Shown piece by piece: positions 1 to 64,000 of a stretch of DNA of 64,000 nucleotides. The position numbers and the translations under genes were made by a program. Origin of the DNA: Bacteroidales bacterium (lineage in GTDB: Bacteria > Bacteroidota > Bacteroidia > Bacteroidales > JAADJA01); NCBI GenBank assembly GCA_016783885.1, contig JADHVR010000010.1, positions 1 through 64,000 on the forward strand. The letters run 5' to 3'. The notes under the pieces were generated by a model, which did no database searches, had not been told where the DNA came from, and was given only the letters and a program-made list of their open reading frames with translations. Each line of letters opens with the position of its first letter. The stretch's first letter is position 1.

Positions 1-140
1 CTTAAAATGTTTGTGAATATTACATCTAAGATATTGGTTCTCAGGCTAATGATTTAGCTCTTTTTTAATAAGTTATTGACATCCATTTGTTTATAACTTT
101 GACTCATTTACTCGGTCGCAACCCTTGATTCGCATTAATT

Positions 141-320
141 ACATTTAAAGATGGATTAGACCCGCTGGAATATGGAGAATTATACTGGAACCTGCTATTT
201 AGCATGGAAAAAATGTTGAATAGAAATATAGACTTAATAACAGAAAAATCGCTTCGTAATCCATATTTTATTGAAGAAGTCAATGAAACAAGACAAATCA
301 TTTATGGAGAGACAGCTTAA
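141..320 (+). pseudogene. C-terminal remnant of an MNT-type nucleotidyltransferase
   Basis: The plus strand has a readable frame without a start codon, opening after a stop at 126-128 and ending with TAA at 318-320. Its product (DGLDPLEYGELYWNLLFSME..., then NIDLITEKSLRNPYF and a final IYGETA) looks like the C-terminal half of the small nucleotidyltransferases (minimal MNT family) that pair with HEPN/DUF86 proteins. The GSxARG.....DxD catalytic half is absent, so the fragment cannot be active. The identification is by motif reading; the pairing with a following HEPN start supports it. Confidence 0.65.
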
Positions 321-366
321 AAAGCATCTGCAAATATTAAAAAGTGAGATTGATAAGTTACTTTAA
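304..366 (+). pseudogene. possible N-terminal stub of the HEPN/DUF86 partner
   Basis: An ATG overlaps the end of the nucleotidyltransferase remnant, as is usual in MNT-HEPN operons, and opens a 20-codon frame beginning MERQLKKHLQILKSEIDK that stops at 364-366. The frame runs into the 3' end of the convergent LRR gene. I infer a truncated HEPN start from position and helical character; the piece is too short to prove homology. Confidence 0.3.
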
Positions 367-2999
367 TAATACACCACTTCGCAATGTGGCTTTGCTGCTT
401 TGAACTTATCCACATTCTTAACCGACATCTTAGTGTTGTAACACTTTACTGTTTTTAATCTATGCAGATCAAGCAACGGTTTCAGGCTTTTTATTGCCGT
501 GTTATTTAATTCAATGTGTTCAAGTTTTTTAAGGTTTACCAAAGGTTTCAATGTTTTTATCTGAGTACCCGAACAATTAAGCACTTTAATACTTTGTAAA
601 GATGCTAATGGTTTTAAATCGCTTACCGGGGTATTTTCTATGTTGAGATTTTCTAATTCGGAAAGGCTTGTTAAAGGCTCAAGATCGCTAATGGGATTTT
701 GTGTGCACTGAACTACTTTAAGTTTACCAAGTTGACTTAAAGGTTGAAGATCGTTAATTTGTGTTCCGCTGAAATGTATGATTTTTAATCCCTGTAGCAT
801 AGTTAGCGGAGCAAGGCTTTCAATTTGATTGTTATTGATAATGTTCAGCGAATCCAGGAAAAGTATCCTGTGCAATTGTTTTTTTGTGGGAGGAGAATCC
901 ACCTTAAATTGTCCTGAAAAGAAATCTTTCCATGATGCAGGCAAACTTTTCCACCAGCTTTGAAGATCATCACTCTTATAAACGATCAGGCAGCCCGGAT
1001 TGCTTCTCATAAATTTGAATGCAACCTTATCGCCAATACCAGAATTATCGCCATAAACTATTTTCAGATTTTTTAACTCTTTAAGCGGTTCGAGTGAAGT
1101 TACCGAAGTGTTTTCAATATTTATTTCTTTCAGATTGTATAAATTACCTGCAAAGTCAAGATTCTTAACAGAAGTATTAGAAATGTTAAGATCTTCAAGT
1201 TCAATTGCATCTCCGACCGGACTAAAATCAGTGGCTTTAACAGAAGAGATATTCAGGGCTTTAAGGTTGAAAAGCTTTCGTATCGGGCTAAGATTTTCAA
1301 TTTTTTCATTTCCTGAAATATCCAGTTCTTTAATTTTCAATAAACTGTGTAATTCTTCTTTTGTAGGCGGTTCGCTGATTTGGGCATTATTCCGTACAAT
1401 TTCCTTCCACGCTTCATCCATTTCCTTCCATCCGGTCAGCAATTCCTCCGATTCAAAGATCACGAGACAACCAGGATGGTCTCTCATAAACTGAATGGTT
1501 TCTTCTTTTTTTATTTCTGTGTCGTCGCAATATATTTTTTTCAGGTTTTCAAGGCCATTAAGAGGCTGAAGGCTGCTGATCTCCGTATTACTTATCCGAA
1601 GAACTTCAAGGTTCGATAATTCTTTTAAAGGTTCAACAGAAACAACCCAACTGCTTTCACAATTCAGATATGTTAAACTATCAAGTGCAGTCAATGGTCC
1701 AAGATTTCTGACTTTTGTGCCTGAGATATCCAGATTTTCAAGAGTAGTAATTCCTTCTAAAGGTTTAATATCAAAAATTCCGGTCTCATTGCAATCGAGA
1801 AATTTGAGGTTAGAACAGTTTTTTAGAAAATAAAGCCCGTTGATCTTAATACCGGCACAATTCAGCCTTTCAAGTCTAATAAGACCGCTAATGGATGAAA
1901 GGTCATTTATCAAAGTATAACTGCAATTCAAATCTTTTACGGTTGTGGAATAATGTAAAGGTGTCAGATCGCCAACCGGTGTTTCCGAACAATCGAGTAT
2001 TTCAAGACGATTCAGGTTTCGCAGCGGAACAAGATTGCTTATTAAAGTGTTTGAGCAATTGATCTCCGCAAGTCCGGCCAGCTCATTTAACGGCTCAAGA
2101 TTTCTGATTTGATCGTTTCCTGAAACATCAATTTTTTGTTGTTTTACTATTCCATTCAATTTGGTATATATAATTTTTGTATCAAAAAAAACAGAATCAT
2201 AAGGGGCAACCGTATCAATGTGAGTTTTCCTTTCTGCCGGCAGTTCAATCCCGATGGTTCGGGAATAATTCATAACAGAATCATTATCGGGTTTGGTTAT
2301 GTCATTTGCCTTTACAATCAGGCTGTCGCTGAAATAAATGATGTCAGACAATAAAATAGAATCATTGATATGGATATTTTCACCAAAAATATTTCTCCAT
2401 TCGGCTGTAAGGTTATTCCACCAGTTTTTGATTTCCTCTTTTTCATCTAATTTGGTTGTGTAAATACTTGCAATTTTCAGGTCGTTCTTTACAATATCCA
2501 GGTTCACCTCCATATAACGAAGTTTTTTTGAACTTACAGTATCATTGTCCACATTAATGCCGTCAAGTATTCTGTTAAAAGTTACTTTGAAATAATGCTG
2601 GTTGTTTTCATTCAGGAAATGACTGATATCGGAAATGACAAATTCGAATTTTACATTCTTATAAAAAAATTCAATATCCTTTAAATACGCCTGAACATCT
2701 TTATGCAACGGAACTTCCCTGTTTTCATCCAGGTCGTCTTCTATCTGCACTTTATCATCTTTAAAGATTTTAAGGTAACTTTCGTTAATTATGATCTCTT
2801 TTTCTTTCGGAACCGATACAGGATCACCAAGAAAATTCAATGTGCCTTCGAGATATTTTACGAGACCGGTTATCTGTTCCTTGTATTTTTCTATTTCTTC
2901 GTTCGACAGGCTGCCATTATCCTCATCCTGTGAGTATAACGCAAAAGTATTTACAAAAAGAGCAATCAGTAAAAATATCAACGAAGTAAATTTTTTCAC
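363..2999 (-). CDS. exported modular leucine-rich-repeat protein
   Basis: 878 residues. Residues 1-24 form a signal peptide (MKK start, hydrophobic core, then YSQ). Residues 30-190 form an N-terminal domain that looks related to the 192-residue protein two genes upstream. The rest has three modules, each opening with a W-x2-x-x4-W motif (residues 193-201, 524-531, 682-690). Two modules then carry PPTK near 544 and 703. Each has a block of 22-residue SDS22-like repeats (L..L..L.IS.T.I..L.PL; about 285-495, 555-650, 715-858). Each block closes with a cap around F(M/K)...P.C (504-516, 663-675, 866-876). The start overlaps the upstream gene's stop as ATGA, so translation is probably coupled. It is the last gene of a four-gene minus-strand operon. 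LRRs usually bind proteins; the partner is unknown and no sorting domain is visible. The gene model is secure, the function is not. Confidence 0.85.
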   Translation of the reverse strand: MKKFTSLIFLLIALFVNTFALYSQDEDNGSLSNEEIEKYKEQITGLVKYLEGTLNFLGDPVSVPKEKEIIINESYLKIFKDDKVQIEDDLDENREVPLHKDVQAYLKDIEFFYKNVKFEFVISDISHFLNENNQHYFKVTFNRILDGINVDNDTVSSKKLRYMEVNLDIVKNDLKIASIYTTKLDEKEEIKNWWNNLTAEWRNIFGENIHINDSILLSDIIYFSDSLIVKANDITKPDNDSVMNYSRTIGIELPAERKTHIDTVAPYDSVFFDTKIIYTKLNGIVKQQKIDVSGNDQIRNLEPLNELAGLAEINCSNTLISNLVPLRNLNRLEILDCSETPVGDLTPLHYSTTVKDLNCSYTLINDLSSISGLIRLERLNCAGIKINGLYFLKNCSNLKFLDCNETGIFDIKPLEGITTLENLDISGTKVRNLGPLTALDSLTYLNCESSWVVSVEPLKELSNLEVLRISNTEISSLQPLNGLENLKKIYCDDTEIKKEETIQFMRDHPGCLVIFESEELLTGWKEMDEAWKEIVRNNAQISEPPTKEELHSLLKIKELDISGNEKIENLSPIRKLFNLKALNISSVKATDFSPVGDAIELEDLNISNTSVKNLDFAGNLYNLKEINIENTSVTSLEPLKELKNLKIVYGDNSGIGDKVAFKFMRSNPGCLIVYKSDDLQSWWKSLPASWKDFFSGQFKVDSPPTKKQLHRILFLDSLNIINNNQIESLAPLTMLQGLKIIHFSGTQINDLQPLSQLGKLKVVQCTQNPISDLEPLTSLSELENLNIENTPVSDLKPLASLQSIKVLNCSGTQIKTLKPLVNLKKLEHIELNNTAIKSLKPLLDLHRLKTVKCYNTKMSVKNVDKFKAAKPHCEVVYY

Positions 3000-3838
3000 G
3001 GTAAATAAAATTTAATTAGTTCTTCTTTTTCTTTATCAGTGATCTTATACAATTTCGATATTAGCCAGCCCGAATTATATCCCGGGCGGTTAAAATACGA
3101 AATTTCGAAATACCAGCCGTTAACCTGGAAAAAATGGAATTTTAAATTACCGGAACTCAAAAATTTCATATCACCTCTCTTAATCTCATATAACAAAATT
3201 GACAGATAGTCGGGTTTAAAGGATTTATTTGCATAATATTCAATATATTTTTCATCTTTAAACACTTTGTAAATATTCATAAAATCCAGTTCATGGCTCA
3301 TCGGATGCAAAAATGATTTTTGAATTAGCGATTCATCACCTTTAAAAAATTGCTTTAGGAATTTGTCGAAATATACATTGGTCAACACCCATTTGTACCC
3401 CAGATTTTCCTGCTCAAGTTGTAAAAATAAGATTAGGTTTTCCTTATTACGGTGATACTGAAAGGTGGCAGCCAGTTCGGCAAACCATTGCCCGCCATGG
3501 AAGTCGAGGAATGTCGGTTCTTCTGTATTGGTTATATTTTCAAGAAATTCCTTCTTTAAATTTTCATCAATAAAAGAACTTTCCATATCGAAAAGCATAT
3601 TCAGGTAAACCTGCCTGAAAGCATTATCGCGGTATAGGCTGTCGCCGGCATAATAGCGGTTTCCAAACCTGTCCTCTTCGTTATTGAACCTTCTGAAAAA
3701 CTGGTTTACCTGTTTGGTTTGAGCATAAAGAGCGCTTTCGTCACCTGTGACCGAACCCAAATTTGTTTGCGACAATATTGGCAAAACCCAAAACGAAGCC
3801 GAAATTAAAAGCGATATTTTTATATTGTTAATCGTCAA
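2996..3838 (-). CDS. exported protein of unknown function
   Basis: 280 residues with a signal peptide at about 1-23 (MTINNIKISLLISASFWVLP, then LSQ). The mature part is rich in aromatic and charged residues, with stretches such as TKQVNQFFRRFNNEEDRFGN and GGQWFAELAATFQYHRN. I see no catalytic motif and no sorting domain. Both ends overlap neighbours by 4 bp (ATGA), which makes it the third gene of a tightly coupled operon of exported proteins. A structural or assembly role in the envelope is an inference from that context only. Confidence 0.8.
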   Translation of the reverse strand: MTINNIKISLLISASFWVLPILSQTNLGSVTGDESALYAQTKQVNQFFRRFNNEEDRFGNRYYAGDSLYRDNAFRQVYLNMLFDMESSFIDENLKKEFLENITNTEEPTFLDFHGGQWFAELAATFQYHRNKENLILFLQLEQENLGYKWVLTNVYFDKFLKQFFKGDESLIQKSFLHPMSHELDFMNIYKVFKDEKYIEYYANKSFKPDYLSILLYEIKRGDMKFLSSGNLKFHFFQVNGWYFEISYFNRPGYNSGWLISKLYKITDKEKEELIKFYLP

Positions 3839-4413
3839 TTCTTAGAGGTTTCCTTCACCCTGATATCGCCTAACATAACGTCCCAGAACCCAATCAATCG
3901 TCCGCCAATCTGGGTTTCCTTGCGTTTTACGTAAACCGTGATGTCTTTTTTAGTTACATCCTGGTAAACAAGTCCACCTTCTTTATCATAGCCTGAGAAT
4001 TTCTGGAAAACGGTGATCACACCAACGTAAGTCCCATCCGGTTGCTTTTCCAGGTCGCTAACGTATTCAATTTTATACCACTCAATATCAACTTTGCTAT
4101 AATTAAGACGCATCAGTCTTTCAAGGTATTCCCTGACAAGATAATAATTGATATCCTCACGGTACAGGGATGAAACACCGACTTCGCTTCCTTCCATGAA
4201 CAATTCCACTGCTCTGTCAATTACCCTGTTGGCTTCGGAAAATTCAGTTTCCTTATCGCCGATAAGGCTGATGTATTTACTTAGGTCGCGAACCTTTTCG
4301 AGTGCAAGACTGTCAATGGCTTGTTTTCTTTGCGGACTTATATCGTCTTGCGAAAAACCCTGTAAAACAAAAGAAACAAGTACTGCCGTTATAAAAAATA
4401 TTTTTGATCTCAT
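3835..4413 (-). CDS. exported protein, same fold group as the LRR protein N-terminus
   Basis: 192 residues. A signal peptide at 1-21 ends at QGFSQ. The mature domain (SKYISLIGDKETEFSEANRV..., YLVREYLERL, YSKVDIEWY, then ITVFQKF and FWDVMLGDI) can be lined up by eye with residues about 48-180 of the LRR protein encoded two genes downstream (KYLEGTLNFLGD, VQAYLKDIEFFYKNVKFEF). That suggests a shared domain. It overlaps the next gene by 4 bp and follows the lipoprotein gene by 7 bp. No enzymatic motif is seen. Confidence 0.8.
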   Translation of the reverse strand: MRSKIFFITAVLVSFVLQGFSQDDISPQRKQAIDSLALEKVRDLSKYISLIGDKETEFSEANRVIDRAVELFMEGSEVGVSSLYREDINYYLVREYLERLMRLNYSKVDIEWYKIEYVSDLEKQPDGTYVGVITVFQKFSGYDKEGGLVYQDVTKKDITVYVKRKETQIGGRLIGFWDVMLGDIRVKETSKN

Positions 4414-4420
4414 AATTGCT

Positions 4421-5086
4421 TTAATTTTTAATTAATTCAAGTTCTGTAATTTGACCGTATCCGTCGAATTTTACACTATGGATACTATTATTGTATTTTT
4501 TCTGATCCTTCACAAAGTTCAAATAATCCTTAATTGTTGTTGGCTTGTCATAATCCGTTACATCGCCTTCCTGGTGGATAATGATCAAAACAAACACCTC
4601 TTCCGAAGAATAAAGTTTAAGTGCTTCATCAATTTTTGCATTGGCAGAGTTAACGTCTTTTGCATGTGCAATTTGATAGAAGTAATCATTTATATAAGCA
4701 TACTGTTCTTTTTCCTCTTCCGCCTTTTTTAGCTTTTCCTTTTCCTCTTCTATCTTTTTCAGCATTTCCTTTTTCTGTTCAATTTTGGCTTCGACCTGCT
4801 TAATAAGGTCATTAACTTTAGAATCATTCAGGTTTTGTGATTTGATAATATTTAACCTGCGCTCCATTTCCGCTAATGGCATAGTTCCGTCATCATCAAG
4901 GATTGCCTGAAGATCGGCAATGGCTTTTTCAACTTTTTCAGCATACTCTTTTGCTGCCTGTTCCTGCGCAAGCTTTTTCTTGCTTTTACATCCGCCTGTG
5001 CTGAATGCAATTCCTCCAACTAACAGAAGAAAGATCAGCCTTGGGATTAATCGTTTTACTAACTGTTTTTTCATGATGTCGTTCAA
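4421..5086 (-). CDS. coiled-coil lipoprotein, first gene of the operon
   Basis: 221 residues. A basic start and hydrophobic core are followed by a lipobox, FSTGGC, with the lipidated Cys at residue 33. A second Met at residue 5 is an equally plausible start. Residues about 40-135 are Lys/Glu-rich with the regularity of a long coiled coil (EKVEKAIADL, EEEKEKLKKAEEEKEQ). The C-terminal 85 residues look like a small globular domain (VFVLIIIHQEGDVTDYDKPT, TIKDYLNFVKD). The substrates of Lgt and LspA, both encoded in this window, look like this. It probably anchors or spaces the products of the three downstream genes; that is inference. Confidence 0.8.
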   Translation of the reverse strand: MNDIMKKQLVKRLIPRLIFLLLVGGIAFSTGGCKSKKKLAQEQAAKEYAEKVEKAIADLQAILDDDGTMPLAEMERRLNIIKSQNLNDSKVNDLIKQVEAKIEQKKEMLKKIEEEKEKLKKAEEEKEQYAYINDYFYQIAHAKDVNSANAKIDEALKLYSSEEVFVLIIIHQEGDVTDYDKPTTIKDYLNFVKDQKKYNNSIHSVKFDGYGQITELELIKN

Positions 5087-5172
5087 ATTTTAAATTAAAT
5101 TGTTTAATTTCTTTGTTAATTTATTACAACGCTGTTTTGCTTGAATTATTTATAATAACGGTACAAAATTAT

Positions 5173-5180
5173 TAATTTTG
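5173..5180 (+). promoter_or_regulatory. -7 element TAATTTTG
   Basis: It matches the Bacteroidetes TAnnTTTG element and lies 15 bp before the ATG at 5196. No convincing -33 box is seen at the right distance. It argues against the upstream TTG and ATG codons at 5178 and 5181 as starts. Confidence 0.45.
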
Positions 5181-5195
5181 ATGTTGCAAATCTTT

Positions 5196-6218
5196 ATGAA
5201 ACAAAAACATTTCAACATACCGTTGTTCATACCTGAGCTTGCCTGCCCGTTTCAGTGCATCTACTGTAATCAAAAGAAAATATCAGGCAGGTTAAAAGTA
5301 CCGTCAGCAGAAGAAATTAACAAAATCGTTGAGGAGCATTTAAGAACTATCCCTGAAAAGTGTAGCCGGGTTGAACTGGCATTTTTCGGCGGCAACTTTA
5401 CCGGGCTTCAATTGAATGAACAAGAGGCGTTTTTAAAATTGGTTCAGCGACATATAAAAACCGGGCGAATTTCGGGGATCAGGCTTTCAACCCGTCCGGA
5501 TTATATCAATGAAGAAGTGCTGAAATTATTAAAGCGCTATAATGTGAAGACTATCGAGCTTGGTGCACAATCAATGGATGACGGAGTTTTAAAACTGTCG
5601 AAAAGAGGGCATACAGTAAGGGACACGGAAACAGCCTCTGCAATGATCCTGAGAGCCGGTTTTTCACTTGGATTACAAATAATGATCGGATTGCCCGGAG
5701 ATACATTGGAAAAGTCCGTTTTTACAGCAGAAAAAATTATTGAAATTGGAGCAGATAACACAAGAATATATCCGGCATTGGTGATAAAGGACACAAAGAT
5801 GGAAAAGATGTATAAGGAGGGGAAATACCAACCGCTGACATTAAAGGAAGCTGTCAAGTGGTCGAAAAAGCTTTTACTGATTTTTGAAAAAGCCAATGTG
5901 AAAGTGATCAGGCTGGGATTACATCCGTCCGAAGGATTGCTTTCGGGTGAGGAATTAGTAGCAGGTCCGTTTCATCCATCTTTCAGGGAATTAGTGCTGA
6001 CAGAAATCTGGAATGATTTATTAAAACCCCTTTTGGATTCAGAGAAATCCGGTGAAATTGAAATTCATGTACCTCCGGGGCAATTAAATTATGCCATTGG
6101 CTATGAGGGGAGGAATAAGAAGATGTTGTTGGGGAAATATCAACAGGTTAAGTTTTGTTCTGATCAAGAATTGACAGGGAGGGAGTATAAATTTCGATTA
6201 TTTGTCAGCTTTTCATGA
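5196..6218 (+). CDS. radical SAM protein, Elp3-like
   Basis: 340 residues from the preferred ATG; earlier in-frame codons sit inside the -7 promoter box. The radical SAM cluster motif is CPFQCIYC (C17, C21, C24 from this start), followed by the strand motif FFGGNFTGL and by the SAM-binding and barrel segments RLSTRPDYIN, ELGAQSMDD and QIMIGLPGD. This layout is that of the Elp3/NifB/MiaB group of radical SAM proteins. The C-terminal acetyltransferase domain of true Elp3 is absent. It probably acts on RNA or a cofactor, but the substrate cannot be told from sequence. It stands alone, divergent from the exported-protein operon. Confidence 0.8.
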   Translation: MKQKHFNIPLFIPELACPFQCIYCNQKKISGRLKVPSAEEINKIVEEHLRTIPEKCSRVELAFFGGNFTGLQLNEQEAFLKLVQRHIKTGRISGIRLSTRPDYINEEVLKLLKRYNVKTIELGAQSMDDGVLKLSKRGHTVRDTETASAMILRAGFSLGLQIMIGLPGDTLEKSVFTAEKIIEIGADNTRIYPALVIKDTKMEKMYKEGKYQPLTLKEAVKWSKKLLLIFEKANVKVIRLGLHPSEGLLSGEELVAGPFHPSFRELVLTEIWNDLLKPLLDSEKSGEIEIHVPPGQLNYAIGYEGRNKKMLLGKYQQVKFCSDQELTGREYKFRLFVSFS

Positions 6219-6301
6219 TATGAACGAGAAACCGTAACCCTGTGAGTTGTGGTCGTCTTCTCTTTAACATCACTCATTTTTGCTAAATCCAGCATGTAAA
6301 A

Positions 6302-6718
6302 TTAATTTGAAAACCGAGAGGTATGTAATTTAATAGTAATATTTTCCCGGAATAGATTAAAGTCATGATCTGTTGTTAAAATCGATATTTTATACCTTGA
6401 TGCAACAGCACATATTAAGAAATCCGTATTTGAACCCTGAATCCCTTTCCTGCGATTCAAGTTATAAAATTCAGCAGCTTTTTCAAAATCTTGTGCTTGT
6501 AAAGTCAAATCAGGAAAAGAATTTAAGTAGGAACGTAAAGTATCATATTGCACCTGAGAACGAATTCCCGATAAAATTTCCTGCCGAATTGGTCCAATCA
6601 TTTGTACTCTACCTTCACGAATTAATTCCTTTAACTCCTTAACAATTGGATCATCAGCCTTAAAGTTGACTTTGCGTAATGCATCTGACCAAACACAAGT
6701 ATCTACCAGCACCCTCAT
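6302..6718 (-). CDS. vapC: VapC-type PIN-domain toxin (ribonuclease)
   Basis: 138 residues, the usual VapC length. The acidic residues expected of a PIN nuclease are present: D6 in VDTCVW, E47 in RQEILSG, D99 in SNTDFLICA and D117 in TTDHDF. VapC toxins cleave tRNA or rRNA in the presence of Mg2+ and are held inactive by VapB. The start overlaps the antitoxin stop by 4 bp, giving antitoxin-toxin order with coupled translation. All key residues are intact, so the toxin is probably functional. Confidence 0.88.
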   Translation of the reverse strand: MRVLVDTCVWSDALRKVNFKADDPIVKELKELIREGRVQMIGPIRQEILSGIRSQVQYDTLRSYLNSFPDLTLQAQDFEKAAEFYNLNRRKGIQGSNTDFLICAVASRYKISILTTDHDFNLFRENITIKLHTSRFSN

Positions 6719-6915
6719 TCCCTTATCCTTTGCTTTTTATAATCATATTCAGGTTCATATACTATTGAGCCAAACAATTCCAAAATTTCTATTTGCTTTC
6801 TCTTTTCAATATATTCCTGAAGGGCTTCGGTAACCACTGCCTTTTTGGTTTTATGCTTTCCTATATTACATGCATCTTTTAACAATTTATCGTCTATAGC
6901 TAAGTTTGTCGGCAT
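6715..6915 (-). CDS. vapB: VapB-type antitoxin
   Basis: 66 residues. The N-terminal half (MPTNLAIDDKLLKDACNIGK, then HKTKKAVVTEALQEYIEKR) is a ribbon-helix-helix-like DNA-binding segment of the DUF2191/VapB group. The C-terminal part (FGSIVYEPEYDYKKQR) would thread across the toxin active site. It is the first gene of the pair. A GGGAG ribosome-binding site lies 5 nt before the ATG. VapB proteins usually repress their own operon together with VapC. Confidence 0.85.
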   Translation of the reverse strand: MPTNLAIDDKLLKDACNIGKHKTKKAVVTEALQEYIEKRKQIEILELFGSIVYEPEYDYKKQRIRE

Positions 6916-6920
6916 ACTAT

Positions 6921-6925
6921 CTCCC
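6921..6925 (-). promoter_or_regulatory. Shine-Dalgarno site of vapB
   Basis: On the minus strand GGGAG sits 5 nt upstream of the vapB ATG. Most neighbouring housekeeping genes lack such a site, so this one is notable for the window. Confidence 0.6.
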
Positions 6926-6994
6926 TTTTTGTTGCAAAATTATACAAAATATTTTTTAAAACAAAATCAATATAATACTCCTATATCAAACAAT

Positions 6995-7291
6995 TTACCT
7001 CTTCACCTCAAAAGACTTATTCGCCATTTCCTCTCCATTAACTATTATTGTTATCCGGTGTTCTCCCTCGAAGTGTTTACGAGTTGACATATCAGCAAAA
7101 GAATGTTTTCTTGAAAATGGATAATTTCCCGGATTGTATGTGTTTTCGGTAATTTTAAATATTAGATTTAAAAACTTTTCTTTATCAAATTCAGGATAAT
7201 ATTGCTTAATTATATCTCCAAACTTGTTAATGGAAGAGTTTGTAAAAAAATATCTTTTAGTCTTTCTGCCATTTTTTTCCTTTGTTTGCAT
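6995..7291 (-). CDS. small protein of unknown function
   Basis: 98 residues from the ATG at 7291 (MQTKEKNGRKTKRYFFTNSS). The frame stays open back to 7351, but that would deepen the overlap with the upstream gene. The protein is basic, with RKHSFADMSTRKHFEGEHRI and IIVNGEEMANKSFEVKR near its end. I do not recognise it. It overlaps the DUF1848 gene by 35 bp in another frame, so the two are probably co-transcribed. Confidence 0.5.
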   Translation of the reverse strand: MQTKEKNGRKTKRYFFTNSSINKFGDIIKQYYPEFDKEKFLNLIFKITENTYNPGNYPFSRKHSFADMSTRKHFEGEHRITIIVNGEEMANKSFEVKR

Positions 7292-8255
7292 AACAATATA
7301 CGCATAAATGACTGCAAGTGTTGTATGCCCCAATATCTTTGCTGTAAACACATCCGCAATCCTTTCTTTGACCTTTGTCTTTCAGGTTTGGTCTGATTCC
7401 AAAAAGATTGGTTTCATCAGGGTTATACCCCAAAAAATCCATTAGCTTTTTATCATTAGAAAATAATTTTATCATTAAATCATCATCAATACATTTGTTG
7501 TGCGTTATATAATATTTTTCCAGGTGAATATCTTCAGAACAGGTTGCTATTTCAAAATTAATATTTCTATTTTTCCACTTAATAAGTATTTTTCTTAATC
7601 CTTCTGCTAATTCTTCTTTTTTATCTTTTGAAAATTCGGAATTTAGAATATTACTTTTATTGAATATTTCCGGGATTTCTCTGATTAAATTATTTTGAAC
7701 TTTTTTGTAAACAGAAATATCAATAAAACTAAAAACCAGTTTGTTTGTATAATCAATTAATTCGTTTCCTAAATACCATATTTTCTTTAATAATTCCCTG
7801 ACAGTAAGTTCTGATGTCAATATAAGCGGGTCAAAACGCCATATTACTTTTTCTTTTCCAATTTCTTCAGAAAGCTGTTTAAATATTTTTTTTCTATCAC
7901 ACAATTTTGGAACATTCGGTTCAAATTTTTCGTTATCGTAATCATTTAATGTAAACTGAAAATAATAGTTTATGCCCAAATCATCGAGTTCCTTTAAATA
8001 GGGTATCATTGGTGAAGGATTTTTTGTCCAGAATATTATTACGCGTGTTTTCTTAAAAGAAATATATTGTGGTGTTTGATTAAAAGGATTTACCCATTTT
8101 ACATATCCTGAATTCTTTAAGCGGTTCATAAACCATTCTGAATAGAAGGCTGGAATATCAGTTGAACGACTTGCTGAAATAATTATTGGCGCTATTCCGT
8201 TAACTACTTCCCCATTATCTCTTTTTATTTCTGTTTTATTCCAGCCTGTAAACAT
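7257..8255 (-). CDS. DUF1848 family protein with C-terminal cysteine cluster
   Basis: 332 residues. The N-terminal IIISASRSTDIPAFYSEWF and FWTKNPSPMIPYL, and the middle WRFDPLI, are typical of DUF1848. The C-terminus carries five cysteines in C-x-C-x12-C-x3-C-x2-C spacing (DCGCVYSKDIGAYNTC, then SHLCVYCYAN), which suggests a bound metal or iron-sulphur cluster. Members of this family look like relatives of spore photoproduct lyase-type radical enzymes; that is a weak recollection and the activity is unknown. No signal peptide. Confidence 0.75.
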   Translation of the reverse strand: MFTGWNKTEIKRDNGEVVNGIAPIIISASRSTDIPAFYSEWFMNRLKNSGYVKWVNPFNQTPQYISFKKTRVIIFWTKNPSPMIPYLKELDDLGINYYFQFTLNDYDNEKFEPNVPKLCDRKKIFKQLSEEIGKEKVIWRFDPLILTSELTVRELLKKIWYLGNELIDYTNKLVFSFIDISVYKKVQNNLIREIPEIFNKSNILNSEFSKDKKEELAEGLRKILIKWKNRNINFEIATCSEDIHLEKYYITHNKCIDDDLMIKLFSNDKKLMDFLGYNPDETNLFGIRPNLKDKGQRKDCGCVYSKDIGAYNTCSHLCVYCYANKGKKWQKD

Positions 8256-8378
8256 AATATTGAATATATTAACAAATCTAAAAATTATTTCAAGACTTGT
8301 AACAAATCAGTATTAAATTAACAATGAAAATTTCTTAGCAAATATTATTATTGAACTGGGAAATTAGGGGAAATAAAT

Positions 8379-8411
8379 GGAATAAGGGGAATACCTTTAT
8401 CCCCTTATTCC
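8379..8411. repeat. perfect 12-bp inverted repeat
   Basis: GGAATAAGGGGA at 8379-8390 is mirrored exactly at 8400-8411 with a 9-nt loop. It lies 70 bp past the stop of the GcvH-domain regulator and upstream of the DUF1848 gene, both on the minus strand. There is no T-tract on either side, so it is more likely a dispersed palindrome than an intrinsic terminator. Confidence 0.6.
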
Positions 8412-8481
8412 CCCTATACCATTTTTAAAATTTATCCCCAAATTCGCTGATGGTTATCCTGACGAGAGAAAACTTTATCAC

Positions 8482-10101
8482 CTAAGCACTTAATACACGA
8501 GATGTCATCTCATCAAATATTAATTCTGCAACAGCTTTTGTAGTCATACTATTGAAAATCATGTGCTCGTTATCATCAATTATTTTTGGTTGAATAACTA
8601 ATTTGATTATTCTGCTATCTGATCCATCTTCATTTGTGTATTTTTCAATCTCCTTTTGTATTTGTCCGGGAAGTTTGTTCGAGTCTTTAGCCTGTAAAGT
8701 TATTATAATATCGTTCTTTTCTTTATTCTTTTCAATTATTTGCTGACCGGTTGAATCATCCGGATGGAAATGATTGATACCACGGGCTACTTCAATTGGA
8801 AAAGACTTTTCTACAAACTTATTAATAAGAATATAACCTATGTCTTTGTTGTTGTAAAGCATATCTCCGAAAACTAAGAGTGTAACCTTATTGCCATGTT
8901 TATTAGTAATATGTACCCTTCTGATCGATTGTGGTATGATACTTATCTGACAGGATTCAAATACCTCATCCTCTTGTATTGAAGTAAAGACACTGTAAAG
9001 AATATCTGTAATTTCTTTATCAAAAAGTGAACTAACACAGTAATATAATATTTTATTCTTTCTAAAGGTTTCTTCTAATTCCGAATCAGGTTTACCAATT
9101 ATTACAACTTTTGCTTCAGGAATTTCCTGATTTATTATTTTAACATATTCAGGTCCGTTATCAGACAAAGATGCCGCATCTATAAAAATAACTTTGTTTT
9201 TTTCTTTGATTAAGGTACTTACAGCTTTGTTAACCGTATCTACACAATTAACAATACAGCCCAGGTCAGCAAGTCTCGGTAAATATCCTTTTACTTCATC
9301 TGAACTTTTACAAAGTAGAGTTACATTGCGGATATGAGCGTCTTGCAAATCCTTTTCAATATCAGCAGGCTCGATTCTAACTATCCAACTCTCATCAAGA
9401 GAATTTTCTTTTATGACAGATGGATTTACTGCTAATTTATGGTTAACTTCAATTATTTTGCCCGACAAAGGAGATGGAATCATTATCCTGGATTTATCAC
9501 TTAAAACAACTCCTGATAGAGGTAAGCCAGGATATGTTATATCATTAACTTCCGGAAGTAGCAAATTATTAATTTTACTTGAAATAAAATTGGGAAGTTG
9601 TCCACCTACCCGTACTGAACCGTCTTTGCCTTGTTGTACCCAGGCAATTTTATAGAATTGGATTGGTTTATGCGATGGCTCCCAGTCTAATTGTTTTGCT
9701 AATCTATGTTTAACTACCGTACTGAGAATGTCTTTTTGAGGTATAATCTGGTTTACAGATTTAAGAATTTCTTCAGGCGTAAATGGTTTTAATATGTAAT
9801 CTGAAGCATGTAATTTCACAGATTCAATCGCCGTATCCATGCTGGGATAACCTGTAACGATAGCTACCGGCAAATCAGGATCTTTCTTTCTTAGTTCATT
9901 AAATAAATCCATACCATCTATTTTATCCATTTTTAAGTCGAGAAAAACAAGATCATACTTATTGGATAGCGCTAATTCTAAGCCTTCGTAAGGCTCTGTT
10001 TTAGAGTCCACTTTGTACCCTTTATTCGATAAAATTCTTGTGAAGCTTTCACAAACAACGGCCTCATCATCAATTACCAGTATTGAATATTCTGAGTTCA
10101 T
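8482..10101 (-). CDS. response regulator with internal GcvH/lipoyl-like domain
   Basis: 539 residues. Residues 1-122 are a receiver domain: D11/D12, phospho-acceptor D55 in LVFLDLKM, the T/Y switch region TGYPS and K105 in YILKPF. Residues about 150-250 resemble glycine-cleavage H protein (KIAWVQQGKDGSVRVGGQLP, then PLSGVVLS, IPSPLSGKIIEVN, DESWIVRIEP). K203 (SDKS) lies 11 residues before the G of PSPLSG, the spacing of the lipoylated lysine in GcvH (VKAAS...SPVSG). Residues about 256-390 look like a second, degenerate receiver (VIFIDAAS). The last 150 residues are unassigned. No DNA-binding domain is seen, so the output is probably protein-protein. A strong GGAGG site precedes the ATG. It lies in a minus-strand cluster with a sigma-54 activator and a histidine kinase. 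Confidence 0.85.
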   Translation of the reverse strand: MNSEYSILVIDDEAVVCESFTRILSNKGYKVDSKTEPYEGLELALSNKYDLVFLDLKMDKIDGMDLFNELRKKDPDLPVAIVTGYPSMDTAIESVKLHASDYILKPFTPEEILKSVNQIIPQKDILSTVVKHRLAKQLDWEPSHKPIQFYKIAWVQQGKDGSVRVGGQLPNFISSKINNLLLPEVNDITYPGLPLSGVVLSDKSRIMIPSPLSGKIIEVNHKLAVNPSVIKENSLDESWIVRIEPADIEKDLQDAHIRNVTLLCKSSDEVKGYLPRLADLGCIVNCVDTVNKAVSTLIKEKNKVIFIDAASLSDNGPEYVKIINQEIPEAKVVIIGKPDSELEETFRKNKILYYCVSSLFDKEITDILYSVFTSIQEDEVFESCQISIIPQSIRRVHITNKHGNKVTLLVFGDMLYNNKDIGYILINKFVEKSFPIEVARGINHFHPDDSTGQQIIEKNKEKNDIIITLQAKDSNKLPGQIQKEIEKYTNEDGSDSRIIKLVIQPKIIDDNEHMIFNSMTTKAVAELIFDEMTSRVLSA

Positions 10102-10106
10102 AATAA

Positions 10107-10111
10107 CCTCC
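10107..10111 (-). promoter_or_regulatory. Shine-Dalgarno site GGAGG
   Basis: On the minus strand GGAGG sits 5 nt upstream of the start codon of the GcvH-domain response regulator. A consensus site is unusual for this genome and fixes the start. Confidence 0.7.
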
Positions 10112-10508
10112 GTTTTTTAAATTAATATTTTGGCTTTCAAGCCTTTTTTTTATTTAATTATTTTCAATTTATACTTAGGCAATAAGTATTCCAGAATTCT
10201 TTATCAAAATGAAGTTGAAATTCATTCGTCGCGAATAGCCTTATAATCAGACAATAGCTGAAATAATAATAAATAAATTGCAGAATGATTTTCTGATTAT
10301 TAAGAATAAATAATGATTTTTTGTTTAAAGAATTAATACAGTGTATAAAATAATATACACTTATTTGCAAAATAATTACTTTAAAAACGGAAGGTTATCA
10401 TTAATCTAAATTTTATTCTTTTGTTATCTCTGCGCCTTTGCGCCTCTGCGTTTAGAATATTTATTTTATTGAACGCAGAGACACAGAGATATTATTTGCT
10501 AAATATCA
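10112..10508. other. long intergenic gap within the two-component cluster
   Basis: About 400 bp of AT-rich DNA separates two regulator genes read in the same direction. Apart from the palindromic repeat at 10426-10490 I see no gene. A 68-codon frame on the minus strand lacks any start-site or protein-like signal and was rejected. The gap suggests the GcvH-domain regulator has its own promoter. Confidence 0.5.
10426..10490. repeat. CTCTGCG-type palindromic repeat, copy A
   Basis: The left arm (ATCTCTGCGCCTTTGCGCC, then TCTGCGTT) and the right arm (AACGCAGAGACACAGAGAT) are imperfect inverted copies around a 19-nt AT-rich centre. The same CTTTGCG/CTCTGCG words recur in opposed arms at 63062-63188, which marks a dispersed family. 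Confidence 0.6.
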
Positions 10509-11942
10509 TTATGCGTAATCTTTAGAACTTATTTTATACATTTTTAAAAGTTGATGAAAGTTAGTACGTTGTATTCCCACATCTTCTGCTGCATTGCTGA
10601 CATTTCCGCCGGACCGTTGAAGTGCCTCAATAAGAAATTGTTTTTCTATTTCCCTGACAGCATTTTCTTGTATTTGTTGTTTAAGCTCTTTGAATTCATT
10701 CCATTTTTGCGGCAGTTTGTGTATAAAATCTTGAAACTGTTGATTCTTAAATTCATACGGCAGATGGGCCGGTTCAATAGTTTCAGAATCACAAAGAATA
10801 GCCAGCCGTTCCACAAGATTTTTTAACTCCCTGACATTCCCGGGCCAATAGTAGTTATCTATTAATGTAATGGTTTCGGGAGCGAAATTTTTTACTGTTG
10901 TTTTATTTTTCTTTCGAAATCTTTCTAAAAAAATTAAGGCTAACCTGAGAATATCTTCTTTGCGTTCACGTAACGGAGGGATATGAATTGGAACTACCTG
11001 CAAACGATAAAAAAGGTCTTCACGAAAAGTCCCTTCTTTAATCATCTTTAATAGGTTTTTATTAGTGGCAACAATTAAACGAATATCAATTTTTCGTTCA
11101 ATAATATCACCAACCTTTTTTATTTCACAAGTTTCAAGCACTCTTAATAATTTACTTTGTGTTTCAAGACTTATATTTGAAACCTCGTCTAAAAACAAAG
11201 TTCCTTTATCTGCAATTTCAAAAAGACCTTTTTTAGTTGCTATAGCTCCGGTAAATGAACCTTTAACATGGCCAAAAAGTTCGCTCTCCAGAAGAGTTGG
11301 AGCTAAGGCGCTGCAATCACAAGCTATGAATGGTCTATCATTTCGCAGGCTAAGTCTGTGAATCGCTTTCGCAATGAGTTCTTTACCTGTCCCGCTTTCT
11401 CCTGTAATAAGGACTGTTCCGTTTGTCGTCGCCACACGTTTTATAATTGAAAAAATTTTCTCCATATTAGAGGTTTTCCCAATTATTCCTTCAAATCCCT
11501 GATACATGTGTAGCTCTTTTCTTAAAGCTATGTTTTCTTTCAGCAATGCCGAATGTTTAATTACTTTCTCAATAATTATTTTCAGTTCATCCGGTGTAAA
11601 AGGTTTGCTTACATAATCGGCAGCTCCAAGTTTAATAGCTTCAATTGCTGTTTGAATGGTAGCATATCCTGTAATGATAACAACTTCTGAAGATATTCCC
11701 AATGCCTTAATTCTTTTTAATATTTCCATTCCATCTAAATCCGGCATTACAATATCAAGAAGTATCAGATCATAATTATCCGTTAATGCTTCTTTCAAGC
11801 CTTGTTGAGGATTTGTTTCAATTCTTATTTCATATTTTTTTTCCAGTGACAAAATGCGCTCACAACTTAATCCGACAATAGGTTCATCATCAATAACCAA
11901 TATCCTGCACTTCACTAAATTATTTTTTATAATATCATTCAT
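10509..11942 (-). CDS. sigma-54-dependent NtrC-family response regulator
   Basis: 477 residues with the full NtrC layout. The receiver covers 1-130 with D63 as phospho-acceptor. The AAA+ domain covers about 150-385 with Walker A GESGTGKE (181-188), the sigma-54 contact loop GSFTGA (228-233, S in place of the usual A) and Walker B GTLFLDEV (247-254). The R-fingers lie in FREDLFYRL. A Fis-type helix-turn-helix follows at about 446-473 (GGNVSNAAEDVGIQRTNFHQ). It should open sigma-54 promoters when phosphorylated by the kinase encoded 53 bp upstream; RpoN is encoded at 42.9 kb. AAGGAGAT precedes the ATG. The target genes are not in the cluster; only a ferredoxin fragment remains upstream of the kinase. 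Confidence 0.95.
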   Translation of the reverse strand: MNDIIKNNLVKCRILVIDDEPIVGLSCERILSLEKKYEIRIETNPQQGLKEALTDNYDLILLDIVMPDLDGMEILKRIKALGISSEVVIITGYATIQTAIEAIKLGAADYVSKPFTPDELKIIIEKVIKHSALLKENIALRKELHMYQGFEGIIGKTSNMEKIFSIIKRVATTNGTVLITGESGTGKELIAKAIHRLSLRNDRPFIACDCSALAPTLLESELFGHVKGSFTGAIATKKGLFEIADKGTLFLDEVSNISLETQSKLLRVLETCEIKKVGDIIERKIDIRLIVATNKNLLKMIKEGTFREDLFYRLQVVPIHIPPLRERKEDILRLALIFLERFRKKNKTTVKNFAPETITLIDNYYWPGNVRELKNLVERLAILCDSETIEPAHLPYEFKNQQFQDFIHKLPQKWNEFKELKQQIQENAVREIEKQFLIEALQRSGGNVSNAAEDVGIQRTNFHQLLKMYKISSKDYA

Positions 11943-11947
11943 TTTTT

Positions 11948-11955
11948 ATCTCCTT
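11948..11955 (-). promoter_or_regulatory. Shine-Dalgarno site AAGGAGAT
   Basis: Consensus ribosome-binding site 5 nt upstream of the NtrC-family regulator's ATG on the minus strand, rare elsewhere in this window. Confidence 0.7.
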
Positions 11956-11961
11956 TTCTTT

Positions 11962-11992
11962 TTCAATGCGTAAATGATTCAATGCGTAAATG
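11962..11992. repeat. tandem 15-bp direct repeat
   Basis: TTCAATGCGTAAATG occurs at 11962-11976 and again at 11978-11992, in the spacer between the kinase stop and the regulator's ribosome-binding site. It could be a simple duplication; no palindromic character. Confidence 0.6.
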
Positions 11993-11995
11993 CTA

Positions 11996-13924
11996 TCATT
12001 CCATCATTTTATCATTTTTAACAGGTAAAAAGATACTGAATGTTGTACCTTCGCCTTCTTTACTCTCACATTCTATATAACCCCCATGTTGCTGAGTAAT
12101 TCCATAACTAATGCTTAATCCTAAACCAGTTCCCTTACCTGCCGGTTTGGTTGTATAAAACGGATCAAATATTTTATTTAGATTTTCTTTTTTGATTCCA
12201 CAACCTGTATCATTTATAGAAATAACAAAATGATTTTGTTCAATTGATGTAGCTATTGTTATTGTACCTGTGTTTGGAATCGCTTCTCCGGCATTAAGAA
12301 TTGTGTTAAGAAACACTTGTTGTAATTGGTTTTTATCGCCATAAAAATCCGGAATATTTTTTAAGTAATTTTCTTCAATAACAATACTTCTAAACTCTTT
12401 TTGATTTTTAATCAGTTTAAGAATTTGATGTAAAATATCATTAATATTTAAAAATTCTTTTTTAAAAGGGGTTTGTCGGGCAAAATCAAGAAGCCCTTTG
12501 ACGATTTCACGCACCCTTGTAGTTTCTCTTATTATCACATCCAAATCATTAATGTCTTCTTCTGTATTATTTTTCTTTTGTTTAAGTAAATGGGCAAATG
12601 TTAGAACCCCGGTAAGAGGATTATTTATTTCATGGGCTATTCCGGCGGATAATCTTCCAATAGAAGCAAGTTTTTCACTTTGAAAGATCTGTTGTTGAGT
12701 GATTCTTTGTAATTCTTTCTCACGTTGTTCGATAGATTCAGCCATCCGGTTAATTGTATGGCAGAGGATTCCCATCTCACCGGAAAAATGGATGTTACAA
12801 CGGGCAGTAAGATCGCCGGCAATTATTTTTTTACTCATAGTCATAATATTATCCATTGGCTTGAGCAACTTTCTGGCATAAAAAAACAACAGGAGCAGAC
12901 TGGCAATTGCACTTATACTCACCATAATAATAAAAAACACTATAATGACCTTTTGTGGCTCTTTATATGGTTCTTCAAGCAAGCCTACATAGAGTGAACC
13001 AATTATCTTATTATCCGGATCCCGGATGGGTTCATAGCTTGTAATATACCAGTTATTAACTACAAATGCCCGGTCATCCCATACCTTACCTTTATTAATA
13101 ACATGATCATAAACTTCAGAACTCATTCTGCTTCCGGTAGCTCTTTGATCATTCGTTCCCTTAACATTCGTGGAAATTCGTAGATCATCAAAAAAAATAG
13201 TTGCAGTTCCTATATCTTCCCCTTCGTAACTCTGATCCTGAAAAACCTCTGATTTGATTTTGTCAACGATTTCAAAATGATTATTTAAAAGATAGCCACC
13301 TATAAGAAGTCCTAATCTTTTTTCAGTATCATTAGAGTCTAATGATACGAAAGGAACAGCGGCGGCAATGATCATACCCCTTTTTTCGATTTTTTTTAAA
13401 ACGGAACGTGACTTAGGGGTATCTTCTATTTTGATGATCGCCCGGCTAGCCAATTCTTCACTTTCATTTTGCAATATTTTTTGTGAGACCACCATAGTTC
13501 CTTTTGCCGGTTTCCATTCTTCTAATACTTTTTTAATTATGGGTATTTCAGATATATCATCACCTTTTTGTTGCGGATTATGCGCACGATATATTACACG
13601 CCCATCTGTCCCGACAAGAGTTAGCATTTCCATACCACTGTTATTGTATATATTTTGTAAAACTTTTCCAAGGTCTCCTTTAACCTCTTGTTCCAGAGGA
13701 TATGATATTTTTCGACGAATAGATATTGCTTTCAGAACCTGTTCAATTTGATCAATAGAATTGTTGTAAATATCACGAGCTGAATTCAAATCAAGGCGGA
13801 CACGGGTTTGTACCTCTGAAAAATATACATTCCCAACATAAAGAGATGTAACAACAGCTAATACAATATTAGAAACTAAAATAATTATAATTAATCCTGT
13901 TGATAGTTTTAATCGAATTGACAT
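11996..13924 (-). CDS. membrane sensor histidine kinase (cache-HAMP-HisKA)
   Basis: 642 residues. TM1 at about 8-30 and TM2 at about 326-350 enclose a periplasmic sensor of nearly 300 residues that looks like a double or extended cache domain (MLTLVGTDGRVIYRAHN, DNKIIGSLYVGLLE). HAMP lies at about 349-401. The phospho-acceptor H431 is in AGIAHEINNPLTGVL. The ATPase domain shows an N-box (FLNTILNAGEAI), G1 (DTGCGI) and G2 (GKGTGLGLSI) and ends near residue 637. This pattern is that of NtrB/ZraS-like kinases that partner sigma-54 activators, and the activator is encoded 53 bp downstream. The signal is not evident; cache domains often bind small organic acids or amino acids. Confidence 0.92.
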   Translation of the reverse strand: MSIRLKLSTGLIIIILVSNIVLAVVTSLYVGNVYFSEVQTRVRLDLNSARDIYNNSIDQIEQVLKAISIRRKISYPLEQEVKGDLGKVLQNIYNNSGMEMLTLVGTDGRVIYRAHNPQQKGDDISEIPIIKKVLEEWKPAKGTMVVSQKILQNESEELASRAIIKIEDTPKSRSVLKKIEKRGMIIAAAVPFVSLDSNDTEKRLGLLIGGYLLNNHFEIVDKIKSEVFQDQSYEGEDIGTATIFFDDLRISTNVKGTNDQRATGSRMSSEVYDHVINKGKVWDDRAFVVNNWYITSYEPIRDPDNKIIGSLYVGLLEEPYKEPQKVIIVFFIIMVSISAIASLLLLFFYARKLLKPMDNIMTMSKKIIAGDLTARCNIHFSGEMGILCHTINRMAESIEQREKELQRITQQQIFQSEKLASIGRLSAGIAHEINNPLTGVLTFAHLLKQKKNNTEEDINDLDVIIRETTRVREIVKGLLDFARQTPFKKEFLNINDILHQILKLIKNQKEFRSIVIEENYLKNIPDFYGDKNQLQQVFLNTILNAGEAIPNTGTITIATSIEQNHFVISINDTGCGIKKENLNKIFDPFYTTKPAGKGTGLGLSISYGITQQHGGYIECESKEGEGTTFSIFLPVKNDKMME

Positions 13925-14290
13925 ATTTGCTTTCCCTTTCTTTTATGACAATGTATTTATACAAAATTAATTGAATTTTTTCTTTAAAGCCCAAAAATCA
14001 GTAAAAAATATTGAATGAATGAATTTATCAAAAAGAAGCTATAAAAAGAAAAAAGTAATCTGTAATACACCCGATTTACATTACGACCTTTTGCGCTTAT
14101 TCATGCTTATTAGAAAGATCCTTCGATTTATAAATTATGTTTTGGGCTGTGATTCACGAAGTTGCATAGTTATAGTGGTAACAGGACAAACTGTAACGCA
14201 AAGTCCACACCCAAGACAAACATCTGCGTTATATTCCATTTTATTATCTGATATTCAAATGAAATTTATGATGAATGTTCGGGATTGCGG
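13925..14290. other. intergenic region between the kinase and an Omp28-like gene
   Basis: About 365 bp. It holds a ferredoxin-like fragment on the minus strand (14135-14254). The rest (13925-14134 and 14255-14290) is AT-rich with no supported gene. A 106-codon frame on the plus strand at 14019-14339 runs antisense through the fragment and was rejected. Confidence 0.5.
14135..14254 (-). pseudogene. C-terminal fragment of a 4Fe-4S ferredoxin-like protein
   Basis: The frame after an in-frame TGA upstream encodes ISDNKMEYNADVCLGCG, then LCVTVCPVTTITMQ and a TAA at 14135-14137. C-x2-C-x2-C-x3-C-P is a complete [4Fe-4S] binding motif. The ATG at 14239 would give only 34 residues with a single cluster motif, too little for a normal ferredoxin, so I read it as the tail of a larger decayed redox gene. 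It lies upstream of the kinase on the same strand and may be what is left of a redox operon once linked to the two-component genes. Confidence 0.6.
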
Positions 14291-15979
14291 CTATTTTATC
14301 ATTGAAAGTTTTTCAGTGTATTTATTGTGTCCGATTTGAAGGTTCAGAAAATAAATCCCCGGTGGCAATTCTTCAAAGCGGATTTCGAAGTAATGGTTTC
14401 CGGGCATAAGATTTCCAATTGTTTTAGTTTTTACGACTTCTCCAACTAAGTTGACTATTTGGTATCTTACAAATTCTTCCTTTTTAAGCTCTAAATTAAG
14501 ATTTGTTAAGCCTTTGGAAGGATTGGGAAAAACAGACCATGAAGCTTGAAGCCTGCTATTATCAACAATTCCCGTTGCGGTTCCTACCCGGAAGTTAACA
14601 GAATCTCTATAAGCAAAAATCCCTCCTTTTCCTATTTCAATATTCCCATCTGCATCATAAACCCCCCAGGCACCCATACCATACTCGCAGCATAAACCGT
14701 TTCCGCCTGCATCGTAAATAGTAAATTTATAACAGTCGTTTTCAGTAATGTCATAATATTCCTGGTAAACATGTCCCGGTTCGGCATAGGGACCTCCTGA
14801 AAAAGCTACATTTCCTTCGGAACCTGTAATTTCCCAGGTGGTTTCGTCGGGGTTATCATCCGTAATTATTACTACCCGGATAGTATTAGATGAGATATAT
14901 GCTTTTATAAAAAGTTCATGTATTGTATCGTTTTTAACATAATCATCCGGAACACCATTTGGGTTTGAGGAGTATATCATTAAATCATTATCATCCTGAG
15001 CATCAAAATAAATCTGGTCAAGGGTAACAAGTTCCGTATCAAGAAAACCAAGATTTCCTGACCATTGATATGTTGCCAGTTCTCCATTATTTACCGTATA
15101 GTATATATCCAAGGAGGTAAGATCAGCCGAACCATTATTCCGGATTACTATTTTAGGATCAACATATCCTAAGCAGTTATGCTCGGAAATATTTTCAATT
15201 TCAATTATTTCAACGTCGTTGGAGTAAAGTGGTATTACCTGTGAGTTACTGCTGTTTACTGCTTGATGAACTTCTTTATTATTATTATTTTGAACAAATC
15301 CTACTGTGGCTATCTCATCTACATTGTAAACATTTGCAAACTCCCATGAAGATTGCAGGATGATATAATCATCAGGTTCAAAAGAAGATTGTATGCCGGC
15401 ACCTGACTTTTTAGGAAGCAGTTTTTTTAATACATAATAAAAATCTGTTTCACCGTTTGATCCGGGAGGTGAGACAAAATGGATATGTTTTTCAACGACT
15501 CCCATGAATGCAACCAGGGTGCCGCTGACGTTATCGGTGGCTTTTATAAGCATTGTAACATAAACAGAATCCTCATCTGGTGAAATTTGCTGATATAGCT
15601 GCATTTCAAAAGGTGAAGGAACGGCATACCTGTTATTAACCGTATTTATATTCCATCCGCTTGGAAATCCGTTAAAGTAATTTCCATCCAAAACCGAATG
15701 AGGAACGCCACTTACGCTATAATATCCAACCCGTGCAGCAGGATCTTCCGGGTTATGATTATTCATGGGATCATATCCGGGCCAGTTTACATGATACATA
15801 ATAGCTGTTATTTTATCCGGATTAGCGTTTACCAGATTATTAATTGTAGAGTTCCATGTAGCACAAGGTCCGCAAGAAGCTTGTGTAAATTGTTCTAAAA
15901 GTACGAGCCTCTGCGATTGCCCGAAGCTAAATAAAAAAAACGTTGTTAAAATCAATAATATGTAAATTTTCTTTTTCAT
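14291..15979 (-). CDS. secreted Omp28-like thioredoxin-fold protein with T9SS sorting domain
   Basis: 562 residues. The signal peptide covers about 1-20. A thioredoxin-like domain follows with C36-G-P-C39 in EQFTQASCGPC and the nearby AIMYHVNWPGYDPMN and VSGVPHSVLDGN, the pattern of Omp28-related proteins of Bacteroidetes. The middle part is beta-rich, with CARDB-like features (DVEIIEIENIS...GYVDPKIVIRNNG). The last 75 residues start at FPNPSKG and end GIYFLNLQIGHNKYTEKL, a type A T9SS C-terminal sorting domain. The protein is probably exported to the cell surface; the CxxC suggests a redox role but is unproven. Confidence 0.88.
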   Translation of the reverse strand: MKKKIYILLILTTFFLFSFGQSQRLVLLEQFTQASCGPCATWNSTINNLVNANPDKITAIMYHVNWPGYDPMNNHNPEDPAARVGYYSVSGVPHSVLDGNYFNGFPSGWNINTVNNRYAVPSPFEMQLYQQISPDEDSVYVTMLIKATDNVSGTLVAFMGVVEKHIHFVSPPGSNGETDFYYVLKKLLPKKSGAGIQSSFEPDDYIILQSSWEFANVYNVDEIATVGFVQNNNNKEVHQAVNSSNSQVIPLYSNDVEIIEIENISEHNCLGYVDPKIVIRNNGSADLTSLDIYYTVNNGELATYQWSGNLGFLDTELVTLDQIYFDAQDDNDLMIYSSNPNGVPDDYVKNDTIHELFIKAYISSNTIRVVIITDDNPDETTWEITGSEGNVAFSGGPYAEPGHVYQEYYDITENDCYKFTIYDAGGNGLCCEYGMGAWGVYDADGNIEIGKGGIFAYRDSVNFRVGTATGIVDNSRLQASWSVFPNPSKGLTNLNLELKKEEFVRYQIVNLVGEVVKTKTIGNLMPGNHYFEIRFEELPPGIYFLNLQIGHNKYTEKLSMIK

Positions 15980-16195
15980 GATACTTTATATTTAGTTATA
16001 TAAATTTCTATATAAGACAAACAGCATTTATAAAGGTTGCATTTAGAATTTTTATTCCCCTGAAATGTAAAAATACAGTTATTAATGATTTTTAGCATGG
16101 TTTTTGATAACTTTTATACTTTATTTTTCGTTTATAAGACAACTTTTTTTGCTGACTTTTTGTCTTTAATAACATATTACTCAAAATAACTAATT

Positions 16196-16921
16196 ATGAA
16201 AAATTTAATACTAACATTAATAATTACGATAATATTTTCAAGCTCTTTTTCACAAAATCTTGAATTGTATTTTGAAGGTGAACTTCTTGAACCAAATGAA
16301 GAAATAACAATTATTGCTCATCCTGATTCGGGAATCATAGTATTTGATTCAGTTGGTGTGAAGAATACTTTATCAACTGAAATTGATGTATTAGTGAAAA
16401 AAGTTATTATTGATACTATTCCCAATACTACTAATAGTTTTTGTTGGGGTGTATGTTATCCGCCTTTCGTTTACGTCGCAACAAATCCTGTAACTATCGG
16501 ACCCGGAGATTTTTATTATGAGTTTGATGGTGAATATCACCCTAATGGAATTGAAGGAGAATCGAAGATTATGTATGTATTTTTTGACATGAACAGTCCG
16601 GACGATTCAGTATCGGTTATTGCGTGTTATAATGCAACAACATCAGGAGTTATTGATAATTACTATAATTGTTCCATATCAAATGCATATCCAAATCCGG
16701 CAAATTCCTTTACTTCGCTTGATTATGATATGAATGGAGTAAAAAATGCAAGGCTTGTAATATACAATTTCCTGGGTTCAGTAGTTAAAGAAATAGAGAT
16801 TACAAATAGTTATGGTAATTTGAAGGTAAATACCTCGGATTTTGACGAGGGTATTTATTTCTACTCACTTTTGATCAATAATGAGGCTTTAAAAACTCAA
16901 AAATTGATCATCAACCACTAA
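16196..16921 (+). CDS. small secreted protein with T9SS sorting domain
   Basis: 241 residues. A signal peptide covers about 1-19 (LIITIIFSSSFSQ). The mature domain of about 140 residues is beta-rich and unassigned (NSFCWGVCYPPFVYVATNP, FYYEFDGEYHPNG). From residue 163, NAYPNPANSFTSLDYDMNG up to GIYFYSLLINNEALKTQKL is a type A sorting domain. An intrinsic terminator follows 20 bp after the stop. Downstream, a decayed copy of the sorting-domain half with its own terminator shows that this 3' end was once duplicated. Confidence 0.85.
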   Translation: MKNLILTLIITIIFSSSFSQNLELYFEGELLEPNEEITIIAHPDSGIIVFDSVGVKNTLSTEIDVLVKKVIIDTIPNTTNSFCWGVCYPPFVYVATNPVTIGPGDFYYEFDGEYHPNGIEGESKIMYVFFDMNSPDDSVSVIACYNATTSGVIDNYYNCSISNAYPNPANSFTSLDYDMNGVKNARLVIYNFLGSVVKEIEITNSYGNLKVNTSDFDEGIYFYSLLINNEALKTQKLIINH

Positions 16922-16939
16922 ATAACAACCGGAAATTTA

Positions 16940-16966
16940 AAGCCTCCTGATGGGGGCTTTTTTTTA
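16940..16966 (+). terminator. intrinsic terminator after the small T9SS protein gene
   Basis: AAGCCTCC and GGGGGCTT pair (one G-T) around TGAT, followed by a run of T. Nearly the same hairpin recurs at 17384-17409. Confidence 0.8.
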
Positions 16967-17180
16967 TTCTATAACATTGTGAAATTTTGTTTTATTAAGA
17001 AAATTTAAAATTTGCGCTGTTATTTATGTATCTTTTTCTGTCTGAACGCTTTATGCAAAATAATGCGTAATATCCCGTAGTGATTTTACGTGTTTTTACG
17101 CATAAAAATTGGGTATTTTCCCTGATTTTTATTCCTTTTTATTGACATAACTTTGTCGCGTTATTTTTATTTAAGATAAT
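16967..17180. other. AT-rich spacer before the duplicated 3' end
   Basis: No gene found. The sequence is AT-rich with repeated TTTTACG words near 17085-17105 and no convincing promoter. With the pseudogene it fills the 600 bp between the T9SS gene and metK. Confidence 0.4.
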
Positions 17181-17383
17181 ATGAATAGATTAAAGAATGT
17201 TCGGTTTGTAATTAATGATTTACGGGATTTGGCAGTAAAAGAAATAACCGATGATTTCGGTAATATAAAGGCAAATACCCCGAATTTAAACAAGGGTATT
17301 TATTTCTATTAGCTTCTTTTCTGATCAATATTAAGTTTAAAGACTTAAAATGATCATTAAACACTCAACAACAACCTGAAAGT
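17181..17383 (+). pseudogene. decayed duplicate of a T9SS sorting domain
   Basis: From ATG 17181 the frame reads MNRLKNVRFVINDLRDLAVK, then EITDDFGNIKANTPNLNKG and IYFY before TAG at 17310-17312. It aligns with MNGVKNARLVIYNFLGSVVK and following residues near the end of the gene at 16196. Past the stop the DNA still parallels the intact gene (ATCAATA, AAAGACTTAAAA, GATCAT, CACTCAACAACAACC) up to a second terminator. The rest of the gene is missing upstream. This is a partial tandem duplication of a gene 3' end that has since decayed. Confidence 0.75.
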
Positions 17384-17409
17384 AAAAGCCTCCATCTGGG
17401 GGCTTTTAT
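17384..17409 (+). terminator. intrinsic terminator, duplicate
   Basis: AAAAGCCTCC and GGGGGCTTTTA pair around ATCT, giving the same hairpin that ends the intact gene at 16940-16966. Confidence 0.7.
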
Positions 17410-17536
17410 TATTTGGTTTTTATACTGATGCTGTTGGAATTTACAAAAGCAAATTCTTACAGATCAGCATATACTGACGAAATCAAACATTTTAAATTTG
17501 CAAACCTGATTTCCGTCAGTATACAATTTAATCGGA

Positions 17537-18796
17537 TTATGAGATTTCAAATTCATTTTTTATCTTATCAACATAATCAAGCTTTTCCCAGGTGAATAAC
17601 TCCACTTCCTTAGTAATTTTTCCCCAATATGGAGATTCATAAACTTTCTTAACAACTCTTGGAGTTCTTCCCATGTGACCATAAGCGGCAGTCTCAAGAT
17701 AAATCGGATTTCTCAATTTCAACCTGTCTTCGATCGCAGCCGGACGAAGATCAAATATTTGTTTTATCTTTTCTGCAATCTCTCCATCAGTCATATCGAC
17801 TTTTGAAGTACCATAAGTATTAACAAGAATTCCGACCGGATATGCAACACCTATTGCATACGACAACTGAATAAGTACTTCATCGGCAATACCTGCAGCT
17901 ACCATATTTTTAGCAATATGCCGGGAAGCATAAGCGGCTGAGCGGTCAACTTTTGAAGGGTCTTTACCCGAAAAAGCGCCGCCTCCATGTGCACCTTTAC
18001 CACCATAAGTATCAACAATGATCTTACGTCCTGTCAGACCGGTATCGCCGTGAGGACCGCCTATTACAAATTTTCCGGTTGGATTAACGTGTAATATAAA
18101 ATTATCATCAAACAATTTCTGAACGCGGTCAGGGAGTTGTTTCTTTGTCCGTGGTATTAAAATATTATGTACATCCTCCTTGATTTTAGCTAACATCTTC
18201 ACGTCATCATTATCAAATTCATCGTGCTGAGTAGAAACAACTATTGTGTGAATTCTAACCGGTTGATTGTTATCATCATATTCAATGGTAACTTGCGATT
18301 TTGAATCGGGACGGAGGTATGTCATTTCTTTGCCTTCTCTTCTCATTTCAGCTAATTGTTGCAATAATATATGGGCAATGTCGAGGGGCAGAGGCATATA
18401 ATCATCAGTTTCCTTACAAGCATATCCAAACATCATTCCCTGGTCGCCTGCACCCTGTTCCAGCCTGTTTTCACGATCAACGCCTCTGTTAATATCTGGA
18501 GATTGTTCATGAATAGCATTTAAAACACCGCATGAGTCGCCTTCAAAGCGATATTCGCTTTTAATGTATCCTATCTTGTTGATTACTTTCCGCGCAATTT
18601 CCTGAACATCCACATAAGTTTTTGATTTAACCTCACCTGCTATTACTACCTGACCTGTTGTTACAAGTGTTTCGCAGGCAACTTTCGAATCCGTGTCAAA
18701 AGCCAGGAATTCGTCAACTATTGCATCTGAAATCTGATCGGCAATTTTATCAGGATGCCCTTCCGAAACAGATTCTGAAGTAAATAAATATCCCAT
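17537..18796 (-). CDS. metK: S-adenosylmethionine synthase
   Basis: 419 residues. The signatures are clear: [20 protein letters not shown] at the N-terminus, [12 protein letters not shown] in the first third and [19 protein letters not shown] (the glycine-rich loop) about residue 270. The enzyme makes S-adenosylmethionine from ATP and methionine in the cytosol and supplies the radical SAM enzymes and methyltransferases encoded around it. It is longer at the C-terminus than E. coli MetK (384), as is common in Bacteroidetes. It is transcribed alone. No SAM-riboswitch fold was recognised in the 330-bp upstream gap. Confidence 0.97.
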
Positions 18797-18883
18797 AATA
18801 AGTTATAATTAAATTTTGTTTATAAATGTTTTAAGGTGGTAATTTTGATTGAATTGACAGAACTGAGAATTGTTTTAGTCCCG

Positions 18884-18906
18884 TCCCGAAGTTTCAGGAT
18901 TCGGGA
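18884..18906. repeat. TCCCGAA palindrome
   Basis: TCCCGAA and TTCGGGA form a 7-bp stem with a 9-nt loop. It is one of four CCCGA-type palindromes in the window (also 19090, 50479 and 58079). Confidence 0.55.
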
Positions 18907-18924
18907 TGGTTGCAATCAATCAAA

Positions 18925-18953
18925 CAAATCTATCCACATATTAAGGCGGCAAA
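18925..18953 (-). promoter_or_regulatory. possible metK promoter
   Basis: Read on the minus strand, TTTG (18950-18953) precedes TAGATTTG (18925-18932) with a 17-bp spacer. Spacing is slightly short for the -33/-7 pattern, and the leader to the metK ATG would be about 120 nt. Confidence 0.35.
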
Positions 18954-19008
18954 AATATAAATTAAAAACTACTATAAAGAATTTATCACAAATTTTAATT
19001 ATATAACT

Positions 19009-19127
19009 ATTAAACCCGTAGAAAAGGGTTTGCAAAGCTTTAGTCCGCTATTTTTAAGGTAATCAGTAAATTGCCGATATGAATATTTTATCCCGATAGC
19101 TATCGGGATGCTTTCAACGGGTTTAAT
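19009..19127. repeat. ATTAAACCCGTAGAAAAG repeat, copy 1
   Basis: 119 bp, imperfectly palindromic: starts ATTAAACCCGTAGAAAAGGG and ends CTTTCAACGGGTTTAAT. It is related over its whole length to 49063-49168 and, in reverse orientation, to 56989-57095. It carries an extra perfect 20-bp palindrome at 19090-19109 and abuts the stop codon of the MFS gene. Confidence 0.75.
19090..19109. repeat. perfect palindrome ATCCCGATAGCTATCGGGAT
   Basis: A 20-bp perfect palindrome inside repeat copy 1; the core CCCGATAGCTATCGGG recurs at 58083-58100. Confidence 0.8.
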
Positions 19128-20380
19128 CATTTTCGCCTGTTTATAAAAACCAACGGGCTGATTAAGATTAGCAATAAGGAAACTGAAACCAAACCAAAAC
19201 CTAATCCAAACCGGTCGGCAAAAAAACCGATAACGGGAGCAAGAATAGCTGCTATCAATGTATGTGCTTGCGATTCGGCGGAAAGAACGGTGGCTAAAAT
19301 ATCTTTGTTAATAGTTTCGGTTACATAGGAAATACCAATTGGTTTCCTTAAATTTTCAATAATATAAATTCCAATGTAAAAAATGATTGAAAGGATCAAT
19401 ATATCAAATTTAAAAAATAAACCGCTCAATACACCGGCTATTAGTCCAACTGTCAGGGTTAGGTTAAGAGGTAAGCCCAGGCTTTTGAATTTCTCGGTAA
19501 ATTTCCCGGAATTTCTGGAGGAATAAGATGTTAAAAGATATATCAGAAAATATATCAATCCGATAATTATAGATGCCCTTTGCTTTTCGTTAAATACAAC
19601 TAAAACCGGGAGCGTCAGCGCAAAAGTCTTTAATACCGGCTGTAAATAGTCTTTCATAGCCCTGTAATAACCTGTATATAGCGAAAGATTGGCAACAGCC
19701 TTTAATACTCTTAATTCTTTAAATGAATAAATAAAATCAAAGAACACTTTTTTAAAGTTCGCAGTAATTTCCCCTTTTTTAAGCCGGGCAATACTGCCAT
19801 TTAGTTCTTTAGGATAGGAAGCAATCAAAATAAGATCAAGGATATAAGGAATGGTTGAAAACAGAAATATAAAACGAAAGCTGCCGGTGAAGAAAACAAG
19901 AAAACCGGCAAGCAAAGCCGAAATAGCAGAGCCAAGCTGGGAATAAGAGCGGGTATGACCGTAATAATATACCTTTTGATCTTCCCACCCTTTTATCTTC
20001 AGGTAATCAAATATCATAGCCTTGTGTGTTCCGGTTCTGAATGCATCACCGAGCGAATAGATGATCATGGCAAAAATAAAAGCAGAATAGTTACCGGCAA
20101 AATAAAAAGCCAAAAATGAAAATATATAAAATGTAAACGATGAGATCATTGTTTTTTTACGCCCAATGGAATCGGCAATGATTCCTGCCGGTATCTCAAA
20201 AATACTACGGGTAATTTCACGGATGCTGTACAAAACCCCTATCTGCAAAAAAGAAAGATTATTCTCAAGGAAAAAAAGAATAAGAAAAGGCTCAAAAAGG
20301 CGAAGGTTTTTCAAAAATCCGTAGAAACAGAATTTATAGTATTGAAGGTCTTTTTTAAAGTATTGTCCTTTCTTACCCAT
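19127..20380 (-). CDS. MFS transporter
   Basis: 417 residues with about 12 membrane segments. The loop after TM2 has the MFS motif A (GIIADSIGRKK, residues about 66-76), preceded by REITRSIFEIPAG. The order of helices and the motif suggest the drug/sugar efflux-like branch; the substrate is unknown. The stop codon abuts repeat copy 1. There is no partner gene. Confidence 0.85.
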   Translation of the reverse strand: MGKKGQYFKKDLQYYKFCFYGFLKNLRLFEPFLILFFLENNLSFLQIGVLYSIREITRSIFEIPAGIIADSIGRKKTMISSFTFYIFSFLAFYFAGNYSAFIFAMIIYSLGDAFRTGTHKAMIFDYLKIKGWEDQKVYYYGHTRSYSQLGSAISALLAGFLVFFTGSFRFIFLFSTIPYILDLILIASYPKELNGSIARLKKGEITANFKKVFFDFIYSFKELRVLKAVANLSLYTGYYRAMKDYLQPVLKTFALTLPVLVVFNEKQRASIIIGLIYFLIYLLTSYSSRNSGKFTEKFKSLGLPLNLTLTVGLIAGVLSGLFFKFDILILSIIFYIGIYIIENLRKPIGISYVTETINKDILATVLSAESQAHTLIAAILAPVIGFFADRFGLGFGLVSVSLLLILISPLVFINRRK

Positions 20381-20490
20381 AGCTAAGTTTCAAAGGACCA
20401 AATTTATGAAATAATTGACTAAAGTTTAAATTGAAAAATGAAAAATAGTCAATAGCCAATAATGAAACTAATCCTCGCAAATCTCTAATT

Positions 20491-20544
20491 ATTCGTCTGA
20501 CCACTTCGCACTAAGCAAACGCACAGGACAGAGGTCAGACGAAT
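20491..20544. repeat. perfect 12-bp inverted repeat with 30-nt loop
   Basis: ATTCGTCTGACC at 20491-20502 is mirrored as GGTCAGACGAAT at 20533-20544. It lies in the gap between the DUF4252 operon and the MFS gene. There is no T-tract, so a dispersed palindrome is more likely than a terminator. Confidence 0.65.
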
Positions 20545-20558
20545 GTAATATGAGTGTT

Positions 20559-21101
20559 TTATTTTGATTTTTTCATTTTACCAAGATGTTCCATCCCGCC
20601 TAATTTCATTGAAGTGCCGAGCTTTGCAACATGATTCAGATTGATATTGCCTGTAAGACTTAACAATACCACTTCGTCATCACCATCCACAACCATCAGC
20701 ATTTCCGTGATAACCTGGTTGTTGTTTTTGGCATAGAACTTCACATCGGTATCATCATCCTTTACTACCATCAGCACCTTATACTCATCAAAAGGAATAG
20801 AACTCATTATATCGCTGTAGAAGTTATCTTTCAGATTTTTTTCTCCTTCATCATCGGAACAGGCAAGCAATCTCAGTTTTTCCAGTCCTTCAACTGCTTT
20901 TTGAAATTCATCGAAATCAGGATCATCTGCTTCTATTTCCGAGAATAATTCAAATAGTCCTTTTGCAACATCAACAGATGTAAATCCGTCCTGACCGGAA
21001 TATTTATCAAAAAGTTTGTCAACCGGGCTTTTTTGTGCCAATAATGAAACAGGTAATAAAGCCATTAATACTACTGTAATTTTTAATACTGCCTTTTTCA
21101 T
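20559..21101 (-). CDS. DUF4252 protein, second of a tandem pair
   Basis: 180 residues. The signal peptide covers 1-22 (MKKAVLKITVVLMALLPVSL, then LAQ). Conserved segments KLFDKYSGQDGFTSVDVAKG and DEYKVLMVVKDDDTDVKFY, then LSLTGNINLNHVAKL, identify DUF4252. It is a paralogue of the upstream gene product and the last gene of an ECF-sigma operon. Function unknown; an envelope-stress or cell-surface role is inferred from the linkage. Confidence 0.85.
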   Translation of the reverse strand: MKKAVLKITVVLMALLPVSLLAQKSPVDKLFDKYSGQDGFTSVDVAKGLFELFSEIEADDPDFDEFQKAVEGLEKLRLLACSDDEGEKNLKDNFYSDIMSSIPFDEYKVLMVVKDDDTDVKFYAKNNNQVITEMLMVVDGDDEVVLLSLTGNINLNHVAKLGTSMKLGGMEHLGKMKKSK

Positions 21102-21190
21102 GATTTAATGATTTTAAGTTAATATAAAATTGTCAAAGAATTTATTTCCCTTATTCCCCCTATTTCCCTTATTTCCTCTATTTCCCCTAT

Positions 21191-21730
21191 TCATTTCTCT
21201 TCTTCCTCAATTTCCTCCAGGTTTTCCATTCCCTCGATGTTCATGGTTTTTGAAAGTTTGGAAATAGTTTTCAAATCAATGTCGCCCTGTATGCTGATAA
21301 GTGCATTATCTTCATTACCACCAACAATCATCAGAAGTTCTTTTATGATTTTACCTTCTTTTCTTATAAAAAATCTTACATCCTGATCTTTTTTCTTCAC
21401 TACCATTAATTCCTCGTATTCATCTTCAGGAAAATCCTTTATGATCTCATCATAAAAATTTACCTGTTTATTTATATCGGGAGATTCGTCATCAACCGAC
21501 ACAATTTTAATGCAATTGAGGTTTTTTACCAATTCGAGGAATCCATTTTCATCCTCTTCTGTATCCACATCAGCAAACAGGCTAAACATGTGTTGTGTAA
21601 TGTAAACCGAAGTAAATCCATCCTTGCCCGAATACTTGTCGAACAGTTCATCAGCAGGACTTTGTGCATTCAGATAAACAGGAATGATTACAAATACTGC
21701 AATAGCGATTTTTAAAATTACTTTTTTCAT
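21191..21730 (-). CDS. DUF4252 protein, first of a tandem pair
   Basis: 179 residues with a signal peptide at about 1-22. ELFDKYSGKDGFTSVYITQH, DEYEELMVVKKKDQDVRFF and LISIQGDIDLKTISKL match the neighbour's conserved segments in order, so the pair arose by duplication. The C-terminus is very acidic (EGMENLEEIEEEEK). It starts 5 bp after the membrane-protein gene in the same operon. Confidence 0.85.
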   Translation of the reverse strand: MKKVILKIAIAVFVIIPVYLNAQSPADELFDKYSGKDGFTSVYITQHMFSLFADVDTEEDENGFLELVKNLNCIKIVSVDDESPDINKQVNFYDEIIKDFPEDEYEELMVVKKKDQDVRFFIRKEGKIIKELLMIVGGNEDNALISIQGDIDLKTISKLSKTMNIEGMENLEEIEEEEK

Positions 21731-21735
21731 AATAA

Positions 21736-22302
21736 TTATTTTTTAAATGTTACCATTTCTTTTGATTTATCTAAAACAGAAATTTTCTCAAGGCTCTTAA
21801 TACCTGTTTCAAATGCTGAAATATTATTCAATTCATCTAAACCGTTATTAAATTCAGAAACTTTTTTTAATTCATCATAACCAGAATTCAGATTGCCCGA
21901 AACACGTAAAAGAATTTGTTTTGTTTCAGCATAAGCTAATTGCGGATCGTCATAAGTGTCATATACAGTAATATTATCACTTTTAAACTGAAAATATAAT
22001 CCGATCAAAATAATAATACTTGCAGCAATACCTGCCAGTGTATAAATTTTTCGATTTTTACCCGATGAAATAGGAATTACTTTATCTTCTCCAATTGCCT
22101 TCAGCACTATGTCATCAAAATCCTCACCGGGTAATTCTTCTTTCCGTGATATGTTCAAATAGCTAAAGAGATCACAATAACTTCTCAGATGATGCGGAAT
22201 TTCTTCTTTCAGGAAAAAATCCTTCAAGATTTTCTCTTCACCTGTTGAAGTTTCTGCCCGTTCGTATTTTTCGATCAGATGTTCAATTCTTTGCAAATTC
22301 AT
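21736..22302 (-). CDS. single-pass membrane protein, putative anti-sigma factor
   Basis: 188 residues. A cytoplasmic N-terminal part (1-85) precedes one membrane helix at about 86-106 (IYTLAGIAASIIILIGLYF) and a C-terminal part facing out. The gene overlaps the 3' end of the ECF sigma gene by 20 bp, which is the usual place of an anti-sigma factor. No zinc anti-sigma motif (HxxxCxxC) is present. The role is inferred from position and topology. Confidence 0.75.
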   Translation of the reverse strand: MNLQRIEHLIEKYERAETSTGEEKILKDFFLKEEIPHHLRSYCDLFSYLNISRKEELPGEDFDDIVLKAIGEDKVIPISSGKNRKIYTLAGIAASIIILIGLYFQFKSDNITVYDTYDDPQLAYAETKQILLRVSGNLNSGYDELKKVSEFNNGLDELNNISAFETGIKSLEKISVLDKSKEMVTFKK

Positions 22303-22798
22303 AATTATAAGTATTGATCAATGTTTCTCTCACTTTTTTCCTTGCTCTCGATAAATTAACCCTGATAGTATTGGAGCTTATTTGTACGATTTCAGCAATT
22401 TCATTAAATTCATAACCCTCGATATCTCGTAAGTGGATGATCATCTTTTGCTGTTCAGGCAGTGTATTGATGATTTCCTGCACTTTATTATATGTATCGT
22501 TCAATTCAACTTTTTCATAAGGTGTTGCATCAGTCATTCTTTCATATTTTTCAGTCAGTTCATCGGTATTATTTCTTTTCGATTTTAGGTTATCCAAACA
22601 CAAATTTTTTGTAATGATCATTGCAAACGCTTCAATGCTTTTGTACTCACTTAACCTCTCCCTTCTCGTCCAAAGCCGTATAAAAACCTCCTGCACAATA
22701 TCTTCAGTCTCGGTTGCATTTTTCAATAACCTTTTAGCAAACCTGTACAGCTTATGCTTAAGTGGAAGTACTTCTATTTTAAAAGTTTCAACCGTCAT
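22283..22798 (-). CDS. ECF-type RNA polymerase sigma factor
   Basis: 171 residues. Region 2 contains RFAKRLLKNATETEDIVQEV and FIRLWTRRE; region 4 contains LPEQQKMIIHLRDIEGYEFN and EIAEIVQISSNTIRVNLSRA, a helix-turn-helix. Size and order are those of sigma-70 family ECF factors. It leads a four-gene minus-strand operon with a putative anti-sigma protein and two DUF4252 proteins, which are its likely targets; many such operons are self-activated. Confidence 0.93.
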   Translation of the reverse strand: MTVETFKIEVLPLKHKLYRFAKRLLKNATETEDIVQEVFIRLWTRRERLSEYKSIEAFAMIITKNLCLDNLKSKRNNTDELTEKYERMTDATPYEKVELNDTYNKVQEIINTLPEQQKMIIHLRDIEGYEFNEIAEIVQISSNTIRVNLSRARKKVRETLINTYNYEFAKN

Positions 22799-22888
22799 GC
22801 AATTAAAAGACGAAAGTGATTATTATTTATTACAGCAAAATAAGAAAAAATTTCAAAAAACAAATTTCAAAACCCCCAAAAAACAAAA

Positions 22889-22919
22889 TTTGGACATCTA
22901 ATATTTTTAATTATTTTTG
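22889..22919 (+). promoter_or_regulatory. Bacteroidetes -33/-7 promoter of the POT transporter
   Basis: TTTG (22889-22892), a 19-bp spacer and TATTTTTG (22912-22919) fit the family consensus closely. The leader to the ATG would be about 50 nt. Confidence 0.65.
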
Positions 22920-22975
22920 TCCGCTTTACCGAGAAACTAAATTTTATAATTATAAACTAACTAAAAATAAAGATT

Positions 22976-24826
22976 ATGTTAAAAGGACATCCTAAGGGTT
23001 TATTAGTGGCATTTTTCTCCAACATGGGGGAACGTTTCGGCTTTTATACCATGATGGCAATCCTTGTTCTTTTTCTTCAAGCAAGATATGGTTTATCCGA
23101 AGAGCAAGCAGGTGGTTATTATAGCTGGTTTTATTTTGGCATATATGGTTTAGCTATGGTTGGGGGACTTATTGCTGATGCCACTAATAAATATAAGCTG
23201 GTAATCCTTATAGGAATTATTATTATGTTCATTGGTTATGCGATTATGTTCATCCCTGGGCTGACACTTACAGTTACATTACTGGGATTATTTACAATTG
23301 CCTTTGGTAATGGACTTTTTAAAGGTAATCTTCAGGCAGTTGTAGGACAAATGTATGACAATCCGAAGTACTCAAAGGTACGTGATACTGCCTTTATGAT
23401 CTTTTACATGGGTATTAATGTAGGTGCTTTTTTCGCACCATTTGTTGCAACAGGAATAAGGAACTGGTTTCTGAAAACTCAAGGATTTTTACATGATGGT
23501 AGTCTTCCTGCTATGTGTCATGCTTTTAAAAAAGGAGAGTTAGCTGATATTACAGCATTCCAAACCCTTGCCGATAAAGTTAGTCTCAATGGGGCAGTTA
23601 CTGATCTCGGAACTTTCGCTAATAATTATATTGATGCCTTCTCGATAGGATACAATTATGCTTTTGGAATTGCTGCCGGAGCGATGATAATTTCACTCTT
23701 GGTTTATGTAATATTTAACAAATATTTACCTACTAAAGAAAAACCAGCTAAAGAGGTTAATGTTGAACCTGCATCAACTGTATCAAACGGCAAAGGTGAA
23801 AAAATAAAGAAAAAGCCTGTAGCTGTTATCGTATCATTCATAATTGGAATCGTGGTTGCACTTGGAATTTACCTTCCTACAGGAAATATTGATGTTGCAT
23901 TTGCAGTTGGCATTTTTGTTGTTTTTGTTGCCTGGCTTCTTCAAATTTCAACAAAGGAAGAACGTCCGAAAATATCAGCACTTCTATTAGTATTTCTTGT
24001 TGTAATCTTCTTTTGGATGTCGTTTCATCAAAATGGTTTAACATTAACATTTTTTGCTAAAGATTACACTGTAAAGGCAGTGGATCCTTTCACAAATATA
24101 TTCTTTAATCTTAACTCAATTTTAGTGTTTATTGGTGCTATTGCAGGATTCTTTATTCTAATATTACGTAAAAAAATGTTAGAGAAACTAATTGGACTTG
24201 CAATGCTATTGGGCTTAGGTTACTTAACATATTATTATATTAATTCATATAATACTATGAATCCTATTGAACCTGAAATTTTCCAATCTTTCAACCCACT
24301 ATTTATTGTCACTTTAACATTTCCTATTATGGCACTTTTCGCGTGGTTGAGAAAGAGAAAACTTGAACCTTCTACTCCAAAAAAGATTGGTATTGGTATG
24401 ATTATCGCCGCACTTGGTTTTGTAGTAATCCTTGTAGGCTCACTTAATCTGGTTTCACCCCATGAATTACAATATGTTAATGACATGGGAAAAGTAGAAT
24501 ATAATCCTGTACCGGATTCTTCACGCGTAATGCCTTACTGGCTTATTAACAGTTATCTTATCTTAACTATTGCAGAGTTATTCCTTAGTCCAATGGGATT
24601 ATCTTTTGTTTCAAAGGTAGCACCTACAAGGTTCCAGGGAGTGATGCAAGGCGGATGGCTGCTTGCAACAGCTGTTGGTAACAAGCTTTTATTTGTTGGA
24701 AGTTTCTTCTGGGGTAAATTCGACTTATGGCAACTTTGGGCAATATTTGTTGTTTGTTGCCTTCTTTCTGCAATATTTGTTTTTTCAATAATGAAACGCC
24801 TTGAAAGAGCAACAAGTGACTCATAA
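22976..24826 (+). CDS. POT-family proton-dependent oligopeptide transporter
   Basis: 616 residues with at least 12 membrane segments. PTR2 signatures are visible: ERFGFYTMMAILVLF at the start, GGLIADATNKYKLV in the loop, and IFYMGINVGAFFAP near 140. These proteins import di- and tripeptides with protons across the inner membrane. The length exceeds the usual 460-500 because of extra segments in the second half. A peptide importer suits an organism with secreted proteases. A promoter and a strong terminator frame the gene as a single unit. Confidence 0.9.
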   Translation: MLKGHPKGLLVAFFSNMGERFGFYTMMAILVLFLQARYGLSEEQAGGYYSWFYFGIYGLAMVGGLIADATNKYKLVILIGIIIMFIGYAIMFIPGLTLTVTLLGLFTIAFGNGLFKGNLQAVVGQMYDNPKYSKVRDTAFMIFYMGINVGAFFAPFVATGIRNWFLKTQGFLHDGSLPAMCHAFKKGELADITAFQTLADKVSLNGAVTDLGTFANNYIDAFSIGYNYAFGIAAGAMIISLLVYVIFNKYLPTKEKPAKEVNVEPASTVSNGKGEKIKKKPVAVIVSFIIGIVVALGIYLPTGNIDVAFAVGIFVVFVAWLLQISTKEERPKISALLLVFLVVIFFWMSFHQNGLTLTFFAKDYTVKAVDPFTNIFFNLNSILVFIGAIAGFFILILRKKMLEKLIGLAMLLGLGYLTYYYINSYNTMNPIEPEIFQSFNPLFIVTLTFPIMALFAWLRKRKLEPSTPKKIGIGMIIAALGFVVILVGSLNLVSPHELQYVNDMGKVEYNPVPDSSRVMPYWLINSYLILTIAELFLSPMGLSFVSKVAPTRFQGVMQGGWLLATAVGNKLLFVGSFFWGKFDLWQLWAIFVVCCLLSAIFVFSIMKRLERATSDS

Positions 24827-24848
24827 AAATAATAATTGTAACACATCT

Positions 24849-24878
24849 AAAGCAGGACCATGCTGTCCTGCTTTTTTT
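24849..24878 (+). terminator. intrinsic terminator of the POT transporter gene
   Basis: AAAGCAGGAC and GTCCTGCTTT pair perfectly over 10 bp around CATGCT, followed by a T-tract. Confidence 0.85.
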
Positions 24879-24920
24879 ATTTTTGCAGAAATACCATAAA
24901 TCTAAAATCGTAAATCTAAA

Positions 24921-25874
24921 ATGCCATTCCCCTGGTGTCATAACCGCCGGTTCAATTCATACTCCGAATATTTTAAAAAACAATTCGGCGAAAGGGTGCA
25001 GAAAGTTTCCGTTGATGCAGGCTTTACCTGCCCAAACCGTGACGGCACCTTAGCTTACGGGGGATGTACTTATTGTAACAACGACGCCTTTAATCCTTCC
25101 TATTGCCTGCCACAAAAATCTATTACCCGGCAAATCGAAGAAGGAATAGAGTTTCATTTGAAACGATACAGGCGTGCTAACAAATACCTGGCATACTTTC
25201 AAACATATTCCAACACTTATGGTTCTCTTGAACACTTAAGGAGTATTTACTCCGAGGCTCTAACTCATCCTCAGGTCATCGGTTTGGTAATCGGCACACG
25301 TCCCGATTGCATTGATGAAAATAAATTAAAATATCTGAAAGAATTATCAGGGAAATACTATATTATTATAGAATACGGAATTGAATCGTGTTATAACAAA
25401 ACCCTTAAAAAAATTAACCGGCAGCATACGTATGAACAGTCCGTGGAAGCAATCGAAAAAACTGCATCTTATGGAATAAATACCGGCGCTCATATTATAT
25501 TCGGGTTGCCGGCAGAAACCAGGGAGGAAATGCTGAATGAAGCGGAAATATTGTCAAAACTACCATTAAACAATATAAAATTCCATCAGCTTCAAATTAT
25601 TAAGAATACAGTAATGGCGGGAGAATATCAGCAAGACCCCTCCAAATTCGAACTTTTTTCCCTTGAAGAATATATCGTTTTTATTATTGAATTTATTGAA
25701 AGGCTAAATCCAAAATTTATCATAGAGCGTTTTACCGGTGAAGCTCCGCCAAGGTTTCTTACAGGTCCTGACTGGGGACTCATCCGTACTGACCAGGTTA
25801 ATGCGAAAATAGAAAAGAAACTAAAAGAGCTTGACACCTGGCAGGGCAAAAAGTATCAACTTCTTTGTAAGTGA
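24921..25874 (+). CDS. radical SAM protein, TIGR01212/YhcC family
   Basis: 317 residues. Cluster cysteines are C37, C49 and C52 in CPNRDGTLAYGGCTYC, the C-x11-C-x2-C spacing typical of TIGR01212 rather than the common CxxxCxxC. FQTYSNTYG, IGTRPDCID, EYGIESCYNKTLKKINR, IFGLPAETREEM and the C-terminal RFTGEAPP also fit. The function of the family (E. coli YhcC) is unknown. A second, unrelated radical SAM protein is encoded at 5.2 kb. Confidence 0.9.
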   Translation: MPFPWCHNRRFNSYSEYFKKQFGERVQKVSVDAGFTCPNRDGTLAYGGCTYCNNDAFNPSYCLPQKSITRQIEEGIEFHLKRYRRANKYLAYFQTYSNTYGSLEHLRSIYSEALTHPQVIGLVIGTRPDCIDENKLKYLKELSGKYYIIIEYGIESCYNKTLKKINRQHTYEQSVEAIEKTASYGINTGAHIIFGLPAETREEMLNEAEILSKLPLNNIKFHQLQIIKNTVMAGEYQQDPSKFELFSLEEYIVFIIEFIERLNPKFIIERFTGEAPPRFLTGPDWGLIRTDQVNAKIEKKLKELDTWQGKKYQLLCK

Positions 25875-25988
25875 AACATATTTAATTCATTCTTGCTTTG
25901 CTTCTCTATTAACAGGCAACCTAATAAGTTATAAAGCTGTCTTATATAGTGACATTATTAAATTTTAGGAGAAATTACATTAAAATTG

Positions 25989-26018
25989 TTGAGATTTTAA
26001 AAAAAAAGTTTATATTTG
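25989..26018 (+). promoter_or_regulatory. Bacteroidetes -33/-7 promoter of the giant secreted protein
   Basis: TTG (25989-25991), a 19-bp spacer and TATATTTG (26011-26018) precede the ATG by about 66 bp. Confidence 0.6.
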
Positions 26019-26084
26019 CAGTTCAAAAAAAAAAAAGAGAAGAGAAATCATTCTAATCATTTTACTAACTAAATTTTAATTATT

Positions 26085-29000
26085 ATGAAATTATTTACAA
26101 AATTAGGATTTGCACTCTTGGTGATGCTTATTTCATCAAGTGTGTTATGGGCGCAATCATCCGCACGTGATATTGGTCCCAAGAAGCAAACTTATACGAT
26201 TGCTTCTGAAGCACTGTTCGACCTGCAATTCGAGTGGCCTGTTGGTGTGGGCGGCGGTGAAGCCGGTATAGAATGTGACGGTATCAATATCTATACCACG
26301 AAGTGGAACGGTGCAGATTTTTACAGGTACCAACTCGATGGAACCTATATTGAGTCATTCACCATCAGTGGCGCATCCAATGTGAGAGACCTCGCATTTA
26401 ACGGAACTTACTTTTATGGCGGCGCTGCTTCTACAACTGTGTTTGAGATGGACTTTTCCGCTCAATCCCTGGTAAGTTCATTTACAGCACCAACCGAATG
26501 CAGGGCTATTGGTTACAACGAGGATGATGATGTATTCTATGCCAATAACTGGGGAAGCGCCATTACCGTTTTTGACCCTGCCGGCACTTTTGTAAGTAGC
26601 TGGTCTGTCGGTCCAACCGGTGATAGTTATTATGGTTTTGCGTATGATAATTATAGTACTGGTGCTCCATATCTCTGGGGCTATGCACAAGTTGGTGCCA
26701 CTCTGAATGAGTTAATTCAGATGCAGCTTCCTGATGGAGCTGAAACCGGAGTATATTTTGATGTAGGAAGCGTTGTTGCAGTGGGAACCGGTATTGCCGG
26801 TGGTATGGCTATTGATGATAATTTGTTTACCGGTTACTGGACAATTTTAGGAACATCACAGAATGTAAATATCTGGGGTCTTGAACTGTGTCCATCGGGA
26901 GCACAACCCACAAATGATGTTGGTGTTATGGCTATTGTCGAGCCTTCTTCAGGGGTTAACCTTACTGCAAGTGAGCCGGTAATCGTAAAAATTAAAAACT
27001 ACGGTACGGCTGCGCAATCCAACTTCGATGTTTCATTTACATTAGATGCCGGAACTCCCGTTGTTGAAACTGTTACTGCAACTATTAACAGCGGTGATAC
27101 TTATGATCACACTTTTGCAACTACTGTCGATCTCTCGGCTTATGGCACTTACACTTTTGAAGCTTGTACCGATTTAACCGGAGACGAAAATCCGGGAAAC
27201 GACTGCAATACAAAAGTTGTTGAGAATTCAACAGCGGCATTGTGTGTTCCGGTGTACACTACAGGATGTACTTATGGCGATGGATTCACCGACTTTGCTC
27301 TTGAAGAGATTGAAAATTACGGCTCAGGATGCGCCGACCTGAATGGTACCGGCTGGAGCCAGTATCTCGGTCTTGGCCCTGCCAGCCTTGAAGCAGGTAA
27401 TACTTATGATGTTATTATGGCATCAGGTTATAATAACAACTTTACTTCCATCTGGATCGACTTTAACGACGATCTTGATCTCACACCGGATGAAATGGTA
27501 TTGAACAACTTTGAAATGGTAACAGCCGGTATTCTTTATACTGTTCCTATTGATATTCCTGCCGGTGTACCGGATGGCCAGCATATTATGAGGGCACGTA
27601 CAAACTGGAACGCAACGTGTGACGATCCATGCACCAGTTACTCTTATGGTGAAGCTGAAGACTATTATGTTGTTACAGGTGGTGGTGTCGTTCTGGATCC
27701 TCCAACTGATCTGACAGCAACTTTTGTTCCTGATGATGATATTTACTTAGACTGGGTTGCACCTGGCGGTGGACCTACTGGTTCTATCCTTTGCGTTGAC
27801 CGCGACGGAAGCGTCGACTTAGGTTTTACCGACGACTGGCCGGCTATCCAGGCTGCTCTCGATGCAAACGCATTGACTTACGATTACCACGAAGTTACCG
27901 ACCTTACACAGGATGGACCCGATCTGGCAACTATGCAACAATATGACCTCATTATCTGGTTCACCGGTGAATCATGGCAAAATAACCAGACTATGTCGAA
28001 TAATGATGAAGCTAACCTGGGTACTTTTATTGCAGGCGGTGGAAACCTGTTATTATCAGCACAAGATTATTTCTATGACAGGTACAGTTCTGCAGGTAGT
28101 TTCTCAGCAGGTCAGTTCCCGTACGATTATCTTGGTGTTGCTTCTACAACCCAGGATAACTGGAGTATAATGGCACCCGATGTAGCTGATATTTCTGGTG
28201 TAGCAGGTTCATTTGCCGATGGTATCACCTTTCAGGTACAGGATATTTATACAACCGATAAAGAAGGGCTTTACATCGACCAGATTGTTTCAATGGACCA
28301 GGATCTGTTTGAAGTAACTAACCCGACTCCGGCAGGTATTGCTGCTTGCCAGTATGATGGCGGTTCTTTCAGGACAGCCTTTACAACTATTTCTCTTGCA
28401 GCAGTAACTGACGCAGGAATACTGGCTACTGTTATGGGTAATGCAGTTAGCTGGTTATCCGGAGGCGACAGCGATGCTCTGCTCGGATATAATGTTTACC
28501 GCGATAATAATCTAATTAATCCTTCATTGGTTACAGCTACGGAGTATCTTGATGAAAACCTTGCCTCTGGCACTTATGAGTATTGCGTAACTGCCGTTTA
28601 CGACGAAGGTGAATCAGCTTGCTCTAATACTGCCTCTGCAACAGTTCCTGGCGGTGGTTATATATTCTGTGACGATTTTGAATCTTACAATGTAGGCGAT
28701 CAATTAGTTTGTGTGAATCCTGATGACTGGACAACATGGAGTGGCACACCTTGTAATAATGAAGACCCATACATCGTTGACGATGGTGGCAACGTAGTTG
28801 AAGTTACCGGAACCAACGACCTGGTTTATGTAATGGAAAACTACACTTCAGGTTTTTATACCATGACCTTTGATATGTTGGTACCAACCGGAGGTGACGG
28901 ATACTTTAATACATTACAGGAATTCGTAATTACTCCTACCTGGGGTATGCAGGTTTATTTCGGACATACCAATCTTGGAGAAGGTAATATTGATGCCGGT

Positions 29001-32000
29001 GGAGCGCTTGCACAAATGTTTACTTTCGATTATGACACATGGATGGCAATTAAAGTAACTGTTGACATTGATAATGACTGGGGTGAATTCTTCCTTGACG
29101 ATGTACTGATCCACGGCTGGGTATGGCATGAGGGTTGCTTCGGAACCGGTACACTCAACCAGCTTGGCGGTAATAACTTCTATGCATGGGATGGCGGAGT
29201 CAATGGAAATCCACTCTATCGCTTCGACAACTATTGCTTAGCTGAAGATGGGGGGACTACATACGCGCCACCTGAAAATCCTGTTGCAACAGTATTTGAT
29301 AATGTAAATGTTCATTTCGACTGGGATGCACCAAGCGGCGATAAGGGCATTAATCTGCCGGGTATAATTAGTCATCCGGTAAAAGATCAAATTAGTGATG
29401 TTGATCCTGATGCCAATAACACATCAATTCCTTCTGATGCTCTGTTCGATCTGCAGTTTGATTGGCCCGTTGGTGTTGGAGGTGGCGAAGCCGGTATAGA
29501 AACTGACGGAAGCAACATTTATACAGCCAAATGGAATGGCGCTGACTTCTATAAATACGATATGGATGGAACATACATTAGTTCATTCACCGTCAGTGGC
29601 GCATCCGCTGTGAGAGACCTCGCATATAACGGTACTTACTTTTATGGCAGCGCTGCTACTACAACTGTGTTTGAGATGGACTTTTCCGCTCAATCCCTGG
29701 TAAGCTCATTTACAGCACCAACCGAGTGCAGGGCTATTGCTTACAACGAGGATGATGATGCATTTTATGCAAACAACTGGGGTAGTGCTATTACAAAATT
29801 CAATATGGCAGGTACAAACCTGGGAAGTTTCGCGGTTGGACCGGTTGGAGATAGTTATTATGGCTTCGCTTACCAAGGTTCCAGTTATTGTGGAGATGGC
29901 CCGTTCCTCTGGGGTTATGCACAGGTAGGCGCTACCCTGAATGAATTAATACAAATGGAGTTACCATCAGGAACTGAAACAGGTGTGTATTTTGATGTTG
30001 GAAGTGTAGTTGCTGTTGGAACCGGAATAGCAGGTGGTTTGGCAATTGATAATCATTTGGTTACTGACTACTGGACTATTTTAGGAACATCACAGAATGT
30101 AAACATCTGGGGTCTTGAACTGTGTGGTTCGACAGGACCATTCCCGATAGGTTACAATATTTTCCGTGATGGTGTACTCATAGATTATATTACTGCACCA
30201 ACCACTGAATATGACGACCTCAATCTTGCTCCTGGCACTTATGAATATTGCGTATCTGCTGTTTACGACGGTGGTGAATCAGAGCAAGTTTGTGCGGCTC
30301 CTGTTACTATTGAAGAGGGTTATATATTCTGTGATGATTTTGAATCTTACAATGTTGGCGATCAATTAGTTTGTGTGAATCCGGATGACTGGACAACTTG
30401 GAGCGGCACGCCTTGTAATAATGAAGACCCATACATCGTTGACGATGGTGGCAACGTAGTTGAAATTACAGGAACCAACGACCTGGTTTATGTAATAGAA
30501 AACTACACTTCTGGTTTCTATACCATAACCTTTGATATGTTGGTACCAACCGGAGGTGACGGATATTTTAATACATTGCAGGAATTTGCCGGAACTAACA
30601 GCCAGTGGGGTATGCAGGTTTACTTTGGACATACCAATCTCGGAGAAGGTAATATTGATGCCGGTACAGCGCTTGCACAAGTGTTTACTTTCGATTATGA
30701 CACCTGGATGGCAATTAAAGTAACTGTTGACATTGATAATGACTGGGGTGAATTCTTCCTTGACGATGTACTTATCCACGGCTGGATATGGAGTACAGGT
30801 TGCTTCGGAACCGGTACACTCAACCAGCTTGGCGGTTCTAACTTCTATGCATGGGATGGTGGAGTCAATGGAAATCCACTCTATCACTTCGACAACTATT
30901 GCTTAGGTGGCCCACCTCCGTGTTTGCCACCACAAAATCCTGTTGCAACACTATTTGATTTAGTCAATGTTCACTTTACATGGGATCCTCCTGCCTCAGG
31001 AGATGTTCTCAGCTACAATGTTTTCAGGGATGGTACAAACATCGGTAATACAACAAATACTGAATATGATGACCTTGGACTTGCTCCGGGCACTTATGAA
31101 TATTGCGTATCTGCTGTTTACGACGATTGTGAATCAGAGCAAGTTTGTGCTGAACCTGTAACTATTCCTGGAGGACCTCCGCCACCAACTAACCTGGTAG
31201 CCGTAGAAGGCATCAATGGAATTGACCTTACATGGGAAGGTATTGGTGGAGCTGAATGGATACAGTGGGATGATGGTCAAAACGCAAGTGCTGTCGGACT
31301 GACTAATGGCGGAACATTCAGTGTAGCTTCTCACTGGGAGCCTGCTGACCTTACTAACTATGACGGATACACTCTGTCAAAAATCAGTTTCTTTCCAAAC
31401 GACGAGAATGCTTCATATATTCTTAAAGTATGGACAGGACCAAACGGCACAACTGAAGTATTAAGCCAGCCTCTTGCTACCTTTAACGTTGGCGAATGGA
31501 ATGAAGTTGAACTTGATAATCCTGTAACTATTAGTGCTTCTACCGACTTCTGGTTCGGCTATGAAACAACTCATCTTGCAGGTACGTGGCCTGCAGGTTG
31601 TGATGCAGGTCCTGCAATTCAGTACAAAGGCGATATGATCTTAACCGCTGGTACCTGGGAATCGTTATATGTTCTTACCGGTGGTGCGTTAGACTACAAC
31701 TGGAATCTTGCAGGCTATGTAGAATTGTCTGATGGAATTGTTGCTCCATTGATCGGACGTGAAGTAGTTCCTTCATTTTCTGGCGGTTCATTTGCTTCTG
31801 CCCCGGAAAGCAAAGTTACTACTAACCAATATTCTAAGTTCATCCCATCTTCAACTAAGGATTTGTCGTATAATGTTTACTTTAAACCTGAAGGTGGTTC
31901 ATATGATTCGATAGCCAATACAGTAAATACATATTATACTCATACAGAGTTTGTTATTGGGTGGAACTACTACTATGTTACATCACTGCTTAACGGAGTT

Positions 32001-32288
32001 GAGTCAATTCCTTCAAATGAGGATTCTGTTCTTATCACAAGCATTGAAGAAAATATTTTCTACAGCACGATGATCTATCCGAATCCTGCAAGCGATGTTG
32101 TTAATATCAAATCTGATTTTGAAATAAACAATGTCATGGTTTATAACTTTGCCGGTCAGATAGTGGCAAATGAGCAGGTTAACAGCAAATTCTACCAAAT
32201 CAATACTTCACAGTACAATGCGGGAATTTATTTCTTCCGGATTGAAACTGATGAAGGTACGATCTCTAAGAGAATTATTATCGAATAA
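26085..32288 (+). CDS. giant modular secreted protein with T9SS sorting domain
   Basis: 2067 residues. After a signal peptide (about 1-23, LWAQS) come: module A (about 40-270, beta-propeller-like WPVGVGGGEAGIECDG...); a CARDB-like domain (about 272-380); a GEVED-like domain (about 386-533); an amidotransferase-fold or ThuA-like segment (about 566-800, YDLIIWFTGESWQNN, LLLSAQDYFYD); an FnIII-like segment; module B1 (about 859-1055, DDFESYNVGDQLVC); a second module A (about 1114-1347); a short FnIII segment; module B2 (about 1413-1607); more FnIII-like parts; and a sorting domain (YPNPASDVVNIKSDFEI...GIYFFRIETDEG). Modules A and B are nearly identical repeats at DNA level. It probably acts on the cell surface or is released by T9SS, possibly in adhesion or macromolecule binding. 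No clear catalytic motif. Confidence 0.88.
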   Translation: MKLFTKLGFALLVMLISSSVLWAQSSARDIGPKKQTYTIASEALFDLQFEWPVGVGGGEAGIECDGINIYTTKWNGADFYRYQLDGTYIESFTISGASNVRDLAFNGTYFYGGAASTTVFEMDFSAQSLVSSFTAPTECRAIGYNEDDDVFYANNWGSAITVFDPAGTFVSSWSVGPTGDSYYGFAYDNYSTGAPYLWGYAQVGATLNELIQMQLPDGAETGVYFDVGSVVAVGTGIAGGMAIDDNLFTGYWTILGTSQNVNIWGLELCPSGAQPTNDVGVMAIVEPSSGVNLTASEPVIVKIKNYGTAAQSNFDVSFTLDAGTPVVETVTATINSGDTYDHTFATTVDLSAYGTYTFEACTDLTGDENPGNDCNTKVVENSTAALCVPVYTTGCTYGDGFTDFALEEIENYGSGCADLNGTGWSQYLGLGPASLEAGNTYDVIMASGYNNNFTSIWIDFNDDLDLTPDEMVLNNFEMVTAGILYTVPIDIPAGVPDGQHIMRARTNWNATCDDPCTSYSYGEAEDYYVVTGGGVVLDPPTDLTATFVPDDDIYLDWVAPGGGPTGSILCVDRDGSVDLGFTDDWPAIQAALDANALTYDYHEVTDLTQDGPDLATMQQYDLIIWFTGESWQNNQTMSNNDEANLGTFIAGGGNLLLSAQDYFYDRYSSAGSFSAGQFPYDYLGVASTTQDNWSIMAPDVADISGVAGSFADGITFQVQDIYTTDKEGLYIDQIVSMDQDLFEVTNPTPAGIAACQYDGGSFRTAFTTISLAAVTDAGILATVMGNAVSWLSGGDSDALLGYNVYRDNNLINPSLVTATEYLDENLASGTYEYCVTAVYDEGESACSNTASATVPGGGYIFCDDFESYNVGDQLVCVNPDDWTTWSGTPCNNEDPYIVDDGGNVVEVTGTNDLVYVMENYTSGFYTMTFDMLVPTGGDGYFNTLQEFVITPTWGMQVYFGHTNLGEGNIDAGGALAQMFTFDYDTWMAIKVTVDIDNDWGEFFLDDVLIHGWVWHEGCFGTGTLNQLGGNNFYAWDGGVNGNPLYRFDNYCLAEDGGTTYAPPENPVATVFDNVNVHFDWDAPSGDKGINLPGIISHPVKDQISDVDPDANNTSIPSDALFDLQFDWPVGVGGGEAGIETDGSNIYTAKWNGADFYKYDMDGTYISSFTVSGASAVRDLAYNGTYFYGSAATTTVFEMDFSAQSLVSSFTAPTECRAIAYNEDDDAFYANNWGSAITKFNMAGTNLGSFAVGPVGDSYYGFAYQGSSYCGDGPFLWGYAQVGATLNELIQMELPSGTETGVYFDVGSVVAVGTGIAGGLAIDNHLVTDYWTILGTSQNVNIWGLELCGSTGPFPIGYNIFRDGVLIDYITAPTTEYDDLNLAPGTYEYCVSAVYDGGESEQVCAAPVTIEEGYIFCDDFESYNVGDQLVCVNPDDWTTWSGTPCNNEDPYIVDDGGNVVEITGTNDLVYVIENYTSGFYTITFDMLVPTGGDGYFNTLQEFAGTNSQWGMQVYFGHTNLGEGNIDAGTALAQVFTFDYDTWMAIKVTVDIDNDWGEFFLDDVLIHGWIWSTGCFGTGTLNQLGGSNFYAWDGGVNGNPLYHFDNYCLGGPPPCLPPQNPVATLFDLVNVHFTWDPPASGDVLSYNVFRDGTNIGNTTNTEYDDLGLAPGTYEYCVSAVYDDCESEQVCAEPVTIPGGPPPPTNLVAVEGINGIDLTWEGIGGAEWIQWDDGQNASAVGLTNGGTFSVASHWEPADLTNYDGYTLSKISFFPNDENASYILKVWTGPNGTTEVLSQPLATFNVGEWNEVELDNPVTISASTDFWFGYETTHLAGTWPAGCDAGPAIQYKGDMILTAGTWESLYVLTGGALDYNWNLAGYVELSDGIVAPLIGREVVPSFSGGSFASAPESKVTTNQYSKFIPSSTKDLSYNVYFKPEGGSYDSIANTVNTYYTHTEFVIGWNYYYVTSLLNGVESIPSNEDSVLITSIEENIFYSTMIYPNPASDVVNIKSDFEINNVMVYNFAGQIVANEQVNSKFYQINTSQYNAGIYFFRIETDEGTISKRIIIE

Positions 32289-32310
32289 CGATTAATAATT
32301 TCTATACAAA

Positions 32311-32346
32311 AAAAAGGCTGTCTTTTTATAGACAGCCTTTTTTTTA
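32311..32346 (+). terminator. intrinsic terminator of the giant secreted protein gene
   Basis: AAAAAGGCTGTC and GACAGCCTTTTT pair over 12 bp. The same hairpin word ends the downstream protease gene at 35015-35050. Confidence 0.85.
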
Positions 32347-32481
32347 TACTTTTGGCAACTATTTACACGAAATAACGTAATTTCTGAAATGTAAAAATAT
32401 AGCTTTGCGAATTCATTATTAAATGGTAAAAGGCTGAGGCTAAAAATTTCAATAGTTTAAATAATATTAAAAATCAAAATT

Positions 32482-34995
32482 ATGAAGCGAATTTATCTTT
32501 CAATTTTTATTGCAGTGAGTTTCCTGGTAGTTTCCAGGGCAGATGTTGTTAATACCGAGGTTGCTTCACAAGTGGCAAAAAATCATTTTTGGAATTACTC
32601 AGGTACTGAGGTTTATGAAGATATTACCTTGCATTTGAGTTACACCGAAACCGTTAATGGGTTACCTGTTTATTATGTTTTTGATATAAATACTAATAGC
32701 GGTTTTGTGATTGTAGCTGCCGATGATGATGTTAATCCCATTTTAGGTTATTCATTCGAAAGAAACTATAAAGACGAAATGGACAACCTCCCTCCCAATT
32801 TCTCTGCATGGATGAAGAACTATACTGATCAGATAGTTTATGTCAGGGAAAATTTAATATCAGCCGATGAAACAATTGTAAATAAATGGGACGAACTGTT
32901 AACATTTAACTTTGAACCCGGCTATACTGACAACGTCGATCCTTTATTGACTACAAACTGGGATCAGAATTGTTATTATAATGCTTTATGTCCGCCTGAT
33001 AACGGAGGCCCATGCGGACATGTTTATGTTGGATGTGTTGCAACAGCCATGGGTCAGGTCATGAAATATCACAACTATCCTGAACAAGGCAGCGGTTCAC
33101 ATTCATATTATTGCCAGGGTTACGGAACCCAGTCGGCTAACTTCGGAGCTACTACTTATGACTGGACATCAATGCCTAATCAACTTTATTCAAATAATAC
33201 TGCCGTAGCAACATTATTATACCACTGCGGTGTTGGTGTTGATATGCAATACTCCGCGTCTGGTTCCGGCGCCTTTAGTTCCGATGCCCGTGATGCACTT
33301 GTAGATTATTTCACTTATTCATCCGATGCGCAATTATTGACCAAGAGCAGCTTTTCGGCAACAGCCTGGGAAAATAAGTTAAAAAACGATTTGAATGCAG
33401 GCAGACCTCTTTATTATGCCGGCTATGGAGGCAGTGTTGGACATGCATTTGTTTGCGACGGATACCAGGGCACCAATTATTTCCACTTTAACTGGGGATG
33501 GAGCGGCTGGTACAACGGGTATTTTTATGTTAACAATCTGAATCCGGGCGGATATACTTTTAATCAGAACCAGGAAGCCATTTTTTATGTTTACCCCGAA
33601 GGCTCTTCTACTCTTACACCACCTGATAATCTCCAGGCTGAAATCGTAAATAATAATGATGTTCAGTTAACCTGGGATGCTCCATCAGGCAAAGACCTGC
33701 TTGGCTATAATGTTTACAGGAATAACGAAAATATAAATTATACAACGGAAATCAATTATTTTGATGAGAATCTTGATCCGGGAACTTATGAATACTATGT
33801 TACCGCTGTTTATGACGAAGGTGAATCCATCCCGTCAGCTTCGGCTTCAGTACTGATAGGCGGAGGTACTAATACCATATTCTCCGATGACTTTGAAGCA
33901 TACAATGCAGCTGAGCAATTAGTTTGTCAGAATTCAACCGACTGGACAACATGGAGCAATAACCCATGTTCGACTGAAGACCCGTATATTAGCACCGACC
34001 AGGCATATATAGGTTCCAATTCCGTTATTATTCAAGGCACTAATGATTTGGTAAAACCCATTTCAGATTATACAACCGGCTTGTATAAAATAAGTTTCTA
34101 TATTTATGTTCCTAATGGATTTTTAGGATATTTTAATACATTACAGGATTTTGCCGGCTCAAACAGTTTATGGGGGATGCAAGTATTTTTTGATGATGGA
34201 GGAGTAGGAAGCATAGATGGCGGCGGACAAACGGCAGCTACTTTTACATTCCAGTATAATACCTGGTTGTATAATGAAGTTATTGTTGATCTTAACAACG
34301 ATTGGGCTGAGTATAAACTGGAAGGAAATACTATTCATGGCTGGGTATGGAGTACCGGCGCTTTCGGGCAAAATAACATGAACCAGTTGGGTGGTTCAAA
34401 TTTTTATGCATGGGCAGGAGATAAAGGCACACCGAAATTTTATGTGGATGATTATTTGTTGGAAGAACTCGGCGTTGGTCAATTAAATCCGCCAACCAAC
34501 CTGCAAGCTGAAATAATTAATAGTGATGTATATTTAACCTGGGATGAACCCCAGAATAAAGACCTAATCGGTTATAATGTTTATCATTCTCTGAATGGAG
34601 GTGGATTTAACCTTTTAGATTTATACACCGCGCCACTGCCATTTATACACGAAGATCCCGGTTCAGGATTACATCAGTATTTTGTTACTGCATTATATGA
34701 TGAAGGAGAATCTGAACCATCTAATACAGTTGAAGTTCTTATTACAGCTATTAATGAAAATACACTTGATGCAACTACAGTGTTTCCAAACCCGGCTATC
34801 GAACAGGTGAATATCAGTTCTGATTATGAGATCAAAACTATAAAGGTTTTTAACTATGTCGGACAGGTTGTGGCTGATGAGGAAGTTAACAGCAAGTTTT
34901 ATCAACTAAATACATCACAGTTCAACACCGGAATTTACTTTTTTCAGGTTGAAACTAATGAAGGAATAATTTCCAGACGAATTATTATAAAATAA
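32482..34995 (+). CDS. secreted C10-family (streptopain-like) cysteine protease with T9SS sorting domain
   Basis: 837 residues. A signal peptide (1-20) precedes an inhibitory propeptide of the SpeB/Spi type (VVNTEVASQVAKNHFWNYSG to LGYSFERN). The protease domain holds the nucleophile C185 in VGCVATAMGQVMKYH, H321 in GHAFVCDGY and the conserved FHFNWGWSGWYNG. Then come an FnIII segment (about 376-462), a B module (about 466-665, DDFEAYNAAEQLVC), a second FnIII segment and a type A sorting domain (FPNPAIEQVNISSDYEIKTI to the end). The B module and sorting domain closely match the upstream 2067-residue protein. All catalytic residues are present, so an active extracellular peptidase is expected; it may feed the POT transporter. 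Confidence 0.93.
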   Translation: MKRIYLSIFIAVSFLVVSRADVVNTEVASQVAKNHFWNYSGTEVYEDITLHLSYTETVNGLPVYYVFDINTNSGFVIVAADDDVNPILGYSFERNYKDEMDNLPPNFSAWMKNYTDQIVYVRENLISADETIVNKWDELLTFNFEPGYTDNVDPLLTTNWDQNCYYNALCPPDNGGPCGHVYVGCVATAMGQVMKYHNYPEQGSGSHSYYCQGYGTQSANFGATTYDWTSMPNQLYSNNTAVATLLYHCGVGVDMQYSASGSGAFSSDARDALVDYFTYSSDAQLLTKSSFSATAWENKLKNDLNAGRPLYYAGYGGSVGHAFVCDGYQGTNYFHFNWGWSGWYNGYFYVNNLNPGGYTFNQNQEAIFYVYPEGSSTLTPPDNLQAEIVNNNDVQLTWDAPSGKDLLGYNVYRNNENINYTTEINYFDENLDPGTYEYYVTAVYDEGESIPSASASVLIGGGTNTIFSDDFEAYNAAEQLVCQNSTDWTTWSNNPCSTEDPYISTDQAYIGSNSVIIQGTNDLVKPISDYTTGLYKISFYIYVPNGFLGYFNTLQDFAGSNSLWGMQVFFDDGGVGSIDGGGQTAATFTFQYNTWLYNEVIVDLNNDWAEYKLEGNTIHGWVWSTGAFGQNNMNQLGGSNFYAWAGDKGTPKFYVDDYLLEELGVGQLNPPTNLQAEIINSDVYLTWDEPQNKDLIGYNVYHSLNGGGFNLLDLYTAPLPFIHEDPGSGLHQYFVTALYDEGESEPSNTVEVLITAINENTLDATTVFPNPAIEQVNISSDYEIKTIKVFNYVGQVVADEEVNSKFYQLNTSQFNTGIYFFQVETNEGIISRRIIIK

Positions 34996-35014
34996 CGATT
35001 GAAAAATTCCGTTC

Positions 35015-35050
35015 AAAAAAGGCTGTCTTTTTTTGAGACAGCCTTTTTTT
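35015..35050 (+). terminator. intrinsic terminator of the C10 protease gene
   Basis: AAAAAAGGCTGTCT and AGACAGCCTTTTTT pair over 14 bp with a T-rich loop, almost the same hairpin as 32311-32346. Confidence 0.85.
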
Positions 35051-35083
35051 GTACTGCCAGTTCAACCCATGAATTATTTAGAA

Positions 35084-35112
35084 TTGTTGAATCAGATAAT
35101 TTTTTACTTTTG
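35084..35112 (+). promoter_or_regulatory. Bacteroidetes -33/-7 promoter of ileS
   Basis: TTG (35084-35086), an 18-bp spacer and TACTTTTG (35105-35112) lie 37 bp before the ATG. Confidence 0.55.
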
Positions 35113-35149
35113 CACGATTTTTAAAAACTTATAAGAAAGTTCAGATTTA

Positions 35150-38100
35150 ATGAAACAGAAATATTCGGAATACAAAAAGCTGGATTTAACTCAGATAGGA
35201 AAAGAGATCGGAGAATACTGGAATCAACACAAAACATTTGAGAAAAGTATTGACATAAGGAAAGGTCATAAGCTATTTGTATTCTACGAAGGTCCTCCCT
35301 CTGCCAATGGAAGACCCGGCATACACCACATGATGGCAAGAGCTATTAAAGATATCTTTTGCCGTTATAAAACTATGAAGGGTTATCTGGTTGAAAGAAA
35401 AGCCGGTTGGGATACCCACGGACTGCCGGTTGAGATAAGTGTTGAAACATCGCTTGGTATTACAAAAGAAGATATCGGAAAAAAAATTTCTGTTGAAGAT
35501 TATAACAAAGCATGCCGTAAGGAAGTAATGCGATACAAGGATTTATGGGATGACCTCACAGTAAAAATGGGCTATTGGGTCGATCTGAAAAATCCATATA
35601 TTACTTTCGACAACAGATACATTGAAACAGTTTGGTGGTTGTTGAAACGTTTATACGATAAGGGATTATTGTATAAAGGGCATACCATCCAGCCTTATTC
35701 TCCTGCTGCCGGAACCGGACTCAGCTCACACGAACTGAACCTGCCCGGTTGTTATAAAGATATCAAAGATAATACTGTCGTAGCTCAATTCAGGGTTGTA
35801 AGAAACGAAAAATCCAATTTTTTATTCGATGACCCTCATGGCGATCTGTTCTTCCTGGCATGGACAACAACTCCCTGGACGCTCCCTTCCAATACAGCTC
35901 TTGCAGTGGGTCATAAAATTGATTATATCAAAGTAAAAACATTTAATCCATATACCCATAAACCAATCACGGTTATCCTTGGCAAGGATCTGTTAGACAA
36001 ATATTTCCCCGAAAGCAATGCTGAGTTAAAGCTGGAAAATTACGAACCCGGAAAGAAAAATATTCCTTTTGAGGTGATTGATGAATTTAAAGGTAAAAAG
36101 CTTGAAGGAATCAGATTTGAGCAATTATTGCCTTATGCGCAGCCAATAAACGGTGATGCTTTTAAAGTGCTTACCGGAGATTTTGTTACAACCGACGAAG
36201 GAACGGGAATTGTCCACATTGCCCCGAGTTTTGGTGCCGATGACTTTAAAATAGCAAAAGAAAACGGAATAGGGTCGTTAACTATGGTTAACAAACAAGG
36301 TAAATTTGTTGATGAAATGGGTGAATTTGCAGGCAGGTATGTAAAACCTGAATACGACCCGGATTCCGACCCTGATAAAGATGACCCGGTTGACATTGAA
36401 ATAATTGTAAAGCTTAAAAAAGAAAACAAAGCCTTTAAAATCGAAAAATACGTTCACTCATACCCTCATTGCTGGCGTACTGATAAACCAATCCTGTATT
36501 ATCCTTTAGATTCCTGGTTTATAAAAACAACAGCTTTCAAAGAGCGATTGATTGAACTTAACAACACCATAAACTGGAAACCAAAAGCAACCGGTATTGG
36601 GAGATTTGGCAATTGGCTGGAAAATCTGGTTGACTGGAACCTGTCGCGATCGAGGTTCTGGGGAGTTCCTTTGCCTGTATGGACTACTGAGGACAGGGAG
36701 GAACAAATTTGTATGGGTTCGGCGGAAGAACTGAAAAAAGAAATCGGGAAGTCGGTTAAAGCAGGATTCATGACTTCAAATCCTCTTGAAAACTTTGTTC
36801 CGGGAGACAATTCAAAAGATAACTATGAAACATTTGATTTTCATAAACCTTATGTTGATGAGATCATACTTGTTTCTCCTTCCGGTAATAAAATGTACCG
36901 CGAACCCGGCTTGATAGATGTATGGTTCGATTCGGGCGCCATGCCTTATGCTCAGTTCCATTATCCTTTCGAAAATAAAGAAAATCTTGATGAATATTTT
37001 CCGGCTGATTTTATTGCCGAAGGTGTTGATCAGACAAGAGGCTGGTTTTTTACTTTACATGCCATTGCCACAATGGTTTTCGACTCTGTTTCATTTAAGG
37101 CGTGCCTGTCAAACGGGCTTGTCCTTGATGCGGATGGTAATAAAATGTCGAAACGCCTCGGTAATGCCATCGATCCGTTTGAAACAATTGAAAAATACGG
37201 ACCTGATGCTACCCGCTGGTATATGATCACTAATGCCCAACCCTGGGACAACCTGAAATTCGATTTAACAGGCGTGGATGAAGTACGGCGGAAATTTTTT
37301 GGTACATTATATAATACTTACGCATTTTTTGCTCTGTATGCTAATATCGACGGATTTGATTATTCTGAAGAAGAAATTCCGGCAGAAAAGCGACCGGAAC
37401 TCGACATGTGGATAATCTCTGAATTAAATACTCTGATAAAAAATGCAGATGAGTATTACAACGATTACGAACCAACCAAAGCCGGAAGGGCAATTGCAGA
37501 ATTTCTTGATGTTCACCTTAGCAACTGGTACGTGCGTTTGAGCAGAAGAAGGTTCTGGAAAGGCGAATATTCTGAAGATAAGATCTCTGCCTATCAAACA
37601 TTATATAAATGCCTTGAAGTAATTGCACAATTAGCATCTCCTATTGCTCCGTTCTTTATGGAGAAAATGTTTGTTGATCTGAATAATGTTACAAAAAGAT
37701 TTAATGCGGATTCAGTTCATCTATCCGATTTCCCGAAAGCTGATGAATCTGTGATTGATAAGGATCTGGAAGAACGAATGGAACTGGCTCAAAAAATATC
37801 TTCCATGGTTCTGTCGTTGCGTAAAAAAACTAATATCAGGGTTCGTCAGCCATTAAATAAAATAATGATCCCTGTTCTTAACGGTAATTTCAAAGAAAAA
37901 GTTGAGGCTGTAAAAACACTGATTCTTTCGGAAGTTAATGTGAAAGAATTGGAATACATGATCGACGATAGTATTTTGGTTAAAAAAGTAAAACCAAACT
38001 TTAAAGTTTTAGGGCCAAAATACGGAAAGCTGATGAAATTAATTGCCTCAGAACTCTCTAAGTTTGACAAATATCAGATCGGACAACTTGAAACAGATGG

Positions 38101-38515
38101 GAAATATTCTCTCAAAATTAATGATGAAGATATTGAAATTCATCTCTCCGACGTTGAGATAATCACGGAAGATATCCCGGGCTGGCTTATCAGCACAATA
38201 GGACCATTAACCGTTGCGTTAGATATTACTATTACAGATGAATTAAAAAACGAAGGTATTGCCCGTGAACTAATAAACAGGATTCAAAACATAAGGAAAG
38301 AAAAGCAATTTGAGGTTACCGATAAGATTGCAATAAAAATTGAAAAAAATAATGAATTAGAATTAGCTGTGAATACAAATTATTCTTATATTTGCTCGGA
38401 AACTTTAGCTGGTTCACTGGAACTTACAGATAAGATTGATGAAGATAAAAAAGTACAAATTGAATTAGCTGAAAATCTTAAAACAAATATTATCATTGAG
38501 AAACAATTTAATTAA
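35150..38515 (+). CDS. ileS: isoleucyl-tRNA synthetase
   Basis: 1121 residues, the long form usual in Bacteroidetes. The class I signature is GPPSANGRPGIHHMMARA (HIGH-equivalent at residues 57-60) and the second signature is K665-M-S-K-R669 in GNKMSKRLGNAIDP. The CP1 editing domain lies between them (WTTTPWTLPSNTALAVG, DEGTGIVHIAPSFGADD). The enzyme charges tRNA-Ile in the cytosol. It starts a cluster with a DksA-like gene 30 bp downstream and lspA after that; ileS-lspA linkage is widespread in bacteria. Confidence 0.97.
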   Translation: MKQKYSEYKKLDLTQIGKEIGEYWNQHKTFEKSIDIRKGHKLFVFYEGPPSANGRPGIHHMMARAIKDIFCRYKTMKGYLVERKAGWDTHGLPVEISVETSLGITKEDIGKKISVEDYNKACRKEVMRYKDLWDDLTVKMGYWVDLKNPYITFDNRYIETVWWLLKRLYDKGLLYKGHTIQPYSPAAGTGLSSHELNLPGCYKDIKDNTVVAQFRVVRNEKSNFLFDDPHGDLFFLAWTTTPWTLPSNTALAVGHKIDYIKVKTFNPYTHKPITVILGKDLLDKYFPESNAELKLENYEPGKKNIPFEVIDEFKGKKLEGIRFEQLLPYAQPINGDAFKVLTGDFVTTDEGTGIVHIAPSFGADDFKIAKENGIGSLTMVNKQGKFVDEMGEFAGRYVKPEYDPDSDPDKDDPVDIEIIVKLKKENKAFKIEKYVHSYPHCWRTDKPILYYPLDSWFIKTTAFKERLIELNNTINWKPKATGIGRFGNWLENLVDWNLSRSRFWGVPLPVWTTEDREEQICMGSAEELKKEIGKSVKAGFMTSNPLENFVPGDNSKDNYETFDFHKPYVDEIILVSPSGNKMYREPGLIDVWFDSGAMPYAQFHYPFENKENLDEYFPADFIAEGVDQTRGWFFTLHAIATMVFDSVSFKACLSNGLVLDADGNKMSKRLGNAIDPFETIEKYGPDATRWYMITNAQPWDNLKFDLTGVDEVRRKFFGTLYNTYAFFALYANIDGFDYSEEEIPAEKRPELDMWIISELNTLIKNADEYYNDYEPTKAGRAIAEFLDVHLSNWYVRLSRRRFWKGEYSEDKISAYQTLYKCLEVIAQLASPIAPFFMEKMFVDLNNVTKRFNADSVHLSDFPKADESVIDKDLEERMELAQKISSMVLSLRKKTNIRVRQPLNKIMIPVLNGNFKEKVEAVKTLILSEVNVKELEYMIDDSILVKKVKPNFKVLGPKYGKLMKLIASELSKFDKYQIGQLETDGKYSLKINDEDIEIHLSDVEIITEDIPGWLISTIGPLTVALDITITDELKNEGIARELINRIQNIRKEKQFEVTDKIAIKIEKNNELELAVNTNYSYICSETLAGSLELTDKIDEDKKVQIELAENLKTNIIIEKQFN

Positions 38516-38545
38516 ATATACGTTTATAACCAAAAATATACGGCT

Positions 38546-38956
38546 ATGACAAAGGAAGACACAACTACGAAAGTAAAAAAAACCAGATATTCAGATGGGG
38601 AACTGGAAGAATTTCGTCAGATCATTCTGGAAAAACTCGAAAAAGCAAGGGAAGACCTTAAAATGCTAACAGATGCTTATTCACATGCCAACGAACATGA
38701 TACTACTGATACTTCCCCGACTTTTAAAGTACTGGAAGAAGGATACCAGGTGTTATCAAAAGAAGAAAACAGCCGACTTGCTTCCCGGCAGCAGAAATTT
38801 ATTAATTCACTTGAAAACGCCCTGATCAGAATTGAAAATCAAACTTATGGTATCTGCAGGGTTACCGGCAAGCTAATTTCAAAAGAAAGGCTGAGAAGTG
38901 TGCCTCATGCTACCCTCAGTATTGACGCTAAATTAAATCGATCTCAAAAAAAGTAA
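38546..38956 (+). CDS. TraR/DksA-family protein lacking most zinc cysteines
   Basis: 136 residues. A long helical N-terminal half (FRQIILEKLEKAREDLKMLT, then DTSPTFKVLEEGYQVLSKEE) is followed by the C-terminal segment YGICRVTGKLISKERLRSVP, HATLSI. DksA-type proteins bind RNA polymerase through the secondary channel with ppGpp. Only one cysteine remains of the four that normally bind zinc, so the finger is degenerate; this form is common in Bacteroidetes. It sits between ileS and lspA. Confidence 0.85.
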   Translation: MTKEDTTTKVKKTRYSDGELEEFRQIILEKLEKAREDLKMLTDAYSHANEHDTTDTSPTFKVLEEGYQVLSKEENSRLASRQQKFINSLENALIRIENQTYGICRVTGKLISKERLRSVPHATLSIDAKLNRSQKK

Positions 38957-38987
38957 AATTATTTACTTTCAACCTTTTCCTTTTATA

Positions 38988-39590
38988 TTGAAGAAAGCGG
39001 CATTTATAATCCTGTTAGTTTTAATCGCAGATCAAGTTTTTAAGATTTGGGTTAAAACCCACATGACCATAGGTCAGGAAATTCCTGTTCTCGGTAATTG
39101 GTTCATTATTCATTTTACCGAGAACGAAGGAATGGCATTCGGGATGAAATTCGGTGGAAATTTCGGAAAACTATTCCTCAGTATTTTCAGGATATTTGCT
39201 GTTATTATTATAGGAGGATATCTGATCCGGCTTATAAAAAGAAATCAAAAAAGCGGTCTGATTCTGAGTCTGTCACTCATACTTGCCGGAGCTCTGGGAA
39301 ATATTATCGACAGTGCATTTTATGGTATGATATTCAGCGAAAGCAAATTTCATGAAGTTGCAATATTTTTTCCGCCCGAAGGAAGTTACGGCAGTTTTTT
39401 GCATGGAAAAGTTGTTGATATGCTTTATTTCCCTGTTATAAAAGGATATTACCCTGCCTGGTTCCCGTTTTGGGGAAGTACTGAATTTATCTTTTTCAGA
39501 CCCGTTTTTAATATTGCCGATTCTTCCATCACAATCGGGGTTTTCATTTTAATAATCTTCCAAAAAAAATTCTTTAAAAAGGAAAAATAA
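38988..39590 (+). CDS. lspA: prolipoprotein signal peptidase
   Basis: 200 residues with four membrane segments. The catalytic aspartates are D108 in AGALGNIID and D178 in VFNIADSSI; D14 in the first helix (LIADQVFKIWVK) is also conserved. It removes signal peptides from lipoproteins after diacylglyceryl transfer by Lgt, which is encoded at 50.5 kb. The start used here is TTG; no ATG in this frame is upstream, and the next Met (residue 26) would delete the first helix. It is longer than E. coli LspA by an extra loop around 113-165 (EVAIFFPPEGSYGSFLHGKV). Confidence 0.92.
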   Translation: MKKAAFIILLVLIADQVFKIWVKTHMTIGQEIPVLGNWFIIHFTENEGMAFGMKFGGNFGKLFLSIFRIFAVIIIGGYLIRLIKRNQKSGLILSLSLILAGALGNIIDSAFYGMIFSESKFHEVAIFFPPEGSYGSFLHGKVVDMLYFPVIKGYYPAWFPFWGSTEFIFFRPVFNIADSSITIGVFILIIFQKKFFKKEK

Positions 39591-39658
39591 AATTAATGGT
39601 TATTTGATTTAGTATTCAGTCTTTAATTCTTAATTCACTAATCATTAATAATCATCAA

Positions 39659-39690
39659 TTTGCTTTTAACCTGTAATTTTACTATATTTG
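39659..39690 (+). promoter_or_regulatory. Bacteroidetes -33/-7 promoter of the methyltransferase gene
   Basis: TTTG (39659-39662), a 20-bp spacer and TATATTTG (39683-39690) sit 21 bp before the ATG. The pattern is close to consensus. Confidence 0.65.
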
Positions 39691-39711
39691 TTTGCTGATA
39701 AATAAAACTAT

Positions 39712-40551
39712 ATGAATTTCCCGGAAAACGAATTAGCAGATGCTTTCCGTGATGTTGACAGTCATTTGGAATGTGCTGAAATTATCCGGACGCATTCCTC
39801 TAATAAAAAAGATATAAGGAAAGTAGCCCTTGAGGGAATTGACTTAATAAATACAAAACATATTGTTGACATTGGTTGCGGCTTTGGGTTTTTTACGGAA
39901 GCATTATTTAATAAAACTGCTCCGGAAATAATTGTTTCAGGCATTGATTGTTTTGATGAGTACAGGGATGTATTTTTAAATCTTTGCAAAAAGTGTGATT
40001 TTAAAGGTAAATTTTATAACTCGGGAGTTGATGCATTGCAAGCGTTTGAACGTAACTGTGTTGATTTGATACTAAGCAGTTATTCTTTGTATTTCTTCCC
40101 CCGGATAATTCCACAATTAGCAAGAATCCTTGATAGTTCGGGAGTTTGTATCATTATAACTCATTCAGGTTCTCATTTAAAAGAGCTTTACTATCTGGTA
40201 TTAAAAGCATTATATAAAAATGGTTATAAACAATTAAAAACCGTTCCTTACGACGAGCTTGTGAATAATTTCTCAGGTGATAATGGATACCGGCAGCTTT
40301 CAGAGCATTTTGGGAGTATTGAAAAAAAGGATTTTATAAATGAACTTATTTTTTCGGCACAAGCTACTGAAAAATATTTACAATATTTCCGCCATAAAAA
40401 ATCATTTTTATTACCAGACTTTTTAATAAACGATTATAAAATTATTCGAAAAGTGGAAGAAGAGCTGATAAATCATATTATAAAAACCGGTGAAATTAGA
40501 ATTACAAAGAACGATACTGTTTTTATTTGTACAAATCCGATAAAAAAATAA
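39712..40551 (+). CDS. class I SAM-dependent methyltransferase-like protein
   Basis: 279 residues. The SAM-binding glycine loop is HIVDIGCGFGFFTEALF (about 49-65), then an acidic residue ends strand 2 (VSGIDCFDEY) and CVDLILSSYSLYFF and SSGVCIIITHSG follow as motifs II and III. The C-terminal third (after about 150) is unassigned. Substrate unknown. A start at a well-placed promoter and an immediately downstream NUDIX gene suggest co-expression. Confidence 0.78.
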   Translation: MNFPENELADAFRDVDSHLECAEIIRTHSSNKKDIRKVALEGIDLINTKHIVDIGCGFGFFTEALFNKTAPEIIVSGIDCFDEYRDVFLNLCKKCDFKGKFYNSGVDALQAFERNCVDLILSSYSLYFFPRIIPQLARILDSSGVCIIITHSGSHLKELYYLVLKALYKNGYKQLKTVPYDELVNNFSGDNGYRQLSEHFGSIEKKDFINELIFSAQATEKYLQYFRHKKSFLLPDFLINDYKIIRKVEEELINHIIKTGEIRITKNDTVFICTNPIKK

Positions 40552-40553
40552 TT

Positions 40554-41555
40554 GTGACTAAGAAAAAACAAAAACATTGCCCGTATTGTGGAAATAAGAT
40601 TACATCAAAAAAGGAAGGTGATATATTAAGGCTTTATTGCCCATTTTGTAAAACCTATTTTTATGAAAATCCTTTGCCGGTGGTTTCGTGCATTCACAGC
40701 GTCAGCAGGAAAATACTTTTGGTAAAAAGAGGAAATAGGCCATACAAGGGCAAATGGTGCTTGCCAACCGGTTTTGCCGAAACAGGCGAAAGTATCGAAA
40801 GCGCTGCCTTGCGTGAACTCAAGGAAGAATCAGGTATTAAAGGAAAAATTATCAGCCTCGTGGATGTTGATTCTGTTACCAGCAGGTATTACGGTGATTT
40901 AACCTTTATCACCTTCGAGGTTGAGCAAATTGGCGGAAAGCCAGAAGCCGGCGATGATGCCACACATGTTAAATATTTTCCTATTGACCGTTTACCCGTG
41001 CTGCCATTCAAATCGAATGTTAAAGCTATAAAAGCATACATAAAAAGCAAAGTTGATTACTGGGCTATAGTTGATTCGTTTAATCTGGCAAGGGACGAAG
41101 ATGAGTTCGAGCAAAAAAAGAAACATTTTCTCTCTGACCGGCTCATTGATGTAATTGAAAATAATGCAGACCTGATTGCGGAAAAATGGGTAAAAGACGT
41201 TTATACAAAACGCTCTACTTTGAGCTACAGAAAGATGGATAAAGAAGAGGTGTTAAACCGCGGAAGGAAAGTTATTATTCAATTCGGTCATTGGCTGAAA
41301 GGTATTTTCTCCGATAAGGATAATCGCGACTTTTATGTAGAAATGGGAAAAAGAAGGAAAAATGAAGGGTTTAAGTCGAGTGAGGTAATCAGCGCTTTAA
41401 GTCTTATCAGAAAAAACATTTGGGAATTTGCCCTTTCGCAGGGAATGTGGAATAAAACCATTGATATTTACATTTCCCTTGAACTGGAACGAAGAATGAT
41501 GTTATTCTTTGATAAAGCTGCATTTTATCTTACCAGGGGGTATGAAAAAGAATAA
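40554..41555 (+). CDS. NUDIX hydrolase with zinc ribbon and C-terminal RsbRD-N-like domain
   Basis: 333 residues from the GTG just after the methyltransferase stop; an upstream TTG at 40527 would overlap that gene by 25 bp. Two CPxC pairs (CPYCGNKI and CPFCKTYF) form an N-terminal zinc ribbon. The NUDIX box GFAETGESIESAALRELKEE then SGI is complete. The last 140 residues (LIDVIENNADLIAEKWVKDV, RKNEGFKSSEVISALSLIRK, ELERRMMLFFDKAAFYLTRG) resemble the RsbRD N-terminal sensory domain, usually found on sigma-B/kinase regulators. Substrate not known; the combination suggests a nucleotide hydrolase with a regulatory all-helical domain. Confidence 0.82.
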   Translation: MTKKKQKHCPYCGNKITSKKEGDILRLYCPFCKTYFYENPLPVVSCIHSVSRKILLVKRGNRPYKGKWCLPTGFAETGESIESAALRELKEESGIKGKIISLVDVDSVTSRYYGDLTFITFEVEQIGGKPEAGDDATHVKYFPIDRLPVLPFKSNVKAIKAYIKSKVDYWAIVDSFNLARDEDEFEQKKKHFLSDRLIDVIENNADLIAEKWVKDVYTKRSTLSYRKMDKEEVLNRGRKVIIQFGHWLKGIFSDKDNRDFYVEMGKRRKNEGFKSSEVISALSLIRKNIWEFALSQGMWNKTIDIYISLELERRMMLFFDKAAFYLTRGYEKE

Positions 41556-41573
41556 GTATTCGTAATATTATTA

Positions 41574-41581
41574 TATCTTTG
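41574..41581 (+). promoter_or_regulatory. -7 element TATCTTTG
   Basis: Matches TAnnTTTG, 23 bp before the ATG of the beta-barrel gene; no clear -33 box. Confidence 0.4.
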
Positions 41582-41603
41582 CCATAAAGTTGAAAAATTC
41601 ATC

Positions 41604-42272
41604 ATGATGAAAAAAATTCTCGTTATCATTTTAAGCACACTGGTAATTAATACTTTTTCACAAGTAGTTACTGACGAAACAAAGCGAAAGTTCACTTTTG
41701 GATTAGACGTGTTTTCCGATTTGTGGCAGGATGTGCCCAAAGACCTCAACCCTAAAACAATTAATCCCGGAGTAAATGTTTTTGGTTCATACAACTTTAT
41801 GCTTGGAGAGAGTAATTTCAGTTTCTCACCCGGAATCGGGATAGGAGTACATAATATGTTTAATAATTGCAGGACAGTAACTATTAATGATTCAACATAT
41901 TTTGAACCTATACCTGATTCGATCAGTTATAAAAGAACAAAATTTGTTGCAACCTACTTTGATATCCCTTTTGAACTCAGGTTTAAATCGAAAAGTGAGG
42001 TCAGGTTTGCCGTTGGATTCAAATTTGGATTTTTAATGAAGGCTCAAACAAAATATAAAGGAGATGATTACATCGAGGGCAATACAAACCTCGTTATTTA
42101 TAAGAAAGGAAAAATTAAAAATGTTGAAAAAAACAGGTATGGCTTTACTGCACGCCTGGGCTATAAATGGTTCAATTTATGGGGGTATTACCAGCTATCC
42201 ACTTTGTTTGTAAAAGGAAAGGGACCTGAAATGTACCCTATTTCTATTGGTATAACAATTATCCCTTTCTGA
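41604..42272 (+). CDS. outer-membrane beta-barrel-like protein
   Basis: 222 residues. A signal peptide (1-19, ILSTLVINTFSQ) precedes a series of amphipathic strands (KFTFGLDVFSDLWQD, FSFSPGIGIGVHNMF, EVRFAVGFKFGFLMK, YGFTARLGYKWFNLWGYY). The last residues, ISIGITIIPF, end in an aromatic as barrel proteins do. This is the pattern of small porin-like or OmpX-like barrels of Bacteroidetes. No specific function assignable. Confidence 0.75.
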   Translation: MMKKILVIILSTLVINTFSQVVTDETKRKFTFGLDVFSDLWQDVPKDLNPKTINPGVNVFGSYNFMLGESNFSFSPGIGIGVHNMFNNCRTVTINDSTYFEPIPDSISYKRTKFVATYFDIPFELRFKSKSEVRFAVGFKFGFLMKAQTKYKGDDYIEGNTNLVIYKKGKIKNVEKNRYGFTARLGYKWFNLWGYYQLSTLFVKGKGPEMYPISIGITIIPF

Positions 42273-42275
42273 TTT

Positions 42276-42884
42276 TCAGATAAGAAAAACTAAAAGCATA
42301 ATAATTACACCGGATAAAAACCCGGTATATATTTGCAAAGGTATATGGGCGTTTAATTTCAATCGTGCAAAGCCCACAATCCCTGAGCATAAAACAGTAA
42401 GTGCGATCAGGATTACAAAATCGATATTAATTCTGAAAGAAATTCCGATTAAAGCTCCAAGCATTCCTCCAATACCTATCATGTGAACACTAATTTTCCA
42501 GTAAAAGGTTATTAATAAGGCAATAATTATTAAGAAGGTCGCACCTAACAGAAAAAGATAATAGATATCAGATATATGTAATTGTTTAAGCATATAGTAA
42601 GATAAAAAATAGAAAATGGCTGTAACAGCAAAAGGATATATCCGCTCTTCTCTTGTTTCCATTTGAAGGGTTTTTACTATTCCTTTTCGTTTCATAATAA
42701 ATATGAATAATATCGGGAAAAGGAAAGTAGTAATAAACACCATGCCGAGTATCAGCAATTTGGCTGAAAATGGGATAAGCAATGAAATATAATTGTTAAT
42801 ATTGAAAAGTATCAGTATTGTATATGACGGAATAAGCATTGGATAAAAAACAACAGAAATTATTTTGGCAATTTTTTCTTCCAT
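42276..42884 (-). CDS. PAP2-like integral membrane protein
   Basis: 202 residues with about six membrane helices. The segments WKISVHMIGIGGMLGALIG and GFARLKLNAHIPLQIYTGFL sit where PAP2 phosphatases have PSGH and SRxxxxxHxxxD, but the catalytic pattern is only partial (one H in each). It may be an inactive or divergent PAP2-like protein. It converges on the beta-barrel gene with 3 bp between the stops. Confidence 0.65.
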   Translation of the reverse strand: MEEKIAKIISVVFYPMLIPSYTILILFNINNYISLLIPFSAKLLILGMVFITTFLFPILFIFIMKRKGIVKTLQMETREERIYPFAVTAIFYFLSYYMLKQLHISDIYYLFLLGATFLIIIALLITFYWKISVHMIGIGGMLGALIGISFRINIDFVILIALTVLCSGIVGFARLKLNAHIPLQIYTGFLSGVIIMLLVFLI

Positions 42885-42938
42885 GTAGATACATGCTTAT
42901 ACAGAGGTTTACAGAATCAAAAATAATCAATAGTCAAT

Positions 42939-44429
42939 TCAAAGTTCTTTTCTTAACCTGGCAACCGGTATATTCTGTTGTTCACGGTATTTGGCAACGG
43001 TACGTCTGGCTATATTGTAACCTTTTTCTATAAGTATTTTAGTAAGCTGTTCATCAGTTTTAGGTTTGCTTTTATCTTCATTGTCAATACAATCTGTCAG
43101 TATTTTTTTAATTTCACGTGTAGATACCTCTTCACCGTTTTCGGTTTGCATTGATTCGGAGAAAAAGCTTTTTAAGAGAAAAGTGCCGAAAGGAGTTTGA
43201 ACATATTTACTATTTGCGACACGCGAAATAGTGGATATATCAAGGTTTACAATTTCAGCAATATCTTTAAGTATCATTGGTCTGAGCGTGATTTCATCAC
43301 CGGTAAGAAAATATTCGCGCTGGTAATTCATTATAGCATTCATGGTTACCTGCAGTGTGTTTTGCCTTTGCTTTATAGCATCTATGAACCATTTTGCCGA
43401 GTCGATCTTTTGCTTAACGAAAGTGATAGTATCTTTACTTTTGCTTTTATTCTTACTGTTTGCATAAGTTTCAAGCATATCTACATAAGTTCGGTTAAGC
43501 CTGAGTTCGGGTGTGTTTTTTGAATTAAGCTGAAGTTCCAGGCTGCCGGTATTATTATAAATGATAAAATCAGGAAGTATATAATGGTTTGTCTTCGAGG
43601 TTTCGCCAAGTGAATTACCGGGTTTAGGATTTAGTTTTAATATTTCATCAATGGCATCCTTAAGATCCTGTTCGGTTATTTTTGCTTTCTGTAAAATTTT
43701 CTCAAAGTGTTTTTTTGTAAATTCATTAAAGTATCTTTCCATAATCAGGATTGCAATCTCTGTAGCTTTAGAGGTGTTTTCCTTTTTTCTCAATTGAATT
43801 AACAAGCATTGCTTCAGGTTTTGAGCGCCCACACCTGATGGGTCAAATTCCTGGATAAGCGATAGTAATTCGAGTAATTCTTCTTTTGTTGATTGAATAT
43901 TCTGAGTAAAAGTCAGATCATCCACCATAGCGTTGATATCGCGGTTCAGGTAACCTGAATCGTCAAGATTTCCAATTATGTAAGCTGCAATTTCATTCTG
44001 CCGTTCGTCAAGACTATGCAAACCTAATTGTGAAAGCAATAAATCGTGGAAGCTTGTTCCTGAAACAAAAGGTATTTCCCTCCTCTCATCATCAGCGCTT
44101 GTGTTGTTAGCGCTTAGTTTATACGAAGGAATATCATCATCATCCGAAATATAGTCATCCAGGTCAAATTCTTCCTTGCTGTCTTTCGATTCAAATTCCT
44201 CCTCATTTTCGCCTTCAGATTCATCGTCTTTTATCGGATCTTCAAAGTCCTGTTCCTTTTCATCAGCTTCATCAGCTTCATCTGGTTCATCTAATGCAGG
44301 ATTTTCTTCTATTTCCTGTTTTATTCTTTGTTCAAGGGCAATAGTAGGAATTTGCAACAGCTTCATGAGCAGTATCTGCTGCGGCGATAGTTTTTGAAGA
44401 AGTTTTTGTTGTAGTCGTTGATGTAACAT
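42939..44429 (-). CDS. rpoN: RNA polymerase sigma-54 factor
   Basis: 496 residues. The N-terminal activator-interacting region is Gln/Leu-rich (RLQQKLLQKLSPQQILLMKL, then EENPALDE, 1-48). It is followed by an acidic stretch (about 49-100), the core-binding domain with FDPSGVGAQNLKQCLLIQL, and a C-terminal DNA-binding part. Near the end ARRTVAKYR (474-482) is the RpoN box that reads the -24 element. It would transcribe genes under the NtrC-family regulator at 10.5 kb. Transcribed alone. Confidence 0.95.
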   Translation of the reverse strand: MLHQRLQQKLLQKLSPQQILLMKLLQIPTIALEQRIKQEIEENPALDEPDEADEADEKEQDFEDPIKDDESEGENEEEFESKDSKEEFDLDDYISDDDDIPSYKLSANNTSADDERREIPFVSGTSFHDLLLSQLGLHSLDERQNEIAAYIIGNLDDSGYLNRDINAMVDDLTFTQNIQSTKEELLELLSLIQEFDPSGVGAQNLKQCLLIQLRKKENTSKATEIAILIMERYFNEFTKKHFEKILQKAKITEQDLKDAIDEILKLNPKPGNSLGETSKTNHYILPDFIIYNNTGSLELQLNSKNTPELRLNRTYVDMLETYANSKNKSKSKDTITFVKQKIDSAKWFIDAIKQRQNTLQVTMNAIMNYQREYFLTGDEITLRPMILKDIAEIVNLDISTISRVANSKYVQTPFGTFLLKSFFSESMQTENGEEVSTREIKKILTDCIDNEDKSKPKTDEQLTKILIEKGYNIARRTVAKYREQQNIPVARLRKEL

Positions 44430-44534
44430 GTAAATTCTTTATTTCTGTTTTTGCCCTAAATAGTTGAACAAATATCCGACTTTTTTATTAATTATCCAAA
44501 TTTGAATAAATATTTATTTTATGAACCGTTAATA

Positions 44535-45986
44535 TTAAAATTCTGCGCTTTGCGGTGCTCTTGGAAAGGGTATCACATCCCTGATATTTCCCATACCTGT
44601 AATAAATTGCATCATTCTTTCGAAACCCAATCCGAAACCACTATGTGGAACAGTACCGAATTTTCTTGTTTCAAGGTACCACCACATTTCTTTCTCCGGC
44701 ACATTCATTTCACGCATTCGTTTTAAAAGCCGGTTGTAATTTTCCTCTCTTTGCGAACCACCTATTATCTCTCCGATTTGTGGAAAAAGAACATCCATCG
44801 CTCTCACAGTTTTGTCGTCATCATTCACCTTCATATAAAATGCCTTGATATCTTTAGGGTAGTCGGTTACCATTACCGGCTTTTTATAATGTTTTTCCAC
44901 AAGGTATCTTTCATGTTCCGATTGCAGGTCGGCTCCCCATTCTTCTATAAGGAACCGGAATTTTTTCTTTTTATTTGGTTTCGAGTTTTTCAGAATATCA
45001 ATAACTTCGGTATAAGTAGTCCGCTCAAAATCATTATCCAGAACAAACAGGAGTTTTTCTTTTAATTCCATTGGCGAACGCTCTTCCTGTTTTTTTGTTT
45101 TTTCTTCATCTAATAAGCGTTTACTTAAAAACGCCAGGTCATCAGGGCAATTATCTATGGCGTATTTAATCAGGTATTTGAGCATTTCTTCTGCCAAATC
45201 CATATCATCGTTAATATCGTAAAAAGCCATTTCGGGTTCAATCATCCAGAATTCAGCAAGATGCCTGGAAGTATTTGAATTTTCCGCCCTGAAGGTTGGT
45301 CCGAAAGTATATACATCCGACAGACCCAAGGCGGCAAGCTCAGCTTCTAATTGTCCCGAGACAGTCAGATTGGTTTCCTTGCCAAAAAAATCTTCTTTAA
45401 AATTAACGTAACCATCTTCATTAAGCGGTGGATTTATAAGATCAAGTACGGTAACCCTGAACATTTCTCCGGCGCCTTCGGCATCAGTTCCGGTGATTAT
45501 AGGGCTATGAATATTGCAAAAACCTTTATCATTAAAAAATTTATGAATAGCAAAAATCATGGCATGTCTAACCCTTGTGATAGCTCCAAATGTGTTTGTC
45601 CTGAACCGTAAATGTGCTTTCTCACGAAGAAACTCTAAGGAATGTTTTTTAGGCTGTAAAGGATATTCATCCGGGTCAGCCTCGCCTAAAATTTCAATAG
45701 CTTTTGCATTTATCTCCACTTTTTGTCCGCTACCTGGAGATTCTATCAATTCTCCCGTAATTGAAACGGAAGCCCCCGTGTTGATATTCCGGATATCTTC
45801 TTCTTTAATAACATTCAGGTCAACAACTATTTGTATATTATGAATAGTTGACCCATCATTTAATGTAATAAATGCAACATTTTTACTGCCGCGTTTGGTT
45901 CTTACCCATCCTTTTACGTTTACGGTTTTTCCATATTCACCGGAATTAATCAGATCGATGATTTTTGTCCTCGTTAACTTATCCAT
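44535..45986 (-). CDS. asnS: asparaginyl-tRNA synthetase
   Basis: 483 residues from the ATG at 45986 ([17 protein letters not shown]); an upstream ATG at 46043 would add 19 residues atypical for the family. The N-terminal OB-fold anticodon domain ([19 protein letters not shown]) precedes the class II core: motif 2 [20 protein letters not shown] and motif 3 [16 protein letters not shown]. The enzyme attaches Asn to tRNA-Asn. Divergent from the DAHP synthase gene with about 100 bp between. Confidence 0.95.
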
Positions 45987-46072
45987 TAATTTTAACTTTA
46001 ATATTGATTTTGCAAAATTATGTACTTTTTTTATTTTAGTCATTTAAAATTTTAGTCATTCACTGTTTTAAG

Positions 46073-46080
46073 TAATTTTG
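46073..46080 (+). promoter_or_regulatory. -7 element TAATTTTG
   Basis: TAnnTTTG match 9 bp before the preferred ATG of the DAHP synthase/chorismate mutase gene, implying a very short leader; the -33 box is weak. Confidence 0.45.
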
Positions 46081-46089
46081 TACCGGATA

Positions 46090-47202
46090 ATGAGTATCAA
46101 TCTCGACATATTACCTTTGAAAGAATGGCTTGATATCAAGGAATTTCCTTTAGTCATCAGCGGCCCGTGCAGCGCTGAATCGGAAGAGCAAGTGCTTATT
46201 ACGGCAAGAAAAATTTCTAAGATTCCAAATGTAAAAATATTCAGAGCCGGAATTTGGAAACCGAGAACTCGTCCGGGATTGTTCGAAGGTGTCGGAATTA
46301 AAGGGCTTCAATGGCTTAAGAAGGTGAAAAAGGAAACCGGTTTGCTTACTGCCGTTGAAGTTGCCCTTCCCGAACATGTTGATATTGCATTGAATAACGA
46401 TGTTGATATTTTATGGATTGGCGCCAGAACTGTTGTTAATCCATTTTCTTTGCAAGACCTGGCAAGCGTTTTAAAGGGTGTTGATATTCCTGTAATGATA
46501 AAAAATCCCGTTAATCCTGATTTGAATTTATGGATCGGAGCGCTTGAACGTATCAATTTATCAGGCATTAAAAGGCTGGTTGCCATACACCGCGGCTTTT
46601 ACTTTTTTGATAAAACCCCTTACCGTAATGCCCCTATGTGGGAAATACCTATCGAACTAAAAAGATTAATACCCAATCTTCCTGTTATATGCGATCCAAG
46701 CCATATATGCGGAGAACAGGATTTACTCCTTGAAATTTCTCAAAAAGCTCTCGACCTGGAAATGAACGGGCTGATGATTGAATCGCATTACGATCCGGAT
46801 AATGCGCTTACCGACCCCCAGCAGCAAATTACACCTGAAAATTTGTCCCGGTTGATTTCATCTCTCATAATCAGAAAAGAAAAGGGGAATATTGATTTTG
46901 AGAGCAAGCTTGAAGAATTGAGAACCGAAATTGATAAAATAGATGCTGAACTGATTAATATTTTGTCGCGTCGTATGGGTCTGATTGATGAAATAGGGAA
47001 ATATAAAAGAGACCACAACATCACTATTCTCCAGTTAAAACGATGGAGCAAAATCGTTCAGGACAGGTTGAAAACAGGATTGGATTCGGGGCTGAAAAAA
47101 GAATTCCTGCAAAAGCTTCTTGAAATAGTACATATCGAATCAATTCAGCGTCAGACTGAAATTTACAGTAAGGAAAACAATCGTAATGAATCACAGGTTT
47201 AA
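46090..47202 (+). CDS. DAHP synthase/chorismate mutase bifunctional enzyme
   Basis: 370 residues from ATG 46090; the upstream TTG lies in the promoter box. The first 265 residues are a class I DAHP synthase of the AroA(G)/KDO8P-synthase-like branch (LVISGPCSAESEEQ, FRAGIWKPRTRPG, AVEVALPEHVD, WIGARTVVNPF, VICDPSHICGEQD). Residues about 270-365 form an AroQ-type chorismate mutase (ELRTEIDKIDAELINILSRR, KYKRDH). It joins phosphoenolpyruvate and erythrose 4-phosphate at the entry of the shikimate pathway and also isomerises chorismate. The fusion probably gives feedback control by prephenate or chorismate. Typical of Bacteroidetes. Confidence 0.94.
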   Translation: MSINLDILPLKEWLDIKEFPLVISGPCSAESEEQVLITARKISKIPNVKIFRAGIWKPRTRPGLFEGVGIKGLQWLKKVKKETGLLTAVEVALPEHVDIALNNDVDILWIGARTVVNPFSLQDLASVLKGVDIPVMIKNPVNPDLNLWIGALERINLSGIKRLVAIHRGFYFFDKTPYRNAPMWEIPIELKRLIPNLPVICDPSHICGEQDLLLEISQKALDLEMNGLMIESHYDPDNALTDPQQQITPENLSRLISSLIIRKEKGNIDFESKLEELRTEIDKIDAELINILSRRMGLIDEIGKYKRDHNITILQLKRWSKIVQDRLKTGLDSGLKKEFLQKLLEIVHIESIQRQTEIYSKENNRNESQV

Positions 47203-47243
47203 TTTATAAATTATTAAAATCAGGAAATTATTTTGTTTTTGCG

Positions 47244-47273
47244 TTTGATATATTAAATCAATTTGTATTTTTG
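47244..47273 (+). promoter_or_regulatory. Bacteroidetes -33/-7 promoter of the PrsW-like gene
   Basis: TTTG (47244-47247), an 18-bp spacer and TATTTTTG (47266-47273), 20 bp before the ATG. Confidence 0.6.
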
Positions 47274-47293
47274 GCAGATAAAACTTAATTGTT

Positions 47294-47977
47294 ATGGTCT
47301 TAAATTATATTATTTCATTGCTTTTGGGTCCGCTAATTGCCGGACTGATAATTGCTATTATCTGGACTAAACGCGACAAAAACCGGTATCCCGGGCTTAT
47401 TTCCTGTTTTATTTGGGGTATGTTAAGTATTACAATCTTTTTGTTGTTTCAATACATAGCAAGGCAATTTGGTTTAGATGTTTTCAGTAATTTACGAAGA
47501 ATTATTTTTTATTCTTTTGTCGTAATGGGGCTTGGTTCTGAATTAGGAAAGTATCTAATATTAAGATATTATGCTTTTCCTAAAAATAGTTTCAATGGCC
47601 CGCTCGACGGTATTGTTTACTGCGCTATGATCTCTTTGGGCTTTGCTTTTATGGGCAATATCCTGTACGCAATTTTACCATATTACCCTGACATTGATTT
47701 TTTATATGCCATCACGGTTGTTTTTGCAAATCTTTTCTTTGCAGTTATTCTTGGTTTTTTTGTCGGATTGGCAAAATCACGTGAAAACAAATTCGTTGAT
47801 TCAATGACGGCATTATTTGGCGCCTCGTTTTTTCATGCCCTATACAGTTTTTGTTTTATTTCAGAGGATAACCGGTTATTGATCTTCCTTAGTATCGGTG
47901 CCTTTGTAATAGTATTATTGCTCTATTATAAAGCCTTTGAACTTAATGAAGAATATAAACGAACAAAAAACCAGTAA
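47294..47977 (+). CDS. PrsW-like integral membrane protein, probable degenerate protease
   Basis: 227 residues with about seven membrane helices. It has the PrsW skeleton: SELGKYLILRYY (position of EExxK), FNGPLDGIVYCAMISLGFAF, MGNILYA, and FHALYSF with H181. PrsW proteases cut anti-sigma factors within the membrane. Here the first Glu of the EE pair is S82 and the Glu of the FxxEN motif is G121, so catalysis is doubtful. It may be a pseudo-protease or a member that uses other residues. Confidence 0.7.
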   Translation: MVLNYIISLLLGPLIAGLIIAIIWTKRDKNRYPGLISCFIWGMLSITIFLLFQYIARQFGLDVFSNLRRIIFYSFVVMGLGSELGKYLILRYYAFPKNSFNGPLDGIVYCAMISLGFAFMGNILYAILPYYPDIDFLYAITVVFANLFFAVILGFFVGLAKSRENKFVDSMTALFGASFFHALYSFCFISEDNRLLIFLSIGAFVIVLLLYYKAFELNEEYKRTKNQ

Positions 47978-47981
47978 GACA

Positions 47982-49124
47982 CTATAAGCATTTATACATT
48001 TTGCCGGGCAGGCTTTTTATAACTCCTTCAAATTCGAGATTTAAAAGTATTGAGGCTATTTTACTTGAGGAAAGTTTTGACTCAAGGACGATATAGTCAA
48101 TACTTGTTTCTTCATTCTCTTTCAGGATATTTACAATAAGTTCTTCTTCCGCAGATAATTCAACAAATAATTTCTGTTGTTTGGATGTTTCTTCGGTTAT
48201 TGATTCCCACAGCATTATATATTTAACATCCTTAGCCGATTGTATCAATGCTGCTTTGTTTGTTTTAATAAGGAAGTTGCATCCTTCTGAATAGTAGCTA
48301 TTGATTTTGCCGGGTACGGCAAATACATCCCTGTTATATGAATTGGCAATATTTGCTGTGATTAAAGCTCCCCCTTTCATAGCGGATTCAATAACAATAA
48401 GTGCATCAGCAATGCCTGCAATAATCCTGTTACGTTTCGGGAAGTTCTCCCTGTCAGGGTTGCTCTTATTAATAAAATCGGTTAACAATCCGCCATTTTC
48501 TATCATTTTTTCAGCCAGTTTCTTGTTTGCAGAAGGATAGATACGATCAAGTCCATGGCCTAAAATCCCAACGGTTTTCAAGTTATTTTTCAAAGCAGCC
48601 TTATGAGCATTTGTGTCAATGCCATAGGCTAATCCGCTAACCACCAAAATATTCAGATCGGATAAACCTTCAATAATTTTATTACAGGCTTCCTTTCCAT
48701 ACTCAGAAGCTCTCCTTGTACCGACTATACTAATTACTCTTGGCACATTCAAATCGGCATTCCCTTTATAATAAAGCATTACAGGGCTATCGATACAATG
48801 CTTCAGCCGTTGGGGGTAATCTTTATCGAGAAAAAATAATGGAGTTATGTTATATTTATTTATGAATTCAATCTCTTCTTCAGCTCTTTTAAGAACCTTT
48901 TGCGAAATAATTGAATTTACAGACGATTCGCCAATGCCCGGGATCTTTATCAGGTTTCTTTTTTTTTCCTTAAAAATGGCTTCAGCGCTGCCGCAATACG
49001 AGATCAGCTTTTTACCGTTGATGTCGCCAATTCCCGGTATTAATGTTATTCCTATATTATAAATTAAACCCGTAGAAAAGTGATTTGGATTTTTTTTCAA
49101 ACTATCATACTGATTATTATTCAT
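47982..49124 (-). CDS. dprA: DNA processing protein DprA
   Basis: 380 residues. After a helix-hairpin-helix-like segment (ITLIPGIGDINGKKLISYCG, IPGIGESSVNSI), the Rossmann-type core has the DprA motifs GTRRASEYG, SGLAYGIDTNAHKAAL, GHGLDRIYP, FPKRNRIIAG and GGALITA. A C-terminal winged helix follows (about 320-380). DprA loads RecA on incoming single-stranded DNA during transformation. The start is unusual: the first 20 residues (MNNNQYDSLKKNPNHFSTGL) lie in a dispersed repeat (49063-49168) that also covers the start codon. The family-like region begins only at IYNIGITLIPG. Confidence 0.92.
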   Translation of the reverse strand: MNNNQYDSLKKNPNHFSTGLIYNIGITLIPGIGDINGKKLISYCGSAEAIFKEKKRNLIKIPGIGESSVNSIISQKVLKRAEEEIEFINKYNITPLFFLDKDYPQRLKHCIDSPVMLYYKGNADLNVPRVISIVGTRRASEYGKEACNKIIEGLSDLNILVVSGLAYGIDTNAHKAALKNNLKTVGILGHGLDRIYPSANKKLAEKMIENGGLLTDFINKSNPDRENFPKRNRIIAGIADALIVIESAMKGGALITANIANSYNRDVFAVPGKINSYYSEGCNFLIKTNKAALIQSAKDVKYIMLWESITEETSKQQKLFVELSAEEELIVNILKENEETSIDYIVLESKLSSSKIASILLNLEFEGVIKSLPGKMYKCL

Positions 49125-49168
49125 CTAAATTATCTAAATTTTATAAATTCGATTTCAACTGGTTAAAC
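49063..49168. repeat. ATTAAACCCGTAGAAAAG repeat, copy 3, overlapping the dprA start
   Basis: 106 bp starting ATTAAACCCGTAGAAAAG and ending TTTCAACTGGTTAAAC. It aligns over its length with the reverse complement of copy 2 (shared words CGTAGAAAAG, TACTGATTAT and TCGATTTCAAC) and with copy 1. It contains the dprA ATG (49124) and its first 20 codons. Confidence 0.75.
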
Positions 49169-49226
49169 AATGTTGAAGATTTTGGAAGTCAAAAATAAGA
49201 TAAATTATTCATGAACCGAATTTAAA

Positions 49227-50387
49227 ATGTTGTATTTTGGTAACTTTGTAAAAAAGCACGAATACATTATTTTGAAAAGAAAGCCCAATATATTAGTTTG
49301 CCCGTTGGATTGGGGAATAGGCCATGCAACGAGATGTGTTCCTGTTATAAACGAATTAATCAGGCAAAATGCAAATGTTATTATCGGAGCTGATAACCGA
49401 CCTCTGGCTTTCTTAAAAAATGAATTTCCCGATTTGCAATTTGAAAAATTTCCCGGTTACAATTTTAGTTATCCCGGAAAAGGTAATATGGCTCTAAAGA
49501 TGTTTTTTCTGGCTCCTCGGATTATAAAAGGGATCAAAAAAGAAAATAAATATTTAAAAGAAATAGTCAGAAAGTTAAAAATTGATGTGGTGATTTCTGA
49601 TAATCGTTTTGGATTATGGACGGAAGATATACCCTGTGTGTTTATGACCCATCAAATAATGATAAAAACACCTGGCAAATTGAAATTCTTTGAACCGGTT
49701 CTTTATAAAATTAACAAGTTTTATATATCAAAATTCAATGAATGTTGGATACCCGATTTTAAAGGCGAATTAAACCTTTCCGGTGAGCTTTCACATAAAA
49801 AACCTTTACCTGCAAATTCGTATTACATCGGACCATTATCAAGGTTCGCTAATAAACAAACTGAAAATTCCTTATCAGAATCAACAGAGCATTTCAAATA
49901 TGATTTAATGGTAATGCTTTCCGGGCCTGAACCCCAAAGGACTATTCTGGAAAACAGAATTTTGGAAGAATTGAAAGACACTGACTTTAAAGCCATTATT
50001 GTAAGCGGAAAACCTGAAATGATTGAAGAACATAATCTGAACAACAATATCAAGGTTTTTTCACATCTCGAAAGCAAAACACTGAAACAATGTATTATTG
50101 ATTCAAAGGTTATTCTGTCACGACCGGGTTATTCAACTATTATGGATTTGGCAGCCTTGGGGGGAAAGGCGATTTTTATTCCCACATCCGGGCAAACCGA
50201 GCAGGAATACCTTGCTGATCATTTTTATAAAAAAAAGATATATTTCAAAATGGATCAAAAAGAATTTAACTTAAAGGAGGCATTAAAAAATGCTGAAAAG
50301 TATAATGGGTTGAATCTTACTTACGAATTATCTGTCCTTAAGTTAAGGATTCAAAACCTGATTTCGATGGTTAGTTTAAAAAGATAA
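49227..50387 (+). CDS. glycosyltransferase, MurG-like GT-B fold
   Basis: 386 residues. The N-terminal CPLDWGIGHATRCVPVINEL is a GT-B family glycine motif (acceptor side). The C-terminal SRPGYSTIMDLAALGGKAIF and PTSGQTEQEYLADHFY match the nucleotide-sugar binding part of GT28-type transferases. No signal peptide; it probably works at the inner face of the membrane. The ATG at 49227 overlaps a possible -7 box (TAACTTTG, 49241-49248), so a later start such as TTG 49272 is possible; the first 15 residues are not family-like. Donor and acceptor are unknown. Confidence 0.8.
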   Translation: MLYFGNFVKKHEYIILKRKPNILVCPLDWGIGHATRCVPVINELIRQNANVIIGADNRPLAFLKNEFPDLQFEKFPGYNFSYPGKGNMALKMFFLAPRIIKGIKKENKYLKEIVRKLKIDVVISDNRFGLWTEDIPCVFMTHQIMIKTPGKLKFFEPVLYKINKFYISKFNECWIPDFKGELNLSGELSHKKPLPANSYYIGPLSRFANKQTENSLSESTEHFKYDLMVMLSGPEPQRTILENRILEELKDTDFKAIIVSGKPEMIEEHNLNNNIKVFSHLESKTLKQCIIDSKVILSRPGYSTIMDLAALGGKAIFIPTSGQTEQEYLADHFYKKKIYFKMDQKEFNLKEALKNAEKYNGLNLTYELSVLKLRIQNLISMVSLKR

Positions 50388-50478
50388 AAGCCCGCCTGAC
50401 TGTACGTGCGGACGGGTAAAAAGTTTATCCGGGGAATATCTGAGTCGCTTTAAATCCGTAAAATATTTTAGTCATTTT

Positions 50479-50498
50479 ATCCCGAAAGTTTTCGGGAT
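50479..50498. repeat. ATCCCGAAA palindrome
   Basis: A 9-bp perfect stem, ATCCCGAAA/TTTCGGGAT, with a 2-nt centre, flanked on both sides by TTAGTCATTTTA-like words. It lies in the gap upstream of lgt. Confidence 0.65.
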
Positions 50499-50522
50499 TA
50501 GTCATTTTACTCATTCCTTTCG

Positions 50523-50530
50523 TATATTTG
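50523..50530 (+). promoter_or_regulatory. -7 element TATATTTG
   Basis: TAnnTTTG match 20 bp before the lgt ATG; the -33 box is not obvious. Confidence 0.45.
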
Positions 50531-50550
50531 TCGCTTAAATTAATTTCCTT

Positions 50551-51348
50551 ATGATTATATCTGCAATTATCTGGAATGTTGACCCTGAAATATTCAGGAT
50601 TGGCAGCTTTGCTATCAGGTGGTATGGTTTGTTGTTTGCCTTGGGGTTTGTGTTTGGCTATATCATTATGGGTAGTATTTTCAAAAAAGAAAAGATACCC
50701 CCGAAACTGTTAGATACCTTAACTATGTATATGGTTATTGGTACGGTTGCCGGAGCGCGGTTGGGTCATTGCTTATTTTATGAACCTGAGTGTTACCTTA
50801 GTCATCCGCTCAATATCCTGAAAATATGGGAAGGCGGGCTTGCAAGTCATGGCGCTGCTGTCGGAATACTAATTGCCTTGTATTTTTTTTCGCGTAAGGC
50901 GAAAAAATCTTATTTGTGGATAATTGACAGGGTTGTTATTGTTGTTGCCCTTGCGGGATTTTTTATCAGGATGGGCAACCTGATGAATTCGGAAATTTTT
51001 GGCGTTGAGACAAGTTTGCCATGGGGATTTACCTTTGTAAGATGGGGTGAAACCGTTCCTAAGCATCCCACACAGATTTATGAAGCTCTTTCGTATTTAT
51101 TGATTTTTGTATTGCTATTTGCAATATACCGGAGAAAAGGAATCAAATTAAAGGATGGATATATTTTCGGTTTGTTTTTAATATTACTTTTCTCAGCAAG
51201 ATTTTTAATAGAATTCATTAAAGAACCCCAGGTTGGCTTTGAAGATAACATGGCACTGAATATGGGGCAATTACTTAGTATTCCGTTTGTTTTACTTGGA
51301 ATTGTTATCCTGATACGGTCGAAGAAGCAAAAGAAAAGTAATACCTAA
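50551..51348 (+). CDS. lgt: prolipoprotein diacylglyceryl transferase
   Basis: 265 residues with about seven membrane segments. The Lgt signature is RMGNLMNSEIFGVETSLPWG (about 146-165), with the earlier RWYGLLFALGFVFGY and GGLASHGAAVGI. The C-terminal RFLIEFIKEPQ is also conserved. It transfers diacylglyceryl from phosphatidylglycerol to the lipobox Cys, the step before LspA (38.9 kb). The lipoprotein at 4.4 kb is a likely substrate. Confidence 0.96.
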   Translation: MIISAIIWNVDPEIFRIGSFAIRWYGLLFALGFVFGYIIMGSIFKKEKIPPKLLDTLTMYMVIGTVAGARLGHCLFYEPECYLSHPLNILKIWEGGLASHGAAVGILIALYFFSRKAKKSYLWIIDRVVIVVALAGFFIRMGNLMNSEIFGVETSLPWGFTFVRWGETVPKHPTQIYEALSYLLIFVLLFAIYRRKGIKLKDGYIFGLFLILLFSARFLIEFIKEPQVGFEDNMALNMGQLLSIPFVLLGIVILIRSKKQKKSNT

Positions 51349-51451
51349 AACCTGATATATGATATTTGATTGTCAATACCCGAGTCCTAATTTTTGATAC
51401 TTATTCATATCCCCTCATATCTTTTTTTAATATTTTTTATTATGTTACTTG

Positions 51452-51459
51452 TATATTTG
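51452..51459 (+). promoter_or_regulatory. -7 element TATATTTG
   Basis: TAnnTTTG match 39 bp before the preferred methyltransferase ATG; no clear -33. Confidence 0.4.
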
Positions 51460-51497
51460 TGTTAAAATAGGTTAATTTGCAGTCAAATAATTATAAC

Positions 51498-52799
51498 ATG
51501 GCAAGTAAAAACTTTCTTACTATTGAAGAGGTCGCCGACACATTAAGCGTGACAAGACAAACTGTTTCCAAATACATTCGAGAGAAGGAATTAAATGCAG
51601 TAAGGATTAATAAAAATTACAGGATACCATATAAGGATTTTGAAAATTTTATAAATCGTAATACAACGGTATCGGATGTTGAAACAATTTATTTAAAGAA
51701 GTCAAGAAATTGTTTGCTGGGTTATGAAGGACGAGTTGATGAAAATGAAATTTTAAATTATAGAGTCAATGGGGCATTTCAGGAAAATGAAATAAATCAT
51801 CAGCTCCGGTACAATAAATTTATTTCAGGTGATAACTTCTCGGTACTGAAGCATCTTTTACCAAATATTCAAGAAAAAGTTGATCTCATATATATTGATC
51901 CGCCTTTTGGTACAGGACAGGATTATGTAAATATAAATAATGATCTTGCTTATAATGATACTTTAGTTAATCATGAGTTTTTGGAATTTATGCGTAAACG
52001 CCTGATGCTTTTAAGGAAATGTTTATCAGATCAAGGAAGTATTTATTTGCATATTGACAAGAAGCTAGGGCACTATGTGAAAATTATTATGGATGAAGTT
52101 TTTGGTTATAATAATTTCATTAATGATATAACCCGTATTAAATGCAATCCTAAAAACTTTGCCCGAAACGCTTATGGGAATTATTCGGATATGATTTTGT
52201 TTTATGTAAAGAACAGAGATTTGAATATTTTCAATGATATAAAAGAACCATTATCAGAAGAAGAAGTAAATAATTTTTTTCCAAAGGTGCATTCCAGATT
52301 AGGCAAATATACAACAAATCCGTTGCATGCTCCCGGGATAACAATTGATGGTGATACGGGGCAAGAGTGGAACGGACTTAAGCCACCAAAGGGAAGACAT
52401 TGGAGGTATAGCAGGGAAGAGCTTACGAGATTGGATATGGAGGGGTTAATTGAATGGTCGGAAACCGGTAATCCCCGTAAAATGGTCTTTGCAAAAGATC
52501 ATAAAGGCAAAAAAGTTCAGGATGTATGGGAGTTTAAGGATAAAGGATTGTCTTATGTTAATTATCCTACACAAAAGAATCACGATTTGTTAAAACGGAT
52601 AATTCTTAATTCATCAAATGAAGGTTCTCTGGTTCTGGATTGTTTTGCCGGTTCAGGTGGAACACTTCTGGTTGCTAACAGACTAAGGCGTCAATGGATC
52701 GGCATTGATAATTCTTTAAAATCACTTGAGGCTATTAAAGAGAATTTTTCTAAAGCTAAGGTAAAATGTAATTACTTTAGCTTTGTCAGTTTTGATTGA
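51498..52799 (+). CDS. HTH-fused beta-class DNA methyltransferase
   Basis: 433 residues from ATG 51498 (MASKNFLTIEEVADTLSVTR); a TTG 21 bp upstream is less likely. Residues about 5-53 are an excisionase/MerR-like helix-turn-helix (LTIEEVADTLSVTRQTVSKY, then RIPYKDFENFI). The catalytic motif DPPFGTG (134-140) precedes the SAM-binding motif DCFAGSGGT, the motif order of beta-class N4-cytosine/N6-adenine enzymes. It converges on a PD-(D/E)XK nuclease gene, so it is probably the protective half of a type II system. The helix-turn-helix could regulate the pair or help recognise the target. Recognition sequence unknown. Confidence 0.85.
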   Translation: MASKNFLTIEEVADTLSVTRQTVSKYIREKELNAVRINKNYRIPYKDFENFINRNTTVSDVETIYLKKSRNCLLGYEGRVDENEILNYRVNGAFQENEINHQLRYNKFISGDNFSVLKHLLPNIQEKVDLIYIDPPFGTGQDYVNINNDLAYNDTLVNHEFLEFMRKRLMLLRKCLSDQGSIYLHIDKKLGHYVKIIMDEVFGYNNFINDITRIKCNPKNFARNAYGNYSDMILFYVKNRDLNIFNDIKEPLSEEEVNNFFPKVHSRLGKYTTNPLHAPGITIDGDTGQEWNGLKPPKGRHWRYSREELTRLDMEGLIEWSETGNPRKMVFAKDHKGKKVQDVWEFKDKGLSYVNYPTQKNHDLLKRIILNSSNEGSLVLDCFAGSGGTLLVANRLRRQWIGIDNSLKSLEAIKENFSKAKVKCNYFSFVSFD

Positions 52800-52848
52800 T
52801 CTAATAAAAATGATCTGATTTAAACTCGAATATTTCAGGTAAGTAGAT

Positions 52849-53679
52849 TTATAAAAATTGATTTAAATATTCTTCCAACAAAAATGCACTAATTATATCA
52901 TATTCCGATTCCTGCACAAGTACAGCCTCTTTGTTATTAATCAATCTACCTTTTATATTATAGATAGACCAGGGAAAACCATCAATAATACCAACTCTTA
53001 TAATATTATTTCTTTGATTTTGACAAAACTGTAATACTTCCTGCACCTGTTTTTCCTGATTTCCACCAGGCTGACCAATCCATTTAGCTTCTCCAATTAT
53101 ATATTGTCTGTTCACTTTGGCAACTAAATCAGGTCTTTTTGTTAATGCTTGTCCTAAGGTATCATTAATGAAATTTTTTGCTTCCTCTTCAGAAGCATCT
53201 AATACAAAAAGGCCTTCAGTTGATTCTTGAAACTTATCAATATTAAGCAAATTAAATGTCCTTTTAATCCATGCATTAAACATCGGGCCAATTTGAGTAT
53301 TTAATTTTGGAGCCGATTCCAATCGAACAACAGTTTCCTCAGCAGTCATTGAGTAAAGAGTATCGGCTATTCTCTGAATTTGAGCGGGATTATTTTCAAG
53401 ACAACCATTTATATTCTTGAGTAAATACCAAATCGGGTCTTCATAAGGGAATTTTGTAATATTTTTTAAAATTTCAATCAACTCAGTTGTCCTTCTTCCC
53501 TGATGAGCCATAATAATTCTGCGTCTTATTGCAGGATCTAAACGTACTGGTCTGGCTACCTCAAATTGATATACCTCTAAAATATTATCAAGATATGGTG
53601 TATTTTGAAAAAGTTCCAGACTTCGTCTAACCCATTCATTTAATTCATCAGGATTAATAATATCCAAGGTTCTTTCCAT
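52849..53679 (-). CDS. probable type II restriction endonuclease (PD-(D/E)XK)
   Basis: 276 residues. A PD-(D/E)XK motif is seen in the C-terminal part: RPDLVAKVNRQYIIGEAKW, with D184, E197 and K199. The protein begins MERTLDIINPDELNEWVRRS and has a charged helical first half. It converges with the DNA methyltransferase gene, leaving 49 bp between stops, as in a restriction-modification pair. I cannot name the exact family; a Tsp45I-like group is a faint recollection. Recognition site unknown. Confidence 0.72.
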   Translation of the reverse strand: MERTLDIINPDELNEWVRRSLELFQNTPYLDNILEVYQFEVARPVRLDPAIRRRIIMAHQGRRTTELIEILKNITKFPYEDPIWYLLKNINGCLENNPAQIQRIADTLYSMTAEETVVRLESAPKLNTQIGPMFNAWIKRTFNLLNIDKFQESTEGLFVLDASEEEAKNFINDTLGQALTKRPDLVAKVNRQYIIGEAKWIGQPGGNQEKQVQEVLQFCQNQRNNIIRVGIIDGFPWSIYNIKGRLINNKEAVLVQESEYDIISAFLLEEYLNQFL

Positions 53680-53846
53680 TTATTATGTTTTTGTTCCTTA
53701 TGGACAAGTTTTGCTTTACTGCCCGCCACCGCCAGAATGAAATTCTTTCGGGTTGGCGTCCGTAGCTTGCGAAAGCGAGTCATTCATAGTTTTTATTCTT
53801 CATTTCTAAATTCTCAACTTAATTTACTTTCACAAATCATAAATCA

Positions 53847-56800
53847 CTATTCAATAAACTGTAGCTGTTCCCTGAAAACACTGTCAATCTTATTGTACAG
53901 TTCAGTTTGTTTATTAGTACGTGCCATCATCGACAATCTTTGCAAAATTCCAAGCGACTGGTTGTAATCCGTTTCGTAATACTTGGCTAATCGTCTATTA
54001 AGGCGATTATAATATTCAATATTCTGATTGTAAATTTCGAATATCCTTTCGGTGATGGCATTTCCTTTTTCCATTTCACCTGCTTCATAATAGATATCTG
54101 CAAACGGGATCATATACATATCGTAAGGTATCTTTTCATCAGGGAACATTTCGAAGCAACGGTCTAACAAAGCAACCGCCGAATCTTTTTTACCTTCCTG
54201 AATTAGGGATTCTGCGACTCTCATAAAATTTTGTTTAGGCATAATGCTGTTTCGGCAGCTTTCTCTGTCAATAGTAACTTTCGGATCGTTCAGGTTTCCC
54301 CATTTGCATTTATTCATCAGGATATCGTAGGATACATCACCATCAACACCTCCTACTCCTTTAATGAAATTCCCGGCTTTTACAGGCATAAATTTATAAA
54401 CGAATCCATTAAGGTGGCAGTATTTTCCAACGTCGAGAACTTTACTGACGGAACTGGGGTTGGCAAAATATATCGGTCTTTCCCAGTTGTTTGTAGCGAT
54501 AATGTCGAGCAGCATCAAATCATTTTTATATAAATAGCTTTGCCTGACTTCCCAGTCAATTTCAGGAACAATTTTATCAGCCATGTCAGGAGGCACGATA
54601 CCATGATTTACAACTGTTGCCGAATCAACAGTGATTTTGAATTTTTTAGTAGGAGCGTAGTTAATTTTTTCACCACCCATTAAAGGCAGTTTAGTCCTCT
54701 CGTCATCGTTTGCAATGAAATCGATTATCTGTTTAAGTTCTACATGACCCTTTATATTCCTGTCATAAAATGGGATAGCATTGTTTACGCCATTCTGATA
54801 TTGGTCATGAGAAAGAGTGAAAGGCAAAGGTTCTGACTCATAAGCTTTATTCATCATCTGGTGAATATACCAGTACCCTGACGCAAGCATGAAGTTCACA
54901 ACTCTTACATCCGTTCTTATTCCCTCTACTTCCTGTGCATACCAAAGCGGGAAAGTATCGTTATCCCCGTTGGTTACTAATATGGCATTTGGTTCACATG
55001 AATTAAGATAATTAGCGGCAAAATCGCGTGTAGCATATTTCCCCGAACGATTGTGGTCGTCCCAACCTTCTTTTGCCATAATACCCGGAACAAGTAACAG
55101 TGTAATAAATGTTACTGCAATAGCTGAAATTTTCGGGTTCGATTTTTTACTGAGAGCATCGTAAATTGCCATTACTCCCAAGCCTATCCACATAGCAAAA
55201 GCATAGAATGAGGCAGCATAAGCATAATCGCGTTCACGCGGCTGATATGGATATTGATTCAGATAAACAACAGTGGCAATGCCTGTCATCAGAAATAACA
55301 ACGAAACGATAAGCGTGTCTTTTTTTCTTTTATTCAGATGATAGAAAAATCCGATTAAACCCAGCAGGAAAGGTAGCATGTAAAATTTATTATGAGCCGG
55401 ATTTTTCATACTATCAGGAAGATCGTCCTGCGGACCGAGACCGAGTATATTTTCATCGAACCAATTGATACCCGTCAGCCAGTTACCGTGTTCAATTTCG
55501 CCCTGGCTTTCGATGTCGTTTTGCCTGCCTGAAAAATTCCACATAAAATACCTGAAATACATGTGCCCTAACTGGTATGTAAAGAAAAACCTGAGGTTTT
55601 CCCCAAATGTGGGTTTATTCCTGATTTCGGTTGTTCCATCTCCTTTCTCAACCTCGATAGGAATGCCCTTTACTTTTCCGTATTGTTTGTACATGCTTAT
55701 ATGACTGGGTTTCTGGCTACTCCACATTCTTGGAAAAATAGTTGTAAATCTTGGGTCAAATACCGGTATTGTGCTTTCGCGTTTATCAGTAATGATATAT
55801 TTACCTGCTTTTCTATCTTTCACGTAAATAGGGTTTCCGTCCTTTGCATCAACTGTCGGGGCATTATAATATTGTCCGTAAAAAATAGGCCAGTCACCAT
55901 ATTGTTCCCTTCCTAAGTACGAAATCAGGCTGATGGCATCCTCCGGATTATTTTCATCAATGGGAGGATTGGCATTGGAACGAATAATGATCAAAAAAAA
56001 TGAAGAGTAGCCTATCAGGATAAAAGTGAGGCTAAGCAGCATAGTATTGGCAATAACGTTATGTTTGCGTCTGGTAATCCTCAACCCCCAAACGATTAAT
56101 CCGATTAAAAGAATAAAATAAAAAGCTGTTCCTGTATTAAAAGGTAAACCAAACGAATTAACAAAGGTTATTTCAAATAAGCTGGAAAGTTTAACAATCC
56201 ATGATATTATTCCTTTCATAATAAGCCCTAACAGAAATAGTGAAATAACTACTGTAACAATAATCCCTTTTGCCGAAGGTTTGTATTTTTTAAAATAATA
56301 AACAAAAGCAATAGCCGGAATAGCTAACAAATTAAGCAAATGCACTCCAATAGAAAGACCGATAAGATAGGCGATTAATATGATCCATCGGTTTGCATGG
56401 TTTTTATCTGCCTCCTGTTCCCATCGCAGAATAGCCCAGAAAACAACTGCCGTAAACAATGATGACATTGCATAAACCTCGCCTTCAACGGCTGAGAACC
56501 AGAAAGAATCGGAAAAAGTATAAGCCAAAGCTCCGACAACACCACTTCCTAATATTGCATACATTTTACCTTCGGTTATTTCACCGCTTTTAAGAGCAAT
56601 TTTTTTTGCAAGGTATGTAATTGTCCAGAACAGGAAAAGAATAGTAAAGCTGCTGCTAAGCACCGACATTATATTAACCATCAGGGCGACTTTGGTTACA
56701 TCGCCAAAAGCAAATAGTGAAAAAAATCTGCCTAATATCTGAAAGAAAGGCGCACCGGGAGGATGCCCTACTTGTAACTTATAAGCAGTTGCTATGTATT

Positions 56801-56912
56801 CACCGCAGTCCCACCAACTGGCGGTTGGCTCTACCGTGAGGAAATAAACGATTGTGGCTATGGCAAAAACGATCCAGCCGGTAACGAGGTTTAGTTTTTT
56901 ATATAAATCCAT
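53847..56912 (-). CDS. DUF2723 membrane protein, GT-C-like
   Basis: 1021 residues. The N-terminal 600 residues hold about 12 membrane helices, starting with TVEPTASWWDCGEYIATAYK and GHPPGAPFFQILGRFFSLF. This DUF2723 signature has the acidic D/E in the first outer loop seen in protein O-mannosyltransferase-like GT-C enzymes. RERDYAYAASFYAFAMWIGL follows later in the membrane part. The C-terminal 400 residues are soluble and probably periplasmic, with helical repeats near the end (SLIQEGKKDSAVALLDRCFE). The role is probably transfer of a sugar from a lipid carrier, perhaps in surface glycosylation; inferred from the family only. Confidence 0.88.
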   Translation of the reverse strand: MDLYKKLNLVTGWIVFAIATIVYFLTVEPTASWWDCGEYIATAYKLQVGHPPGAPFFQILGRFFSLFAFGDVTKVALMVNIMSVLSSSFTILFLFWTITYLAKKIALKSGEITEGKMYAILGSGVVGALAYTFSDSFWFSAVEGEVYAMSSLFTAVVFWAILRWEQEADKNHANRWIILIAYLIGLSIGVHLLNLLAIPAIAFVYYFKKYKPSAKGIIVTVVISLFLLGLIMKGIISWIVKLSSLFEITFVNSFGLPFNTGTAFYFILLIGLIVWGLRITRRKHNVIANTMLLSLTFILIGYSSFFLIIIRSNANPPIDENNPEDAISLISYLGREQYGDWPIFYGQYYNAPTVDAKDGNPIYVKDRKAGKYIITDKRESTIPVFDPRFTTIFPRMWSSQKPSHISMYKQYGKVKGIPIEVEKGDGTTEIRNKPTFGENLRFFFTYQLGHMYFRYFMWNFSGRQNDIESQGEIEHGNWLTGINWFDENILGLGPQDDLPDSMKNPAHNKFYMLPFLLGLIGFFYHLNKRKKDTLIVSLLFLMTGIATVVYLNQYPYQPRERDYAYAASFYAFAMWIGLGVMAIYDALSKKSNPKISAIAVTFITLLLVPGIMAKEGWDDHNRSGKYATRDFAANYLNSCEPNAILVTNGDNDTFPLWYAQEVEGIRTDVRVVNFMLASGYWYIHQMMNKAYESEPLPFTLSHDQYQNGVNNAIPFYDRNIKGHVELKQIIDFIANDDERTKLPLMGGEKINYAPTKKFKITVDSATVVNHGIVPPDMADKIVPEIDWEVRQSYLYKNDLMLLDIIATNNWERPIYFANPSSVSKVLDVGKYCHLNGFVYKFMPVKAGNFIKGVGGVDGDVSYDILMNKCKWGNLNDPKVTIDRESCRNSIMPKQNFMRVAESLIQEGKKDSAVALLDRCFEMFPDEKIPYDMYMIPFADIYYEAGEMEKGNAITERIFEIYNQNIEYYNRLNRRLAKYYETDYNQSLGILQRLSMMARTNKQTELYNKIDSVFREQLQFIE

Positions 56913-57276
56913 CGAATAACAGAGTTGATTAAAATTTGATGGCGAAATTAAGCATTTTCAGTTCATTATTATTTTGTTGTTAAAATTTATTAAACCCGTT
57001 GAAATCGAGATTACAAAATTATATAACATTTCGATGCTGATAATCAGTATAATATGTTGAAAGATATTTGCAAACCGCTTTTCTACGGATTTAACGAAAA
57101 TTAACATCGGTTGAAATTAAAAAATCAGAAAGTATTTTTTTGCATGGAATAAAATATTTTATAATTTTGCACTCCTTAAAACAAATCGTTCTTAAATTGA
57201 TTAAAATCAAAAATCGCCCGCCTGAATGAAAGAATTCATTCTTTCGGGCAGGTAAATCAAAAATTTAAAATAACTT
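56913..57276. other. intergenic region between the DUF2723 gene and tRNA-Gln
   Basis: About 365 bp. It contains repeat copy 2 (56989-57095) and, at 57213-57252, a hairpin with arms CCCGCCTGAATGAA and TTCATTCTTTCGGGCAGG just upstream of the tRNA. No protein gene is supported; the remainder is AT-rich. Confidence 0.6.
56989..57095. repeat. ATTAAACCCGTAGAAAAG repeat, copy 2 (inverted)
   Basis: 107 bp starting ATTAAACCCGTTGAAATCGA and ending CTTTTCTACGGATTTAAC. Its reverse complement aligns end to end with copy 3 at the dprA start. The centre contains the near-palindrome CTGATAATCAG. Confidence 0.75.
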
Positions 57277-57347
57277 TGTCCCATGGTGTAAAGGTAGCAC
57301 TGCAGATTTTGGTTCTGCCTGTCCAGGTTCGAATCCTGGTGGGACAA
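57277..57347 (+). tRNA. tRNA-Gln (anticodon UUG)
   Basis: The acceptor stem TGTCCCA (57277-57283) pairs with TGGGACA (57340-57346), followed by discriminator A. The anticodon stem GCAGA/TCTGC holds the loop TTTTGGT, giving UUG at 57309-57311. The T arm reads CCAGGTTCGAATCCTGG. The D arm (GGTGTAAAGGTAGCAC) is typical. CCA is not encoded. An intrinsic terminator follows 7 nt later. Confidence 0.95.
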
Positions 57348-57353
57348 CAAAAA

Positions 57354-57382
57354 AAAACCCCGCTCAAGTGAGCGGGGTTTTT
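57354..57382 (+). terminator. intrinsic terminator of tRNA-Gln
   Basis: AAAACCCCGCTC pairs with GAGCGGGGTTTT around AAGT and runs into T residues. Confidence 0.9.
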
Positions 57383-57417
57383 CATTTGGATACCGAAGTT
57401 TCGGTATTTGCGAAGAA

Positions 57418-57494
57418 AACCTCACCCCGGCCCTCTCCTAAAAGGAGAGGGAGTAATTCCCCTCATCTTTGGAGAGGGTTAGGAGGGAGAGGTT
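57418..57494. repeat. CCCTCTCC palindromic repeat element
   Basis: CCCTCTCCT (57431-57439) and AGGAGAGGG (57443-57451) make a perfect 9-bp stem. A second GGAGAGGG/GAGGGAGAG part follows, and the outer ends AACCTC (57418) and GAGGTT (57489) are inverted. The composition is far more GC-rich than its surroundings, as in mobile palindromic intergenic repeats. Confidence 0.65.
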
Positions 57495-57581
57495 ATACCA
57501 TAAATATTAAGACTCAAAATTCCCTTTTTCCGAATTTTTTTTATGTTTTTATGTATTTGTTAAAATATTTTCCGAATTTTG

Positions 57582-57602
57582 CGTTACGAAATTATCGTAA
57601 CG
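57582..57602. promoter_or_regulatory. operator-like palindrome before the AAA ATPase pseudogene
   Basis: CGTTACGA and TCGTAACG are perfect 8-bp inverted halves around AATTA, ending 16 bp before the ATG at 57619. The position suits an operator or a start of an mRNA hairpin. Confidence 0.5.
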
Positions 57603-57618
57603 ATAAATATGTAAAAAA

Positions 57619-57935
57619 ATGAGATCGAATCCATTTATAATTAAAGGCTATAAATCGCCTGAATACTTTTGTAACAGGAAAACAGAAACAAAAAAAATAA
57701 TCTCGGCAATAGAAAACAGGAGAGATATAACCTTAATATCTTTACGAAGGATGGGTAAGACGGGTTTGATTCAACACGTTTTTCGCCATTTATCGAAAAA
57801 CACAGGCTTGGTATTACCAGCACAATAAATTCAGCTATTACAAGCCTTGTAAAAAAAGATCTTATTTATAGAAGAAGCGGGAAATATTTTGTTTACGATG
57901 TGTTTTTTAGCAGATGGTTAAGTTTGTTTGTATAA
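57619..57935 (+). pseudogene. AAA ATPase (archaeal-ATPase type) with a large internal deletion
   Basis: The first 60 codons (MRSNPFIIKGYKSPEYFCNR, ISLRRMGKTGLIQHVFRHL) are the N-terminus of the small P-loop ATPases with the R-R-M-G-K-T Walker A variant. The frame then runs to a stop at 57826-57828. Overlapping in another frame, DNA to 57935 encodes the typical C-terminus of the same family (SAITSLVKKDLIYRRSGKYF, VYDVFFSRWLSLFV, stop at 57933-57935). Full-length members have about 370-400 residues, so most of the middle is lost at a junction near 57805. The gene is dead. Confidence 0.8.
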
Positions 57936-58000
57936 AACTAATAAATGAAATACTCAAAAAGAAGCAACCAACTTCCTTTATATTAATTCTTTATTAGATA

Positions 58001-58030
58001 TAAAAAACCCCCACTCTTCCGAACGGGGGT
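58001..58030 (-). terminator. intrinsic terminator of the 1291-residue surface protein gene
   Basis: Read on the minus strand, ACCCCCG and TGGGGGT arms are followed by a run of T (TTTTTTA). It lies 135 bp after the stop of the gene at 58165. Confidence 0.6.
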
Positions 58031-58078
58031 AATTTGGATAATATTTGCGAAGAGGTGTTTACTCCTTCAGACTCTTCC

Positions 58079-58109
58079 ATCCCGACCCGATAGCTATCGG
58101 GTTCGGGAT
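58079..58109. repeat. nested CCCGA palindrome
   Basis: ATCCCGA, then CCCGATAGCTATCGGG, then TTCGGGAT form a near-perfect nested palindrome (one unpaired T). Its core is the one in repeat copy 1. Confidence 0.7.
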
Positions 58110-58164
58110 TCCGCCCTGAAATTCCCTAACTTTAAACTCCGGAAGGTCTTTGCCAAATCTAAAA

Positions 58165-61100
58165 TCATTGTGGCACCTGGCTTTCCGAACCGCCATTTTC
58201 AATCCAGACATCATTCTTATCCTGATTCATAACCTGCCCGTTCATATCATAATCACCGGACTTATAGCCGCGAGTTCCTGCCTGGATTGACCAAACATTT
58301 GTTTTGTCGTCCGAATTAATATTTCCATTCGCATCACCATCTCCGGCATACATTCCGTAAATTCCACTGCACAGGTTTTTCTGTGCATCGGTGCCATAAG
58401 CCTGACCTGTGGGTGTTGTATAATCGTAGGTATAAACGCCACCGGTTTCGGTTACCGGGGATGCTGTCATGATGCCGAGATGGTTTCGATGCCAAATCAC
58501 AACAAACAGATTGTTGGTAATGGTAGAGACGCAAGATATTGCGTCCGTACCATTCATGCCAACAACAGAACCGTCATTTAACAAAAAGGCTGCTTGCTGT
58601 TCAACAATGGTGGCCGTTGTTGCAGAGGCGGCATCGGGTGCATCGCGGAGTTCGATCAATACCCAGTCGACCACATTGGCATTGGGGATTGAGGCTACAG
58701 CTTCTGCTCCATAATAATCCCATGGATTAGTATTATACGGCTGGTGCGATGGTATTGTGCTATTGAGATCGGTATTCATACCGGTACCGTTAAATGGTCC
58801 TTCTAAAAAGGCGGTTATATCAAGTCTCATACTACTTACTTCATCTACTATAATATTTCGGCTTAGGCCTCCACCGGTACTGCAATAATAAGTGCCAAGC
58901 CTGTTATTAGCCACAGGAACCAGGAAATTCAAAGCATTTGAACTTTCACCACCCCATACGGCAGGTTGTGGATAGGGTGGATTTACTATTAGCCAGCCAT
59001 CCCAATACCATTGGTACGGTGAAGTTTGAACATCAGAAACAAAAACCATTCGTCCATCAATATCATGGCCATCCTGCAGATGGACATATTGATCGGCAGT
59101 TCCATTCATTTGTGTATAGTGATTTGTCCAGGCACCGTTGTTGGTTATATTGCCCTCAACATTAATAATAAATGCACTAATCCAATTCTGAATGGTATTG
59201 TTATTTATTAAATCTCCGGCAAAAGTTACCCAATATTGGTAATAATCGTTTTGGAAAATGCCCTCGTTTATGGTAGTACCATAAAATACATTTCCGTTGT
59301 TGCAATCAATATTCCCATAAAAAGTAACATCAGTAACATTGCACTCATGGATGTAGGCATCGTTTTCCATGAACAAGTTAAACCTTCCGCTTGTTGCATG
59401 AATATCGCTACGGTAAAGCCTGTTGTTTGAAAGAGAAAGGGTTGAGTTGTCAGGCATAATCAATGTGTCATGTTCCAGGTTTATATCAACATTGTCAAAA
59501 GACAGATCACTTAAAGCAATAATTTTACCCGATGGTTTATAACTATAAAAATAGGAAGGTGAAAACACCTGTCCTGCATCAAGAAAAACTTCCTGATCAT
59601 TTGTACTGTATAAACCGATAGTAGTGTTGTCCCAAATACCGTTGTTTTCAACGTTGCCATACGTGTTCATGGTTAAAGCACTTACATCATTTTTGATGGT
59701 TCCATTATTAATAAAATCGCCATTAAATACTACTGTGTATGAATAATAATCATTTTGGAAAACACCCTCATTAATGGTAGTACCGTAAAAAACATTCGTG
59801 TTGTTGCAATCAACAGTACCTGACAGGCTTACTTCATTAAGATTGCACTCATGTATGTATGCACTGTTTTCCATAAAAAGGTTAAATCTGCCGGCTATGG
59901 GAAGGATATCAGCACGGAAAAGTCTGTTGCTTGAAACTGAAATGGTTGAATTATCAGGAACTATCAGGGTGTCATGCTCAAGATTAATATTTACGTTATT
60001 GAAGGTTAAATCTGTTGAAGCAATAATTTTGCCTGTTGGTTTAAAACTTGTCATATAGCTCAAATCAAAAGAATTGCTATTGAGTTGGGTGAGTGTTTGG
60101 TCAGTTATTCCATATAAATCCAGAGCGTGGTTTGTCATTGTCCCGTTATTCGTAAAATCCCCATATAATTTTAAAGTAAATCCACTAACCCAGTTTTGAA
60201 TAATTCCATTATTTATAAAATTGTCGTTGACAGTTAGAAACTGCCCGAAATAGTCATTTTGCAGTGAACCATTATTTACAACGGTTCCAAAAGATGAGCA
60301 ACCATTCGAAAAATTGTTATCTCCCAGAAAACTAATATCCGTAAATGAAACATATTGGTAAAATGGTGCATCACTATCAAAAACACCTTCACCATTAACA
60401 ACAGAAGTTTCGCCGGAACCTGATAAGTTACATTGGTACAAATAGCCATTGTGTATTTTTAGCAATGTATTGGCGGGCAATATTAAATTGTGGTTATTAA
60501 AATGAAGCTGGACATTATCGAAATAAACTATGTTGTCGATAATAATATCTCCTGATGAATTATTATCATTTATCCGGTGCCCGGAGAATTTATTTCCATA
60601 TGTGCATTCAATATGTTGGTCAGTAGTTCCTGAAAGGTTTGTAGTGGTATTGTTCCAAACCCCATTATTAATTAGGTTACCTTCTATATTAAGAACCAAA
60701 TTACTAACATAGTCTTGGATTACACCATTGTTTGTTATATTTCCATGAATATTAAGCGTGTAGCCATAATAGTTGTTTTCCAAGGTGTCGGTTACAAGGA
60801 TATTTCCATAAAAGTCATTGTTATTGGATTTTACCATTCCAAGAATTTCGGGATTAAAGACATGGCAATTGCCAATACCAGAAGTTTCGTTCATGTCTAA
60901 TTTCAGGTTGCCGTTTTTGGAATCCTCGGCAATAAGATATGTATTCGATAAAAAACTACCATCAAGTTTAACAGTGCTATTATTCTCCACCAACATAGTA
61001 TCATTGTTCATATTCACCTGACAGTTGAGGAAATCAATATCTGTTAAAACCTTTAGTTTTCCTGAAGGTTTATAACTGGTAAATGCAGATGTGTTGAAAG

Positions 61101-62040
61101 AGTTAGCATTTAGCTCTGTTAATGTTTGGTCGCTTGTTCCATATAAGTAAAAATTATTGTTTGACAATATTCCATCATTCGTAAAATTCCCAAATACATT
61201 GATATTTAAGCCACCAACCCAATTGCGAATAGTCCCGTTGTTAATAAAATTGTCATTAATAACTAAAGTATTTTGATAATAGTCATTTTGTAATGAGCCA
61301 TTATTCGTAACAGTACCATGAGTTGAACAATTGCCACCAATATTGTTATCTCCCTGAAAGCTGATATCTGTAAAGGAAACATGGTCAAAATGAGGAGCAT
61401 CAGCATTATAAATACCTTCCCCAAAAACAACTGAAGTTGAACCTGTGCCGCTCACATTGCATTGGTATAAATTGCCATCGTGTATTTTTAATGTAGCATT
61501 TGAAGCCAAAATTAATGGTAGGTTGTTAAGGTTAATAACCACATTGTCAAAATATGCTTCATTATTTATATAAACAGAGCCGCTTCCATTATTTAAAAAA
61601 GAATATCCGGAAAAGCTTTGATTATTCTGACAAGCAATATAATGATCTGTAGAGCCTGTCAAGGTAGTATTTAAGTTGTTCCAAACACCATTATTGGTAA
61701 TATTGCCACCAATATTTAGGTAGAATTGGCTAACATAATCTGAAATTGTACCGTGATTAATAACATTACCCGTAACAGTCAAAGTGTACGAAAAATAATT
61801 ATTATAAAGGGATCCACTCGCATTTAAGGTTAAATTATGACAAGAGGCGTTTGAAGTATAGATCGGGCCGTTAATAATCACATCATGGGTTATTCCGGGA
61901 ACAACCCCACCTACCCATGCCCAGGTGCTGTCCCATGGGCCTCCGGCTGATGTTGAATAAATTTGTGCATTGCTTGAAAGGGCAAATGCTGATAACAATA
62001 CAGTTAGTCCCAAAATAATTTTAGCGTATGAATTTTTCAT
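58165..62040 (-). CDS. large secreted repeat protein with dockerin-like C-terminus
   Basis: 1291 residues. The signal peptide covers about 1-25 (ALSSNAQ). Six copies of a motif of about 57 residues follow, of the form QNDYYxxxLxxxGxxxNNGTI, then NxVSxxxxNxxGNxxNNG and a final GTxDQ, typical of a repetitive beta-helix surface protein. A unique domain (about 1040-1228) contains NVVDWVLIELRDAPDA. Two EF-hand-like calcium loops of dockerin type end the protein (about 1233-1250 GDGDANGNINSDD, and 1262-1279 GDYDMNGQVMNQD). I see no T9SS type A sorting domain. Its place at the surface, perhaps as an adhesin, is inferred. Confidence 0.85.
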   Translation of the reverse strand: MKNSYAKIILGLTVLLSAFALSSNAQIYSTSAGGPWDSTWAWVGGVVPGITHDVIINGPIYTSNASCHNLTLNASGSLYNNYFSYTLTVTGNVINHGTISDYVSQFYLNIGGNITNNGVWNNLNTTLTGSTDHYIACQNNQSFSGYSFLNNGSGSVYINNEAYFDNVVINLNNLPLILASNATLKIHDGNLYQCNVSGTGSTSVVFGEGIYNADAPHFDHVSFTDISFQGDNNIGGNCSTHGTVTNNGSLQNDYYQNTLVINDNFINNGTIRNWVGGLNINVFGNFTNDGILSNNNFYLYGTSDQTLTELNANSFNTSAFTSYKPSGKLKVLTDIDFLNCQVNMNNDTMLVENNSTVKLDGSFLSNTYLIAEDSKNGNLKLDMNETSGIGNCHVFNPEILGMVKSNNNDFYGNILVTDTLENNYYGYTLNIHGNITNNGVIQDYVSNLVLNIEGNLINNGVWNNTTTNLSGTTDQHIECTYGNKFSGHRINDNNSSGDIIIDNIVYFDNVQLHFNNHNLILPANTLLKIHNGYLYQCNLSGSGETSVVNGEGVFDSDAPFYQYVSFTDISFLGDNNFSNGCSSFGTVVNNGSLQNDYFGQFLTVNDNFINNGIIQNWVSGFTLKLYGDFTNNGTMTNHALDLYGITDQTLTQLNSNSFDLSYMTSFKPTGKIIASTDLTFNNVNINLEHDTLIVPDNSTISVSSNRLFRADILPIAGRFNLFMENSAYIHECNLNEVSLSGTVDCNNTNVFYGTTINEGVFQNDYYSYTVVFNGDFINNGTIKNDVSALTMNTYGNVENNGIWDNTTIGLYSTNDQEVFLDAGQVFSPSYFYSYKPSGKIIALSDLSFDNVDINLEHDTLIMPDNSTLSLSNNRLYRSDIHATSGRFNLFMENDAYIHECNVTDVTFYGNIDCNNGNVFYGTTINEGIFQNDYYQYWVTFAGDLINNNTIQNWISAFIINVEGNITNNGAWTNHYTQMNGTADQYVHLQDGHDIDGRMVFVSDVQTSPYQWYWDGWLIVNPPYPQPAVWGGESSNALNFLVPVANNRLGTYYCSTGGGLSRNIIVDEVSSMRLDITAFLEGPFNGTGMNTDLNSTIPSHQPYNTNPWDYYGAEAVASIPNANVVDWVLIELRDAPDAASATTATIVEQQAAFLLNDGSVVGMNGTDAISCVSTITNNLFVVIWHRNHLGIMTASPVTETGGVYTYDYTTPTGQAYGTDAQKNLCSGIYGMYAGDGDANGNINSDDKTNVWSIQAGTRGYKSGDYDMNGQVMNQDKNDVWIENGGSESQVPQ

Positions 62041-62278
62041 AATATTAAAATTTATATTATTCCATGTAGATTGTCTAATAATTTTAAATTATCTATGCAA
62101 AAATAGGTTCTAACTAAACTTTTTTTATAGTAAAGTTAAATTGGGTTTGCGGAAATCCAGATTAGGCTGAATTAAATATATATTCGGCAGAAATTATATC
62201 ACGGAAGAAAACCGGAAATCCAGGATGTTATTAAAGTAGTAAATGATATTACGTTGGATTGTATTCGAAGGTAACTAA
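62041..62278. other. gap upstream of the 1291-residue protein
   Basis: AT-rich. A -7-like TATTTTTG on the minus strand (62098-62105) could be the promoter of the surface protein. No gene is supported. Confidence 0.35.
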
Positions 62279-63025
62279 TTATATCATATCCAGTAATTTC
62301 AGGAAACTCTCTTTCTTTCGCCGTGAGACAGGCAGATATGAATTGTCTTTCATTACTATGTCCCCTCCTTCAATTTTGCTGTAATGGTCAATGTATTTTA
62401 AGTTGATTAAATGGGATTGGTGGATACGGTAAAATCCATAACCATCAAGCATTTCTTCATATTCTTTAAGATTTCTTGATACAAGGATTTTTTTACCATT
62501 CAAAAAGTAAAATTGAGTATAGCCTGCATCCGATTCACATCTTATTATATCATTTGTATTTACAATGTAAATATTTTCAGCAGTTTTTAGTACAAGTTTT
62601 TTATTTTCAGATGCTGAATTTTTCAGATTAGCAAATAATGCATTAAGTTTTAAACTGATATTTTCCTGTTCAACAAGATGATGTGCTTTATTGATAGCGT
62701 CAAATAATTTTTTGGGATCAACAGGTTTTAGAAGATAATCAATGGCAGAAAACTCAAATGCCCGCACTGCATATTCTTCATAAGCAGTTATAAAGATAAT
62801 CTTAAAATTTATGTCGTTCAATTTTTTCAACAGGTCAAAACCTGTCCCGTCAGGCATGTTAATATCTAACAATACAAGATCAGGTTTATGCGTAGTAATG
62901 GCAGTAACACCCGTAGCTACATTTTCTGCCTCAGCAACAAGGGTTACATTTTGTGGGCTGAACTTCAGTAAGTCAGCAATACTTTTCCTCGTCCTGGCTT
63001 CATCATCTATAATAATTATTTTCAT
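62279..63025 (-). CDS. LytTR-family response regulator
   Basis: 248 residues. The receiver domain has D7/D8 in IIIIDDEA, phospho-acceptor D54 in LVLLDINMPDG and K101 in YLLKPVD. A LytTR DNA-binding domain covers about 150-246 (CESDAGYTQFYFLNGKKILV, FYRIHQSHLINLKYID). It is the partner of the histidine kinase gene upstream. LytTR regulators bind direct repeats near promoters; targets are unknown, though the large surface protein is nearby. Confidence 0.93.
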   Translation of the reverse strand: MKIIIIDDEARTRKSIADLLKFSPQNVTLVAEAENVATGVTAITTHKPDLVLLDINMPDGTGFDLLKKLNDINFKIIFITAYEEYAVRAFEFSAIDYLLKPVDPKKLFDAINKAHHLVEQENISLKLNALFANLKNSASENKKLVLKTAENIYIVNTNDIIRCESDAGYTQFYFLNGKKILVSRNLKEYEEMLDGYGFYRIHQSHLINLKYIDHYSKIEGGDIVMKDNSYLPVSRRKKESFLKLLDMI

Positions 63026-63061
63026 CTTTTACCAATTATTTAACCTGCATTATTCCTAAAA

Positions 63062-63188
63062 TTTCACGCAAAGCCGCAAAAATATACAAATTAGAAATAA
63101 ATTAAATATTCAGTTTTATTATAAAACAGTATTGCAGACATTAAGCCGTTTCAATTCAAACCTTTGCGACTCTGCGTCTTTGCGTGAT
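63062..63188. repeat. CTCTGCG-type palindromic repeat, copy B
   Basis: The arm TTTCACGCAAAGCCGCAAA (63062-63080) is inverted as TTTGCGACTCTGCGTCTTTG, then CGTGAT (63162-63188). It belongs to the family of copy A at 10426. It fills most of the 194-bp gap between the kinase and the regulator genes. Confidence 0.6.
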
Positions 63189-63219
63189 TAATTATTTTGG
63201 ATTATACTTCAAAAATAGC

Positions 63220-64000
63220 TTAAAGTTCCCGATAAGGAATGATAAATTTAACTTTTGTACCCTTTACACTTCCATCTATATCTTTAATATCATCAATTTC
63301 CATTATGAACTGTTTTTTCTTCTGTCCCTTATTGAATACATCTATCCTTTCATTTGCAATTACTGTTGCCAGTGAAGTATGACTTTTGGGGGTTTCACTT
63401 TTTAGCTTCTTCGAGGCTTTAATACCGATCCCGTTATCCTCAACAATGAGCAAAACAGATTTTTGTTCCGCCATCAGTGTAAAGCTCACTGAAATAAATC
63501 CAGGGCCTTTCAAGTGCTTGATACCATGTTCAATTGCGTTTTCAATAAAGGGTTGTGCAAGCATTGGCGGAATTTGAATCAGATCAGTCTGAATCAATGG
63601 GTCAACATCAAGGATGTAATCAAATTTATGGTCATACCTGAGCTGTTGTAAATCGAGATAATTTTGCAGGGTTTTGATCTCTTTTTCAATGGTGATAAAT
63701 TCTTCCCTCGAATTATATAGTATAGACCTGATTAATTCTGCAAACCGGGAAAGATAGGATCCTGCTTCAAGTGGATTACTTTCAAAAATAAAACTTTGGA
63801 TCGAACTTAGTGAATTGAAAATAAAGTGAGGATTCATCTGCGATCGCAATAATTTTTGCTCAAGCAATTGAAACTGATTTTTTTCGATTATTTTCTTTTC
63901 CCTGTATTTAATGATGAATATGATGATAAGTGCTAAAAAAAGCACCTCCAGAATAATGAACCAGGTTGTTTTCCAAAATGGCGGTTTTATGATGAGATCA
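63220..64000 (-). CDS. LytS-like histidine kinase, cut by the window edge
   Basis: The frame stays open to the window end at 64000, so the N-terminus lies outside. At the edge is the end of a Y_Y_Y-like sensor and linker (IIKPPFWKTTWFIILEV), then a membrane helix (LFLALIIIFIIKYREKK). The His-kinase domain of the PF06580 type follows with H in MNPHFIFNSLSSIQSF, and the ATPase part has ENAIEHGIKH and DNGIGI. Members of this family are usually long fusions with periplasmic repeats. Partner of the LytTR regulator. Confidence 0.9.
   Translation of the reverse strand, partial: DLIIKPPFWKTTWFIILEVLFLALIIIFIIKYREKKIIEKNQFQLLEQKLLRSQMNPHFIFNSLSSIQSFIFESNPLEAGSYLSRFAELIRSILYNSREEFITIEKEIKTLQNYLDLQQLRYDHKFDYILDVDPLIQTDLIQIPPMLAQPFIENAIEHGIKHLKGPGFISVSFTLMAEQKSVLLIVEDNGIGIKASKKLKSETPKSHTSLATVIANERIDVFNKGQKKKQFIMEIDDIKDIDGSVKGTKVKFIIPYREL

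Follow-up and report, generated by a model that had tools for sequence, protein, structure and literature searches.

The protein described here, encoded in the genome of a Bacteroidales bacterium, appears to belong to a large and seemingly undescribed group: domains that resemble the glycine cleavage H-protein (GcvH), are free of lipoate, and have been reused in redox-linked signaling. Its gene occupies positions 8482 to 10101 on the reverse strand of the window, by which we mean the whole 64,000-nucleotide stretch of DNA that was analyzed. The open reading frame and its Pfam matches give a protein of 539 amino acids, in which a receiver (REC1) is followed by a GcvH-like, a receiver-like, and a HycI-like region. 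Databases name such GcvH-like domains after the glycine cleavage H-protein, a label that points to C1 metabolism and the chemistry of lipoate. However, most of these domains are without the lipoyl attachment motif and are found alongside two-component systems and, in the Bacteroidota, NrfD/multiheme-cytochrome complexes; recognizing this corrects a likely annotation error.

All parts of the gene are read on the reverse strand. REC1 (residues 7 to 116, positions 9754 to 10083) matches Pfam Response_reg with an E value of 5.4e-32, and its phospho-acceptor set, D11, D12, D55, T83, and K105, is intact both here and in all full-length orthologues. The GcvH-like domain covers about residues 151 to 253 (9343 to 9651); the GCV_H match over residues 153 to 253 has an E value of 2.9e-11 and 43.8 bits, against a curated cutoff of 22.2, and is thus well above chance. 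This order, a receiver and then a region resembling GcvH, had been proposed in an initial annotation, which also gave an accurate description of the remainder as a degenerate second receiver and a domain without assignment. The receiver-like region (about residues 256 to 375, positions 8977 to 9336) is without the N-terminal acidic pair and, when searched alone, matches Response_reg at an E value of 0.016, under the curated cutoff. No Pfam match was found in the C terminus (residues 395 to 539, positions 8485 to 8919), and none to a known DNA-binding or enzymatic output domain within residues 117 to 539; PADLOC gave no match for the protein itself. AlphaFold2 models built from four-sequence alignments had a mean pLDDT of 45 for the whole protein and 50 for the C terminus, the latter with no Foldseek match at E ≤ 0.001, and so we build no claim about the fold on them.

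The same annotation had seen in K203 (codon at 9493 to 9495, reverse strand) the spacing expected of a lipoylated lysine, and the spacing is exact: K203 sits 8 residues before P211 of the PSPLSG motif, as in true H-proteins (ESVKAxxxxxxPVSG). The lysine itself is not conserved, a result that the annotation had named as part of what would refute its lipoyl reading. In the alignment, residue 203 reads K, K, N, K, K, and G in the six orthologous sequences (L073, which is off by one residue in the regular-expression count, was read from the alignment), and nearby P209, S210, P211, G214, N220, W239, and I240 do not vary. The published lipoyl attachment motif is E-x2-K-x10-G (PMC4518038); in the window protein, its glycine is correctly placed and Leu200 replaces its glutamate, likewise in all six orthologues. 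In the wider family, a lysine is found at the lipoyl position in 13 of 13 stand-alone H-proteins and in 9 of 52 REC-GcvH fusions (43 are without it), and the glutamate and lysine of the motif occur together in none of the 52. These counts leave out some REC-GcvH and other GcvH-like sequences with no match to the regular-expression motif; the REC-GcvH sequences outside the counts, among those listed, have G or E at this position. Many other long GcvH-like proteins have a glycine there, within an N/D-G turn.

A search for lipoylation and glycine cleavage genes, suggested at the outset as a check, turned up lipA, a LipB/LplA-type transferase, GcvH, and GcvP, all on contigs of the genome other than that of the window. 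Lipoate should therefore be available in the cell, which does not single out the window protein. The genomes of the N- and G-bearing orthologues also encode lipA and a LipB/LplA-type enzyme. The third GCV_H match in the genome, a weak one (C34), comes from a short frame that resembles a biotin carrier and is irrelevant here. With the lipoyl lysine not conserved, the window protein looks like a lipoate-free GcvH-like protein rather than the lipoylated sensor that had been envisioned, and the most likely view of K203 is that the hairpin accepts any of several residues at its tip, lysine among them.

The domain tree places the window protein with lipoate-free relatives. A supported branch (97/95) parts the clade containing the window group from all H-proteins, the genome's own included, and the neighbors of the window group are lipoate-free GcvH-like proteins and REC-GcvH fusions of the 384-amino-acid type. 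Given the few columns in the tree and the long branch of the window group, finer placement is uncertain.

In a whole-protein search of 396 Bacteroidota genomes, the window's own included, at least 28 of the other 395 proved to have REC-GcvH fusions (L019-L046). Most of these come in tandem, one protein of about 263 amino acids and one of about 384. Across 20 regions that were compared, the following gene order recurs: a Tat-type 4Fe-4S protein, an NrfD-family membrane protein, a multiheme cytochrome c, a histidine kinase, REC-GcvH(263), and REC-GcvH(384), often with further cytochromes and a cytochrome b561-like protein. The 19 kb regions L048-L066 show a conserved Bacteroidota operon of Fe-S, NrfD, and multiheme cytochrome genes with a kinase and two REC-GcvH genes, which has the appearance of a redox complex equipped with a two-component system of its own; we found no description of this operon. 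The sensor region of the L051 kinase has CYACH and CSEADCH motifs (CxxCH-type), from which it may be supposed that this kinase binds heme. We also found no paper on a REC-GcvH protein in the open literature that was searched, although one may exist elsewhere.

Other genomes of the window's order encode receiver-less GcvH-like proteins of 240 and 560 amino acids, and in some cases a kinase and NrfD genes are adjacent. Proteins of about 560 amino acids, such as those at L093 (328 to 2004), L074, L083, L087, and similar loci, combine a long N-terminal part, a membrane segment, and a lipoate-free GcvH-like domain; the N-terminal part is reminiscent of a periplasmic binding protein. The GcvH-like profile, which also detects true H-proteins, matches in 126 of 148 genomes from the phylum to which Desulfobacter vibrioformis belongs, and many of these have several proteins of 230 to 340 amino acids. 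A protein of 310 amino acids in a MAG named Deltaproteobacteria (L142, 9428 to 10360) has N-terminal motifs rich in Cys, and its GcvH-like domain (9.7e-17) does not have the lipoyl lysine. Near it are two receiver-containing regulators, one of them NtrC-type, and what appears from its sequence to be a gene for a CooS-like carbon monoxide dehydrogenase.

We tentatively suggest that lipoate-free GcvH-like domains form a widespread module, still without a name, that serves docking or sensing in bacterial redox signaling, and of which the window protein would be an extreme member. In the Bacteroidota, such domains are found joined to receivers or to long proteins of membrane type, with histidine kinases and NrfD-type quinone/cytochrome complexes nearby, and relatives are numerous in the Desulfobacter phylum. 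The window protein might have gained its receiver-like and dead HycI-like domains, a suggestion that we make with the same reserve. The family offers a tangible case for studying the role of the H-protein fold when lipoate is missing; it may link a redox complex with the kinase belonging to it.

The immediate setting of the gene is a three-gene cassette, with a histidine kinase and an NtrC-type regulator upstream on the same strand and the REC-GcvH gene third. The kinase (11996 to 13924, reverse strand) has Pfam sCache_3_3, HAMP, HisKA, and HATPase_c matches, and the second gene (10509 to 11942, reverse strand) encodes an NtrC-type sigma-54-dependent response regulator (Sigma54_activat, 3.4e-67; Response_reg; HTH_8); both neighbors had been correctly recognized in the initial annotation. 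The gene order is constant at all orthologous loci (L001/L070, L002/L071, L069, L072, and L073, of which L001 comes from a Bacteroidetes MAG), and the outer flanks vary. Among 393 genomes searched, a relative spanning the region from the GcvH-like domain to the C terminus, at 53 to 85% identity, was found in five other genomes of the same order and was absent from the four genomes of the window's own genus. The cassette is thus patchy in its distribution and self-contained. At L002 (8001 to 9614) and L071, the orthologous third gene is broken into two reading frames, of 121 and 357 amino acids; in this MAG it is either a pseudogene or an assembly error.

The gap of 407 bases between the NtrC-type and REC-GcvH genes contains a strong hairpin at 10425 to 10491 (-27.7 kcal/mol, z -5.5). 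It is built on the repeat CGCAGAGGCGCAAAGGCGCAGAG, which has six copies in the genome within 3 mismatches, compared to none for the backward control, and it is possibly a dispersed repeat element or a terminator. Matches to the sigma-54 promoter pattern were at chance level across the window, and none was found in the gap preceding the REC-GcvH gene. Directly downstream of the cassette, on the same strand, lies a gene for a DUF1848 protein (7257 to 8255; 5.3e-90), possibly radical-SAM-like, with a C-terminal CSHLCVYCY motif.

From the anatomy of the protein and its gene order we infer a mechanism to which we would give an even chance: a phosphorylatable regulator that shares its kinase with the sigma-54 activator and uses its lipoate-free GcvH-like domain for docking. 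The Cache-type histidine kinase would most likely phosphorylate REC1 alongside the sigma-54 activator, or in competition with it. The protein would act as a response regulator without a recognizable DNA-binding domain, and its GcvH-like domain, as a lipoate-free relative of the H-protein, would be a protein-docking module. K203 would be no more than a turn residue, at the point of the hairpin that carries lipoate in true H-proteins. We propose that phosphorylation of D55 would change the binding of a partner by the GcvH-like and C-terminal (HycI-like) domains. Counting for this explanation are the intact receiver sites, the constant gene order of the cassette, the loss of the lipoyl motif, the supported branch that sets the window group apart from H-proteins, and the kinases and NrfD/cytochrome genes that adjoin its relatives. 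Counting against it are the lysine in four of the six orthologues, the superficial resemblance of the hairpin DKSRIMIPSP to an E2 lipoyl motif, the few-column tree with its long window-group branch, and the poor structure models.

There are two main rivals to the shared-kinase docking model. It is possible, if unlikely, that REC1 merely drains phosphate from the kinase, tuning the NtrC-type regulator, with the other domains as stabilizing passengers. An intact REC1 in a protein without a DNA-binding domain would fit such a role, as would a cassette whose single kinase is accompanied by another receiver protein. However, the fraction of invariant positions among the five full-length orthologues is 0.47 in the C-terminal region, 0.43 in the receiver-like region, and 0.34 in the GcvH-like domain; the first two are thus conserved at least as well as the third, which would not be expected of passenger domains.

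The second rival starts from the C-terminal domain. By eye, we noticed that the spacing of G412-D-x-L...G422 is that of the HycI loop, G-N-x-L-L-x-D-E-G-x-G; the most distant orthologue reads GDLLYTDHGIG here. In profile-profile comparison by hhalign, the P value was 0.0013 for a single HycI group (no column shuffle out of 300 scored as high) and 0.0059 for all HycI (1 of 300), and the alignment is collinear across the G-x-x-L...G loop and an IxxxxxxxPGxI stretch. The metal ligands of HybD are Glu, Asp, and His. At the place of the Glu, the aligned orthologues have K, L, I, or H, and at that of the Asp they have Q or L; the His region lies outside the alignment. With evidence of this moderate strength, the domain is probably an inactivated or degenerate hydrogenase-maturation protease of the HycI/HybD type. 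One can envision a hydrogenase-linked checkpoint, in which this domain would monitor, or shield, either a hydrogenase-type large subunit or the maturation of that subunit, with the GcvH-like domain as the link to the receiver. The collinear alignment would agree with this, as would the related cassette in G180 (kinase, NtrC-type regulator, and a REC-REC third gene without GcvH), which adjoins a HycI gene and Hdr-like genes. Nonetheless, we regard such a checkpoint as rather improbable: the homology to HycI is moderate and without structural support, no gene for a hydrogenase turned up next to the window gene, and none lies within the 3.3 kb locus of the HycI that the genome itself encodes.

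Last and very improbable is lipoylation of K203 in a sensor of redox state or of C1 or acyl supply, since the correct spacing, the lysine retained in most orthologues, the lipoylation and glycine cleavage genes elsewhere in the genome, and the precedent of lipoylated GcvH-L in oxidative-stress-linked systems (PMC4518038) are set against N and G variants in genomes that do have lipA and LipB/LplA-type genes, the loss of the motif Glu to Leu in all orthologues, a wider fusion family mostly without the lysine, and a window in which no lipoylation gene was found.

Compared to GcvH itself (PF01597), the window domain belongs to the same Pfam family above the curated cutoff and shares the hairpin-to-PxSG spacing; it differs in having neither a conserved lipoyl lysine nor the motif glutamate, in being fused behind a receiver, and in lying across the supported branch. 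GcvH-L, from sirtuin/macrodomain operons, is likewise related to the H-protein and serves redox-linked signaling instead of glycine cleavage, with a conserved lysine in E-x2-K-x10-G that is lipoylated by a dedicated LplA2 (PMC4518038), whereas the window domain keeps neither the Glu nor a conserved lysine. LbpA, from Hdr-like sulfur oxidation, is also GcvH-like and linked to redox enzymes, but the lysine that is strictly conserved in all 95 LbpAs studied (PMC6067878) is variable in the window group. The kinase/NtrC-type/REC-REC cassette at L067 and L125 begins, like that of the window, with a kinase and then an NtrC-type regulator, both related to those of the window; its third gene, however, encodes two receivers and a linker, without a GcvH-like domain. 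The Bacteroidota tandem pairs (L019-L046 and L048-L066) are without the receiver-like and HycI-like C-terminal parts and lie in cytochrome operons, in one case (L051) with CxxCH-type motifs in the kinase, but they join a receiver to a following GcvH-like domain, beside a histidine kinase, just as the window protein does.

Follow-up and report, generated by a model that had tools for sequence, protein, structure and literature searches.

Among the closest described systems, the Rickettsia palindromic elements (RPEs) are short, palindromic, MITE-like sequences that lie inside genes within an open reading frame (reviewed in PMC10969869), while insertion specific for TTAA has been described for piggyBac (PMC7351741), of which the IS1380 family is regarded as a distant prokaryotic relative (PMC10140906). 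In-frame insertion of MITEs is already known, above all from the RPEs; the case presented here belongs with these, being one of start-codon takeover and not of simple extension. Compared by mode of insertion, the RPEs resemble the repeat studied here in the in-frame placement of some copies within genes; they differ from it in that our repeat inserts at TTAA with target duplication, most of its copies are intergenic, and the copy in dprA is out of frame with the old start codon and supplies a new one. With piggyBac the repeat has TTAA specificity in common, piggyBac being, however, eukaryotic. Among the papers searched, none was found to describe bacterial TTAA MITEs of this kind, and no named element family was found to match the repeat.

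The window analyzed is a stretch of 64,000 nucleotides, to whose positions all coordinates refer; its genome, that of a Bacteroidales bacterium, is denoted G000 and the sister species G013, both being draft assemblies. From sequence comparison we regard it as highly likely that a MITE has inserted at the start of dprA, that the native promoter has been kept and that translation of DprA now begins at a start codon within the element. The features at this locus are as follows.

47982..49124 (-): dprA ORF (380 aa), in which codons 1-19 come from the element and the native protein begins at Leu20-Ile21-Tyr22
49064..49167 (-): MITE copy in dprA, 104 bp when the TTAA-derived sequence at either end is counted, located behind the gene's native start codon
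49064..49067 (-): TTAA target duplication on the dprA side, codon 20 plus the first base of codon 21
49100-49098 (-): TTG within the element, the other standard in-frame start candidate
49122..49124 (-): new in-frame start ATG within the element
49141..49170 (-): remnant upstream ORF beginning at the old TTG, with 9 codons, (M)FNQLKSNL, ahead of its stop codon
49164..49167 (-): TTAA target duplication on the promoter side, now TTTA
49168..49170 (-): original TTG start, now cut off from dprA, at the same position as the TTG/ATG start of 14 congeners
49190..49197 (-): promoter element of the TAnnTTTG type, TATTTTTG, retained; its distance to the old TTG is 27 nt, which agrees with congeners

The 380-aa ORF is DprA (PF02481, E=1e-77; TIGR00732, 230.6 bits, cut-off 191; both cut-offs passed) and includes the C-terminal winged helix. 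Codons 1-19 are assigned to the element because the standard in-frame starts (ATG/GTG/TTG) ahead of the DprA core, namely ATG 49124 and TTG 49100, lie only within it, and NPNHFSTGLIYNIG is an element-coded stretch of the predicted N-terminus. The sequence-only reading had correctly placed the only upstream ATG inside the repeat, and its proposal that the repeat provides the start codon and the first 20 codons holds for the start and codons 1-19, codon 20 being part of the shared TTAA. The upstream ORF ends at a TAA (49143-49141), the new ATG begins 16 nt past this stop, and the leader is 46 nt longer than before the insertion. These positions support the conclusion that the insertion cut the native start codon off from dprA and would supply a new one; the earlier suggestion that the original 5' end may have been replaced is borne out insofar as the element splits the native TTG from the gene, providing a new start and N-terminus. 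For the altered competence gene expression proposed in the same reading, all that the sequence offers is the longer leader, the 9-codon upstream ORF and continuing purifying selection on the protein.

Comparison with relatives gives the state of the gene prior to insertion. DprA was detected in 39 of 41 genomes, and in the 14 congeners with a readable 5' end dprA starts with TTG (ATG in G004; G010 has an additional ATG four codons further upstream), the start standing directly before LLYQIG or LIYQIG (L-L/I-Y/H). With one TTAA retained, the window reads AACA TTG TTA ATT TAT AAT ATA GGA, which translates as M L I Y N I G, in codon-for-codon agreement with the relatives, and the native part of dprA measures 1086 nt both here and in the congener G001; since reconstruction and native length match those of relatives, the insertion falls between the native start codon and the remaining gene, the element sitting exactly between the TTG and codon 2. 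The comparison with repeat-free relatives that had been proposed as a check finds them lacking the 19-residue extension, which is absent from all congeners except G013, and an ancient DprA extension is accordingly rejected. In G013 the same insertion is present and keeps the frame with its ATG, albeit with a length difference of about 15 nt, and that genome carries many other copies of the element; it is thus not a case of the same extension in a genome free of repeats elsewhere. An assembly artefact is unlikely, given that the dprA-side junction recurs in G013; the promoter-side junction is known from one assembly (G000), because the G013 contig ends within the element. As a separate observation, the TTG start of dprA is conserved across the genus together with a fixed short leader after TAnnTTTG (L065-L078).

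The repeat has two further copies in the window.

56990..57094 (+): closest window copy, same subfamily; empty TTAA site in G013
19010..19126 (-): third copy in the window, belonging to the other subfamily; G013 has an empty TTAA there

In a whole-genome search the dprA copy and that at 56990-57094 are 77% identical over 109 columns (E=3e-14), and the copy at 19010-19126 has the same two ends as the dprA copy. The ends read TTAA-ACCCGTTGAAAA and TTAA-ACCCGTAGAAAA, their asymmetry giving the orientation of each copy. Copies were counted by pattern searches for end sequences: across the whole G000 genome TTAAACCCGTWGAAA, with at most one mismatch, matches 47 times as opposed to twice for the reversed pattern used as control. 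G000 holds 19 paired copies of 102-134 bp, mostly 102-107 bp; the element is about 100-105 bp long, and the inverted repeat contained in these 19 copies is imperfect and measures about 28 bp; unpaired single ends are mostly chance matches, coding sequence or truncated copies, and no more widely spaced pairs were found in the loci read. Exact matches to the ends number 27 in G000 and 12 in G013, as against 0-1 in each of 39 other genomes, and a whole-collection scan with an extended end returned, besides chance matches, two further Bacteroidota MAGs with paired copies (L154, L159). Element copies of G013 match contigs of the MAG 'Bacteroidales bacterium SMBSF25'. The copy at 19010-19126 and that at L051 2030-2156 contain an extra internal hairpin of the CCCGA...TCGGG type, possibly a nested palindromic repeat.

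For each copy the element and one TTAA were removed and the joined flanks searched for in G013 and other congeners. At five orthologous sites (C104a, C116, C130 and the two remaining copies in the window, near 57 kb and 19 kb) G013 has a single TTAA and no element where G000 has TTAA-element-TTAA. Because these empty sites carry one TTAA, the element inserts at TTAA with a 4-bp duplication. Two G013 copies conversely have matching empty sites in G000, one of which reads ATAA in place of TTAA, the other being found in further copies of a different repeat, which have TTAA at that spot; for the C16 copy and for that at C209 of G013 the search gave no orthologous junction. Copy positions therefore differ between the two genomes, and in three copies (C104a, C109, C144a) the target TTAA includes the stop codon of the gene before it. 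The repeat is short and bounded by inverted repeats, duplicates its target as judged against empty sites, occurs in multiple copies polymorphic between close genomes and, at about 100 bp, has no transposase gene of its own; it is a non-autonomous inverted-repeat element (MITE). The different multicopy repeat just mentioned is longer than 165 bp (TTAAATCCGGTTCTATTCTTGTTAACCATTTATAACCGG...); it occurs at L197, L199, L200 and L202 (G000 C91, C7, C27 and C18) and hosts one G013 MITE copy.

Other readings of the locus have to be weighed against this one. MITEs elsewhere can carry promoters, and the element lies within 60 nt of the new start codon, so it might be supposed, as the sequence-only reading had done, that dprA lost its promoter to the insertion and is now expressed from the element. 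TAnnTTTG is, however, an established Bacteroidota promoter element, and the native TATTTTTG has been kept, as have the distance between it and the old start (12 of 14 congeners have 27-28 nt, the upstream region of the other two being rearranged) and the divergent neighbour gene that most congeners retain; the element itself contains no TAnnTTTG. Motif, spacing and neighbour being as in relatives, promoter replacement is not supported and appears very unlikely. Slightly less probable again is that no element codon is translated, because DprA synthesis still starts at the old TTG and then shifts frame, or else starts past the element at a non-standard codon (ATT 49064 or an ATA further on): the TTG is intact and is the usual dprA start in the genus, but translation from it meets a stop 9 codons on, a regular ATG with an open frame stands further downstream, and G013 retains both frame and ATG despite its length difference.

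Least probable of all, and likewise very unlikely, is that the repeat is a regulatory RNA element kept for its function and not mobile DNA. Most copies do form strong hairpins, often near gene starts (z of about -1.6 to -5.6 on the same strand for the G000 copies other than that in dprA); yet precise, TTAA-duplicating insertions differ between two close relatives, the hairpins follow from the inverted repeats, and the dprA copy, with z of +1.3, is the only one of the 19 lacking hairpin potential. No Rfam element matched above the gathering score.

Insertion of a MITE behind a retained promoter would thus have proceeded from a TTAA overlapping dprA codons 2-3 (TTG TTA ATT TAT), into which an element of about 100 bp was placed with duplication of the TTAA, promoter, leader and old TTG being left upstream. 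Transcription would most likely still depart from the native promoter, and DprA would be made from ATG 49124, since translation from the old TTG ends after 9 codons, with 19 element-coded residues replacing the native first residue. A one-base deletion in the dprA copy, common to G000 and G013 and absent from three copies of the subfamily, bears on how the frame arose: without it the frame into dprA holds a TGA with no standard start codon after it. Because this shared deletion opened the frame, rescue of the frame probably followed the insertion, unless the element that inserted was itself a variant, alternatives that the data do not separate; the placement of gaps in the alignment decides whether the element is read as having brought the ATG with it.

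From codon 20 onward G000 and G013 differ by 33 synonymous and 6 non-synonymous changes (dS 0.158, dN 0.007), and because both carry the insertion, this pattern indicates that DprA has been under purifying selection since it took place; the 19 element codons, with 0 synonymous and 2 non-synonymous changes, are too few for a verdict on selection. The lost hairpin might hint at selection against structure in the dprA copy, which is only a suggestion because it is a single case and because an in-frame copy in an OstA gene retains its hairpin.

The latter is one of several copies within reading frames.

L013 1411-1516 and L105 1501-1606: in-frame copy (C118) in the OstA/LptA-like gene

In-frame N-terminal insertions of 34 codons were found for two other G000 copies and one G013 copy. 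That at C118 lies just past the probable TTG start of the OstA/LptA-like gene and is common to both genomes; that at C16 lies five codons into a TPR/histidine-kinase gene (L022 1488-3014), adding 34 residues ahead of the signal-peptide core (by protein comparison, the homologue in G007 has this core but lacks the insert); and that at C209 of G013 precedes a lipoprotein-like signal. A broader reading would see here a Bacteroidota family of TTAA-specific MITEs whose inverted repeats are coding-compatible (KPVE...FxGFN, 102 bp net or 34 codons) and which time and again gives proteins new or longer N-termini, DprA and the OstA/LptA-like protein among them. Such a family would amount to a non-rickettsial counterpart of the RPEs, in which insertion is followed by rescue of the frame and loss of the hairpin; this reading seems to us rather doubtful.

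Regarding the mobilizing enzyme, no PF13701 transposase was found in G000, and no autonomous partner with the MITE's ends was seen in G000, G013, G041 or G042. G001 contains a degenerate IS1380-family element (PF13701; L140 315-1323) with ends TTAAACCCGGATTATGCA and TTAAACCCCGATTATGCA, whose transposase has no relatives in G000 or G013. Because this element has TTAA and an ACCC tip like the MITE, an IS1380-type transposase is the best candidate, and the chances that an IS1380-family enzyme mobilized the MITE in trans may be taken as roughly balanced; past TTAAACCC, the only part in common, the two inverted repeats differ. The ends to match in a candidate full-length IS1380 mobilizer are TTAAACCCGTWGAAAA. 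An IS1380-like element in G047 was rejected as partner, its ends being different.

The locus offers an example, resolved nearly to the base pair, of a mobile element taking over the start of a conserved recombination and competence gene without killing it; insertion at TTAA, frame rescue and hairpin loss can be traced because there are copies in the sister species, empty sites and congeners that keep the ancestral start. It also illustrates that start-codon annotation can hide transposon-derived N-termini. Elsewhere in the window, positions 26199-34712 hold long duplicated segments about 1.66 kb apart and up to 95% alike, apparently a repetitive coding region.
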